The position numbers and the translations under genes were made by a program. The notes beneath the pieces are model-generated. The model saw only the letters and a list, made by a program, of their open reading frames with translations, made no database searches and had not been told where the DNA came from. From the IMG/VR virus record IMGVR_UViG_3300042397_001265, positions 1 to 47,291 of that record: a stretch of 47,291 bases of DNA; one strand, 5' to 3'. The DNA comes from a virus. Below, piece after piece: positions 1-47,291 of the stretch (positions within the stretch are counted from its first letter, which is position 1; the number at the start of each line of letters is the position of its first letter).

Positions 1-1
1 T

Positions 2-232
2 ACAACTGCTCCTAGCACTTCTGCTACATATAGAGGACAGCTTTATTTGAATACAACCAATTCTATATTATACTTTGCTAAATCTATAGGATTTGGAGTA
101 AATGATTGGAGCATTGTGTTAACAACCCCTACTGCCACTCTTGAATTTGCTGATAATTCATCAGCGTTATTTGCTGGATTAGTTCCTGGTCAAATCTATC
201 GTACAGGAGATTTTATTAAAATAGTTCACTAA
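2..232 (+). CDS. C-terminal part of a fibre or surface structural protein (5' cut)
   Basis: The frame is open from the left edge to TAA at 230-232, so this is the end of a larger gene. About 76 residues are visible, rich in Thr, Ser, Asn and Gly with alternating hydrophobic residues, as in beta-rich tail fibre or tip domains. The end is GQIYRTGDFIKIVH; a terminal 'GxxYRTGxxxxIV' strand is a pattern I associate with Bacteroidota phage fibres (recollection, not a search). A TTG at 47 could mimic a start, but the frame continues upstream with no break. An AT-rich hairpin follows. Function is inferred only from composition and from the lysis/fibre neighbourhood. Confidence 0.5.
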   Translation, partial: TTAPSTSATYRGQLYLNTTNSILYFAKSIGFGVNDWSIVLTTPTATLEFADNSSALFAGLVPGQIYRTGDFIKIVH

Positions 233-257
233 TTGAAAATATATTTATTGTATGCTA

Positions 258-287
258 TATTATGTTTTAATTCTTAAAAACATAATA
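258..287 (+). terminator. AT-rich hairpin after the first gene
   Basis: A perfect 11-bp inverted repeat, TATTATGTTTT at 258-268 and AAAACATAATA at 277-287, with an 8-base loop. It lies between the stop at 232 and the next promoter-like site. There is no strong U-tract, so termination is plausible but not certain. Confidence 0.4.
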
Positions 288-308
288 GTATATAATAATA
301 TAATAATT

Positions 309-316
309 TATATTTG
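309..316 (+). promoter_or_regulatory. Bacteroidota-type -7 element TATATTTG
   Basis: TATATTTG matches the Bacteroidota -7 consensus TAnnTTTG exactly and lies 54 bases before the ATG at 371. No clear -33 TTTG is seen. It would drive the lysis cassette. In an AT-rich region such a match could also be chance. Confidence 0.35.
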
Positions 317-370
317 TTGTTTATAAGGGAGAAATAAACATTACATAACTATTAAAAATTATTTTAAAAA

Positions 371-658
371 ATGAAAGATTCTCCTGATAATCAATCAAAA
401 GTAATATCAACAATTAAAGAATTTTTAGCTCCTATATTATTATCTATAGTGGGTTTATTTATTTGGAGAGATATTTCCGAAATGAGGTCAGACGTTAAAT
501 TACTTCTTGTACAACAAAGTGCTGATAGGATTAAAATAGAAAATATGGAAAGTGATATTGCCATGTTAAAATCTATTGTATTTCAACCAGGTAAAGTGAA
601 AGATGGTACATATGTTTTACAACCAGCTAAAAAAGAAGATGAACTTGAAATAAAATAA
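371..658 (+). CDS. Small membrane protein with coiled coil, lysis-cassette neighbour
   Basis: 95 residues. A short charged N-terminus is followed by one hydrophobic segment (about 16-33, around LAPILLSIVGLFIW) and then a heptad-like region (about 35-69) with regular Leu, Ile, Val and Met. The last 25 residues are charged. There is no signal-peptidase site. The layout of one membrane helix plus a coiled coil fits a small lysis accessory such as an antiholin-like or pinholin-like protein, but no family is recognised. It is the first gene of a same-strand run that continues through the PAS protein, holin and GH19 endolysin, and that context is the main reason for suggesting a lysis role. Confidence 0.5.
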   Translation: MKDSPDNQSKVISTIKEFLAPILLSIVGLFIWRDISEMRSDVKLLLVQQSADRIKIENMESDIAMLKSIVFQPGKVKDGTYVLQPAKKEDELEIK

Positions 659-707
659 TCATTAAAAACAATTACAGTCTTTAAACTTTATTATATCCCC
701 TTATATA

Positions 708-1337
708 ATGTTATTCAGAAGCAAAAATAAAATTAGTTATTTAATAATAATAGTTTTAGTTATTATTATTCTATTACAAAGATCTTGTAAAGGCTTTGCT
801 ATATCAAATAGTGAACCTAAAATATCTGTAAAGATAGATACAGTATATAAACATATTACTGACACTATATCTAAAGAAGTTAAAATTTCTAGCATAGAAT
901 ATGTTTACCCTAAAGATGAACAATACTATCCAGGTGAAACTATTGACACTTGTAAACAAAGATTTCAAAACTTATTAAAAGAACATATTGCTAAAAAAGT
1001 ATATAAAGACACTCTAAAAATAGATAGTCTTGGAACTATAACAGTTATAGATACAGTGTGGATTAATAAATTATATGGTAAGAGAAAGTATATACAAGAT
1101 ATTAAAATACCAACTGTTACAAAGACAATAACTATTACTAAAACTGAAGACCCTAAAAGACAATTATATATAGGAGGTAATTTGTTTGGTGATAAAACAC
1201 AATTACAATTAGCTTCTCCTGGGTTATTATATAAAACTAAAAAAGATCATATATACCAAGCTAATATAGGAGTAAACTTTGATGGTTCTATTATATATGG
1301 ATTAGGAATGTATTGGAAAATAAAATTACATAAATAA
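708..1337 (+). CDS. Membrane-anchored periplasmic protein, spanin-like layout
   Basis: 209 residues. A basic N-terminus (residues 1-9) precedes a strong hydrophobic helix (about 11-24, YLIIIVLVIIILL) with no lipobox at Cys27. The remaining 180 residues would be periplasmic: a segment rich in Asp, Thr, Lys and Val with an IDTVYKHITDTI-like repeat style, a charged middle part (95-135), and a Gly/aromatic C-terminal beta-rich part (about 155-209, YIGGNLFG to YGLGMYWKIKL). An inner-membrane anchor with a C-terminal beta region that might reach the outer membrane is the layout of a unimolecular spanin. Similar anchored proteins occur in Bacteroidota phage lysis regions as far as I recall. The spanin role is inference from topology and neighbours. 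Confidence 0.45.
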   Translation: MLFRSKNKISYLIIIVLVIIILLQRSCKGFAISNSEPKISVKIDTVYKHITDTISKEVKISSIEYVYPKDEQYYPGETIDTCKQRFQNLLKEHIAKKVYKDTLKIDSLGTITVIDTVWINKLYGKRKYIQDIKIPTVTKTITITKTEDPKRQLYIGGNLFGDKTQLQLASPGLLYKTKKDHIYQANIGVNFDGSIIYGLGMYWKIKLHK

Positions 1338-1340
1338 TCC

Positions 1341-2450
1341 ATGAAAAATTTATCAAAAGAAGAATTATTAAGTAGGCTTGAGGCAATTAATAGAAGCAAT
1401 GCTATTATTTACTTTGATCTTAGTGGTATTATCTTAGGGGTAAATGACATTTTTTTAGATGCAATGGGGTATGGTCAAGGTAATCATGATGAACTTATTG
1501 GTAAACACCACAGTACTTTTGTATGTGATGAGTATGCAAGATCACTTGAATATGAAAAATTCTGGGATATATTAAGAAGTGGTAAGTATTATCAAGGAGA
1601 ATTTGAGAGAAGAAGAAAGGATGGAAGTCTTATCAATCTTCAGGCAACTTATAATCCTATTTTTGATGACAGTGGTAAAATTACTAAAATAATGAAAATT
1701 GCTACTGATATTAGTGCTATTGTTAGTAGTAAAAAACAAATAGATGCAATCAACAGAAGTACAGCTCTTATTAGTTTTAACATTGATGGATTTATAACAG
1801 ATGCAAATCCTATATTTTTAGAAACAATGGGATACAGATCCAATGAAAAAGACAAAGTCATTGGAAAACATCACAGCACTTTTGTAAGCTATGAATATTC
1901 AAAGTCAGATGAGTATACTAAATTTTGGGAAAATTTAAGAAAAGGTAAGTTCTTTGATGGAATATTTGAAAGAAGAAAAGTAGATGGTTCTACTATTTAT
2001 TTACAAGCAACATATAATCCTGTGCTTGATAGTAAAGGTAATATTACTGATGTAGTTAAAATTGCAACTGACGTTACCGAATCTGTAAATAGTAAGAAGA
2101 AAATAGATGAGCTTACAGAAAATTTGACAGTTGAATTAAAAAACTCTCAAAAACTAAAAGACTCTATCGAGAAAGAGAAAGATGCTGCTTTGAATGACTT
2201 AGATGTAATAATAAAAAAAGGTCAAAGTGAGTTAATAAAAGTAATTGTTAAATGTGCTTTGGCAGTTATAATAGGTGTTGGAATTGTAACCACTCTATTA
2301 TATTGGGCAGCCATTATAACAAATAAAGAAACTCAGATAATTGGTTCAACTTGGAGTAATATGTTTAGTGTATTGTTAACTAATGCATTTTCAATAGTTG
2401 GCACAATTATGGGAATTAAATATGCCACACAAGAAGGTAGTAATAAATAA
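1341..2450 (+). CDS. Tandem PAS-domain protein with C-terminal two-helix (holin-like) membrane hairpin
   Basis: 369 residues, starting 3 bases after the previous stop. Two PAS domains cover about 13-126 and 134-246. They are clearly duplicates: each has an NRSxAxIxF start, GKHHSTFV (His56-His57 and His177-His178), KFW, FERR, DGSxIxLQATYNP and a KIATDxT end. This is the PAS type found in BdlA-like and chemoreceptor sensors, where such domains can bind haem or flavin. A coiled coil follows (about 247-295), then two hydrophobic helices (about 300-327 and 338-362) joined by a short polar loop, with a short charged tail. There is no kinase, GGDEF or methyl-accepting domain, so the only visible output is the membrane hairpin. 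It lies directly upstream of a holin and an endolysin, suggesting a sensory holin or antiholin (inference). Confidence 0.75.
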   Translation: MKNLSKEELLSRLEAINRSNAIIYFDLSGIILGVNDIFLDAMGYGQGNHDELIGKHHSTFVCDEYARSLEYEKFWDILRSGKYYQGEFERRRKDGSLINLQATYNPIFDDSGKITKIMKIATDISAIVSSKKQIDAINRSTALISFNIDGFITDANPIFLETMGYRSNEKDKVIGKHHSTFVSYEYSKSDEYTKFWENLRKGKFFDGIFERRKVDGSTIYLQATYNPVLDSKGNITDVVKIATDVTESVNSKKKIDELTENLTVELKNSQKLKDSIEKEKDAALNDLDVIIKKGQSELIKVIVKCALAVIIGVGIVTTLLYWAAIITNKETQIIGSTWSNMFSVLLTNAFSIVGTIMGIKYATQEGSNK

Positions 2451-2457
2451 AATAATT

Positions 2458-2703
2458 ATGAAATTTTTTAAAGAATTAGTAAGTGATGATAATGACATAA
2501 ACGAAAAATCATTCGTTGGTGTTATTTCTTTTTTCATGATGGTACTTGCATTTTTTGTAGACATAGTTACAGGGATATGGGGTGTCAAGTTAGTAGTTGA
2601 AGAATTTATTTTCAATGGTTTTTTAATGCTAACATCAGTAGCTTTTGGTATAGCTACAGCAGGAAGAATATTTAATAAAAACAAAAAACAAGAAAATGAG
2701 TAA
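2458..2703 (+). CDS. Putative holin, two transmembrane segments
   Basis: 81 residues from the ATG at 2458. The frame is open further upstream from a TTG at 2398, but that would sit deep inside the PAS gene, so the ATG seven bases after that gene's stop is preferred. A polar N-terminus is followed by two hydrophobic helices (about 19-41 and 48-70) and a lysine-rich tail, the usual class II holin layout. Its stop overlaps the start of the GH19 endolysin by 8 bases. Size, topology, charged tail and coupling to the lysozyme all support a pore-forming role that releases the endolysin. The sequence itself shows no named holin motif. Confidence 0.7.
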   Translation: MKFFKELVSDDNDINEKSFVGVISFFMMVLAFFVDIVTGIWGVKLVVEEFIFNGFLMLTSVAFGIATAGRIFNKNKKQENE

Positions 2704-3310
2704 GATTTTAGAATTCCAATCTGCCAATGGATTAACAGCTGATGGTATTTTAGGTAAAGCAAGTTTTGCTAAAATGAAAGAATTGTGGAAAGTTACAGAT
2801 GAACAACTTGCACATATATTAGGACAATGTCATCATGAATCTGCAGGATTTAAAGCTGATATAGAAAATTTAAATTATGGTGCAAAAGGGTTATTAGGCA
2901 TCTTCAAAAAATACTTTCCAACAGAAGCGTTAGCTAAAGCATATGAAAGACAACCTGAAAAGATTGCTAACAGAGTTTATTCTTCAAGAATGGGTAATGG
3001 TGATGAGAAGTCAGGTGATGGTTGGAAATTCAGAGGAAGAGGTGCTTTACAATTAACTGGTAAAGATAACTACAAAGCATTCACAACATTTATTAAAGAA
3101 GATTGTATAGCTAATCCTGATCTTGTTAAAAACAAATACTTTTTTGAAAGTGCTTTATTCTTTTTTAATAAGAATGGATTATTACCATTAGCTACAACTG
3201 TTACAACTGATTCTATTACAAAAATTAGTAAACGTGTAAATGGTGGTACTCATGGATTAGAAGATAGAATTGTACAAACAAATAAATTCTATAAACAAAT
3301 AAAAGGATAA
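2696..3310 (+). CDS. GH19 (chitinase-type) endolysin with a short peptidoglycan-binding N-terminus
   Basis: 204 residues. Residues 1-30 (FQSANGLTADGILGKASFAKM) look like one PG-binding_1 repeat. The catalytic part shows GQCHHESAGF with the presumed acid Glu48, the ENLNY element (Glu57), and the GH19 signature around 112-126 (FRGRGALQLTGKDNY). These are classic marks of GH19 phage endolysins, which cut the beta-1,4 bond between peptidoglycan sugars. No signal peptide is seen, so release through a holin is expected and a holin gene overlaps its start. The length is normal for a compact phage GH19 enzyme. Confidence 0.9.
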   Translation: MSKILEFQSANGLTADGILGKASFAKMKELWKVTDEQLAHILGQCHHESAGFKADIENLNYGAKGLLGIFKKYFPTEALAKAYERQPEKIANRVYSSRMGNGDEKSGDGWKFRGRGALQLTGKDNYKAFTTFIKEDCIANPDLVKNKYFFESALFFFNKNGLLPLATTVTTDSITKISKRVNGGTHGLEDRIVQTNKFYKQIKG

Positions 3311-3311
3311 T

Positions 3312-3449
3312 ATGGCAAAGATAACCAACACAGTAGAAAAAATAGCTAAACCAAAGGTTAAACGTCCTGGTGTACACAGCAAATCAAAAACTTCTTCTCT
3401 AAAGAGTTCTAAGAACTACAAAAAACTTTACAGAGGACAAGGCAGATAA
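3312..3449 (+). CDS. Small highly basic protein
   Basis: 45 residues, starting one base after the endolysin stop and ending two bases before the next ATG, so it fits tightly between coding genes. About one third of residues are Lys or Arg. The core KRPGVHSKSKTSSLKSSKNY followed by KKLYRGQGR resembles a very short basic protein I recall beside structural genes of many Bacteroidota phages, including crAss-like ones. A nucleic-acid-binding or virion role would suit the charge but is unproven. The snug fit and motif-like content make it a real gene rather than chance. Confidence 0.65.
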   Translation: MAKITNTVEKIAKPKVKRPGVHSKSKTSSLKSSKNYKKLYRGQGR

Positions 3450-3451
3450 TT

Positions 3452-3751
3452 ATGAATATAATATTTCAAGGTAATGTAGCAACAGATGGTAGTACAAAAA
3501 TAACTTGTACCACTAACTCATTGGTTATAAATAGTATTATAATCAATAATCTAGATGCTAATTATACATTTAATCTAAATAGATTTATGACTGGTCCTGG
3601 TATACATGAAGTTCCTATATATGAATTTCAACTAGATGCAGGAGACTCTATAAGAGATCTTGAAACATATTCTTTAGCTAATGGAAATTATTTACAACTA
3701 ATATCAAGTGTTCCAGGAACAACTTTTTATATTAGTGCTACACAAACATAA
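3452..3751 (+). CDS. Small beta-rich virion surface protein
   Basis: 99 residues with no helix-forming stretch, rich in Asn, Thr, Ile and aromatic residues, and no signal peptide. The pattern (TKITCTTNSLVINSIIINN, then a Tyr/Asn-rich middle and FYISATQT at the end) suggests a single jelly-roll or beta-sandwich. Its stop overlaps the next start as TAATG, so it is translationally coupled to the fibre gene after it. A small fibre-base, decoration or adaptor subunit is a reasonable guess; no specific family is recognised. Confidence 0.5.
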   Translation: MNIIFQGNVATDGSTKITCTTNSLVINSIIINNLDANYTFNLNRFMTGPGIHEVPIYEFQLDAGDSIRDLETYSLANGNYLQLISSVPGTTFYISATQT

Positions 3752-4791
3752 TGGTACAGATATTAGATAAATATGGAAACACTTCAACTGACGATGCTAG
3801 AGTTCTTGTTTTAGATAAATATGGTGCTATAAAAAGAGTTGGTGGTGGTGGAGGAGGAAGTCCTACTGGTCCTGCTGGTGGTGATTTATCTGGAACCTAT
3901 CCTAATCCATCTGTTATATGGGCTAATGGTCAAACAACATATGATCTTGTTTATTACCCTCTTTCAACTAATCCTGCTGGATATTTAACAAGTATAACAT
4001 CTTTAGATGTAACCACTGCATTAGGTTTTACACCAGAAGATGTAGCAAATAAAGAAAACACACTATTAGATAATTCAATAACTAAATACCCAACTAATAA
4101 CTTAGTTAAAACATATTTAGATGAAGATTTTACGTTGAAAAATCTTTTAGATAATCAATTAGCTTATATTATTCCTTTATTGGGAGGAACTTTTTCAGTT
4201 TTAAGAGCAAATCAAATAACACAATCTGGACAAGTTAGTTATTTTGGACAGCCAACAGCAATACAATTTAATACAACAGCAGTTGCTGGTACTCTTGCTT
4301 TTGTAAGAGGTACTAATATAACGATAGGAAATACTTATTTTGTTTCAAAGATATATTTTAGAATAATAACAAATATTGCTGGAACTCGCTTCTTTAATGG
4401 ATTTTCAAATATGTTTAGATTAGCAGGTCCATCAAATGTTGAACCAGACACATTAATAAATAGTATGGGGGTTTGTAAATTATCTACATCAGACAATTTA
4501 CATTTTATGTATAATGACAATAGTGGATTAGCTACAACAATTGATTGTGGTATTAATTTTCCAGCGACAAGTGTTGGAGGTTATAGTTACACTTTAGAGT
4601 TTATAAGAAGAACTACTGATACAGATATTACAATGACTTTAGTTAGAAATGATGGATTAACAACATCAACTGTTATATCATCTAATTTTCCAACTGGAAA
4701 TCAATCACACGCTATTTATATTACTAATAACGCAACTGCATCAATAGCTTCTTTTTATCATCATGGAGCAGCTTATAACACATTAACATAA
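3751..4791 (+). CDS. Tail fibre / receptor-binding protein
   Basis: 346 residues. The N-terminal 30 residues repeat 'LDKYG', then a poly-Gly linker (about 31-36) leads to a GPAGGDLSGTYPNPSV element, a collagen-like fibre motif common in phage tail fibres. A DVTTALGFTPEDVANKENT element (about 86-104) follows; that 'LGFTPEDVANK' form is widespread in fibre shafts and precedes trimeric domains. Residues 130-346 form a beta-rich tip without recognised catalytic residues, probably the receptor-binding domain. The gene is TAATG-coupled to both neighbours. The fibre assignment is secure; the receptor is unknown. Confidence 0.8.
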   Translation: MVQILDKYGNTSTDDARVLVLDKYGAIKRVGGGGGGSPTGPAGGDLSGTYPNPSVIWANGQTTYDLVYYPLSTNPAGYLTSITSLDVTTALGFTPEDVANKENTLLDNSITKYPTNNLVKTYLDEDFTLKNLLDNQLAYIIPLLGGTFSVLRANQITQSGQVSYFGQPTAIQFNTTAVAGTLAFVRGTNITIGNTYFVSKIYFRIITNIAGTRFFNGFSNMFRLAGPSNVEPDTLINSMGVCKLSTSDNLHFMYNDNSGLATTIDCGINFPATSVGGYSYTLEFIRRTTDTDITMTLVRNDGLTTSTVISSNFPTGNQSHAIYITNNATASIASFYHHGAAYNTLT

Positions 4792-5168
4792 TGACTTACT
4801 ATATAACTAAAAATGGACAAATAATTGATGAGAATAATCAGTTAATCCCAATGGATGAGAGTTCACCTCTTTACCAAGACTATTATACTTATCTTGTAAA
4901 TGATGGTACTGTATATCCAAGTGACTATGAGTTTCCAAATGATATTAATGAATCACTAATCAACAAAGCTTTAGAAATTGACATAGACTACACTAATCAG
5001 ATTTCAGAACTTCTAAAGAAGCATATTGAGAAATTAAATTTAGATGGTATTCCAATACCACAATATGCAATAGATGAAAGAGCAAGGTTAATAGCAGAAT
5101 GTAACCAAACAATAATTGACTTAGGTGTAACTAATTTTACATATAGAAAAAACAATTTAACATTATAA
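4791..5168 (+). CDS. Fibre-associated protein, possible fibre assembly chaperone
   Basis: 125 residues, overlapping the fibre stop (TAATGA). It starts MTYYITKNGQIIDENNQLIP, a short beta element typical of small phage proteins encoded just after fibres, and has a helical second half (about 60-110) with an IPIPQYAIDERARLIAECN stretch. Position immediately downstream of a fibre, size and mixed architecture match tail fibre assembly proteins, although the sequence does not match one I can name. The alternative is a minor fibre-tip subunit. Confidence 0.45.
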   Translation: MTYYITKNGQIIDENNQLIPMDESSPLYQDYYTYLVNDGTVYPSDYEFPNDINESLINKALEIDIDYTNQISELLKKHIEKLNLDGIPIPQYAIDERARLIAECNQTIIDLGVTNFTYRKNNLTL

Positions 5169-5191
5169 AAAAAGAACAGATTAGAAATGGA

Positions 5192-5416
5192 TTGCACATA
5201 TTAGTAGGTGCTGTATTAGGATGGTTGTTATTTAAAACTTATTCAGGAATACCAATTCCTATACAAATATTTTACACATCATTTATAATTGGTGTTATAG
5301 GTACAATGTGGGAATGGGGATGGCAAATGTACAATGGTAGTGAGATTGACGAATGGGATGTTGTTAGAGCTGTAGCAGCTGGATTAGCAGTAAATATTTT
5401 TTTATTAATTGTATAA
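5192..5416 (+). CDS. Small polytopic membrane protein, non-ATG start
   Basis: 74 residues if the TTG at 5192 is used. The frame stays open back to 5147 and contains no ATG; ATT at 5162 would give an N-terminus reading MIKKEQIRNG, which looks natural and would overlap the upstream stop. Three hydrophobic segments are visible (about 3-16, 25-44 and 58-74), with a conserved-looking EWGWQMYNGSEIDEWDVVRA loop rich in acidic and Trp residues. A WEW...DxxD loop between helices recalls VanZ-like or small phage membrane proteins, but no function can be assigned. It sits at the end of the fibre chain. Confidence 0.5.
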   Translation: MHILVGAVLGWLLFKTYSGIPIPIQIFYTSFIIGVIGTMWEWGWQMYNGSEIDEWDVVRAVAAGLAVNIFLLIV

Positions 5417-5421
5417 TAATT

Positions 5422-5444
5422 TTAGTTAGAAATTTTCTAACTAA
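5422..5444 (+). terminator. Perfect hairpin after the membrane protein
   Basis: TTAGTTAGAA at 5422-5431 pairs perfectly with TTCTAACTAA at 5435-5444 around a 3-base loop. It starts 6 bases after the stop at 5416. The T-tract is weak (TTCTGTT), so it may slow or process the transcript rather than end it. Confidence 0.45.
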
Positions 5445-5471
5445 TTCTGTTATAATAATTTAATAAAGAAT

Positions 5472-5502
5472 ATTGTTTTTTGTTAATAATAATATATTTT
5501 TG
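5472..5502 (+). promoter_or_regulatory. Bacteroidota-like promoter before the 210-residue surface protein
   Basis: ATTG at 5472-5475, 19 bases, then TATTTTTG at 5495-5502, which matches TAnnTTTG. The ATG at 5527 follows 24 bases later. Both boxes and the spacing suit a Bacteroidota housekeeping promoter; AT richness limits certainty. Confidence 0.35.
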
Positions 5503-5526
5503 TATAATAAATAAAATTTAAAGATA

Positions 5527-6159
5527 ATGGGAATAATTTCTAGACAAATTGGTTGGTCTCAAGAATCCAACTTACTTTGGCAAATATTAAAACAACTTAA
5601 TAAGTTAACATCAATTATGTTTGGGCTTAAGCCTAAATATAAAGTGTTTACAGCTTTATTAACACAGAGTGGAGGTGAAGATTATGAATTAGCTATAGAT
5701 GTTCCATTAGTAACTGGTATCACTTATCAAATTATTGACAACGATGATGGTACAGCTGATTTTACTAATGTAGGTGCTCCTAATAATACTCCTGAGACAT
5801 TTTTTGTTGCTACAGGAACTACACCAAATAGTTGGGGGAATAATTTATTAGGGCAATTACGATACAATTCAGGAGCTCCAGTAGCAATAGTATTAGAAAA
5901 CACTATTGGGAATTTGTGGTTTAATTATGAAGATATTGGATATTATAAATTATCATCTGAAAATTTATTCACTAATCTTAAATCAACTTCTATAATGCAA
6001 ACACCTACTGATGGTGGAGATAGAACTGCTCCTGGTTTATATACTACATATTTTGATGGAGAAAGTGATTTTTATATTTCAACATTTAAAGTTTCTGATA
6101 TAAGTGCAGTACCTAACTATTTACTTAACACTTTTATGGAAATAAGAGTTTATAACTAA
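5527..6159 (+). CDS. Virion surface protein of the 'IGWSQESNLLW' type
   Basis: 210 residues. The N-terminus (GIISRQIGWSQESNLLWQIL, then KQLNKLTSIM) is an amphipathic helix that I recall heading many Bacteroidota phage tail or collar proteins; it probably anchors the protein to the virion. Residues 35-90 form a short beta domain (KVFTALLTQSGG, then an acidic stretch and GITYQI). The rest (about 95-210) is beta-rich with many aromatic residues and could bind glycans. The gene is monocistronic, with its own promoter-like site upstream and a strong terminator downstream. The exact role is unknown. Confidence 0.55.
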   Translation: MGIISRQIGWSQESNLLWQILKQLNKLTSIMFGLKPKYKVFTALLTQSGGEDYELAIDVPLVTGITYQIIDNDDGTADFTNVGAPNNTPETFFVATGTTPNSWGNNLLGQLRYNSGAPVAIVLENTIGNLWFNYEDIGYYKLSSENLFTNLKSTSIMQTPTDGGDRTAPGLYTTYFDGESDFYISTFKVSDISAVPNYLLNTFMEIRVYN

Positions 6160-6175
6160 TAACATTAAAAAAACC

Positions 6176-6202
6176 ACCCTTTCTGAAAAGAAGGGGTTTT
6201 TT
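6176..6202 (+). terminator. Rho-independent terminator with GAAA loop
   Basis: A 9-bp stem (ACCCTTTCT at 6176-6184 with AGAAGGGGT at 6189-6197, one G-U pair) closes a GAAA tetraloop and runs into TTTTTT. An upstream A-tract would allow action on both strands. It lies 16 bases after the previous stop and marks the end of the lysis/fibre module. Confidence 0.85.
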
Positions 6203-6210
6203 ATTAACCA

Positions 6211-6241
6211 TTTGACTAAATGATAATATTATAATATATTT
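6211..6241 (+). promoter_or_regulatory. Promoter TTTGAC-N18-TATATTT before the DNA polymerase gene
   Basis: TTTGAC at 6211-6216 is followed after exactly 18 bases by TATATTT at 6235-6241. The same arrangement (TTTGAC-N18-TATACTT) precedes the single-strand binding protein gene at 37089-37119. A shared form before two replication genes suggests an early or middle promoter class. Confidence 0.5.
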
Positions 6242-6303
6242 ATTGAGAACAAGGTAAATCCCATCAATGATGAGAGCAAATATACCATTTAAAAAAATAT
6301 TTT

Positions 6304-9105
6304 ATGATATCACAAGAAGAGATTAAATCGTTCCTTGAGGGGAATGATGACGAAAAGTATATCGTCGCTGTTGAATTCGACTACGTCACCGACGCAATAT
6401 ACAAAATTATCGAAGACCCGGTTAAAGGGAAATCAATCAAAAAAGACACATTTACGGCATTTGCTTGGGTTGGTGACCTTAGGAATTTGAATTTTTATTC
6501 AAAATCTAAAGACCAACAAAAAGAAGCTATGAAAAAACACGGAATCCTAATTGATAAATTAAGAACCGAAAATGAAGACGGAACAACCAATGATAGATTG
6601 GAAAAAGGTCTAAAATTTATGGTTAAATCAATGAAAGGTTATCGTGCACTTATCCAATTCTTTCGTGAAGGTGGTGTTGACCCTTGGGGTGAAAACACCA
6701 AAGATAAAATAATGATTTTACCACCGGTAGAACAATATTTAATTTCAAGGGAAAAACGACTATTCAAAGGGTATGAAGAATACAATGACATCACCCGACT
6801 CGGATTTGACTTGGAGACGACCGCTCTTGAACCTAAAGACGGTCGTATATTTATGATTGGAATAAAAACCAATAAAGGATACCAAAAAGTTATCGAATGT
6901 GCTGACGAAGACCAAGAAAGAAAAGGTTTGGTACAATTCTTTAATATTATCGATGAACTTAAACCATCTATCATTGGTGGGTATAATTCAGCAAACTTCG
7001 ACTGGTTTTGGATATTTGAGAGATGTAAAGCTCTTAATTTAGACATAAAAAAGATTGCAAAATCATTAAACCCATCAAGACCTATTTCTCAAAAAGATTC
7101 TATGTTAAAACTAGCTAATGAAGTTGAGAGATATAATCAAGTTGGTCTTTGGGGTTATAATGTTATTGATATTATTCACTCAGTTCGTAGAACACAAACA
7201 ATTAACTCAAATATTAAATCAGCCGGATTAAAATACATAACACAATTTATAAAAGCTGAAGCTCCTGACCGAGTATATATTGACCATACGGATATTGGTC
7301 CAATGTATGCCAAAAAGGAGGAATATTGGTTAAATGTTGAGAATGGAAAATATAAGAAAGCTGACAATCCGGACTTTGATAATTTAGATACGAGATTTCC
7401 GGGGAAATACTTAAAAGTGACCGGTGACAATATTGTGGAGAGATATCTTGACGACGATTTAGAGGAAACGTTGACAGTGGATGAGGAATTCAACCAAGGA
7501 ACGTTTCTACTTGCATCGATGGTACCAACAACATATGAAAGAGTTTCCACAATGGGAACAGCTACCTTATGGAAGATGATTATGTTGGCTTGGTCATTTA
7601 AACATAATTTAGCAATTCCGGAGAAAGAACAAAAGACAGACTTCGTAGGAGGACTTTCAAGACTACTTAAAGTTGGTTACTCTACCAATGTATTAAAACT
7701 TGACTACTCTTCCTTATACCCATCAATTCAGTTAGTACACGATGTATTTCCGACTTGTGATGTTATGGGAGCAATGAAAGGTATGTTAGCTTATTTCCGT
7801 AATTCTCGTATTATGTATAAAAACTTAGCGTCTGAGTATTATGAGTCTGACCCTAAGAGGTCGTTATCCTATGACCGTAAACAATTACCGATTAAAATAT
7901 TCATTAACTCAATGTTCGGTGCGTTATCTGCTCCACACGTTTACGCTTGGGGTGATATGCTTATGGGGGAACAAGTAACTTGTACCGGACGACAATATCT
8001 TCGTCAAATGATTAAGTTTTTTATGAAACGTGGTTATATTCCATTAGTAATGGATACCGACGGTGTGAACTTCTCAAAACCTGAGGGGTGGGAGAATAGA
8101 CGTTATGTTGGTAAAGGTTTGAATTGGAAAGTTAAAGAGGGTAAAGAATATACCGGGGATGACGCTGACGTTGCTGAATTTAACGATATGTTTATGAGAG
8201 GTGAGATGGCTTTGGATACTGATGGTACTTGGCCTTCGTGTATTAACTTGGCTCGTAAAAACTACGCGGTTATGGAATCAAGTGGTAAAGTTAAACTTAC
8301 CGGGAACACAATTAAATCTAAAAAACTACCATTATATATTGAGGACTTTTTAGATAAGGGTGTTAAGATGTTATTACAGGGTAAAGGTCAGGATTTCATT
8401 GAGTGGTATTATGAATATCTAACAAAAATTCATACATTAGACATACCTTTAATGAAAATAGCTCAAAGAGCTAGAGTTAAATTATCTATTGATGATTATA
8501 AAAAACGTTGTACACAAAAAACAAAAGCTGGTTCCTTAATGTCAAGAATGGCACATATGGAGTTAGCTATTAAACACAATCTAAAAGTTTCATTGGGTGA
8601 TGTGATTAGTTATGTTAATAATGGGGAAAGAGCTTCTCACGGTGATGTACAAAAAGTTACAAAAAATTTATACACTAAAAAAACTTTAGAACAATATGTC
8701 TCAGAACACGGGAAAGAACCTGAAGTTAAATCAACGTCACATATCCAACTTAATTGTTATATGTTAGACCAAACTGAAATTGAAAACAATCCGGATATGA
8801 GAGGTGAGTATAATATATTGAGAGCTATCACAACATTTAATAAACGTATTGAACCTTTGTTAGTTGTTTTTAAAGAAGAAGTTAGAGAACACCTATTAGT
8901 TACAAACCCTGATGATAGAGGTTTCTTCACAAAAGAACAATCAGAATTAATAAATGGTGTCCCTTTTGATGATGGTGACCAAGATGAATTAGAAGAAGTT
9001 CTGTCTTTGTCTGATGGTGAAGTTAAATATTGGGAAAAAAGAGGGGTAAACCCGGATTACATTTATGAGTTAGCGTCCGAAGGATGGGAAGAACATATAA
9101 ACTAA
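6304..9105 (+). CDS. 43: Family B DNA polymerase (T4 gp43-like)
   Basis: 933 residues, close to T4 gp43 (898). The 3'-5' exonuclease domain has Exo I FDLETT with Asp169/Glu171 and Exo II GGYNSANFDWFW with Asp233. The polymerase domain has motif A LDYSSLYPSI (Asp467), motif B KIFINSMFGALSA (about 531-543) and motif C MDTDGVNF (Asp584/Asp586). Motif C ends DTDG rather than the usual DTDS. The C-terminus is acidic and probably carries the clamp-binding tail. The gene stands alone on +, between a terminator and a bidirectional terminator, well away from the rest of the replication cluster at 37-46 kb, with which it shares its promoter type. It replicates the phage genome with proofreading. Confidence 0.95.
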   Translation: MISQEEIKSFLEGNDDEKYIVAVEFDYVTDAIYKIIEDPVKGKSIKKDTFTAFAWVGDLRNLNFYSKSKDQQKEAMKKHGILIDKLRTENEDGTTNDRLEKGLKFMVKSMKGYRALIQFFREGGVDPWGENTKDKIMILPPVEQYLISREKRLFKGYEEYNDITRLGFDLETTALEPKDGRIFMIGIKTNKGYQKVIECADEDQERKGLVQFFNIIDELKPSIIGGYNSANFDWFWIFERCKALNLDIKKIAKSLNPSRPISQKDSMLKLANEVERYNQVGLWGYNVIDIIHSVRRTQTINSNIKSAGLKYITQFIKAEAPDRVYIDHTDIGPMYAKKEEYWLNVENGKYKKADNPDFDNLDTRFPGKYLKVTGDNIVERYLDDDLEETLTVDEEFNQGTFLLASMVPTTYERVSTMGTATLWKMIMLAWSFKHNLAIPEKEQKTDFVGGLSRLLKVGYSTNVLKLDYSSLYPSIQLVHDVFPTCDVMGAMKGMLAYFRNSRIMYKNLASEYYESDPKRSLSYDRKQLPIKIFINSMFGALSAPHVYAWGDMLMGEQVTCTGRQYLRQMIKFFMKRGYIPLVMDTDGVNFSKPEGWENRRYVGKGLNWKVKEGKEYTGDDADVAEFNDMFMRGEMALDTDGTWPSCINLARKNYAVMESSGKVKLTGNTIKSKKLPLYIEDFLDKGVKMLLQGKGQDFIEWYYEYLTKIHTLDIPLMKIAQRARVKLSIDDYKKRCTQKTKAGSLMSRMAHMELAIKHNLKVSLGDVISYVNNGERASHGDVQKVTKNLYTKKTLEQYVSEHGKEPEVKSTSHIQLNCYMLDQTEIENNPDMRGEYNILRAITTFNKRIEPLLVVFKEEVREHLLVTNPDDRGFFTKEQSELINGVPFDDGDQDELEEVLSLSDGEVKYWEKRGVNPDYIYELASEGWEEHIN

Positions 9106-9134
9106 AAAAAGGGGTATCAACCCCCTTTTTTTTT
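9104..9134. terminator. Bidirectional terminator between convergent genes
   Basis: AAAAAAAGGGG (9104-9114), a short loop, then CCCCC and nine T (9121-9134). The A and T tracts flank a GC stem on both sides, so it can stop gene 43 from the left and the minus-strand gene at 9133-9477 from the right. It overlaps both stop codons. Confidence 0.9.
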
Positions 9135-9477
9135 ATCCTAATTTTAGACCATCGGAACTAATTATATACCAACCACCATCAACACGAAAAAATTCAACAC
9201 AAGCACCTTTATCTATAAGGATTTCGTCATATTGTTCATCTATTTGACCCATCATAGGTAAAATTAATACTTTTGTTAGAGTTTTAATTACAACGTGTTC
9301 CGTTGTATTTTGGTCTAAAATAATTTTACAATTATCAACACCTTTAACTAATATAAATTCTTCACCATTAGTTCTATACTCAGGGACTTCAACCGTTTTA
9401 ATTGGTTGTTGGATTGGTATATTTGACATAGACCCAAATAATTTATTACCTATTTTTTTTCTTGTTATGAATGTCAT
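9133..9477 (-). CDS. Small beta-rich virion-associated protein
   Basis: 114 residues. After a basic N-terminus (residues 1-15) the chain is short beta strands: EFILVKGVDNCKIILDQ, VVIKTLTKVLILP, EILIDKGACVEFFRVDGGWY, ending IISSDGLKLG. That repeated hairpin with a terminal SDGLK recalls small decoration or fibre-tip domains of marine and Bacteroidota phages (recollection). It follows the neck-like gene by 5 bases on the same strand, so the two are co-transcribed, and its stop lies in the bidirectional terminator. A virion role is inferred from that partner. Confidence 0.5.
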   Translation of the reverse strand: MTFITRKKIGNKLFGSMSNIPIQQPIKTVEVPEYRTNGEEFILVKGVDNCKIILDQNTTEHVVIKTLTKVLILPMMGQIDEQYDEILIDKGACVEFFRVDGGWYIISSDGLKLG

Positions 9478-9482
9478 ATAAT

Positions 9483-10604
9483 TTAAATTACGTATATTTG
9501 TCTTGGCATCGCTCTGAACTTTAATTGTTTGTTAAGATTCTCAGCAATTAATGCTTCACGTTCCATTACCTTCTCAGGTTTCAATCTTGTTAACTTTCCG
9601 TCAGCACCAATAAGTTCTTCAATCAACTTTGATTTTTCGTCTTTTGCTTCGGTAGACAATGATTGGTAATCCATTGTTAATTCACTATCAGGTGTTTTAA
9701 CATTACCACTAAATTTACCACGAACTCTTGCTAGGGTTTCTTTACAATAAGCTGTAAACCAACGACGAATCCATACTTGTGCCGGATTGTTTAAATCAAC
9801 CCAATCAATAGTATCTAAAGGAACGTCTGATGGTAATTTGATAATGTCCGGATTATCCTTTAAACATTTATCTCTATCCGGACCCTCAGCACCGTAATAC
9901 CAATACCAAACTTTACCTCTCATCATAGTAGCATTTCCAAAATCAAATTTACCACCGGGTACTTGCATTAAATGTAATGCCTTTTTTCCCTCAGGTAAAG
10001 CGGTAATTCTATATGTTAAATCACCAGCAATAATTCTTCTTTGAATGTTTATTTCTTGCATTCTTAATAACATATCAAAAGCTGGCATCATAAAGTATGA
10101 ACCTGACATACCCATTTGGGAGAACCCCCCCGGTCCACCAAGACCACCGGCACCTAACGCACCAAAAGTCCAAGGGTCAAAAAGTAAGTTATTAAGTTCA
10201 GCCGGAGTGTACCACATAACCTCATTGATTTCTCTACCAGCAGGTATTTCATAGATTTGTTGTCCTCTAACTAATTCAATGTAATCTTTTTTAAGTTCCC
10301 AATCACCACCGGCTTGTAATCCAACAATTTTAGAATAAGCGTAGGTATAACGAGTTTCATAATCTAAACTTTTAGTTATGAACGCTCTTGATAATGATTG
10401 TGTATCTAAATTAAGGTTATATAGTGAAGTCCATTGAGATTCCACTAACCAATCTTGAATATATTGTGAGTAGTCACCAATTGATAACTCTAACAAACTA
10501 TCCATTTGTTCGTCTTCAAGTTCCACTGAACGAAGTGGTGCACCCAACAGGTGTCTAATTCTAGTGTAAAGTTGGGTTCTTTCCGGTTCTGCAATAATAG
10601 CCAT
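9483..10604 (-). CDS. Putative neck / head-tail connector protein
   Basis: 373 residues. The N-terminal region (about 1-60, LYTRIRHLLGAPLRSVELEDEQMDSLL) has the helical 'short repeat then acidic helix' look of phage head-completion adaptors. The middle has a Gly/Met-rich loop (about 150-170, FGALGAGGLGGPGGFSQMGM), probably flexible. A Trp/Tyr-rich beta segment follows (VWYWYYGAEGP, about 229-239), and the C-terminal third (285-373) is helical and charged. T4-like phages need gp13/gp14 neck proteins and neither is otherwise seen in this window; that is the basis for the suggestion. It is first in a minus-strand pair with the 114-residue gene, with a late-type motif 17 bases upstream. Confidence 0.5.
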   Translation of the reverse strand: MAIIAEPERTQLYTRIRHLLGAPLRSVELEDEQMDSLLELSIGDYSQYIQDWLVESQWTSLYNLNLDTQSLSRAFITKSLDYETRYTYAYSKIVGLQAGGDWELKKDYIELVRGQQIYEIPAGREINEVMWYTPAELNNLLFDPWTFGALGAGGLGGPGGFSQMGMSGSYFMMPAFDMLLRMQEINIQRRIIAGDLTYRITALPEGKKALHLMQVPGGKFDFGNATMMRGKVWYWYYGAEGPDRDKCLKDNPDIIKLPSDVPLDTIDWVDLNNPAQVWIRRWFTAYCKETLARVRGKFSGNVKTPDSELTMDYQSLSTEAKDEKSKLIEELIGADGKLTRLKPEKVMEREALIAENLNKQLKFRAMPRQIYVI

Positions 10605-10621
10605 ATAGATTTGTGTTTCTA

Positions 10622-10629
10622 TATAAATA
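10622..10629 (-). promoter_or_regulatory. Late-type TATTTATA motif before the neck-like gene
   Basis: On the minus strand this reads GATATTTATATAG, the same motif and orientation relative to its gene as at the + strand late genes. It lies 17 bases before the ATG at 10604 and borders the stop of the upstream nuclease-like gene. Confidence 0.5.
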
Positions 10630-11466
10630 TCATCTAAGAGTATAAATTAATTTTTCTTCCGGAAAAACAAAGTTACCGTTAATTATTTTAGAGTTATCAT
10701 TTTCAAAAACTAATATCTCTTTATTGTTTTTGGAAAAAATTAACCATTTTGTGTTATATTTTTTAACATTAGCTGTACCCATAACATATGTTAGTCCATC
10801 CTCTGTTTTTATATGTGTAAAAGGTTTTATTTGTGCAGTTTTTACATCACCACCAATATTAATTTCACAATCAATACCACCAATCATATCTTCGGAACTA
10901 CCTAGTTTACCAACTTGGGTTACATTTTTATCACCAAATTGTTTCTTTAATATTAATGTGGTATTATCTTCTCTCTTTTGTCCCCAAGCGTGTGTTTGAC
11001 CCAATACCATCATAATCGATTGGAATGTAGCTGAATTGGTGTGAAATATTCTGTTTTTATGTTCATAAATAAACTGAATTAATCTTTTAACTTCATCAAC
11101 TTGTTCGTGTTGTTTTGGACTGTTAAAAGATAGGTAAGGTTGTTTTAGGGATTGTTTAACTCTATTAACGTCTCGAAGTAAAACACTAAACGCACTGTAA
11201 TTTGTGTTTAGTTTATTAATAACCGAACGACCCGACATTTCTAAGTCGTATATCCCGGACATTTCACCGGGGGAGTATTTATCTTTATCATAATAGTATT
11301 CGTGAAAAACTTCTTTAAGAATTTGGTTAATACTATTTTTAAAAAGATTTTTAACAGTTGGATTATTATTAAATAATAATCGTATTTCCTCAGTTTGTTG
11401 GGAATTACATTTAACCGCTTTTTCGGTTGATAAAATCAGGTATGACTTTGTTTCGTCATTCTTCAT
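10630..11466 (-). CDS. Putative PD-(D/E)XK nuclease, Mrr-like active site
   Basis: 278 residues. The N-terminal half is helical with no recognised domain. The C-terminal half carries GGIDCEI (Asp199), a short beta turn, then KTAQIKPF with Gln212-x-Lys214, followed by alternating strands (YVMGTANVKKY, KWLIFSKNNKEILVF). An Asp, about 12 residues, then Q-x-K is the active-site spacing of Mrr-type PD-(D/E)XK nucleases, and Glu166 in a preceding helix could be the extra acidic residue. This is motif reading, not a family match. The gene has a TAnnTTTG promoter of its own and sits between the SNF2 helicase and the neck-like gene, all on minus. A DNA-processing or host-DNA-degrading role is possible. 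Confidence 0.45.
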   Translation of the reverse strand: MKNDETKSYLILSTEKAVKCNSQQTEEIRLLFNNNPTVKNLFKNSINQILKEVFHEYYYDKDKYSPGEMSGIYDLEMSGRSVINKLNTNYSAFSVLLRDVNRVKQSLKQPYLSFNSPKQHEQVDEVKRLIQFIYEHKNRIFHTNSATFQSIMMVLGQTHAWGQKREDNTTLILKKQFGDKNVTQVGKLGSSEDMIGGIDCEINIGGDVKTAQIKPFTHIKTEDGLTYVMGTANVKKYNTKWLIFSKNNKEILVFENDNSKIINGNFVFPEEKLIYTLR

Positions 11467-11491
11467 AGGCTATTTTTTTTTAATTAACAGA

Positions 11492-11499
11492 CAAAGATA
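11492..11499 (-). promoter_or_regulatory. Bacteroidota-type -7 box TATCTTTG before the nuclease-like gene
   Basis: On the minus strand TATCTTTG matches TAnnTTTG exactly, 25 bases before the ATG at 11466. A TATTTATT motif (minus strand, 11512-11519) lies just upstream. The same pairing, TATTTATA next to TATCTTTG, is seen at 19596-19609. Confidence 0.5.
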
Positions 11500-11527
11500 C
11501 TACAAAAAAAAATAAATACCAAATTTA

Positions 11528-13330
11528 TTATATGGTATTTATTTTATTCATAATATTTGCAATGAAATCACCACTCTCTTCTAAGTTGTCTCCCATTACG
11601 GTTCCGATGTTTTGTTTTTTTTCATTTATCATATCGTAAATTATCCCCTCGATTGAGTTTTCAAAGATAGGGTAATAAACCGATACAGAATTTTTTTGAC
11701 CGTATCTATACGCTCTATCTTCTGCTTGAGCCAAATCACCCGGAACAAATGATAAATCATTAATGATTACTGCCTCAGCTGCGGTTAATGTAATTCCAAC
11801 ACCAGCAGCTTTAACATTTCCAACAAACACTTTAATTTTATCGTTCTCTTGGAATTGGTCAACAACATATTGACGTTGAGGTTTACCTGTTGACCCATCT
11901 AATCTAACAGCTTGTTTCCCAAAATGGTCAGCAATTCTATTTAATGTTTCAGTAAAGTTGGTAAAGATAATAACTTTTTTATCTTGTTCTAAAATATTTT
12001 CGGCTAACTCAATAGTGTCTTTGATTTTTTCTTCAGCAATCACTTGACGAACTTTCATTAATTTACTGAACTGAACTGTTAGAGACGTTGATTCGTCAGG
12101 GTTTTTGTTATACCAATCATAGTATTCACCCATTAACCCTTCATAAAGTTTTGACTTTAATCTTAGATAAACCGGTGTAATAATTTTCTCAGGTAAATCT
12201 AACACTTCAGTTTTTAATCTACGTAAAACTTGTCTTGATGTTCGGTCTCTTAATTCTTCCAAGTTGGATGCTCCGGTTACATTCCATATTTTACGAGTTC
12301 CCGCAGTGAATTGATATCCTTGACAATATCTAATAGCATAGGCCATCCAATTCTGTGCAACCGGACTCTCAATAATCGATAATAGATTAAAATAGTTCAT
12401 AGGTCGGTTAGTCATCGGTGTCCCGGTTAATAACCAAACTCTTTCACATTTTTTGGTGAAACTATTAACCAATTTTGTTCTTGCTGCGGTACCATTACTA
12501 ACGTAATGTGCCTCATCTAAGATGATTAAATCAAATTCTCCTTTGGTGATTAATGAATTATTCTTATCTTTAAGGTCATAAAAGTTTTTGAGGATATCAT
12601 AATTGACAATTACAAAATCGTGTTCGTTGGACCAATTTTTACTCTCAGAAATAAACACACTTCTATCGGAATAATTCTCAATCTCACGTTGCCAGTTGAT
12701 TTTTAATGAAGCCGGACAAATTATAAGTATTTTTTTGGCACCCGTTTCCAACGCGGCGATGATGGTGGCTGTTGTCTTTCCAAGACCCATATCGTCTGCA
12801 AGGATGAATCTTTTGGAACCAGCCAATTTTTCAATAGCTTCTTTTTGATGACCGAGCGGTGGTCGGTGTGAATATTTTTCGTAATCAATTTTAACATCCT
12901 TAATTGTGTGTGTTTTAATTAACGCACCTTTGGGTAGCCAAAACTCGTGGATGGTTTCACCCTCTAAAATTTTACCCCAAATATGGTATGACTTTTCTTT
13001 CTCAACTAATAGCTTTTCAACCCATACCTGTTCAGGAATTTTTAGTAGTAATTTTTCATCGGCAATCTTTTTAGCAAAGTAAGGGTCTAAATCTACCCAC
13101 CTTTTGGCTACCTTTGGTGTAACTTCATAATAATTTGTAATATAATCACATTGAGACCTTGTAGGAAAAAATCTTTTGTTAGTCTCTTTTTGTTGTTTTA
13201 ATTTTAATATATAGTTATTAGCTCCTTGATAATTTTCAAGGAGATTTAATGTACGTTGTTCTATTGTTAAATTAGAGTTTTCAGATATATTGTTTTCCAA
13301 ATTAAACCTTTTAATAGAAATATAACACAT
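11528..13330 (-). CDS. SNF2-family DNA helicase / translocase
   Basis: 600 residues with a complete SF2/SNF2 motif set: Q motif near Gln161, motif I ADDMGLGKTT (178-187), DEAH box (272-275), motif III LTGTP (301-305), motif V around GNVKAAGVGITLT (504-516) and motif VI QAEDRAYRYGQ (535-545). The last is the standard SNF2 form. The N-terminal 150 residues are unassigned. T4 uses UvsW for branch migration and the switch to recombination-dependent replication; this enzyme may fill that role but belongs to the SNF2, not the UvsW, branch, so the gene name is not transferred. It is transcribed leftward, divergent from the gene at 13349, with only 18 bases between starts. Confidence 0.9.
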   Translation of the reverse strand: MCYISIKRFNLENNISENSNLTIEQRTLNLLENYQGANNYILKLKQQKETNKRFFPTRSQCDYITNYYEVTPKVAKRWVDLDPYFAKKIADEKLLLKIPEQVWVEKLLVEKEKSYHIWGKILEGETIHEFWLPKGALIKTHTIKDVKIDYEKYSHRPPLGHQKEAIEKLAGSKRFILADDMGLGKTTATIIAALETGAKKILIICPASLKINWQREIENYSDRSVFISESKNWSNEHDFVIVNYDILKNFYDLKDKNNSLITKGEFDLIILDEAHYVSNGTAARTKLVNSFTKKCERVWLLTGTPMTNRPMNYFNLLSIIESPVAQNWMAYAIRYCQGYQFTAGTRKIWNVTGASNLEELRDRTSRQVLRRLKTEVLDLPEKIITPVYLRLKSKLYEGLMGEYYDWYNKNPDESTSLTVQFSKLMKVRQVIAEEKIKDTIELAENILEQDKKVIIFTNFTETLNRIADHFGKQAVRLDGSTGKPQRQYVVDQFQENDKIKVFVGNVKAAGVGITLTAAEAVIINDLSFVPGDLAQAEDRAYRYGQKNSVSVYYPIFENSIEGIIYDMINEKKQNIGTVMGDNLEESGDFIANIMNKINTI

Positions 13331-13348
13331 TACTTAATATTTATCAAT

Positions 13349-13651
13349 ATGAGAACTAAACCAATTGATATTGAGAAATATACAAAATTAATTAAACGGT
13401 TAATTAAGGTTATAAAACCTATTGGTGTGACCGATATTGACTTTGAATTAAAACCAACAGGTAGTTTAAATGAATTTTATATGTCAGTAACTTATTGGAT
13501 TCCTAGTGATAGTGAATTATTACAAAAATCTAATATTCCAATTACTGACCGTAGACGTTATGAATGGAATAGTGAGATTCAAAAAAATATAAATCAATGG
13601 TTTGATATTAGTGTAATGATAACTAGTTCGTCACTTAGAAGATTTTTTTAA
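13349..13651 (+). CDS. Conserved-looking small protein of unknown function
   Basis: 100 residues, mixed alpha/beta. An N-terminal basic helix (IEKYTKLIKRLIKVIKPIG) precedes strands (DIDFELKPT, EFYMSVTYWIP) and a Trp-containing helix (YEWNSEIQKNINQWF), ending SSSLRRFF. No domain is recognised. It opens the + strand run of connector and tail genes and is followed 11 bases later by the next ATG. Its start lies only 18 bases from the divergent helicase start, so the two probably share a compact control region. Confidence 0.5.
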   Translation: MRTKPIDIEKYTKLIKRLIKVIKPIGVTDIDFELKPTGSLNEFYMSVTYWIPSDSELLQKSNIPITDRRRYEWNSEIQKNINQWFDISVMITSSSLRRFF

Positions 13652-13662
13652 AAAAATAAAAT

Positions 13663-14172
13663 ATGAATAAAGTACCAATTACAAGAATAGGTAAGTTCTT
13701 CGGAGCTGAAGATTTTACATTAGAACAAGATTTTGGAACGGAGTGGTTACATAATGATTTGAACTTTACTTTAGTCCTTTACCGTGTTGATAGATATAAA
13801 ACCAAAACAGATGATGTTTACGGGGAAACTGAATCTGATGGTATTAAATTTCTACCCCCAATTGAATTTAAAGGGTATGTTCAGATTATGCAACCTGAGA
13901 ACAAATACTTAGGAACATCTAAAATCGACCAAATGGAACCGGGTAATATGAAAGTATCTGTTTATCAAAGAGATTTGGATAATTTAGAGATTGATATTAG
14001 TTATGGTGATTACCTTGGTTATTATGAAACTGAAGATAAAGTAAGATATTACACCGTAAATAATGATGGTAGAGTAACATCCGACAATAAACACACAATA
14101 GGTGGTTACAAACCGTTCTATAGAACAATAATGGCTTCACCGGTTACTGATAACGAATTTAGAGGGTTATAA
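13663..14172 (+). CDS. Probable virion connector or head-completion protein
   Basis: 169 residues, all beta with few helices: an N-terminal RIGKFFGAEDFTLEQDFG, a central barrel-like part (FTLVLYRVDRY, IEFKGYVQIMQPE, MKVSVYQRDLDN, ISYGDYLGYYETEDKVRYYTV) and a C-terminal YKPFYRTIMASPV. An SH3-like barrel of this size upstream of the tail terminator would suit a head-closure or head-tail joining protein. Its stop overlaps the next start (TAATGA). The assignment rests on fold impression and gene order only. Confidence 0.45.
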   Translation: MNKVPITRIGKFFGAEDFTLEQDFGTEWLHNDLNFTLVLYRVDRYKTKTDDVYGETESDGIKFLPPIEFKGYVQIMQPENKYLGTSKIDQMEPGNMKVSVYQRDLDNLEIDISYGDYLGYYETEDKVRYYTVNNDGRVTSDNKHTIGGYKPFYRTIMASPVTDNEFRGL

Positions 14173-14564
14173 TGAAAATAATAATAACAGAAAGTAAGGC
14201 TTTTAATGTAATTTACAATTATATTGACAAATCTTTAGACAAAGATGAAATTAGTTTTATTTACGGGCCAAATGACTTAGGTGATGATTGGCCTGAAAAT
14301 GAAGAATTTTTAATTTTCTACAAAGGTGGGACTTGGGCAGGGGAAGATTATAGTGATATTGTTTTTAATTATTTTACAGTGGATTATTATGGTGATGAAC
14401 CATCAAGTAAACCATTTAAAGAGAAAGCACCAATTTTAGAAGTAATGCACGAATACGGAAGAGAGTTAAATGAAATGTTTAGTAGTCATTGGAGGGGGCC
14501 AATGGAAAAATGGTTTGAGGATAATTTTAATTTACCGGTTAATACTGTATCAACCTACTATTGA
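14172..14564 (+). CDS. Acidic small protein of unknown function
   Basis: 130 residues, start overlapping the previous stop by one base. It begins MKIIITESK, a beginning often seen on small proteins of Bacteroidota T4-like phages, and is strongly acidic (FIYGPNDLGDDWPENEEF; DYYGDEPSS) with several Trp (TWAGEDY, SHWRGPMEKWF). No domain or motif is recognised. Coupling to the connector-like gene upstream hints at a shared virion or assembly function. An acidic DNA-mimic type protein is another possibility. Confidence 0.45.
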   Translation: MKIIITESKAFNVIYNYIDKSLDKDEISFIYGPNDLGDDWPENEEFLIFYKGGTWAGEDYSDIVFNYFTVDYYGDEPSSKPFKEKAPILEVMHEYGRELNEMFSSHWRGPMEKWFEDNFNLPVNTVSTYY

Positions 14565-14597
14565 TAAGATTAATAATTAATAAAAAATATAAATAAA

Positions 14598-15632
14598 ATG
14601 GGTTTACCAAATAAGATAAAGAAAAACATACCATTAACAGAATCTAAAACACTTTTACCTAGACGACGTGAACTTTTAGATAAAATTAATAAAGATGGAA
14701 CATACCTACCAAAATCATTGTTACACGCTGATTTAGATGGGGGAATGTTAGATTTTGTTAAAGAAGAATTAAAGGTGGTTGTTAAAGGTAAAATAATACC
14801 TACCGTAGATATTATTATCACAACACAAAATTGGTCCCAATTTACCGAGACTTGGAATTTTCAAAACATTGATAAAAATGTTGAACCCCCATTTATAACA
14901 ACAATTAGAACCCCGGAAGTTAAATTTGGGACAAACCCATCTTTGTTGTATAACATACCAAATAGAAAACAATATTTTTATGCTCAAGTCCCAACGTGGG
15001 ATGGTCAAAGAAATGGTATGGATATTTACACAATACCACAACCGGTTCCTGTAGATATTACATACTCTGTTAAAATTGTTTGTAATCGAATGAGGGAATT
15101 AAACAAACTTAACCAAGTTATTCTTGAGAAATTTGCCTCAAGACAAGCTTACGCTGTTATAAAAGGCCATTATATTCCAATTATTATGGGTAATATTTCC
15201 GACGAATCTGTTATGGAAGTTGAGAAAAGAAAATATTATATCCAAACATATGAATTTACTATGTTAGGTTTTTTAATTGATGAAGATGAGTTTGAAGTAT
15301 CACCAGCTATTACAAGAGTATTACAAGTTGTTGAATTTGATACTGTAACAACTAAACGTGGTAAAAGAAAAAAGATTGATGAAGGTGTGGGTAATCAAGC
15401 ATTGTTTTTGGTTGGTGTAACTACATTAACACAATTATTTAGTTATGTTGTTGACATTAAAATTGGTGGTACAATAAATATCGAATCTTTCGATGTTTAT
15501 ATCAATGACGACTACTATGGTAGTGATTTGGACTTAATACAAATTAACTCCGGAGATGTTTTACGAATAGATATTATTAAAAAAGACGACTTATTAGAAT
15601 CATCAATTCAATTCATTGACAACATATTTTAG
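14598..15632 (+). CDS. 15: Tail terminator / sheath-stabiliser (T4 gp15-like)
   Basis: 344 residues against 272 in T4 gp15. The middle has the layout I associate with gp15: an N-terminal segment ending PVDITYSVKIVCNRMRELNK, a helix and loop (VILEKFASRQAYAVIKGHYIPIIMG), then a strand-rich end (EVEKRKYYIQTYEFTMLGFLIDE), matching the order 'P.K..YE...FTRY', 'ILPYF', 'RRRIEWSLTFEVNGW' in T4. An N-terminal basic extension (1-40) and a C-terminal beta extension (260-344) are additional. It directly precedes the sheath gene, where gp15 belongs functionally: it caps tube and sheath at the head-proximal end. The similarity is by eye and moderate. Confidence 0.6.
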   Translation: MGLPNKIKKNIPLTESKTLLPRRRELLDKINKDGTYLPKSLLHADLDGGMLDFVKEELKVVVKGKIIPTVDIIITTQNWSQFTETWNFQNIDKNVEPPFITTIRTPEVKFGTNPSLLYNIPNRKQYFYAQVPTWDGQRNGMDIYTIPQPVPVDITYSVKIVCNRMRELNKLNQVILEKFASRQAYAVIKGHYIPIIMGNISDESVMEVEKRKYYIQTYEFTMLGFLIDEDEFEVSPAITRVLQVVEFDTVTTKRGKRKKIDEGVGNQALFLVGVTTLTQLFSYVVDIKIGGTINIESFDVYINDDYYGSDLDLIQINSGDVLRIDIIKKDDLLESSIQFIDNIF

Positions 15633-15793
15633 TCTTCACCATAAACATCTTTTTTGGGTTTACAATTCTCAATTATTAGTCGTTCTAAGAAACGATACAT
15701 CTTTATTCCCTTATTTTCACAATAGGTTTTAAGTATTTCGTGTGTCTCCACAGATATCTTTAAATTCTTAATCTTTTTTACATCATTATCCAT
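15629..15793 (-). CDS. Small ribbon-helix-helix-type regulator
   Basis: 54 residues on the minus strand, its stop overlapping the gp15-like stop by 4 bases. The sequence KNLKISVETHEILKTYCENK followed by GIKMYRFLERLIIENC has the ribbon-helix-helix pattern: a beta strand with alternating polar residues, then two amphipathic helices. That is typical of Arc/CopG-like dimeric DNA-binding proteins. It is divergent from the sheath gene, and a repeated AGGTAGA element with an inverted copy begins at its start codon, consistent with autoregulation and perhaps control of the sheath operon. The fold is inferred from the pattern. Confidence 0.6.
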   Translation of the reverse strand: MDNDVKKIKNLKISVETHEILKTYCENKGIKMYRFLERLIIENCKPKKDVYGED

Positions 15794-15824
15794 AGGTAGA
15801 AAAAAGGTAGAAAATAATCTACCT
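15793..15824. promoter_or_regulatory. Operator-like repeat between the RHH gene and the sheath gene
   Basis: AGGTAGA occurs twice in direct order (15794-15800 and 15805-15811), and TCTACCT at 15818-15824 is its exact inverted copy, separated from the second by six bases. Tandem and inverted half-sites of 6-7 bases are the usual target form of ribbon-helix-helix repressors, and one is encoded immediately to the left. Confidence 0.5.
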
Positions 15825-15872
15825 AAAATATAAATAGTCTGATAAAAGTAAAGTATTTTGATTTATTTGGTA

Positions 15873-15880
15873 ATATTTAT
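15873..15880 (+). promoter_or_regulatory. Late-type motif before the sheath gene
   Basis: TTTGGTAATATTTATCAATAAA lies about 32 bases before the sheath ATG, with the core TATTTATC. A near-identical context (TTGGTAATATTTATAATAAA) precedes the tube gene at 20568. Confidence 0.5.
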
Positions 15881-15912
15881 CAATAAAATAAATTTACAAA
15901 CAAAACAAACTA

Positions 15913-18900
15913 ATGGCAACAAACAGCAAAGTATTCGTATCTCCTGGGGTATATACTTCCGAAGTTGATTTAAGTTTCGTAGCACAGAGTGTTGGGGTAA
16001 CCACATTAGGTATCGTTGGAGAGACTCTTAAAGGTCCAGCTTTCGAACCTATCTTTGTACGAAATTTTGATGAATTCACAAACTTCTTTGGAGGTACTAC
16101 ACCTGAAAAGTTTATTAATACACAAATACCGAAGTATGAAGCTTCGTATATCGCAAAATCTTATTTACAACAATCTAATCAGTTGTTTGTTACGAGAATT
16201 TTGGGATTGTCAGGATATGACGCAGGACCATCTTGGTCATTTAGAACAGTAGCAAATGTCGACAAAACAACAGTTAATTTTGATTGTTCAGGTAGTACAT
16301 ATGATTTTGGTTTATGTCAAAATATTTGTACAGGATTCACAGAATATTCATATAACATACCTTTTACGGGTTGTAATAATGACATAAATTCAATTGTTTT
16401 TGGGTCAATAACTGGTGACCAATCAATTATCAGTAATAAATTTAATGAAAGTTATGAAGAATTTAATGGTTCTACTTCAACAGTAGTTTCAAATTTCCAA
16501 CAACAAATTTTTAATATAATTGTTTCATCATCAACACTTACAACTTCAGCAACCTCAGCATATTATTACGGTACTATTTTAGGTGATGATTATGATTCAT
16601 TATCTACAACATATACTAACGAAACAAATGTTTTTGATGTAAATAATGTTGATTCACATTTAGCTGATTACACAGCACCGGAAAATGACCCTTGGTATTA
16701 CGCATTATTTGATAACAATAGTGGTAATTACACAGGTAGTTCATACTATTCTATAATTCAAAATTTAGGACAAAGTTCAACATCATCAAATTGTAAATCT
16801 TTTACATCTTTTAATGTTAGTGGTGTAACCGGTAGTATAAACTATACTAATAACACAATTAGTGTTACGTTACCATTTAACTCAACTTTTTCAGGTGTGA
16901 GTTTAACAAATGTTATCGCAGGATTTGAAGCTTGTTGTTCAGGTGTAACTGTAAGTGGTGGTTTACAAGTTAGTGGGGTAACACCTAATAATTTTACAAC
17001 ACCGGTTAGTTACCTTTTAACACCAAATGATGGTTCAGCACCATCTACTTGGGTAGTTACAGTAACTATACAAAACCCTTGTAACCCTTTAACATCAGGT
17101 GATACGGGTTCTCAAAATACCGGAACAATTATAACTTGTTATACTGGTAGTGTTACAGGTAAAATATATGTTTATACCGGAACATCTTACACTGATTTCG
17201 ATGATTTAGTAATTGGAACACTTCGTTCAAGAGGTATTGCTACTTATGGCAATGACAGTGACGGACCGGTTTATCAAGTATCAGGTTTAACCGATGTAAC
17301 TATGAATTGTACGGGTAATTACACAACGATATCTAAAAACCCGTATTCAACATTCGGACTTAATGTAACTGACTATGAAGGTAATACATTCTTTTTTGAA
17401 ACATCATTTAGTGAATCTGATTCTAAATATCTTCCAAAAGTGTTTGGTTCCTCAAACTTCGCTAAACCAAGAACAACAGTTCCTTTGTTTGTTGAAGAGA
17501 AATTCCAAAGTTTATTAAACTACGGTTATAATAAAGGTTATATTAGAGGTATTAATTGTGATTTATTAGCTTTACCAAGAGCTAATAACCAAACTAATGA
17601 TATGTCATCAATAGCATTCTATTTAGAAAAATATCAAACACCGGTATCTCCTTGGGTTGTTTCAGAAGTAAGAGGTAGTAAAGTTTATAACTTATTTAGA
17701 TTTACAACAATTTCAGATGGTAACTCAGCAAACACGGAGATTAAAATATCGATAGCTAATATGTCTTTCGGTAATTTAACTTTTGATATCTTAGTTAGAG
17801 ATTTCTTTGATACAGATAATAACCCTGTTGTTATTGAAAAATTCACTAATTGTAGTATGGACCCTAATGATAACTCATTTGTTGCTAAAAAAATTGGTAC
17901 AGCTGATGGTGAATATGAATTAAATTCAAAATACATTATGGTTGAGATGAATGAGGACGCACCGGTCGATTCAATACCTTGTGGGTTTTTAGGGTTTAAT
18001 TTTAGAAATTACGCAAATTCAAAATCACCATTCCCTATTTATAAAACTAAGTATGATTATCCGGGTGAAGTTATATTTGACCCCCCATTTGGATTAAGTT
18101 CAGGTTCTAACTTGGCAATTCAAAGTCCGGGTGATAATGTTCGTAGAACTTATTTAGGTATTTCAACAGGTTATGGTGTTGGTTATGACCCTGATTTCTT
18201 CCAATATAAAGGAAAACAATTACCTTTAGATTTGTGTAAAGCAACTGAAGGGGCTGATTGGACATATAAAACAAGAGGTTTCCATATGGATATAAACGCA
18301 TCATCAATTGTTTATCCGGGGACATCAAACCCTGAATTTTATGTTGGTGACGCGACATTTACATCAGACCCAACAAGTGAAGCAAGTCCTTACTATAGAA
18401 TATACTCACGTAAATTCTCATTATTAGTACAAGGTGGATTTGATGGTTGGGATATTTACAGAGAATCAAGAAGTAATACTGACACATTTAAATTAGGTAG
18501 AAGAGGTTTCTTAAACGGATACTGTCCGGATATTAAATATCCAACAGCTACAGGTTGGGGAGCATTCAAACAAATTACTGTTGGAAACAATAGTGTTGAT
18601 TATGGTAATTCTGATTATTACGCTTACTTATTAGGTCAACAAACATTCTCAAATCCTGAAGCGGTTAATATTAACTTATTCGTAACTCCGGGTATTGATT
18701 ATGTTAACAACTCTGACTTAGTTGAGGACGCGATTGAAATGATTGAATTTAACAGAGCGGATTCATTGTATGTTTGTACAACACCGGATAGTGATTTATT
18801 CATCCCAACACCTGACCCAAATGCGTTAATATACCCACAAGAGGCGGTTAACAATTTAGAAGAAACCGGTATTGACTCTAACTATACAGCAACTTATTAC

Positions 18901-19497
18901 CCTTGGGTATTAACAAGAGATAGTGTTAATAATACACAAATCTACTTACCACCAACGGCAGAAGTTGTTAGAAATTTAGCTTTAACAGATAATATCGCTT
19001 TCCCTTGGTTTGCTGCGGCAGGTTACACAAGAGGTATCGTAAACGCTATCAAAGCGAGAAAGAAATTAACTCAAGAAGATAGAGACACACTTTACCAAGG
19101 TCGTCTTAACCCAATAGCTACTTTCTCTGATGTTGGAACGGTAATTTGGGGTAATAAAACTCTACAAGTAGCTCAATCGGCACTTGATAGAATCAACGTA
19201 AGAAGATTATTACTTCAAGCACGTAAATTGATTTCAGCAGTATCTGTAAGATTATTGTTTGAACAAAACGACCAAAAAGTAAGACAAGACTTCTTAGACG
19301 CGGTTAACCCTATATTAGACGCAATTAGAAGAGATAGAGGTCTATATGATTTCCGAGTTACTGTATCGTCAGACACAGCTGATTTAGATAGAAATCAAAT
19401 GACAGGTAAGATTTACATCAAACCAACCAAATCGTTAGAATTTATAGACATTACGTTCTACATCACTCCTACCGGAGCATCCTTTGAGAACATCTAA
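15913..19497 (+). CDS. 18: Tail sheath protein (T4 gp18-like), greatly enlarged
   Basis: 1194 residues; T4 gp18 has 659. The N-terminus (VFVSPGVYTSEVDLSFVAQS, then GIVGETLKGPAFEP and FFGG) and the C-terminal 190 residues (NAIKARKKLTQEDRDTLYQG, a helical LQARKLISAVSVRLLFEQND, and YDFRVTVSSDT with a final FYITPTGASFENI) are the conserved sheath parts that bind tube and neighbouring subunits. Between them are large insertions rich in Ser, Thr and Asn (about 130-480). Residues about 296-393 read like an Ig-like DUF5018-type beta sandwich (VTLPFNSTFSGVS to APSTWVVTVTIQNPC). Such inserts would decorate the outside of the tail. The gene is flanked by a late motif and a terminator, so it may be expressed alone at high level. 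Confidence 0.92.
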   Translation: MATNSKVFVSPGVYTSEVDLSFVAQSVGVTTLGIVGETLKGPAFEPIFVRNFDEFTNFFGGTTPEKFINTQIPKYEASYIAKSYLQQSNQLFVTRILGLSGYDAGPSWSFRTVANVDKTTVNFDCSGSTYDFGLCQNICTGFTEYSYNIPFTGCNNDINSIVFGSITGDQSIISNKFNESYEEFNGSTSTVVSNFQQQIFNIIVSSSTLTTSATSAYYYGTILGDDYDSLSTTYTNETNVFDVNNVDSHLADYTAPENDPWYYALFDNNSGNYTGSSYYSIIQNLGQSSTSSNCKSFTSFNVSGVTGSINYTNNTISVTLPFNSTFSGVSLTNVIAGFEACCSGVTVSGGLQVSGVTPNNFTTPVSYLLTPNDGSAPSTWVVTVTIQNPCNPLTSGDTGSQNTGTIITCYTGSVTGKIYVYTGTSYTDFDDLVIGTLRSRGIATYGNDSDGPVYQVSGLTDVTMNCTGNYTTISKNPYSTFGLNVTDYEGNTFFFETSFSESDSKYLPKVFGSSNFAKPRTTVPLFVEEKFQSLLNYGYNKGYIRGINCDLLALPRANNQTNDMSSIAFYLEKYQTPVSPWVVSEVRGSKVYNLFRFTTISDGNSANTEIKISIANMSFGNLTFDILVRDFFDTDNNPVVIEKFTNCSMDPNDNSFVAKKIGTADGEYELNSKYIMVEMNEDAPVDSIPCGFLGFNFRNYANSKSPFPIYKTKYDYPGEVIFDPPFGLSSGSNLAIQSPGDNVRRTYLGISTGYGVGYDPDFFQYKGKQLPLDLCKATEGADWTYKTRGFHMDINASSIVYPGTSNPEFYVGDATFTSDPTSEASPYYRIYSRKFSLLVQGGFDGWDIYRESRSNTDTFKLGRRGFLNGYCPDIKYPTATGWGAFKQITVGNNSVDYGNSDYYAYLLGQQTFSNPEAVNINLFVTPGIDYVNNSDLVEDAIEMIEFNRADSLYVCTTPDSDLFIPTPDPNALIYPQEAVNNLEETGIDSNYTATYYPWVLTRDSVNNTQIYLPPTAEVVRNLALTDNIAFPWFAAAGYTRGIVNAIKARKKLTQEDRDTLYQGRLNPIATFSDVGTVIWGNKTLQVAQSALDRINVRRLLLQARKLISAVSVRLLFEQNDQKVRQDFLDAVNPILDAIRRDRGLYDFRVTVSSDTADLDRNQMTGKIYIKPTKSLEFIDITFYITPTGASFENI

Positions 19498-19516
19498 ATA
19501 AATTTTAAATAGTTTT

Positions 19517-19552
19517 AAAAACCCTCATTAATATTTTTAGTGGGGGTTTTTT
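19517..19552 (+). terminator. Terminator after the sheath gene
   Basis: AAAAACCCTCATTAA (from 19517) pairs with TTAGTGGGGGTTTTT (to 19552) with two G-U pairs, followed by T-rich sequence. It is 20 bases after the sheath stop. Confidence 0.85.
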
Positions 19553-19563
19553 ATTTTATACGA

Positions 19564-19609
19564 TATTTATATATAATGTTAGGATAGTCAAAAAATATTT
19601 ATATCTTTG
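19564..19609 (+). promoter_or_regulatory. Compound promoter before the HAD gene: TATTTATA motifs and TATCTTTG
   Basis: TATTTATA occurs at 19564-19571 and again at 19596-19603, where it overlaps TATCTTTG (19602-19609), an exact TAnnTTTG Bacteroidota -7 box. The ATG at 19628 follows 18 bases later. Dual early and late use is possible. Confidence 0.5.
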
Positions 19610-19627
19610 TATCCTAAAAAATAAATT

Positions 19628-20446
19628 ATGGTAAAAACTAAATTAAAAGAGGAGATTGATGATTATGGTACACCTAATGAAAAGTATTACGCTTTTGATT
19701 GGGATGATAACATAGTTACAATGCCTACTAAAATCATTCTTAAAGATGAGGATGGTGATGAAGTTGGGATGTCGACTGAAGACTTTGCTGAATATCGAGA
19801 TATAATTGGTAAACAACCATTTGAATTTGATGGTCACACCATTGTTGGTTACGGTGAAGACCCATATAGATATTTTAGAACAACTGGTGACAAACAGTTC
19901 ATTGTTGAATCTATGTTCGCTAAACCGGGGCCAGCTTGGCCTGATTTTGTTGAAGCAATAAATAACGGTTCAATATTCGCTATTGTTACAGCTAGAGGTC
20001 ATACACCATCGGTAATTAAAGAGGCGTGTTATAATTACATTGTTTCAAATTATAATGGTATAGAATCAAAAGAACTAATTAAGAATTTAGAAAAATACCG
20101 TGATTTAGCGGACCAAGAAAGTGTCTCAAAAAGAGAAATGATTCGTGAATACTTAGACTTATGTAGATTTTATCCTGTAAGTTTTGGTGATGGTTCAGCT
20201 TCTAGCCCGGAAGAAGGTAAGATTAAAGCTTTAAAAGAATTCGTTGGGTACGTTAAAAACATTTCAAATGAATTACAAAAAAAGGCATTCTTAAAAAATA
20301 GAATAAGTAATTATTTTGTTCCAAAAATAGGTTTCTCTGACGACGACATAAAAAACGTGGATGTAGTCAAAAAACATTTTGAACAAGACCCAGAAAATAT
20401 TATAAGAACCTATTCAACAAAAGGAGGTATTAAAAAAGAATATTAA
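19628..20446 (+). CDS. HAD-superfamily phosphatase / hydrolase
   Basis: 272 residues. Motif I is YAFDWDDNIV with nucleophile Asp24 and Asp26; motif II is IVTARGHTP (Thr121); Lys198 in a GKIKALKEF helix is a candidate motif III; and GFSDDD (Asp238-240) is motif IV. The order and spacing fit a HAD phosphohydrolase with a cap between residues 40 and 110. In T4-like phages such domains serve as nucleotide or polynucleotide 3'-phosphatases, but the substrate cannot be read here. It stands alone between sheath and tube genes, behind its own promoter, so it looks like an inserted metabolic gene inside the tail cluster. Confidence 0.8.
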   Translation: MVKTKLKEEIDDYGTPNEKYYAFDWDDNIVTMPTKIILKDEDGDEVGMSTEDFAEYRDIIGKQPFEFDGHTIVGYGEDPYRYFRTTGDKQFIVESMFAKPGPAWPDFVEAINNGSIFAIVTARGHTPSVIKEACYNYIVSNYNGIESKELIKNLEKYRDLADQESVSKREMIREYLDLCRFYPVSFGDGSASSPEEGKIKALKEFVGYVKNISNELQKKAFLKNRISNYFVPKIGFSDDDIKNVDVVKKHFEQDPENIIRTYSTKGGIKKEY

Positions 20447-20567
20447 TAAAGGCTAATAAAATTCTATTTTATATAAAATAATTAAAATTATTATTTAATA
20501 TTGCTGGATTTCTAGAATTATACTATATTTAATTTTAAAAGTAAAGTGAAAAAAATCCAATTGGTAA

Positions 20568-20575
20568 TATTTATA
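20568..20575 (+). promoter_or_regulatory. Late-type TATTTATA motif before the tube gene
   Basis: TTGGTAATATTTATAATAAA, 38 bases before the ATG at 20614, closely matching the sheath promoter context. The preceding intergenic stretch (20447-20567) is very AT-rich and otherwise shows only weak AT palindromes. Confidence 0.55.
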
Positions 20576-20613
20576 ATAAACAATAAAAATAAAAGTTAAA
20601 AAAAAAATAGAAA

Positions 20614-21102
20614 ATGGCTGATTTATTAATGAAAATGCCCATACCTTACGAACCAAAAAGACAGAATAGATTTATATTAAGATTTCCGTCTGCGTTAGGT
20701 ATTAATGAGTGGTTTGTGGAATCTGCTGCTAGACCACACATATCAATAAACTCTACTGAAATCCAATTTTTAAACACCTCAACTTATGTTGCTGGTAGAT
20801 TTACTTGGGGTGAGATAAATGTTAAGTTTAGAGACCCAATTGGTCCTTCAGCTTCACAAGCTCTTATGGAATGGGTACGTTTATGTGCTGAATCAGTTAC
20901 CGGACGTATGGGTTACGCTGCGGGTTATAAGAAAAATGTTGACCTTGAGATGTTAGACCCAACAGGTGTTGTTGTTGAAAAATGGATATTAGAAGGAACT
21001 TGGTTAAAAGATGTTAACTTTGATACTTTATCATATAGTCAAGACGCAATTGCTTCGATTACGGCACAATTACGTATGGATAGATGTGTATTAGTTTACT
21101 AA
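20614..21102 (+). CDS. 19: Tail tube protein (T4 gp19-like)
   Basis: 162 residues, almost exactly the T4 gp19 length (163). It shows the expected layout: an N-terminal PYEPKRQNRFILRFPSAL, a strand GINEWFVESAARPHIS, a middle TYVAGRFTWGEINVKFRDPIG, the helix SQALMEWVRLCAES, and a C-terminal KWILEGTWLKDVNFDTLSYS ending in an antiparallel strand with RMDRCVLVY. These hexamerise into the inner tube through which DNA passes. It sits one gene after the sheath, as in T4, with its own late motif upstream. The assignment is secure. Confidence 0.93.
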   Translation: MADLLMKMPIPYEPKRQNRFILRFPSALGINEWFVESAARPHISINSTEIQFLNTSTYVAGRFTWGEINVKFRDPIGPSASQALMEWVRLCAESVTGRMGYAAGYKKNVDLEMLDPTGVVVEKWILEGTWLKDVNFDTLSYSQDAIASITAQLRMDRCVLVY

Positions 21103-21112
21103 AAAATATAAA

Positions 21113-21310
21113 GTGTTAACAGCTAACGACATTTATAATTCACCAACATTATCAGATGAAACTTGGGTATCAATTAACAAACCTAAAGTTTATCAAAGAA
21201 TTAAATCATTAACCACACATATGAACGAGGATGTTTTATTTATAGACAGACTTAAATTTGTTGAAAATTTAATAATTAATAAAAAAATATGTCTTTTATC
21301 GTTATCTTAA
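21113..21310 (+). CDS. Small protein between tube and tail chaperone, GTG start
   Basis: 65 residues from a GTG at 21113, ten bases after the tube stop; no ATG is available near it. Residues 1-55 (LTANDIYNSPTLSDETW, then a basic helical region with KPKVYQRIKSLTTH and FIDRLKFVENLII) look like a compact helical protein. The final KKICLLSLS is oddly hydrophobic. It lies inside the tube transcript and ends just before a terminator, which supports it being real. No family is recognised. Confidence 0.5.
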   Translation: MLTANDIYNSPTLSDETWVSINKPKVYQRIKSLTTHMNEDVLFIDRLKFVENLIINKKICLLSLS

Positions 21311-21312
21311 TT

Positions 21313-21337
21313 AAAACCCACTGATGTGGGTTTTTTT
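21313..21337 (+). terminator. Terminator after the tube operon
   Basis: AAAACCCAC (21313-21321), loop TGAT, GTGGGTTTT and further T to 21337. A perfect 9-bp stem with a T-tract. Confidence 0.9.
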
Positions 21338-21363
21338 ATTGATATAAAAAATAAATCATCTAT

Positions 21364-21371
21364 TATTTATA
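21364..21371 (+). promoter_or_regulatory. Late-type TATTTATA motif before the tail chaperone gene
   Basis: ATTATTTATAATAAAAACAAA, 16 bases before the ATG at 21388 and just after the preceding terminator, so a new transcript is expected here. Confidence 0.55.
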
Positions 21372-21387
21372 ATAAAAACAAAATTAT

Positions 21388-22143
21388 ATGGAAGAAAGTT
21401 TATACAATGCGGCCACAGAAAATCTCTCATTACCTCACGACGTAGTTCAACTACCGTCAGGTGGAATATTTTACCAATCAAAAAAGAAATCGGTAAAAGT
21501 TGGTTATTTAACAGCTAATGATGAGAATTATTTAATTGGTTCAACGAACAGTGGTGAAAATATTATTTTATCATTATTACGAAATAAATTATACGAACAC
21601 GATTTGAGACCCGAGGAGTTATTAAATGGTGATGTTGAAGCTATATTAATTTATTTAAGGAACACCTCTTTTGGTTCTGAATATAAAATTAATTTAACAG
21701 ACCCAAAAACCAATAAACCATTTGTTAGTACTATCGTTTTGGATGAGTTAAATCTAAGAAAAACTGAGGTTAAACCGGATACTGATGGTACTTTTACAAC
21801 TAAATTACCAAGAACAGGTGTAACAGTAAAATTAAGACCAACAAATTTTAATGACACCATTGATATTGATAAAATGGTTAGTCAATATCCTGTGGGTAGA
21901 CCAGCACCTAGAGTTACGTGGAAATTATTAAAACATATTGTAGAAATTGATGGGGATTCTGATAGAGGTAAAATAACGATGTTTGTTGATACATTACCAA
22001 TAATGGACTCAAAATACATAAGACAATTTTTAAGAGACAATGAACCTTCGTTGGACTTGAAAAGAACAGTAATCGCCCCTTCAGGAGAATTGGTATCTTT
22101 CGAGATAACCTTTGGGGTGGAGTTTTTTCTCCCTTTCTTCTAA
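21388..22143 (+). CDS. 26: Tail assembly chaperone / baseplate gp26-like protein, zero-frame product
   Basis: 251 residues. The VVQLPSGGIFYQSKKKSVKV beginning and the alternating SFEITFGVEF end resemble the T4_baseplate (gp26) family. Residues 35-110 are helical with LLNGDVEAILIYLRNTSFG, and the middle has TTKLPRTGVTVKLRPTNF. It lies between tube and tape measure, the place of the gpG/gpGT tail chaperones in long-tailed phages. The frame stops at TAA 22141 shortly after a run of six T, while a second frame overlapping its end continues in a chaperone-like sequence, so this is probably the short form of a frameshifted pair. It would guide tube assembly around the tape measure. Confidence 0.65.
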   Translation: MEESLYNAATENLSLPHDVVQLPSGGIFYQSKKKSVKVGYLTANDENYLIGSTNSGENIILSLLRNKLYEHDLRPEELLNGDVEAILIYLRNTSFGSEYKINLTDPKTNKPFVSTIVLDELNLRKTEVKPDTDGTFTTKLPRTGVTVKLRPTNFNDTIDIDKMVSQYPVGRPAPRVTWKLLKHIVEIDGDSDRGKITMFVDTLPIMDSKYIRQFLRDNEPSLDLKRTVIAPSGELVSFEITFGVEFFLPFF

Positions 22144-22285
22144 CCACAGACAATTTTTAATTGAGGAGTATTATTTACTTGCTCGTTTTATTAGAACGTC
22201 TTACTCAGACTTCCTGATAATGCCAACTTACATTAGAAAATATTTAGTAAACAGAATAATAGATGATAATACACCGGACCAGTAA
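22109..22285 (+). CDS. Chaperone C-terminal extension in the alternate frame (gpT-like)
   Basis: This frame is open from 22109 to TAA at 22283-22285 and overlaps the end of the gp26-like gene by 35 bases. From about 22139 it reads SNHRQFLIEEYYLLARFIRT and then SYSDFLIMPTYIRKYLVNRI, a helical, charged sequence with the 'MPTxxRKYLVxR' style typical of T domains of tail chaperones. The only ATG is deep inside (22219); TTG at 22112 could start it independently. More likely it is reached by a +1 (or -2) shift from the upstream frame, giving a roughly 298-residue fusion. The region is otherwise non-coding in the zero frame. Confidence 0.6.
   Translation, partial: PLGWSFFSLSSNHRQFLIEEYYLLARFIRTSYSDFLIMPTYIRKYLVNRIIDDNTPDQ
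22122..22129 (+). other. Candidate slippery site for programmed frameshifting
   Basis: GTTTTTTC, zero-frame codons GAG TTT TTT CTC. A Phe tRNA on the second TTT can move +1 to TTC, its preferred codon, or back two bases to TTT. Either move enters the downstream frame. The zero-frame stop is four codons further on. Confidence 0.45.
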
Positions 22286-22305
22286 TTTAAAAACTGCGTT
22301 TGGTG

Positions 22306-22317
22306 TATTTATTTATA
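22306..22317 (+). promoter_or_regulatory. Late-type motif (two overlapping copies) before the tape measure
   Basis: TATTTATTTATA holds overlapping TATTTATT and TATTTATA copies, 12 bases before the ATG at 22330. Its position argues for that ATG over the earlier in-frame start at 22300. Confidence 0.5.
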
Positions 22318-22329
22318 AACACATTTCAT

Positions 22330-24102
22330 ATGGCAAAAAGTATATTAGACGAATTAAAATCAATACTTGACCCGGAATCATACATAGATGTTTTAAAACA
22401 ACTTGATGAATCTTCAAGTACTATGTTAAATCAATTTGGTCAAGCACAATCTATGGCTCAAACTTTAAGAGAAAGTATGGCTGATGCCACTAAAGAAGTT
22501 TTGAAGTTAGGTGGTGATATGAATAATGTGTTAGAAACACAAAAACAATTATCAGAAGGTTTAGGTAGAAGTATTATATTATCAGCTGAAGCAAATAGAG
22601 ATTTATATGCTTCGGCTCAAGTTACCGGACAAAGTGTTAGAGATATTGTTACTAATATGGCTGACGTTGGTATTTCTTCATTGAATGCTACTGAACAAAT
22701 GAAAAACGTTGTTGATGTTGCAAGAGAATCAGGTGTAAACGCTCAAATGGTATCTGAAAAAGTTTTGTCAAATATGAACTCTCTTAACAAGTTTAATTTT
22801 GAGGGTGGTGTGACAGGTTTAGCTAAAATGGCCGCACAAGCTACCGCTTTGAGAATTGATATGTATGAGACTTTAAACTTCGCTGAAAAAGTCTTTGACC
22901 CCGATGGTGCTATAGAAGTAGCTGCAGCAATGCAAAGATTAGGTGTTGCTCAAAGTGATTTATTAGACCCATTAAAATTGATGGATTTGTCCCAAAATGA
23001 CCCAGCTGAGTTACAAAACCAAATTGTTAAAATGAGTCAACAATTTGTACAAATGGGTAAAGATGGTCATTTTGAAATTATGCCGGGGGCTAAACGTCAA
23101 TTACGTGAGATTTCTAAAGCTATGGACATCCCTTACGAACAGTTGACTAAAATGGCTTTAGGTAGTGCTGATTTAGATAAAAAATTAAAAGAAATAAGAT
23201 TCCCCGACACTTTTTCAGAAGAGCAAAAAACTTTGATTGCTAATATGTCAGAAATGAAAGGTGGTGAATATGTTATTAGAACTGCTGAGGGTAAAGAGAA
23301 AAAAGTTACAGAATTAGGTCCTGAAGAGATTAAAGCTCTTGAAAAAATGGCAACAACAGCTCCTCCAACAATGGAAGAATTGGCTAAAGACCAACTTACT
23401 TATACTAAACTAATGGAGGGTAATATAGCTTCTTTAGTTGAGACATTAAAATTAGGTATGGCTAGTAGTAAACCCGCTGGTAAAGCTGTTGGTATTGGGA
23501 GAGATGTTACCACATCATTAACTAAGATTCCACCAAAATCATATTCACCGGAAGGTATTAGAGAGGGTATTGATAAAATAACATCCGGTGGTGGAACATT
23601 ACAGGATTTTGCAACATATCTAAAAAGTGATTTAAAAGAATCGTTTGTAAATGCTCAAGTTGAGATTGATAAATTAAATAAAAAATATCCTGAAGTTACT
23701 GAATTTTTTAATAATATTATGGGTAACAGGATGTCAAATGTTGTCAGACAAGGACAAGATGTTTTAAAACTACCCGGACAAGAAATTCAATTATTACCTG
23801 AAGACACTTTCGCGGCTTTTACTAAAGGAAGTGAGGTTTTATCTAAATTAAATAATAATAACAATACAACATCCACACCAACATCGACTAATTCAACTGT
23901 TGATGTGAATCATACATTAAACATCAGTATTAGTGCTCCAAGTCACGTAAATACGAATCAATTAGTTGAAATGTTTAAAGATACTGGTGTTTCACAAGCT
24001 TTAGGGGTAGCTGTAAAAGAAGCTTTTAATAATGGTGGATTAACATCAACAACAAGTAATAAACAAAAATTATTAAACCCAAATATTAACGCGTACGGTT
24101 AA
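22330..24102 (+). CDS. 29: Tape measure protein (T4 gp29-like)
   Basis: 590 residues from the ATG at 22330, the same length as T4 gp29. An earlier in-frame start at 22300 would add MVYLFINTFH, which overlaps the promoter motif and is rejected. The protein is almost wholly helical (SILDELKSILDPESYIDVLK, then long Ala/Gln/Met-rich helices to about residue 300), with a Gly-rich region near 390-430, an Asn/Thr-rich linker (about 520-535, NNNNTTSTPTSTNST) and a short beta C-terminus. This layout is typical of tape measures, which fix tail length inside the tube. It follows the tail chaperone immediately, which is the diagnostic neighbour. Confidence 0.8.
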   Translation: MAKSILDELKSILDPESYIDVLKQLDESSSTMLNQFGQAQSMAQTLRESMADATKEVLKLGGDMNNVLETQKQLSEGLGRSIILSAEANRDLYASAQVTGQSVRDIVTNMADVGISSLNATEQMKNVVDVARESGVNAQMVSEKVLSNMNSLNKFNFEGGVTGLAKMAAQATALRIDMYETLNFAEKVFDPDGAIEVAAAMQRLGVAQSDLLDPLKLMDLSQNDPAELQNQIVKMSQQFVQMGKDGHFEIMPGAKRQLREISKAMDIPYEQLTKMALGSADLDKKLKEIRFPDTFSEEQKTLIANMSEMKGGEYVIRTAEGKEKKVTELGPEEIKALEKMATTAPPTMEELAKDQLTYTKLMEGNIASLVETLKLGMASSKPAGKAVGIGRDVTTSLTKIPPKSYSPEGIREGIDKITSGGGTLQDFATYLKSDLKESFVNAQVEIDKLNKKYPEVTEFFNNIMGNRMSNVVRQGQDVLKLPGQEIQLLPEDTFAAFTKGSEVLSKLNNNNNTTSTPTSTNSTVDVNHTLNISISAPSHVNTNQLVEMFKDTGVSQALGVAVKEAFNNGGLTSTTSNKQKLLNPNINAYG

Positions 24103-24117
24103 AAATAGATTAATCTC

Positions 24118-24125
24118 TATTTATA
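24118..24125 (+). promoter_or_regulatory. Late-type TATTTATA motif before the large baseplate gene
   Basis: CTATTTATATATAAAGAATAAA, 17 bases before the ATG at 24142. Confidence 0.55.
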
Positions 24126-24141
24126 TATAAAGAATAAAAAT

Positions 24142-27100
24142 ATGTCAGATAGTACATTATCATTTGTTTCCTCAAGTTCGTTTAGAGATAGTTTATTAAC
24201 GAGAAATTTGACACCGTATAGTGTCACAGGTGTTTACACACCATCAACCTCAAATATTAATAGTGAAATTACTCTAAGTAATTTTAATGTTGTTGATTCT
24301 CCTGATGAATTAATAACTGATGGTTTATTTTCGAATCAATTATATCCTTTAAATGAATATGGTCCAAATGGTGGTTATGATTTAAATATAAATTATAACA
24401 ATCCCCCACTTCCGGTTACATCAAATCAAGGTGAGTACGGACCTAATGATACGGTATTAGATTTAGTTAATGAGTTTTTTATTGACGCGGCTTATATAGA
24501 TAATTACTATGGTCCTGTTGGTGGGTTTAATGATATGTATGGTGTTACAACACAAATATTGGGACAACCAATACATCAACCATATTTACCAACAACATTT
24601 GTTGCATCATCATATTCACCATACTCAATTTTATTATCAACAAATCCGTCAGGGGATAACGGTTCGTTATCTCAAGATTCTTATTTGGCTAGATTGGGGG
24701 CTCAAAAATTAAATGAGTTATTCCAAGATAGAATTGCGAGACAAATTTTCATTAATACTGTTGGTCAGGTAAATTTAGAATCATTATCAGACCCTTTTGA
24801 AGCCAGTTTAATTATATCAGGTCAAGAACCTTTAATTTATAGAAATTGGAAGATTACGGTACCTGAAAATCCTGTTCTTGCTGCTGCAGATTTAATTACA
24901 AGATTAGGTGGTGCGTATTGGCCTGTTTCACCAATTCCCGGAGATTATTTTAGTGATAATACGAGAAATGGTCAAACACAACAAACCTCAAATGCTTTAA
25001 ATGTTGTTAATCAACTTACAGGGGGATTTTTGGGTCCAATATTAAATATTAATAGAAACCCATCTGAAATATTTTTAGCTAATACAGGTAATGGTCAAAG
25101 GTCCGTTTTATTTAGAAATTTAAATTATAATAGATATCAACCAAGTTACAGAGGAGATTTTGGGGGGTTATTAGGTGTTGGACAAGCTATTGTTAGTTTA
25201 ATAAATCCTTCTAACGGAACTTTGGTCGGTGGTTATTATGTGGGTAGTAGAAACGCTGAACCTTCAACAATAACATCACCACCAAATCAAGTCCCTGTTA
25301 ACGCTTTTGGTCAACAAGAACAATCACCGGTATATGGTCCTTCAGAGATGGGTATTCTATTTGAGGGTAACCAAGATACACTTAACTTTGGTTTAGCTGC
25401 TAAATCATTAAGTGATGGTGGTGGTATTGATGGTCAATTTGTTTGGACATCACCTAAGTACAAACCAAACGCTGGTTTTAATGCTACACCGGGTGGTGGT
25501 TCAGGTTCAGCTGACCCTGAATTTAATTTAATTAGTAGTAACTATACTCGTGATGAATCAACAAACATCACATTTAAAGAAACGTCAATTCTTGACCAAA
25601 CACAAAGATTAATTAATTCGGCTGATAACGTACAAGGTATTACGAGATTGAAACACGTAGGTAACGCTATCAATCAAGTTAGTAAAGTATTTCACGATGG
25701 TTATAAAGAAATGACTAAAGGTTCTCAGGTTGTGTCTTACAAAGACCAAACAACCGGGGGTGAGGCGGGTATTGAGTATTGTAGAGTGTTTACCAAAGAT
25801 ACACCTTATTATACTTATTCTGATTTACAAAAAACTGACGGTATAACAACATCAGGAAGAAGATTCACTAGTTCTGTCTTAGATAATACGTATAATTTAA
25901 ATATTTCACCAACAAGAAACCCGGGGTCAACAAATATTATTGCTGACGGGGCAAATGGTTTAGGTGGGTATGCTAAAAAATATATGTTCTCAATTGAAAA
26001 CTTGGCTTGGAGAACATCAAGTAAACAAGGTTATACCTATGATGAATTACCTGTTTGTGAAAAAGGTCCAAATGGGGGTAGAGTTATGTGGTTCCCACCA
26101 TATGATTTAAAATTTAATGATAGTAGTAATGCTAACTGGACCTCAACATCGTTTTTAGGTAGACCGGAACCAATATACACTTATAAAGATACGAGTAGAA
26201 CAGGGAGTCTAAGTTGGAAAATAATTGTTGACCACGCGTCAATTATGAATGTTATTGTTGACAAACAATTAAAAGGTGTTAATAAAGAACGTGTTAATTC
26301 AATACTTGATTCATTTTTTGCTGGTTGTGTTAAATACGATATTTACGAATTAGCTAAAAAGTTTAATACGGTACCAACTAAAGATTTATATACTTACCAA
26401 GAAATATTAACAAATCCGAATGTATCAGCTAACGACGTGTTGTCAGTTCAAAGTGAGTTACCAAAAAACGTAACCACAGGTACTATTGTTACACCCGCTG
26501 ATAGTGTACCACAAACAAATACAAATAATAGTTTATGTGATTTAGATTCGAAGTATAATAATTTTGGGTTTTATTTTGACAACGATATTCCGGGACCTTC
26601 TAATAGAACTTCGGTAACACCAAATTCAACATATAAATCTGATTATGATAATTATACTTTTAATATGAATCAGGACCAATATGTTGCTATATCAAGTAAA
26701 ACTTTTGCAACAGGTAGTCCAAATCTTAATGTTAAAGAATTTTTTCAAAATATCGTTATTGATAATTTTGATTATATTAATACTAATTTTATTGAGGACG
26801 CTTTTAAAATTTTAAGTGAGGAAACAGGGACTATTAAAATATCTTTAAGAGCTGCAGCATCAGCTCCGGCAAATAAAACATATAACGTCGCTTTATCTAA
26901 AAGAAGAGCTAATTCCGTTATTAATTATTTTAAAACAACTAAATTAGCTAAATTTATAAACGAAACAAAAACTTTAACATTTTCTAATCCGGATACTGTT
27001 GGTGAGGATGATACAGCAATACCAAAATCATCAAAAGGTTCTTTTGGTTCTCCGGTAACTTGTACTCAAGATATTAAAGATAAAAATGGTAAATCAACAC

Positions 27101-29082
27101 ACGACTCTCAATGGTACTCAGTACCCGCAATGGCTTGTAGACGAGTTGTTATGACCGATATCCAAGTAACAGCTATTGATAAACCGGTCGTTCCTGAAGA
27201 AAAACCTGAAGTAGTTCCTGAAAGTGCTCCAATACCTGAAAAAAAACCGGAACCAAAAAAACCGGAACCGGTTGTAACAATACAACAAAAATTAAAAGAT
27301 GGTATTGGTAAATTAATTTTAAGAAAATTATTATCTGAGTGTGATTATTTTGATGTGATTAAGGAAGAAGTTCCAATGTTATATGACTCAATACAAGAGA
27401 AAATAAAATACTTCAACCCCGCATTTCACTCTATGACACCGGAAGGTTTAAACGCTCGTTTAACATTTTTAAATCAATGTGTTAGACCGGGTGAAACGAT
27501 TCCTGTTATTGGTACTGATGGAAAACCAAAACAAAATGATGCACAGAACACCTCATTTGGTGCACCACCGGTATTAGTTTTAAGAATTGGTGATTTTTAT
27601 AATACTAAGATAATACCAAGAAACTTATCATTTACATATGAACCGTTAGTCTTGGATTTAAATCCGGAAGGTATTGGTGTACAACCAATGATAGCTAACG
27701 TTACATTGTCTTTTGATTTAATTGGTGGTTCAGGACTTGAAAAACCTGTTGAGGAATTACAAAACGCTTTATCATTTAATTATTATGCTAATACTGAGAT
27801 TTATGATGAAAGAGCTAAATGGACTGATGATAGTTGGAAGAAAATTGATAATGAATATTTTCAAGAGTTATTAAATTCACAACCAACAGTCACAGTACCT
27901 AACAATCAACAAACAAATAATGCTGGTGAAACTATTGGTCAAATACAAACTACGGTTAATTCAGAAAGTGGTCAAACCGGTGATATAACATATTTGAAAA
28001 TTATGGATTCTTTATTGGAAGTTAATAAAGAGTATTTTGTTAATATTATAAATCAAGCCGAGACAACTACAAAGTCTTATAATGATGGTATTTGGCAATT
28101 GATGTGTAAGAAAAGAAACTATAGTGGTGGTGAATTTAATTTAGGTACATCAAGTATATTTGTACCAATATATGGTAAATCAGATTATCAAACAAGTATT
28201 GATAATTTATTTACAGAATTATTGAATGATATAGAAAATGGGACAAACTTTATAATTGTTGGTTTGATATCTCAAAATTTTAATAATGATGTTATTAGAA
28301 GTGTTAAGTTAAATTTAAAAAATTACATCACAACATTAAAAACAACTTTTAGTGATGGGATTAATGAAATTAATAATAACATTGTACAACAAGAACAATC
28401 TATGGTACAAGTGTTTAGAAAAATTAATTATGTGACAACATATTCTGATGGTGTTATTATAGATAGTAAACCAAAGATTTATAACATAACAGCTACTGAA
28501 GAAGTTGATAGAACAGATGAACGTGAGTCACCGGACACATACCAAGAATTAGTTTATGATTATGGTTTAGTTGGTGGTAGAATGAACGCTTATAATGAAT
28601 ATTTTACAGATACAAATAACAGTGTAGTAACCGATACCTATACCGAGGTTGGTGGTTTTGTATCAAACACTTTTAGTGTTGTAGATTTAGAGGGTAAAAG
28701 ATTTTTTATGGTGATGGCTCAAGTGTTTAATAATGGTAGTGATTATAATACTTTTAAAAATTTAATAATAACAAATGAATTAGATAACAACTACCCGACA
28801 TTGAAAAAGAAATTTACAAAAATTGTTGATGATTTTAGAGTTAATGTAAAAAGTGAATTAGAATATTCGGAGAAAAAGTATAAAACAATCAAAAAAAGTG
28901 ATACTTATTCAACATATAGTAAACAAGACATTTATAATAAAGGAAAAACACGTAAGTTTACTTATACTACAGTACCAAACACCTCAACGAATGGTGAACA
29001 AATAAGTAATTTACAATTGTTGTACAAGGGTAATAACGGTACTGATAGTTCAGTTTGGACCGATAAAACTCAATTTAATTAA
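24142..29082 (+). CDS. Large baseplate protein with OmpA-like peptidoglycan-binding domain
   Basis: 1646 residues. The first 780 are Asn/Ser/Gly/Tyr-rich structural sequence. Residues about 806-1010 read as an OmpA C-terminal domain: a YFDNDIPG start, then AAASAPANKTYNVALSKRRA (902-921) with the conserved N-x-x-LS-x-x-RA core, and ACRRVVMTDIQV near the end. This fold binds peptidoglycan. A Pro/Glu/Lys linker follows (about 1013-1045). A baseplate-type region then has PRNLSFTYEPLVLDLNPEGI and SFDLIGGSGLEKPV (about 1155-1210), which I recall from hub or wedge proteins of marine and Bacteroidota T4-like phages. It is followed 2 bases later by gp53, so it is co-expressed with the baseplate. The exact T4 counterpart is unclear. 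Confidence 0.7.
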   Translation: MSDSTLSFVSSSSFRDSLLTRNLTPYSVTGVYTPSTSNINSEITLSNFNVVDSPDELITDGLFSNQLYPLNEYGPNGGYDLNINYNNPPLPVTSNQGEYGPNDTVLDLVNEFFIDAAYIDNYYGPVGGFNDMYGVTTQILGQPIHQPYLPTTFVASSYSPYSILLSTNPSGDNGSLSQDSYLARLGAQKLNELFQDRIARQIFINTVGQVNLESLSDPFEASLIISGQEPLIYRNWKITVPENPVLAAADLITRLGGAYWPVSPIPGDYFSDNTRNGQTQQTSNALNVVNQLTGGFLGPILNINRNPSEIFLANTGNGQRSVLFRNLNYNRYQPSYRGDFGGLLGVGQAIVSLINPSNGTLVGGYYVGSRNAEPSTITSPPNQVPVNAFGQQEQSPVYGPSEMGILFEGNQDTLNFGLAAKSLSDGGGIDGQFVWTSPKYKPNAGFNATPGGGSGSADPEFNLISSNYTRDESTNITFKETSILDQTQRLINSADNVQGITRLKHVGNAINQVSKVFHDGYKEMTKGSQVVSYKDQTTGGEAGIEYCRVFTKDTPYYTYSDLQKTDGITTSGRRFTSSVLDNTYNLNISPTRNPGSTNIIADGANGLGGYAKKYMFSIENLAWRTSSKQGYTYDELPVCEKGPNGGRVMWFPPYDLKFNDSSNANWTSTSFLGRPEPIYTYKDTSRTGSLSWKIIVDHASIMNVIVDKQLKGVNKERVNSILDSFFAGCVKYDIYELAKKFNTVPTKDLYTYQEILTNPNVSANDVLSVQSELPKNVTTGTIVTPADSVPQTNTNNSLCDLDSKYNNFGFYFDNDIPGPSNRTSVTPNSTYKSDYDNYTFNMNQDQYVAISSKTFATGSPNLNVKEFFQNIVIDNFDYINTNFIEDAFKILSEETGTIKISLRAAASAPANKTYNVALSKRRANSVINYFKTTKLAKFINETKTLTFSNPDTVGEDDTAIPKSSKGSFGSPVTCTQDIKDKNGKSTHDSQWYSVPAMACRRVVMTDIQVTAIDKPVVPEEKPEVVPESAPIPEKKPEPKKPEPVVTIQQKLKDGIGKLILRKLLSECDYFDVIKEEVPMLYDSIQEKIKYFNPAFHSMTPEGLNARLTFLNQCVRPGETIPVIGTDGKPKQNDAQNTSFGAPPVLVLRIGDFYNTKIIPRNLSFTYEPLVLDLNPEGIGVQPMIANVTLSFDLIGGSGLEKPVEELQNALSFNYYANTEIYDERAKWTDDSWKKIDNEYFQELLNSQPTVTVPNNQQTNNAGETIGQIQTTVNSESGQTGDITYLKIMDSLLEVNKEYFVNIINQAETTTKSYNDGIWQLMCKKRNYSGGEFNLGTSSIFVPIYGKSDYQTSIDNLFTELLNDIENGTNFIIVGLISQNFNNDVIRSVKLNLKNYITTLKTTFSDGINEINNNIVQQEQSMVQVFRKINYVTTYSDGVIIDSKPKIYNITATEEVDRTDERESPDTYQELVYDYGLVGGRMNAYNEYFTDTNNSVVTDTYTEVGGFVSNTFSVVDLEGKRFFMVMAQVFNNGSDYNTFKNLIITNELDNNYPTLKKKFTKIVDDFRVNVKSELEYSEKKYKTIKKSDTYSTYSKQDIYNKGKTRKFTYTTVPNTSTNGEQISNLQLLYKGNNGTDSSVWTDKTQFN

Positions 29083-29084
29083 AA

Positions 29085-29411
29085 ATGAATAATAGACAAA
29101 ATTATAATAGGTATAATGAATTTTTATTAAATGGGAATCAAAGTATTGTTCCATTTATCTCAATCCCTAGTAAATCTACGGATAAAAAATACATTTATAA
29201 AGTAAGTCAATCAAGATTGGATAAGATTTCACAACAATATTATAATACACCAACATTTGGTTGGTTAATTATGGCAGCAAACCCTATTTTTGGTGGGGTT
29301 GAATGGAATATACCTGACGCTTCAATATTAACAATTCCATTTCCCTTGGTTTCTTCGTTACAAGATTATAAAACACAATTAGACAATCATTTCTTTTATT
29401 ATGGTAGGTAA
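29085..29411 (+). CDS. 53: Baseplate wedge protein (T4 gp53-like, LysM-type fold)
   Basis: 108 residues. After an N-terminal tail (NRYNEFLLNG, then SIPSKSTDKKYIYKV) residues 43-90 have a LysM-like pattern: SQSRLDKISQQYYNTPTFGW, LIMAANPIFGG, and PDASILTIPFPL. This form is standard for gp53 in T4-like phages, where it helps join wedges around the hub. It is shorter than T4 gp53 (196), lacking the C-terminal part. Its end overlaps the next gene by 11 bases, indicating coupling to the large hub-like protein. Confidence 0.75.
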   Translation: MNNRQNYNRYNEFLLNGNQSIVPFISIPSKSTDKKYIYKVSQSRLDKISQQYYNTPTFGWLIMAANPIFGGVEWNIPDASILTIPFPLVSSLQDYKTQLDNHFFYYGR

Positions 29412-32400
29412 AACCGAAAATATATTAGTAGAATTTGATTACAATAACATTACAATCATCGACCCTAATAAAGTTGTTGATAGTGATAATAATGTAAAAG
29501 AACGATACGTAAGTCAAGAGAATTTGGTAATGTACGCTAACCTTGAGTGTAGTGTATTACCAAGAACTAAACTAGCCATTGGAACATCTAACGATGACTC
29601 TATTAGAACAATTTCTATAGCTAAAATTAATTTTTTAAAACCCGGTGATAAAGAATTTTTGGATAATTCTTATACTGATGAAATTACCGGTAAAGATAGT
29701 ATTAAAGGTTTTGGTGTAAATCAACCTAATTTAAAAAGTGTTACTAACCCAAATAAAACTGATGATTTTTACATTAAACAAACTATAAACTCAGGTGGTA
29801 AACCCGGGTCAACAGATAACGGTTTGTTGGGTATTACATCAATAAGAATTACCCAAGGATTGGATTTCTTACCGACAATAGATATGAGGTTGACTGATAT
29901 AAAAGGTCGTGCCTTATTTGAAGCCGGTGATAATTCACCATACGCCGCATTTTTTAATTTACCATACCCATTATTTCATTTAAGTATTAAAGGTTATTTT
30001 GGTAAAGCTGTTAGGTTAGGGTTAATGTTACAAAATTTTACAACAACATATAACGCTGATAGTGGTAATTTTGATATTGATTTAAAATTCTACACATACA
30101 AATATACTGTATTGAGTGATATTACTATGGCAGCTCTTATTGCTACACCACATATGTATCAGTCGAGATATACGATTAGTACACAAAGTGGTGGTCCAAA
30201 TAAAACATCGACAAGTCAAAACGTTGTAGTTGAAAAAGGGTATCAAAAAATTAAAGAAATGTATAGTGAATATATTTCAAAAGGGTTAATTCCTGATGAT
30301 TTCCCACAAATAACTATTGCTCAAATGAGAGATAGGATTGAAAACTTCATTACAAATGTTTTAGAATCTTTTACTAAACAAAATTTAGACCCATTAACTA
30401 ATTTAGATAGTTATGGGAATTATTTAATGGAATACCAAAAAGAGGTGTTTTATACTTTGAGATATTCTTGGTTTTACAAATATATGGATACTGAAAATTT
30501 TTATATAAAAAATAAGACAGGTCAAAAAATATATACGTTTAAAAAAAATACAAGTCTACAAGAAAAAAGTTCGGCTATTTCAGAATTAAAAGGTCTTATT
30601 GATAAATACAATAAATTGTTGGGTGATAATAAAACCTGTGGTATTAACGGTAGTTATGAGATTAATGGTAAAAAAATAGAATGTTCCGTACCAAATAAGA
30701 TTGAATATAAAATATTCCCAATAAAATTAAATTATAGTGATATTAACGTCGACGAAACTTATAAATCTCAAAGAAAAAACAGTCAACCAACCGATGAAGA
30801 TAAATTAAAATTTGTAAAAGAATTACAAAATGATAACATCTTCAACAACATTGAAATAACACTTAAAGGGGGTAGCAAACAAGCCACGTCACAATATTTT
30901 ATATTTGAAGGTGTTGGTTCATTTATCGATATGGTTGATAAAATGAATAAGGACCTAAAAACATTTAGAGAACAAATTCAAGACGAATTGACAAAAGCGT
31001 TAGCTGATTTATTAGAGAATAAGTCTAATGGTATTGGTTTTGTACCAAATATTAGAAATGTCCTTGCTGTTATTTTTGCTAATGGTGAAGCGTTTTTAAG
31101 ACTTATGGACGATGTTCATTATAAAGCTTGGGACCAAAGAGATAATGTTATTAGAAAAAACGCTATATTTAATACAAACGTTTCAAGTGCAAGTGCCGAC
31201 AATAAAAATTCCGGGGACGATACTAATCAACCTATATATCCGTGGCCACAGGTAATCAAAGAAACTACGGGTGAAAATGGTCAAGAAAAATTTGAATTGA
31301 GGTATCCCGGGGATAACGATATTATAGGACAAACAAAAGGTTATTTGTATGATGTTTGGCCTGAAATAGAATTTGTTGAGGAATTTTTAAATGGGTTAAC
31401 ACAACGTACCCCACCGGCAATACCATCAACAGATACATCAAATTCTAAAACAGAACCTAAAAGAGTTTCATTAGGTGCTATTGAATTCCCGATAAGTAAT
31501 GAAGTTTTTGGTAATAAAGAAGAATCAAAATTCTTTTATGAAATTTACGAAAGAACATTATTAACATCACATTATTCTAAATTAGATAGAAGTAGTGTGT
31601 CAACAACAGATACTGACAAAGTTTCAAATGTTATTGGTGACGGGGAAAGTATTAACTTAAAAAACGGTTTATCCGACGATGACGCTTCATTAATTAAAAA
31701 ATTAAAGGAGTACAATCTAAACGCGGCTAATTTTGAGAGTGTATTAAAACACATATCAAACGAGGGTGTTGGTATTGGGTGGCAAAATTACATTAGAGGT
31801 ATTTTCAATACTGGGTACATTAAAAACATCGTTGACAATTCGGATTTTGAATTCATCAATTATGACACATTGATGGAATCAAAAACACAACCATTAGTTT
31901 CATTAAATAAAGAGGAAGATATTTCAACATACGTATCAAATTCGACAACATCTAATGTATATGATTTTTCTGATACATATCCTTTTACAAATAAAAAATG
32001 GGTCCAAGGGAATTTATCTAATGGTGTTGGCACAGATGAAAAATTAGCTTTCAACACTACCAAAACATTAGTTTATAATGCAAATAAGAAAGTTGTTTGT
32101 AATTTTACAGAAACACAATCGGAAGACGTAAAAAGACCAATAACTAATTTTGTTTATAAAGACATCATCCAACCAATTGTTGGTAATGATTTGAGAAATT
32201 TTTATGCTAGTAGAACCTATTCTAATCAACTACCGACTGAGGGGGATATTAAGTATTTGAACTACTCAGGGTTGGTAAGTAATTATCAAACTACGTCAAT
32301 TTTAAACACACCTTATTTTATAAATTCTATCCAAGAAGGTGTTGAAAAATTAAGAAATAAAGAACAATATCCGTTTGTTAGTTCGGCTTATTTATTTATA

Positions 32401-35400
32401 AATAGTTTACCGTTATCAACACTACGTGAAAAGTATAAATCATATAATGTATCTAATGGTAAAACATCTGAGGAAAGTTTGGACTATATTTTTGCTTCAT
32501 TAAACAAATTTAGTGCTATACATAAAATGCCTTATTCTTGGATTCTTAAAATGGGTTCTATTTGGCATCGTTACAAAACATATGTTGAAAAAAACGTTGA
32601 TATTTTAGATAACTCTTGGAAAAATTTTGATTATGTTAAAAACTTTGACCCAGTAACAAATAATAAGACAAAGACTTATAATATTATTCTTCCGGGACAA
32701 ACAGGAACAACTTCTATTGTTTTAGAACAATTTACAACGGCTTCAACAACTAATGGTGTAAGTTCTGTTACAACAATTAACACCGGATTTTATCCTAAAC
32801 TGATAAACGATTTTAATGTTTTCTATCAAGGGTATAGTATTTTTACAGGGTATACAAATACAGATATTCAAAATGGTTTTAATGAGGGTCTTGTTTTAAA
32901 TTATGTACCGGAAGCGGTAATCAATAATTTAGAGGGGACAGCTAACGCATATAATATTATTAATAAAGTAATCCCTTGGTCGGTTTCTATTAATGGTGAT
33001 TATGGTCAATTTACATACATAATACCTTCAAACGGTAGTTTAATTAGTCAAACAAAAAATGAGTGTATAAATATTTTAGGTCAAGTAGTTTATAGTTTAT
33101 CCGGTAACACTTCAATGTACGATGGTTCTGTCAGATTATTTTGGACAGCACCAAACTATGGTTATTTTGATAATTCAAAAATAGTTAAACCAACACCAAT
33201 AAAATATTTGAAAGAAGTTTGGTCAGGACAAAGTCCTCAAGAAAATTTCTCGTTTAATGGTTTAGAAACACAATATAGTGATATTAGTGAAATATTTTCT
33301 GTTTTTGGTAAAACAACTTTAGATAAATTTGAAACAGAGTTTTTAAATTTCTCTAAATCTGTTTACGATTACGTCGAAGATGATAATGTGGTCGATGATA
33401 ATACACAAAAGACTTTTAAAAATTTCCAAACATTAATGAGAGGGTTGATGAAAATAACCAATACAAGTACAACAAATACTTTATCGGTGGAGTCAATACA
33501 GTCAAAACAATTAATTAATATGTCTAATCTAATTTCACAATTTTTAGACTATGACATTTATTTTAAAAATGGTAACCCATCAAATTTTGACAAACGTTTA
33601 TTCTACACATTTTCAACAAATCATAGAATTGAGAGCCCAATTACTTGGGATTATTATAATTATGTAACACCTAATTCATTACCAAGTAATCAACCTAATT
33701 CCCCAACATTAAACAGTTCTATAACATCTAATAGACAAGCTTGGACAGCTTTAGAAACATATGTCGGGTTCTCAAATATACCGGAATTAATTTATAAAAA
33801 TAATGGGTCTTATATTACGGATTTCTTTATTGATTGTAATGTGGCTTTTGATGTTGAAAACATTAAAAACTTATGGCCAATTATAAAAATATATGCAACA
33901 CAAAAATTAAAAGACAACACGTTAAATTATAATAAATTTGTTGTGTTGATGAATAAATACTTAGATAATTTAGATGGTTTTAATAGTAAGATTATAAATA
34001 ACACTATGACTAAAATCAGAAAATTATTACCAAATGTTGTTGATACACCACAATCTAACAAATCGTCTGTTTTAGAAAGTACTCAAACAAAATTGGAACT
34101 ATGGGAATCATTTAAAGCTACAAATGATAAATGGATTGCGGGTAATGATTTTAAAAATAAAACATTATTCGAGGACATTTTATTATTAGATAGAGCTAGT
34201 AGAAATGTTGGTGATAAGATATTGGTTGATATTGTAAAATTAAAAGACAGATTAAATAATATTAACCCAAAAGTAACTATGTTAACTTTTGTTCAAACAA
34301 TTTTAGTTGAGAACAATTTTGTTGTTATGAACATACCGTCATACGTTAATTTTTATAATGTACAGGATGTTGTTAAGAATCCAAAACCAAAACCTGAAGG
34401 AACATTAGAATTTGCTAATACAATGTTTGGAACATTTATGAATGTTGACTATCGTGACTCATCAGCAAAAATGGTTTGTTTTTACGCGGGTAAACCTAGT
34501 GAACAATTAGATTTAAAAAACAATATTGATTATAGGTTTAGAAATGACGCTTTTGATTTGAGAAGAGCAAGTGATAACCCATTATTAGAGAATCAAATTG
34601 GTAAAAATGATTGGGATAAATCTAATAAAGTTGTTGGGTTTAACGTTGACTTTGGTCCACAAAACCAATCAATATTTAAAGGGTTTAATGTTTCACAAAA
34701 TCCCGGTTTAGCTACGGCAGAATCATTAGAGGTTTTAAATCAAATGGCTAATCAATCAGGTAATAGAGGTGGTGCAACACAAAGTGTCTCACTATATAAC
34801 CTTTACAAAAACAGAAGTTACGCTTGTACAGTTACAATGATGGGAAATGCTTTAATACAACCAACAATGTATTTCAATTTAAGATACGTTCCAATGTTTA
34901 GTGGTCCATATATGATTCAAAAAGTTATTCATACAATCACTCCGGGTGATTTTGAAACCGTATTTGAAGGTATGAGACAACCAACAGCTTCGTTACCAAA
35001 AGTTGAAAATTACATTCAATCACTTAAAACAACATTATTACAATCTATTCTTGATAAAAATAAAAAAGATAAAGCTGATAAATTAGTAGCGGCCACAACC
35101 GCAACAACAAAAACCAACGTCGTAGGCCAAACAGCTCAAAAAGTTACAGATAATACACAAAAAGAGGTTACAAAACCTCTAAACACTCAAGAATGCCCAC
35201 CGGTTAAAACTGATAGTGACCCAAGTAAAGATGCTTATGGTAAATTTACACCTGAAACACCAACAGGAACAACAGTTACTTATAAAAACGTTATTGAATT
35301 AATATCGGCAAAAACAAAAGACAAACCATTAAGTCTTGCTTACAGTATATTTGCCAAATTGTATTTAAATTCTAACAACGGGTTAGATTTAAAAACTATG

Positions 35401-36114
35401 TCAAATAATTACAGTGGTACCGATTTAATGAGTAATTGGGGTGCAGCAATTGAAAGGTATTTTACTAAAAAACAATATTATTGTGGTGGTAATCTAAATA
35501 CAAAACCATATGTTATTTTTGATAGTTTAGACCAAAATATTGATTTTTTAATTAGTAGATTTGAAGGTAGAGTTTCTGAAATAAAAGATATAAATTCATC
35601 TGATATAACTAAGTTTATTATATTATATTCTGACGCAGCAATATCAAATAGTAATGTTTATACAACAATGAATCCGACGGATATTACAAATATGGAGAAT
35701 AAAGTAACCGAATCAATTAATTTATTTAATCAAAATACCGGAAACTTTACTAAAACAACACCTCCGGCAAATGTTCCTGTACCACCATCTAATGTTAAAA
35801 TAGTTAATTTAGGTATTTTTGATACAGTACAAGGTAATGATTATAGTTATTATAACATTTTACAATCTAATGGGAAATATATTGTGTTAAGAATTGAAGA
35901 CCCTAATTTTAGTTTTGATAAGAAAGGTTTGACAACGTTTTTAAACGCTAATAATCAATCAATACCGTTTAATTGTTCCGGTGGTTCAGGTCCACTAACT
36001 TGTACTGTTAATAATAAATCAGCGGGTGTTTATGTTATGTCACAGGAATATTACCCATATAAACCAACAAGTTACGATAAGTTTGATTTACTTAGTCAAC
36101 CATTCAATCAGTAA
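29401..36114 (+). CDS. Giant baseplate hub-like protein
   Basis: 2237 residues. The N-terminal part (about 150-285: LLGITSIRITQGLDFLPTID, then YPLFHLSIKGYFGKAVRLGL and FDIDLKFYTYKYTVLSD) and a far C-terminal part (about 1740-1870: VSLYNLYKNRSYACTVTMMG, ALIQPTMYFNLRYVPMF, SGPYMIQKVIHTITPG) carry the beta-barrel hub pattern of gp27/gpD-like proteins, with strands ending in 'F.G.Y.I..V.H.I..G'. Between lie over 1400 residues of unassigned Asn/Thr/Lys-rich structure. After an Ala/Thr/Lys linker, residues about 1940-2115 (NNYSGTDLMSNWGAAIERYF; SLDQNIDFLISRFEG) vaguely resemble a glucosaminidase-type cell-wall domain without an obvious catalytic Glu. It overlaps gp53, so it is a baseplate component. 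T4 has no protein of this size at that place. Confidence 0.6.
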   Translation: MVGKTENILVEFDYNNITIIDPNKVVDSDNNVKERYVSQENLVMYANLECSVLPRTKLAIGTSNDDSIRTISIAKINFLKPGDKEFLDNSYTDEITGKDSIKGFGVNQPNLKSVTNPNKTDDFYIKQTINSGGKPGSTDNGLLGITSIRITQGLDFLPTIDMRLTDIKGRALFEAGDNSPYAAFFNLPYPLFHLSIKGYFGKAVRLGLMLQNFTTTYNADSGNFDIDLKFYTYKYTVLSDITMAALIATPHMYQSRYTISTQSGGPNKTSTSQNVVVEKGYQKIKEMYSEYISKGLIPDDFPQITIAQMRDRIENFITNVLESFTKQNLDPLTNLDSYGNYLMEYQKEVFYTLRYSWFYKYMDTENFYIKNKTGQKIYTFKKNTSLQEKSSAISELKGLIDKYNKLLGDNKTCGINGSYEINGKKIECSVPNKIEYKIFPIKLNYSDINVDETYKSQRKNSQPTDEDKLKFVKELQNDNIFNNIEITLKGGSKQATSQYFIFEGVGSFIDMVDKMNKDLKTFREQIQDELTKALADLLENKSNGIGFVPNIRNVLAVIFANGEAFLRLMDDVHYKAWDQRDNVIRKNAIFNTNVSSASADNKNSGDDTNQPIYPWPQVIKETTGENGQEKFELRYPGDNDIIGQTKGYLYDVWPEIEFVEEFLNGLTQRTPPAIPSTDTSNSKTEPKRVSLGAIEFPISNEVFGNKEESKFFYEIYERTLLTSHYSKLDRSSVSTTDTDKVSNVIGDGESINLKNGLSDDDASLIKKLKEYNLNAANFESVLKHISNEGVGIGWQNYIRGIFNTGYIKNIVDNSDFEFINYDTLMESKTQPLVSLNKEEDISTYVSNSTTSNVYDFSDTYPFTNKKWVQGNLSNGVGTDEKLAFNTTKTLVYNANKKVVCNFTETQSEDVKRPITNFVYKDIIQPIVGNDLRNFYASRTYSNQLPTEGDIKYLNYSGLVSNYQTTSILNTPYFINSIQEGVEKLRNKEQYPFVSSAYLFINSLPLSTLREKYKSYNVSNGKTSEESLDYIFASLNKFSAIHKMPYSWILKMGSIWHRYKTYVEKNVDILDNSWKNFDYVKNFDPVTNNKTKTYNIILPGQTGTTSIVLEQFTTASTTNGVSSVTTINTGFYPKLINDFNVFYQGYSIFTGYTNTDIQNGFNEGLVLNYVPEAVINNLEGTANAYNIINKVIPWSVSINGDYGQFTYIIPSNGSLISQTKNECINILGQVVYSLSGNTSMYDGSVRLFWTAPNYGYFDNSKIVKPTPIKYLKEVWSGQSPQENFSFNGLETQYSDISEIFSVFGKTTLDKFETEFLNFSKSVYDYVEDDNVVDDNTQKTFKNFQTLMRGLMKITNTSTTNTLSVESIQSKQLINMSNLISQFLDYDIYFKNGNPSNFDKRLFYTFSTNHRIESPITWDYYNYVTPNSLPSNQPNSPTLNSSITSNRQAWTALETYVGFSNIPELIYKNNGSYITDFFIDCNVAFDVENIKNLWPIIKIYATQKLKDNTLNYNKFVVLMNKYLDNLDGFNSKIINNTMTKIRKLLPNVVDTPQSNKSSVLESTQTKLELWESFKATNDKWIAGNDFKNKTLFEDILLLDRASRNVGDKILVDIVKLKDRLNNINPKVTMLTFVQTILVENNFVVMNIPSYVNFYNVQDVVKNPKPKPEGTLEFANTMFGTFMNVDYRDSSAKMVCFYAGKPSEQLDLKNNIDYRFRNDAFDLRRASDNPLLENQIGKNDWDKSNKVVGFNVDFGPQNQSIFKGFNVSQNPGLATAESLEVLNQMANQSGNRGGATQSVSLYNLYKNRSYACTVTMMGNALIQPTMYFNLRYVPMFSGPYMIQKVIHTITPGDFETVFEGMRQPTASLPKVENYIQSLKTTLLQSILDKNKKDKADKLVAATTATTKTNVVGQTAQKVTDNTQKEVTKPLNTQECPPVKTDSDPSKDAYGKFTPETPTGTTVTYKNVIELISAKTKDKPLSLAYSIFAKLYLNSNNGLDLKTMSNNYSGTDLMSNWGAAIERYFTKKQYYCGGNLNTKPYVIFDSLDQNIDFLISRFEGRVSEIKDINSSDITKFIILYSDAAISNSNVYTTMNPTDITNMENKVTESINLFNQNTGNFTKTTPPANVPVPPSNVKIVNLGIFDTVQGNDYSYYNILQSNGKYIVLRIEDPNFSFDKKGLTTFLNANNQSIPFNCSGGSGPLTCTVNNKSAGVYVMSQEYYPYKPTSYDKFDLLSQPFNQ

Positions 36115-36132
36115 CATTTACAAATAAACAGA

Positions 36133-36140
36133 TATTTATA
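36133..36140 (+). promoter_or_regulatory. Late-type TATTTATA motif
   Basis: GATATTTATATATAAAAAAG, 14 bases before the ATG at 36154 and after the large hub gene stop. Near-identical to the copy at 24118. Confidence 0.55.
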
Positions 36141-36153
36141 TATAAAAAAGACT

Positions 36154-36378
36154 ATGGATACAAAATCAATATTAGAAAATTACTTAGGTAAACAAACTCG
36201 TACAACTGAAAAGGATATGGGTAATGGTTCAAAACAAGTGTGTGATTTAGACACAGGTGATTGTTACACAATTAGAATGAAAGATGGTCTAATTGAAAGA
36301 GTTGATAATACTATGAATAAAAATAAAAAAATACAAGTTGAAACAACTACAGGTATTAAACAATTATTAAACGGATAA
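36154..36378 (+). CDS. Small protein of unknown function with paired Cys
   Basis: 74 residues. A helical start (DTKSILENYLGKQ) precedes a short beta part, QVCDLDTGDCYTIRMKDGLI, with two Cys seven residues apart, then a basic end. No domain is recognised. It follows a late motif by 14 bases and is followed one base later by the 222-residue gene, so the two form a late pair. A minor virion or assembly protein is the most likely role from context. Confidence 0.5.
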   Translation: MDTKSILENYLGKQTRTTEKDMGNGSKQVCDLDTGDCYTIRMKDGLIERVDNTMNKNKKIQVETTTGIKQLLNG

Positions 36379-36379
36379 A

Positions 36380-37048
36380 ATGAAAAAAATTGATAATAGA
36401 ATTTTAGAAGAAATTGCTAGATACAACTCTATTAATAACTATATTACGGAACAAGAGGCGGTTTTACCACCACCACCGGGGGAGGAAGACCCAAACGCTC
36501 TACCACCTGAACCGGGAACACCAGCACCAATTGACCCTAATGTAGTCCCACCTGTACCATCTGGTCCTGTAACACCACAACCTGTGGATGTTGAAACAGA
36601 CCCGGATGTCGAAAAGGTTGGTGGTGAGGGTGATACCACAGGTAAAACAGAGGAAATGGATATAACTGATTTAGTTAAATCTCAACGAAATGTTGAACAA
36701 AAACAATCAGAATATTTTGATAATTTATTCCAACATCTAAATAATTTAGAATCTAAATTAGGTGAAATGGATGGTATAATGAATAAATTAAACGATTTAG
36801 AATCTAAGGTTGAAAAATATAGAGAAAAAACACCACAAGAAAAATTGGAGTTAAGAAGTTTAGACTCAGGACCTTTTAATCAAAAACTATCAGATTTCTT
36901 TCAAGATAAAGAAGAAGATATGGAAAAATCGGGAAAAAATGAGTATATTTTAACTCAAGATGATGTTGAAGATTATTCACCATCAGAAATTAAGAAAACA
37001 TTTAGAAATTTTGAGGACGAAGCTACCTCATTCCAACAACTGAAATAA
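36380..37048 (+). CDS. Proline-rich coiled-coil protein, probable virion or assembly component
   Basis: 222 residues in three parts. Residues 27-75 are very rich in Pro, Gly and acids (VLPPPPGEEDPNALPPEPG), certainly unstructured. Residues about 98-150 form a coiled coil (QKQSEYFDNLFQHLNNLESK, LGEMDGIMNKLNDLESKVEK). The C-terminal 70 are charged and helical (PFNQKLSDFFQDKEEDMEKS; DVEDYSPSEIKKTF). An extended spacer plus oligomerising rod suits a fibre-like, whisker-like or scaffold-like subunit. No family is recognised. A terminator follows 5 bases after the stop. Confidence 0.5.
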   Translation: MKKIDNRILEEIARYNSINNYITEQEAVLPPPPGEEDPNALPPEPGTPAPIDPNVVPPVPSGPVTPQPVDVETDPDVEKVGGEGDTTGKTEEMDITDLVKSQRNVEQKQSEYFDNLFQHLNNLESKLGEMDGIMNKLNDLESKVEKYREKTPQEKLELRSLDSGPFNQKLSDFFQDKEEDMEKSGKNEYILTQDDVEDYSPSEIKKTFRNFEDEATSFQQLK

Positions 37049-37053
37049 TTAAG

Positions 37054-37075
37054 ACGGACTAAAAAGGTCCGTTTT
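37054..37075 (+). terminator. Terminator at the end of the tail block
   Basis: ACGGAC (37054-37059) and GTCCGT (37067-37072) with loop TAAAAAG, followed by a T-run. It separates the tail genes from the replication genes. Confidence 0.8.
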
Positions 37076-37088
37076 AATTTTAAAAAAA

Positions 37089-37119
37089 TTTGACTATCTC
37101 ACGGCTGACACTTATACTT
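37089..37119 (+). promoter_or_regulatory. Promoter TTTGAC-N18-TATACTT before gene 32
   Basis: TTTGAC at 37089-37094, 18 bases, then TATACTT at 37113-37119; ATG at 37148. It has the same spacing and boxes as the promoter of gene 43 at 6211-6241, so it is probably an early or middle promoter for the whole replication cluster. Confidence 0.6.
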
Positions 37120-37147
37120 TTATAAACCTTTAAATATTTTAAACACT

Positions 37148-37999
37148 ATGGCGACAAATTCATTAGACGCAGTTTTGGCTCAATATGAGCAAGCAAAACA
37201 AGGTAGTACTTCTTCTACCTCAAAATTTACTCAAGAAGAAAGAATGAAAAAATACTTCGCGGCAATCCTTACCGATAAGGAAACCCAAGGACAAAAAAGA
37301 TTAAGAATCTTACCAACTACAGATGGTTCTTCACCATTTAAAGAAGTTTGGTACCACGAGATTCAAGTTGATGGAAAATTCCAAAAATTCTATGACCCGG
37401 GAAAAAATGACAATGAACGTTCACCTTTAACAGAGGTTTACGAAGAGTTACGTTCAACAGGTAAAGACACTGACAAGAAATTATCAACAAATTACTTATC
37501 ACGTAAATTCTACATTGTTAAAGTTATTGATAGAGATAATGAAGAAGATGGTGTTAAATTTTGGAGATTTAAATCAAACTACAAAAATGAAGGAATCTAT
37601 GATAAAATTATTCCTATCTACAGAAACAAAGGTGATATCGCTGACCCTGAAAAAGGTAGAGACCTTATCTTAGAATTAACTAAGGCAAAAACTCCAAAAG
37701 GTGCTTACTACACGGTAATTCAAACTGTTATGTATGATGATGCTGCTCCTGTTCACGAAGACAAAGACCTTGCAGAATCTTGGATTAACGATGAGTTAAC
37801 TTGGGAAGATGTTTATTCTAAAAAACCGGTTGAATACTTAGAGGCTATTGCAAGAGGTGAAACTCCGAAATGGAATTCTGATAAAGGTGGTTATGATTAT
37901 GGTAATTCTGATGAGGATGAAACATCATTCGGTGGTTCTAAACCATCTAACCAAGACCCACAAGCGGGTGACGAACCGGACGAAGATATGCCGTTCTAA
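37148..37999 (+). CDS. 32: Single-stranded DNA-binding protein (T4 gp32-like)
   Basis: 283 residues (T4: 301). The N-terminal LDAVLAQYEQAK region should mediate cooperative binding; the core begins QKRLRILPTTDGSSPFKEVW followed by YHEIQVDGKF, and continues with aromatic residues for base stacking; the tail ends GDEPDEDMPF, the acidic protein-interaction tail of gp32. The whole protein has no cysteine, so the zinc-binding site of T4 gp32 (His64, Cys77, Cys87, Cys90) is missing and a short loop (YDPGKNDNERS) replaces it. It coats single strands for replication and recombination and recruits the other proteins encoded downstream. It is the first gene of the cluster, behind its own promoter. Confidence 0.92.
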   Translation: MATNSLDAVLAQYEQAKQGSTSSTSKFTQEERMKKYFAAILTDKETQGQKRLRILPTTDGSSPFKEVWYHEIQVDGKFQKFYDPGKNDNERSPLTEVYEELRSTGKDTDKKLSTNYLSRKFYIVKVIDRDNEEDGVKFWRFKSNYKNEGIYDKIIPIYRNKGDIADPEKGRDLILELTKAKTPKGAYYTVIQTVMYDDAAPVHEDKDLAESWINDELTWEDVYSKKPVEYLEAIARGETPKWNSDKGGYDYGNSDEDETSFGGSKPSNQDPQAGDEPDEDMPF

Positions 38000-38025
38000 T
38001 CAAAAAAACAACTTGGACATATAAC

Positions 38026-38054
38026 TTGGACACTAAGATATACTTAGTGTCCAA
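38026..38054 (+). promoter_or_regulatory. Perfect 12-bp hairpin between gene 32 and uvsX
   Basis: TTGGACACTAAG (38026-38037), loop ATATA, CTTAGTGTCCAA (38043-38054). An extra ACTTGGACA at 38011-38019 repeats the left arm. No T-tract follows, so it is more likely an RNA-processing, attenuation or operator element than a simple terminator. Confidence 0.6.
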
Positions 38055-38095
38055 CCTGTCTAAAAAAACACGAAAAATTAATTTAACTTAGACAA

Positions 38096-39097
38096 ATGGC
38101 AATAAGAAAAAATAAATTCTCTATGGAGGATATTAAATCTAAATACTCTACCAAAACTAAATATAAGGACGAAAGTTATTATAATTGTGGTGAAGCGTTT
38201 ATGGAGGCTTGTGGTTTACCCGGACCTATAATGGGTGGTATAAATATGTTTTTAGGTCATTCAAACTCATCAAAAACAACAGCGATGATTTTAGCTGCGG
38301 CAGACGCTCAAAAAAAGGGTGATTTACCAATTTTAATTATTACTGAGAAAAAATGGAGTTGGAAACACGCGGTTGAATTAGGGTTACAAGCGGAACAGGA
38401 CGCGGATGGTAATTGGGATGGTCATTTTATCTTTAACGATAGTTTTGATTATATTGAACAATTAACTGATTATATGAATGATATATTGGATGCTCAAGAA
38501 AGTGGTGACATTCCTTATAATATTTTGTTTTGTTGGGATTCAGTAGGGTCTATTCCTTGTAAGATGACTTACGAAGGTAAAGGTGGTAAAATGCACAACG
38601 CTGCGGCACTTGCTGATACAATCGGTATGGGTATTCACTCAAGAATCTCTAAAACCAAAAAAGAAAGTGTTCCATACTACGCAACTATGGTTGTAATTAA
38701 CCAACCTTGGGTGGACCTTCCGGATAATCCGTTTGGACAACCTGAGATTAAAGCTAAAGGTGGTGAAGCGTTATGGTTGGCATCAAGTTTAGTATTCTTA
38801 TTTGGTAATCAGAAAAAGGCTGGTATTAACCACATCACCGCAACCAAAGGTGGAAGAACGGTGGCTTACGCAACAAGAACTAAAATATCTGTATTGAAAA
38901 ACCACGTTAATGGTATCTCATTCAAAGATGGTAAAATTATTGCGGTACCACAAGGGTATATTAAAGACGATAAACCGGCTTTAGAAAAATACAAAAAAGA
39001 ATATTCAGAATTTTGGAATAAAATCCTATCGGGTGATGGTGATATTGTTTTTAAAGACATTGTCACTAAGACGGAAGATGAGGGTGATGATGAATAA
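38096..39097 (+). CDS. uvsX: RecA-like recombinase UvsX
   Basis: 333 residues (T4: 391). Walker A is GHSNSSKTT (54-62) with Lys60, the relaxed form typical of UvsX rather than bacterial RecA (GPESSGKT). Walker B is ILFCWDSVGS (Asp148). VVINQPW and the GGEALWLASSLVFLF stretch correspond to DNA-binding loop and core strands. It should form filaments on gp32-coated DNA for strand exchange and recombination-dependent replication. It sits between gene 32 and the DruA-like gene; its stop lies within the start of the next gene, so translation is coupled. Confidence 0.88.
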   Translation: MAIRKNKFSMEDIKSKYSTKTKYKDESYYNCGEAFMEACGLPGPIMGGINMFLGHSNSSKTTAMILAAADAQKKGDLPILIITEKKWSWKHAVELGLQAEQDADGNWDGHFIFNDSFDYIEQLTDYMNDILDAQESGDIPYNILFCWDSVGSIPCKMTYEGKGGKMHNAAALADTIGMGIHSRISKTKKESVPYYATMVVINQPWVDLPDNPFGQPEIKAKGGEALWLASSLVFLFGNQKKAGINHITATKGGRTVAYATRTKISVLKNHVNGISFKDGKIIAVPQGYIKDDKPALEKYKKEYSEFWNKILSGDGDIVFKDIVTKTEDEGDDE

Positions 39098-40238
39098 AAA
39101 TATTATGGAATTAAAATTAACTAATGAACAAGTGATGAAAATGGTTGATACTATAAATGGTTTTTATAGTAAAGTACCAACAATCCAAGATTATTTCTTA
39201 GAAAGAAAAAAAGAGAAAGTTATAAATATTGATGTTGAAAAATGGAGTCAACAGTTATTTAATGACCATACGTTACAACCAAAAGATATGGATATTGTTG
39301 TTGAGGTTGTTGACCAAAATGTTTTGAATACTTTAGCTCAAATAACTATTAGTTTACCTTTAGAATCACAAATTGGGAGACAAATAGCTTTAGGTGTTAA
39401 AGAAGGTAAAACCGGAAAATATTTGGGGTTTATTAAGATAGCTTCACCGGTATTATCAATAAAACCAAGAAATGATTATTTTGGTGAGACATTGAGAGCA
39501 ACACACGTTAATAAACATATGGTTAATGGTTCCGTTATTGTCCCAACACAACCGTTTGGTTTTAACTGTTTAGGTGGTAAATTACTGGCTTTAGTTTGTG
39601 GTTCACATTTGGTTTTAGACCTTTTTAAAGAAAAGTATGGGGATAAGATGGATTTATGTTTTCTTGAAACAACATCCTTATATGGGAATATAAAAACATC
39701 TTCACAATACGATGGGTTAGAACCATATATTAAGTATAATGGAATGACAGAATCAGATTTATTTTTGTTCCCAAATGATAACATTTATATGGAACTTAGA
39801 AATTTTTTAAGACCAATATATGGTAAAGAGGAATGGAATGGAATGTTAGTTGACCCAAAACCATCAGCACCAAAAATGAGAGAGTACACTAAAATAATTC
39901 AAATTATTAAGTTACACTTAAAAGAAATGGATATTGATAAATACAATGAATTTACGGATTTTGTTAAATGTTGTATGAAATCAAAAACTAAAAAAAGGTA
40001 TTATTATACAACTTTTGGTTATTCTAATATTAAAGAACACATTTTATCAGACGGTAGTGTGGATTTAATTAAAAAAGATAATTTTGACAAATATAGTTTA
40101 GAAAAACTTGTTGAGTATTGGAAGAATAAAGCTCAAAAAAGATGGGAAAAACTTAATTCTGAAAATAGATTGAAAGAAGGCCTTGAAGTATATTCGATTG
40201 AAAAAATTGAACAAATGGATTACGATATGATAAGGTAA
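39090..40238 (+). CDS. DruA/DUF4338-like protein in the recombination cluster
   Basis: 382 residues from ATG 39090, overlapping the uvsX stop by 8 bases; ATGs at 39087 and 39105 are also in frame. The N-terminal 70 residues have KVPTIQDYFLERKKEKVINI. The core, about 143-210, reads SVIVPTQPFGFNCLGGKLLA, LVCGSHLVLDLFKEKYGDK, CFLETTSLYGNIKTSSQYDG. A 'GGKLLAL....W/F..KYGD....TTSLYG..SQYD' pattern is what I recall of the DUF4338 (DruA-type, GNAT-like) family, known from Druantia defence loci and also from phages. The C-terminal 130 residues are basic and helical. Location between uvsX and RNase H implies a part in replication, recombination or DNA modification; the activity is unknown. Confidence 0.55.
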   Translation: MNKNIMELKLTNEQVMKMVDTINGFYSKVPTIQDYFLERKKEKVINIDVEKWSQQLFNDHTLQPKDMDIVVEVVDQNVLNTLAQITISLPLESQIGRQIALGVKEGKTGKYLGFIKIASPVLSIKPRNDYFGETLRATHVNKHMVNGSVIVPTQPFGFNCLGGKLLALVCGSHLVLDLFKEKYGDKMDLCFLETTSLYGNIKTSSQYDGLEPYIKYNGMTESDLFLFPNDNIYMELRNFLRPIYGKEEWNGMLVDPKPSAPKMREYTKIIQIIKLHLKEMDIDKYNEFTDFVKCCMKSKTKKRYYYTTFGYSNIKEHILSDGSVDLIKKDNFDKYSLEKLVEYWKNKAQKRWEKLNSENRLKEGLEVYSIEKIEQMDYDMIR

Positions 40239-40265
40239 TTTGTAGAACTATTTAATAATGAATTA

Positions 40266-41267
40266 ATGATTAAAACACTATTAGTGGACGGTAACAATTT
40301 AACAAAAATTGGGTTCCACGGAGTAAAAGATTTTTTTAATAAAGGTAAACACATAGGTGCCGTATGGCACTTTGTGAATACTCTTCGTAGACTTATAGAT
40401 GAAGAAAATTTCGACAAAGTTGTTGTTATGTGGGATGGTGATGATAATTCTTTAACTAGAAAAACATTATATCCACAGTACAAAGAAAAAAGACGACTAA
40501 CAGATGACTTTAGAGACCAATCTTTTGAAGAACAAAAAGAGAGGATTAAAGAGTATTTGGAAGAATGTTATATAAGACAAATAAACGTCGAAAAAAACGA
40601 AGCTGATGATTTGATTGCGTATTACTGTCAAATCTCGGAAAACGAACAAAAAACGATATTCTCGGGGGATAAAGACCTCATCCAACTTATTTCCGATAAG
40701 GTATCTGTGTATTATCCAAAAACAAAACAAACGTATAGAAATGGTGACAAGATAATGCTTGAATACTATTACTTTCCACATCAAAATATTAGAACTTATA
40801 AAATATTATCAGGTGATAAATCAGATAATATTGACGGTATATCCGGACTTGGTGAGAAAACTCTTATAAAGTTTTTTCCTGAGCTACTTGATAAACCGGT
40901 TTCTATTACCGATATTTTAGAAAAGGCTGAGGTTTTGTTAAAAGAAAACAAAAATAATAAAACTTTACAAAACTTATTATCCGGTAAAACAAAAAATGGT
41001 GTTTATGGGGACGAATTCTTTTCTGTTAATGAAAAGATTGTGGATTTATCAAACCCTTTAATTACTGAGGATGGTAAAAGACTTGTTGAGTTGTATTATA
41101 GAGAAACCTTGGACCCGGAAGGTAGGGGGTATAAAAACCTTATAAAAATGATGATGGAAGATGGATTCTTCAAGTATATATCAAAAAGTGATGATGCGTG
41201 GGTTGATTTTGTTAGACCCTTTATGAAACTAACAAGAAAAGAAAAAAGAAATTACAAAAACAATTAA
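40266..41267 (+). CDS. rnh: RNase H / 5'-3' exonuclease (T4 Rnh, FEN family)
   Basis: 333 residues (T4 Rnh: 305). All metal-binding acids of the FEN fold are visible: LLVDGNN (Asp8), MWDGDDN (Asp57), NEADDL (Glu112, Asp114, Asp115), FSGDKDL (Asp135, Asp137), and LSGDKSDNI (Asp184, Asp187), followed by the helix-hairpin-helix GISGLGEKT. It removes RNA primers and flaps from lagging-strand fragments with gp32. It is 27 bases after the DruA-like gene and 2 bases before the next gene in the same run. The C-terminal 80 residues are less conserved. Confidence 0.92.
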   Translation: MIKTLLVDGNNLTKIGFHGVKDFFNKGKHIGAVWHFVNTLRRLIDEENFDKVVVMWDGDDNSLTRKTLYPQYKEKRRLTDDFRDQSFEEQKERIKEYLEECYIRQINVEKNEADDLIAYYCQISENEQKTIFSGDKDLIQLISDKVSVYYPKTKQTYRNGDKIMLEYYYFPHQNIRTYKILSGDKSDNIDGISGLGEKTLIKFFPELLDKPVSITDILEKAEVLLKENKNNKTLQNLLSGKTKNGVYGDEFFSVNEKIVDLSNPLITEDGKRLVELYYRETLDPEGRGYKNLIKMMMEDGFFKYISKSDDAWVDFVRPFMKLTRKEKRNYKNN

Positions 41268-41269
41268 TT

Positions 41270-41722
41270 ATGAGAGACCAAGAATCAGTAAAATTAGAAT
41301 TCTTAATGATGGTTAACGATAACATCATCGTTCAAAGATTTTTCAACGTAAGAGAGTTTAACCCAAAAGCTAAAAACTCTATAGAATTATATGAGTTAAT
41401 CTTCAATCTAAAAGAAGATATTCAAAAACAATTAGGTTTAAAAACCGCAACATATATGTTAGACAACATATATGAAATTACCAACAATCCAGCTATTTTG
41501 GAAACGTCATATATTGACGGACCGGAGTTCTTTAACATCTACATAAAACAAAATGATGTGACAATTTGTCATAGACAAGTAGATGCTAAAGTATACCCAC
41601 CAAAGGTAAGATATACTGTGGATGTACGACCACACCTAAAAAACTTATTGATGAACTTGACTGACATATTTTCATCAAAGAATTTAACATACAATTATTT
41701 AGAAGTTCCATTAAGTGTATAG
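41270..41722 (+). CDS. Unknown protein of the replication cluster
   Basis: 150 residues, 2 bases after rnh. It is mixed alpha/beta: VKLEFLMMVNDNIIVQRFFN, a helix SIELYELIFNLKEDIQKQLG, a beta region PEFFNIYIKQNDVTICHRQV, and a helical C-terminus with NLLMNLTDIFSSKNLTYN. No catalytic motif or domain is recognised. T4 has the helicase loader gp59 and small accessory proteins at similar positions; gp59 is larger and wholly helical, so identity is not claimed. Tight coupling with rnh and closeness to the gp41 helicase suggest a replication accessory. Confidence 0.5.
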   Translation: MRDQESVKLEFLMMVNDNIIVQRFFNVREFNPKAKNSIELYELIFNLKEDIQKQLGLKTATYMLDNIYEITNNPAILETSYIDGPEFFNIYIKQNDVTICHRQVDAKVYPPKVRYTVDVRPHLKNLLMNLTDIFSSKNLTYNYLEVPLSV

Positions 41723-41730
41723 TATTTATT
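41723..41730 (+). promoter_or_regulatory. TATTTATT motif before the helicase gene
   Basis: AGTATTTATTAATACAC, 21 bases before the ATG at 41752, overlapping a short palindrome GTATTTATTAATAC. Its presence in the replication cluster suggests late continued expression of the helicase and reductase genes. Confidence 0.45.
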
Positions 41731-41751
41731 AATACACTAAAATAAAAACAT

Positions 41752-43134
41752 ATGGCGTCAAACAAAAATTTCGAGTATCTAGGTAGTTCATTTCAACTAC
41801 AATTATTAAACCAAATCATAGTAGATAAGGACTTCTCAAGGTCAATTATCGATGTGATGGAACCAAACTATTTTGAGAATAAATACTTTAAATTAATCAT
41901 TCAAATGATTAAAGAATATTACTCAAAATATGAACACACTCCGACATTTGACACTTTAGAACAAATCACAAAATCCGAGTTACAACAACCTCTAGCATCA
42001 AAAATTGTTATTGATACCCTAACTAAGGTTAGGGAAACAGAGGTCGAAGCTTATGAATTCGTTCAAGAAAAATCGATGAAGTTCTGTAAACAACAAGAGT
42101 TACAGAAAGTAATGGTTAAAGCTCAAAAAATCATCGATGCTGGTGAATTTGAGAGTTATGATACATTAGAAGAAATGGTTAGTAAAGCACTTCAAGTTGG
42201 TGAACACGATAAGGGAACTGAAAGTGTTTTCAGTAACTTAGATGAGGTTTTAAACGAGGATTATCGTCATCCTATACCGATGGGTATTCCGGGGATAGAT
42301 AGGTTGTTAAAAGGTGGATTAGCGAAGGGTGAAATAGGTGTTGTATTAGCACCAACCGGTGTAGGTAAATCGACTTTACTTACAAAAATCTCAAATCACG
42401 CATTTAATTTGGGATATAATGTTTTACAAATTTTCTTTGAGGATAACCCAAAGATTATACAACGTAAACATATAACTTTATGGACTAAAATTCATCCGGA
42501 TGAATTGTCTATTAGAAAAGAAGAAGTTTTGGAAAAAGTTAAACTAGTTAAGGAAACTATGACTAATCAACTTATACTCAAAAAACTCCCTTCAGATACA
42601 ATGACTATGATGCAAATCAAAAATCAAATTCGTAAAATGATTTCTGAGGGTAATAAAGTTGATATGGTTTTATTAGATTATATTGATTGTGTTGTTCCGG
42701 ATAAAAACTTGGGTGATGAATGGAAGTCTGAAGGTTCCGTTATGAGAGGATTTGAGTCAATGTGTCACGAATTAGATTTAGTTGGCTGGACAGCTACACA
42801 AGGTAATAGAAGTTCAATATCATCAGATGTTGTAACCACAGACCAAATGGGTGGGTCAATCAAAAAAGCACAGGTTGGACACGTAATCATTTCCGTGGCT
42901 AAATCATTACAACAAAAAGAAATGAAATTAGCAACAATTGCTATCACAAAATCACGTATTGGTGATGATGGTATTGTCTTTGAAAACTGTAAGTTTGATA
43001 ACGGTATGTTAGAAATTGATACTGAAAGTTCTGTAACATTCTTGGGTCACGAGGAACAAACAGAAGAAAGAAATAGACAAAGAATCAAGGACTTGTTAGA
43101 TAAGAGAAAACAAAAAGAACAACAAAAAAATTAA
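41752..43134 (+). CDS. 41: Replicative DNA helicase (T4 gp41-like, DnaB family)
   Basis: 460 residues (T4 gp41: 475). The N-terminal 150 residues are helical ([28 protein letters not shown]), as in DnaB N-domains. The RecA-like domain has Walker [12 protein letters not shown] (200-210, Lys206), a helicase motif IFFEDNP with Glu230, Walker [11 protein letters not shown] (Asp309), and a sensor-like GWTATQGNR with Gln. The tail is a basic, Gln/Lys-rich helix. It unwinds the fork as a hexamer on the lagging strand. It is 29 bases after the unknown protein and 7 bases before nrdB, so unwinding and dNTP supply are encoded together. No primase is encoded in this window. Confidence 0.9.
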
Positions 43135-43141
43135 TTTAAAA

Positions 43142-44092
43142 ATGGAAGAAAAAATATTAAAACCAAACAATGACCGATTTGTTATTTTCCCAATAGAACA
43201 TAATGATATATGGGAATTTTACAAACAACATCAAGCTGCATTTTGGACATCAGAAGAAGTTGATTTATCTAACGATATTAGAGATTGGGAAAACCTAACT
43301 GATAATGAAAGATATTTCCTTAAAAATATATTAGCGTTTTTCGCCGCGTCAGACGGTATTGTTAATGAAAATTTAGCTGAAAACTTCCTAAAAGAAGTTC
43401 AGTACGCTGAGGCAAAATTCTTCTACGGATTCCAAATTATGATGGAGAATATTCACTCATTAATGTATTCATTATTGATTGATACTTACGTATCAAGTGA
43501 AGAAGAAAAGGACGAATGTTTCCACGCGATTGACAGATTACCAGCGGTCCAAAAGAAAGCTAAATGGGCTCTTGATTGGATTGATAACGGGTCTTTCCAA
43601 GAAAGGTTGGTTGCATTTGCAGCTGTTGAAGGTATATTCTTCTCAGGTTCATTCTGTTCAATATTTTGGTTAAAATCAAGAGGTATTATGCAAGGTTTAT
43701 GTAACGCAAATTCTTTGATATTCAAAGATGAAAATTTACATTGTGACTTTGCTATCCATTTGATTAATAATCATATAGAGAACAAACCAACCGAGAAGAG
43801 AATTAAAGAAATCTTACTATCGGCTTTGGAAATTGAAAAAGAGTTTATCACAGAATCATTACCAGTATCTTTAATCGGTATGAATTCAAACCTAATGAAA
43901 CAATATCTTGAGTTTGTTACCGACGGTTTATTAGTTAAATTTGGTTGTAAAAAACAATTTAACGTAGAACAACCTTTTAAGTTTATGGAACAGATAGCTG
44001 TTGAAACAAAAGGAAATTTCTTTGAGTCAAGAACTATGGAGTATCAAAAAGCTAAATTAGGTGAATCATTAACATTTACAGACGAATTTTAA
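43142..44092 (+). CDS. nrdB: Ribonucleotide reductase small subunit, class Ia
   Basis: 316 residues. The diiron ligands are all visible: Asp71 (FFAASDGI), Glu102 and His105 with radical Tyr109 ([10 protein letters not shown]), Glu163 (AAVEGI), Glu197 and His200 (KDENLHCDF). The E-x-x-H-x-x-x-Y spacing is the class Ia form. The protein makes the tyrosyl radical that starts ribonucleotide reduction in NrdA. The C-terminus (ESLTFTDEF) is the expected short acidic/aromatic tail that docks to NrdA. It is shorter than the T4 NrdB (388) and ends 1 base before the nrdA start. Confidence 0.94.
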
Positions 44093-44093
44093 T

Positions 44094-46508
44094 ATGATGT
44101 CATTAAAAATAAAAAAAAGAGGGGGGGATGAAGTTTCATTCAACCCTCAAAAAATATATCAGAGAGTTAAACGTGCAGCCAAAGGTCTAAACGTTAACGC
44201 TGATGAGGTATTCATTAAGGTAATCACTTCGGTACCAACTGAAGGTGTTATTACAACTAAGGAATTAGATAAATTGGTTTATGAAATTGCTGCGGCCTAT
44301 ACCGGTAGTCATCACGACTATTCGAGATTGGCCTCATCTGTTGCTATTTCGTCGTATCATAAAGAAACTGATGAAAGTTTCTCAAATACAATGATTCAGT
44401 TGTATTCTGATGGTATTGTTAATCCTAAATTAATTGAAACTATTCACGAATACGGACCTGAAAATATTGATGCAGTAATAAATCACGATAATGATTATAA
44501 TTTTGATTATTTTGCGTGGAAATCATTACAAGAAATGTATTTGTTAAAAACTCCTGAAGGTAAAGTAGTTGAACGACCACAACATATGTATATGAGAGTT
44601 GCTCTATGGGTAACTAAATCATTTGAAGAGGCGGTTGAATACTATAATTCATTATCAAATCAACTCATCTCTCCGGCAACACCGATTATGATTAACGCGG
44701 GAACTAAGACCCCTCAGTTAGCTTCTTGTGTGTTGAAATACAATCACGGAGACTCAAGAGAGGGGTTATTACAAACATTCAATGACATTTCAAAATATTC
44801 ATCAGATGCTGCAGGTATTGGATTATGTATGTCAAACATACGTAGTAAAGAAAGTCGTATTAACTCATCAGGTGGATTTGCTGGTGGTTTATTAAAATAC
44901 CTTAAAATTGTTAATGAAGGGTTAAGATTCTTCAACCAACAAGGAAGAAGACCCGGTAGTGCTGCAATATATGTAGAACCTTGGCATAAGGATATTTTCG
45001 ACCTATTAGACATTAAGAAAAATACAGGTTCAGAAGAGATGAGAGCAAGAGATTTGTTTACATCAATTTGGTTACCGGACAACTTTATGGAAGCTGTTAA
45101 AAATAATGACGATTGGTATTTATTCTGTCCTAATGATATTATAAAAGCTGGTATTAAACCTTTACAAGAAACTTATGGTGTAGAATATGAGGAAGGTTAT
45201 AAAAAAGCGGTTGAGTTAGGTTTAGGTAAGAAAGTTAAAGCACAATCAGTTTGGAATAAAATTATTGAATCACAGGTTGAAACCGGAGTTCCTTATTTAT
45301 GTTCTAAAGATAGTGCTAACAAAAAAACTAACCATCAAAACATTGGTGTGATTAAACAATCTAATCTATGTAATGAGATTTATCAGTTTACTGATGAAGA
45401 AACAACAGCTATTTGTACATTATCGTCTATGGTATTAAAGAACTTTATTATTAAAGGTGAATTTGACCATAAATTATTGTATAATGAGGTTAGAAAGGTT
45501 GTTAGAGCACTTAACAAAGTTATCGACATTAATAGTTATTCTACTGAACAAGGAAGAAAAGGTGGTTTAGAACAAAGAGCAATCGCGATTGGAACTCAAG
45601 GTTTAGCTGACGTATTTTATTTATTAGATTATATCTTTGTATCTGAAGAATCAAAAAAATTGAATAAAAATATTTTTGAAACAATCTATTTTGCAGCAAT
45701 CACCGAAAGTATGAATTTATGTAAAACAGGTGAGTATAAACCATATAAATTCTTTGAAGGTTCACCAATGTCAAAAGGTATATTCCAATTTGATATGTGG
45801 GGGTTAGATTATGAAGGTTTAGGTGGTATGTGGGATTGGGACTCACTTAAATTAGAAGTGTCCAACCACGGAGTTTGTAATTCATTATTCACAGCTCAGA
45901 TGCCGGTTGCATCTTCTGCTAAGATTACCGGTTCATTTGAAATGACAGAACCAGCTCACTCAGCGTTATTTAATCGTCGTGTAGTTGGTGGTGAAATATT
46001 GATTGTTAACAAATACTTAATCAATGATTTTGAAAAAATTGGTGTTTGGTGTGAGGACTTGAAAAACGAAATTATAATGAATGAAGGTTCAATTCAAAAT
46101 ATCAACTTTAACCATTATCTTGATGTTGAAGATAAAAATTACAACAAGAAAGTTAAAAGAATCGAACATTTGATACCTAAATATAAAACAATTTGGGAGA
46201 TATCACAAAGAGATTTAATTGATATGGCTGCTGATAGAGCACCGTTTATTGACCAATCACAATCTATGAATATCTATATGTCAAACCCTACCTTATCAAA
46301 GATTTCATCTTCACACTTCCACTCTTGGGGGAAAGGATTAAAAACTCTTTGTTATTATGTAAGAACAAAAGCTATATCAACCGGAGCAAAACACTTAGCT
46401 GTGGACATATCAAAAGTTGGTCAACCAAAACAAATTGAGAAACCAACTGTTGAATTAACACAAAAACCTTCGGATTCCGAGTTTGAGTGTCTTGGATGTG
46501 GTTCTTAA
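44094..46508 (+). CDS. nrdA: Ribonucleotide reductase large subunit, class Ia
   Basis: 804 residues. An ATP-cone occupies the N-terminus (IKKRGGDEVSFNPQKIYQRV), so activity control by ATP/dATP is likely. Catalytic residues: Cys212 (LASCVL) and Cys441 (TAICTL) as the reducing pair, and NLCNE with Asn424, Cys426 and Glu428 at the radical site. The C-terminal ECLGCGS gives the shuttle cysteines (799, 802) that accept electrons from a glutaredoxin or thioredoxin. It converts NDPs to dNDPs for phage DNA synthesis. Two ATGs (44094, 44097) are adjacent. It follows nrdB by one base, the reverse of the T4 order nrdA-nrdB. A terminator ends the cluster. Confidence 0.95.
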   Translation: MMSLKIKKRGGDEVSFNPQKIYQRVKRAAKGLNVNADEVFIKVITSVPTEGVITTKELDKLVYEIAAAYTGSHHDYSRLASSVAISSYHKETDESFSNTMIQLYSDGIVNPKLIETIHEYGPENIDAVINHDNDYNFDYFAWKSLQEMYLLKTPEGKVVERPQHMYMRVALWVTKSFEEAVEYYNSLSNQLISPATPIMINAGTKTPQLASCVLKYNHGDSREGLLQTFNDISKYSSDAAGIGLCMSNIRSKESRINSSGGFAGGLLKYLKIVNEGLRFFNQQGRRPGSAAIYVEPWHKDIFDLLDIKKNTGSEEMRARDLFTSIWLPDNFMEAVKNNDDWYLFCPNDIIKAGIKPLQETYGVEYEEGYKKAVELGLGKKVKAQSVWNKIIESQVETGVPYLCSKDSANKKTNHQNIGVIKQSNLCNEIYQFTDEETTAICTLSSMVLKNFIIKGEFDHKLLYNEVRKVVRALNKVIDINSYSTEQGRKGGLEQRAIAIGTQGLADVFYLLDYIFVSEESKKLNKNIFETIYFAAITESMNLCKTGEYKPYKFFEGSPMSKGIFQFDMWGLDYEGLGGMWDWDSLKLEVSNHGVCNSLFTAQMPVASSAKITGSFEMTEPAHSALFNRRVVGGEILIVNKYLINDFEKIGVWCEDLKNEIIMNEGSIQNINFNHYLDVEDKNYNKKVKRIEHLIPKYKTIWEISQRDLIDMAADRAPFIDQSQSMNIYMSNPTLSKISSSHFHSWGKGLKTLCYYVRTKAISTGAKHLAVDISKVGQPKQIEKPTVELTQKPSDSEFECLGCGS

Positions 46509-46517
46509 TAAGAATAT

Positions 46518-46544
46518 AAATCACGACTTAGGTCGTGATTTTTT
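46518..46544 (+). terminator. Terminator after nrdA
   Basis: AAATCACGAC (46518-46527), loop TTAG, GTCGTGATTT and further T to 46544: a perfect 10-bp stem plus a T-tract. The AATCACGAC sequence recurs at 46568-46576. Confidence 0.9.
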
Positions 46545-46554
46545 ATTTTAGGGG

Positions 46555-46562
46555 TATTTATT
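46555..46562 (+). promoter_or_regulatory. Late-type TATTTATT motif before gene 25
   Basis: GGGGTATTTATTAAAAATAAT, 31 bases before the ATG at 46593, directly after the nrdA terminator. It restarts late transcription for the baseplate wedge genes. Confidence 0.5.
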
Positions 46563-46581
46563 AAAAATAATCACGACACTA

Positions 46582-46589
46582 TATTTATA
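46582..46589 (+). promoter_or_regulatory. Second TATTTATA motif at the gene 25 start
   Basis: CTATATTTATAG, ending 3 bases before the ATG. Too close to the start for a normal leader, so it could be a spare copy, a leaderless start or chance. Confidence 0.3.
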
Positions 46590-46592
46590 GTT

Positions 46593-47051
46593 ATGGCAGA
46601 TGGAATTACTTACGGTTTAACATTTCCCTTCAGAGATTCTTTTGATGGGAAATATTTAGATTTATCAAATTATAACGACCAAGAAATTAGGTCTAATTTA
46701 ATACACCTTTTATTATCTAGAAAAGGTAGTAGATATTATTTACCCGATTTTGGTACAAGATTATATGAGTATTTGTTTGAACCTTTAGACGGACCAACAT
46801 TTTCTGAAATAGAGGCTGAAATTAGGGATTCAGCTGGTGTTTATTTACCGGGAATCACAATAACAAATATTAGTATTACAGCTGCTTCAGATGGTGACGA
46901 GGATAAGGGTAGTTATATAAATGATAACGATGAAAGAGTTTTTAGAGTACCTAATATCTCAGATAAAGAACATACAGCAAAAGTTAAAATAGATTACACA
47001 GTAAATAACGACGTTTTCAATAGTAGTGACTTTGTAATTATTAATATATAA
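46593..47051 (+). CDS. 25: Baseplate wedge protein gp25
   Basis: 152 residues (T4: 132). The gp25-like fold is clear: LTFPFRDSFDGKYLDLSNYN, a helix EIRSNLIHLLLSRKGSRYYL, PDFGTRLYEYLFEPLD (the conserved 'P.FG..L....FEP' motif, about residues 50-65), then SEIEAEIRDSAGVYLPGITI with beta strands. It is homologous to contractile-injection baseplate wedge proteins that nucleate sheath polymerisation. The extra length is an acidic loop (SDGDEDKGSYINDNDE). It is followed 4 bases later by gene 6. Confidence 0.93.
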   Translation: MADGITYGLTFPFRDSFDGKYLDLSNYNDQEIRSNLIHLLLSRKGSRYYLPDFGTRLYEYLFEPLDGPTFSEIEAEIRDSAGVYLPGITITNISITAASDGDEDKGSYINDNDERVFRVPNISDKEHTAKVKIDYTVNNDVFNSSDFVIINI

Positions 47052-47055
47052 AATT

Positions 47056-47291
47056 ATGGCAAATAAAAAAATATCCTACACAACGAGGGATTTCCAATCA
47101 ATAAGAACGGAGTTAATTAACTTTACTAAAACATATTACCCGGACACAATTCAAAATTTTAATGACGCGTCGGTATTTTCGGTATTATTAGATTTGAATG
47201 CTGCGGTGACAGACAACTTACAATTTAATATTGACAGAAGTGTTCAAGAAACGGTATTACAATATGCTCAACAAAGGTCGTCAATTTTTAA
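47056..47291 (+). CDS. 6: Baseplate wedge protein gp6, N-terminal part (3' cut)
   Basis: 78 complete codons are visible, open to the end of the window. The beginning (KKISYTTRDFQSIRTELINF, then TKTYYPDTIQNFND and SVFSVLLDLNAAVTDNLQFN, IDRSVQETVLQYAQQRSSIF) is the conserved N-terminal region of gp6/J-like wedge proteins, including the 'YTTRDFxSIRxEL' signature. gp6 forms the inner baseplate ring and lies next to gp25 in T4-like and related contractile tails. Only the first tenth or so of the expected protein is in the window. Confidence 0.88.
   Translation, partial: MANKKISYTTRDFQSIRTELINFTKTYYPDTIQNFNDASVFSVLLDLNAAVTDNLQFNIDRSVQETVLQYAQQRSSIF

Follow-up and report, generated by a model that had tools for sequence, protein, structure and literature searches.

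A phage PAS-hairpin protein encoded among lysis genes, a candidate redox-responsive regulator of lysis timing

Escherichia coli Aer consists of an FAD-binding PAS domain, a membrane hairpin, a HAMP part and an MCPsignal domain, and the class II holins and antiholins are small proteins with two membrane helices and both ends inside. In the chemoreceptors AerC and BdlA, two N-terminal PAS_FAD2 domains of the GKHH...FW type, carrying the Trp and His of the FAD signature, are followed by MCPsignal (PMC10468136, PMC13401364); the two such domains of AerC bind FAD weakly (PMC13401364), and both PAS domains of BdlA have been assigned to FAD (PMC8694187). Among the FAD-binding PAS domains (clusters 4, 9 and 14), the F-alpha Trp is the primary determinant of FAD binding, the second residue is either His (clusters 9 and 14) or Asn (clusters 4 and 14), and the Trp-plus-His pattern is placed with the FAD-binding AerC (PMC10468136). 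The tandem PAS domains of MmoS (3ewk) and PAS1 of NifL (2gj3) also bind FAD, and these proteins feed a kinase or a regulator. As to signal-adjusted timing of lysis, a superinfection signal is transmitted via an antiholin in the lysis inhibition of T4 (RI/T) and of vibriophage, for which the available text of the two sources describes no cofactor-type sensor domain (PMC11413866, PMC7182436).

Here we describe a phage-encoded protein in which tandem PAS domains of the AerC/BdlA type are followed by a membrane hairpin in place of MCPsignal, and which, unlike these chemoreceptors, is encoded in lysis cassettes and includes single-PAS members. It shares with Aer the FAD-type PAS domain, similar by sequence, and the membrane hairpin, but carries no HAMP or signalling domain past the hairpin and has no chemotaxis context; it has neither the kinase nor the regulator served by MmoS and NifL, which gave the best sequence and fold matches of its sensor half. 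Like class II holins it is encoded in a lysis cassette, and two membrane helices in an N-in/C-in topology are predicted for it, but about 300 residues of sensor stand ahead of its near-invariant hairpin. With lysis inhibition, the proposal made here shares the adjustment of lysis timing by a signal. In the open-licence literature, outside which most subscription papers and most preprints lie, we found no paper dealing with PAS domains in the lysis cassettes of phages, and no described phage protein in which a redox or oxygen sensor is coupled to lysis. We propose, with a probability of roughly 0.55, that the protein is an accessory, redox-responsive regulator of lysis timing that acts via its hairpin.

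The stretch analysed (hereafter the window) is an entire IMG/VR virus record of 47,291 bases. The source virus is a contractile-tailed phage, for which a tail sheath, a UvsX-like recombinase, a DnaB-like helicase, a ribonucleotide reductase small subunit and a family B DNA polymerase were recognisable. Using a simple ORF method, we identified the following same-strand row of five genes between 371 and 3310:

371-658, + strand: 95-aa protein with one membrane helix and a possible coiled coil (ORF; no family match)
708-1337, + strand: 209-aa protein with an N-terminal membrane helix (ORF; no family match)
1341-2450, + strand: 369-aa PAS-PAS-helix-membrane hairpin protein (ORF starting with ATG, Pfam, structure model, 148 homologues)
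2458-2703, + strand: holA, 81-aa two-helix holin candidate (relatives near the PAS gene; no family match)
2696-3310, + strand: GH19 endolysin with a peptidoglycan-binding N-terminus (Pfam GH19, 4.6e-6; PHROG 181 endolysin, 3.9e-58)

From 708 onward these genes almost abut or overlap: the PAS gene starts 3 bases past the end of the upstream gene (1337) and ends 7 bases ahead of the holA ATG (2458), and holA overlaps the GH19 gene by 8 bases, so that the coordinates agree with the gene order described in an earlier reading of the sequence alone (hereafter the sequence-only reading), a PAS gene 7 bases 5' of a two-helix holin candidate that overlaps a GH19 gene. Judging from its position and layout, the 209-aa product is possibly a spanin-type partner. 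A further small hydrophobic protein of 74 aa, with a TTG start, several likely membrane helices and no NCBIfam match, is encoded at 5192-5416.

Within the PAS protein the following parts were assigned:

1398-1709, + strand: PAS domain 1, residues 20-123 (Pfam, AlphaFold2, alignment)
1509-1511 and 1563-1565: codons of His57 and F-alpha Trp75, the FAD signature of PAS domain 1 (criterion of PMC10468136)
1761-2072, + strand: PAS domain 2, residues 141-244 (Pfam, AlphaFold2, alignment)
1872-1874 and 1926-1928: codons of His178 and Trp196, the FAD signature of PAS domain 2
2076-2231, + strand: coupling helix, probably a coiled coil, residues 246-297 (model, family linker length)
2232-2321, + strand: predicted membrane helix 1, residues 298-327 (hydropathy, model)
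2325-2429, + strand: turn and predicted membrane helix 2, residues 329-363 (hydropathy, conservation)

Pfam recognised PAS_3 (5.7e-26) and PAS_9 (5.8e-23) and, above the cut-off, no kinase, cyclase, MCP or other output domain and no HAMP part. The AlphaFold2 model (65 sequences; mean pLDDT 77) consists of two PAS domains at 20-123 and 141-244, a single helix of residues 246-327, a turn and a helix of residues 332-363; since the pTM is 0.37, the arrangement of the domains is uncertain. In the hydropathy profile the first membrane segment (about 298-327) is strong and the second (about 339-360) weaker, helix 2 being only weakly hydrophobic. Pfam, model and hydropathy thus concur with the sequence-only reading in giving two PAS domains, a long helix and two predicted membrane helices without an output domain; the GKHHSTF motif that it had noted is present in both PAS domains, and in the predicted structure of the full protein no soluble domain encloses the C-terminal helices. 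Lysines stand on either side of the hairpin, so that an N-in, C-in topology is expected. Along helix 2, Ser or Thr occupies positions 339, 343, 347, 351 and 355 and Gly positions 354 and 358, and the hydrophobic moment is modestly above that of shuffles (p = 0.04). No match to any holin family was obtained with the protein, and no sequence similarity to any solved chain with the hairpin. A role in defence was considered and rejected, the protein matching 0 families in PADLOC.

A single scan of IMG/VR with the full protein yielded 243 relatives and a scan with the C-terminal 87 residues yielded 551; these were later supplemented by a clade at about 68% identity and by many members with a single PAS domain. 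The resulting set comprises 162 distinct loci and 148 distinct complete proteins; the loci are mutually related, so the counts given below are not independent, and the IMG/VR records may be fragments. On sequence grounds the PAS-hairpin protein is a member of a large unnamed phage family, and its layout is not due to chance, since 148 distinct complete homologues keep it. Each of the 20 virus records searched whole has one copy. PAS domains were fused to the hairpin in all 144 copies fetched, none being a free-standing hairpin. A pattern search of GTDB gave no hairpin relatives, and the six weak partial matches found in 395 Bacteroidota genomes (best E 9.8e-4) were taken as noise.

The PAS protein matched three records among annotated phages. 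One of them, MT836939.1 (L148), is labelled a human-faecal phage and was rejected as an apparent bacterial contig, as its PAS-PAS-MCP gene lies beside GGDEF/EAL genes; the other two, OR848229.1 (L149) and OR848218.1 of 'Listeria phage LM 4-14-1', are unverified wastewater records with a weak PAS match and may likewise be bacterial contigs. In Roseobacter phage CRP-901, a 'methyl-accepting' gene that neighbours a chitinase was excluded from the family by its size (about 121 aa). Two further observations concern PAS-like folds in phages. Gp108 of Cellulophaga phage phi19:1 (L191:4203-4925; also in phi10:1, Nekkels_1 and Nekkels_2) is a 240-aa hypothetical protein encoded a few genes 5' of a lysozyme, with a membrane helix, a coiled coil and then probably a PAS-like fold (structure search, BFVD R9ZZL0), in the reverse order of the window protein and in cultured phages. 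The BFVD fold search also gave, for uncultured Caudovirales phage (A0A6J5PRT3 / A0A6J5L941), a 218-aa phage protein with 52% identity across 120 columns and a phage 'histidine kinase' of 528 aa whose tandem-PAS fold is similar.

Nearly all of the closest PAS sequences from cells, 38-50% identical in the best segment, belong to chemoreceptors, and MCPsignal, absent from the PAS-hairpin protein, is present in 31 of 36 such relatives. This kinship, together with the FAD PAS domain and hairpin of E. coli Aer, would fit an Aer-like receptor, truncated and anchored via its hairpin, that interferes with the chemoreceptor or energy-taxis arrays of the host. We consider this the least probable of the explanations weighed here, because the protein has no MCP or HAMP part left with which to join an array, invariance over 30 residues would be superfluous in an anchor, the placement beside lysis genes would be left unexplained, and many Bacteroidota, the suggested hosts (see below), have no such arrays.

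The Trp and His of the FAD signature are fully conserved. The F-alpha Trp (FW..L) is present in 236 of 236 PAS domains and aligns with the Trp of Aer, NifL and MmoS; the second His of GKHH is equally invariant (236/236) and aligns with the His of GQPH in Aer and of GQDH in MmoS; and the Asn position is nearly always Glu, as expected for the Trp-plus-His type. By sequence, the nearest solved structures were those of MmoS, Aer, NifL and LOV domains; every solved sequence relative with E <= 0.001 is a flavoprotein, and MmoS was also the best fold match of the sensor half. Haem was reportedly found in the related BdlA by Petrova and Sauer in 2012 (as cited in PMC10468136), and the conserved GKHH motif would supply histidines, so that the timing of lysis might instead respond to oxygen or nitric oxide via haem, or to a small ligand. 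That version appears very unlikely, given the assignment of both BdlA domains to FAD (PMC8694187), the association of the Trp-plus-His pattern with AerC (PMC10468136) and the flavoprotein nature of the solved relatives. From the FAD signature and the assignments of AerC and BdlA, we infer that the phage PAS domains would bind FAD and respond to a redox or energy signal, haem being the lesser possibility. The redox or oxygen cue put forward in the sequence-only reading, which had named haem and flavin alike, is therefore plausible, as both PAS domains carry the FAD signature, with flavin now favoured over haem.

The number of PAS domains varies (one in 60 and two in 88 of the 148 proteins), and at least four changes between the one- and two-PAS states fall on well-supported branches of a tree of 110 C-terminal residues. 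Yet all 148 proteins, whether they have one PAS domain or two, place the STW of the turn 89 residues past the end of the last of these domains; in seven of them a variant of the end motif stands at the same place. By analogy with chemoreceptors and kinases, such a fixed linker would be required by a helix that passes on a rotation or a change of register. The structure model of the single-PAS form (pLDDT 54) was of too low confidence for use. In the turn and helix 2, an alignment of 61 sequences has 33 of 35 positions invariant, although synonymous codons differ in 44% of sequence pairs, so that selection acts on the protein, as clear purifying selection. Because some of the searches had used helix 2 peptides, the search was repeated with PAS peptides only; the 30-residue string IIGSTWSNMFSVLLTNAFSIVGTIMGIKYA was retained in 67 of 67 complete hits, and an artefact of searching with the segment's own peptide was thereby rejected.

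For analysis of the gene neighbourhood, neighbours were clustered blind to annotation and identified afterwards. In the 162 loci the clusters include holA-like genes (98), GH19 with other peptidoglycan-binding enzymes in one cluster (82), M15 peptidase (61), GH24 lysozyme (19) and two groups of Phage_holin_4_1 (26 and 15). Among the 119 distinct loci with three genes known on either side, an endolysin- or holin-type gene lies at most three genes off in 114, an enzyme in 106 and a holin-type gene in 91. Position +1 is taken by an enzyme in 49% of loci and position -1 by a holin in 35%, and the frequency of lysis genes drops to about 1% at a distance of four to five genes. About 40 arrangements were found, with GH19, M15, GH24 and other peptidoglycan-binding enzymes, so that the association is not one inherited block. 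A homologue check set in advance, whether the gene recurs beside lysis genes in unrelated phages, thus came out in favour of the sequence-only reading (114/119 loci). Another small membrane protein or holin candidate is near in 75 of 85 cassettes. In the remaining five of the 119 loci the PAS gene lies away from lysis genes; two of these five records have a holA relative about 16-18 kb off, in one of them adjoining an M15 gene.

Late operons can also carry unrelated accessory genes, which counts against the lysis-timing reading. Alternatively, the protein could act late in infection on a conserved host membrane component, for instance the proton motive force or the machinery for respiration or transport; its place near lysis genes would then reflect co-expression with them, and timing would not be its task. 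A conserved host partner would agree with a near-invariant helix in phages whose holins differ, and a few phages have the gene at a distance from lysis genes; the close and recurrent placement, in about 40 arrangements and with the fall to about 1%, exceeds what a general late location would give, and we regard this explanation as decidedly unlikely.

Comparison of related genomes suggests that the gene is an accessory one that can outlast its neighbours. Identity to the window copy is 68-92% for the PAS protein, 16-59% for holA and mostly 40-64% for GH19, and of 20 PAS-bearing records, which may be fragments, seven match the DnaB and six the tail sheath of the window. One record of 272,437 bases (G001, behind locus L012) belongs to a close relative of the window phage, with DnaB 92% and sheath 86% identical, and comparison with it points to the window as a small portion of a far larger genome. 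Its PAS gene (87%) stands immediately 5' of a different GH19 gene (48%), and holA was undetectable anywhere in the 272-kb record; relative to the window phage, its lysis cassette has been replaced. The cultured Flavobacterium phage vB_FspM_immuto, which was absent among the annotated phages matched by the PAS protein, has holA, GH19 and a Phage_holin_4-like gene adjacent (gp78-gp80). In one PAS-bearing locus (L015) the holA, GH19 and holin products are 75%, 81% and 79% identical to those of immuto and collinear, and the PAS gene is located exactly between holA and GH19; this gene is therefore optional for lysis and has been gained or lost as a unit. The same comparison suggests that the hosts are Bacteroidota, probably Flavobacterium-like.

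The holA-like genes, mostly at -1 or +1 of the PAS gene and directly 5' of GH19 in immuto, form a recurring unnamed family of two-helix holin candidates (alignment A8), whose scanned members matched nothing in Pfam, PHROG or NCBIfam. A second unnamed family (alignment A7; L052:7121-7435, L004:3137-3454), of about 105 aa with several hydrophobic helices and ending in SYYFGTK, repeatedly adjoins the PAS gene or the endolysin. Between the hairpin and holA no sequence relation was established, nor was one between the hairpin and another recurring membrane family (probability 8%). An antiholin, whose hairpin pairs with holA and keeps it inactive until the PAS state changes, had been offered in the sequence-only reading and would be in keeping with the presence of holA-like genes in 98 of 162 loci, with the other small membrane proteins in 75 of 85 cassettes and with the two-protein holin/antiholin control that is common in phages. 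The proposed pairing was weakened by the results: holA is variable (36% mean column identity in A8) whereas the hairpin is nearly invariant, no sequence relation between the two was established, holA is often absent beside the gene, being replaced in some loci by Phage_holin_4-type genes, and G001 has kept the PAS gene without a detectable holA. A dedicated holA antiholin is thus unlikely, since holA varies or can be absent while the hairpin does not vary, and the invariance of the helix is better explained by a self-acting hairpin or by a conserved host target. Between a hairpin that acts by itself, as a sensor-gated second holin or trigger, and a dedicated antiholin of holA, we favour the former.

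In the proposed regulation of lysis timing, the PAS domains would bind FAD and register whether the host is in one redox or energy state or another, the redox state of the flavin would alter the PAS dimer, and the length-locked coupling helix would relay this state into the hairpin. Helix 2, rich in Ser, Thr, Gly and Asn, might then self-associate in the inner membrane or be freed from such self-association, and this change would advance or delay the holin-endolysin step. In its furthest form, the proposal would make the protein a sensory holin, in which flavin PAS domains gate a membrane-disrupting hairpin directly, so that a large group of environmental phages would have metabolic control of lysis in one polypeptide; we put this forward tentatively. 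The other holin candidate in 75 of 85 cassettes and the immuto cassette without the PAS gene speak against a role as sole holin.

Many uncultured phages may thus time the bursting of the host by sensing its energy state, and this is directly testable because a cultured Flavobacterium phage has the cassette without the PAS gene. If true, hundreds of environmental phages would tune burst timing to host respiration, which would bear on phage ecology in oxygen gradients and yield a modular sensor-to-membrane switch. A sensory holin, if it is one, would represent a new class both of lysis protein and of environmental sensing by phages.
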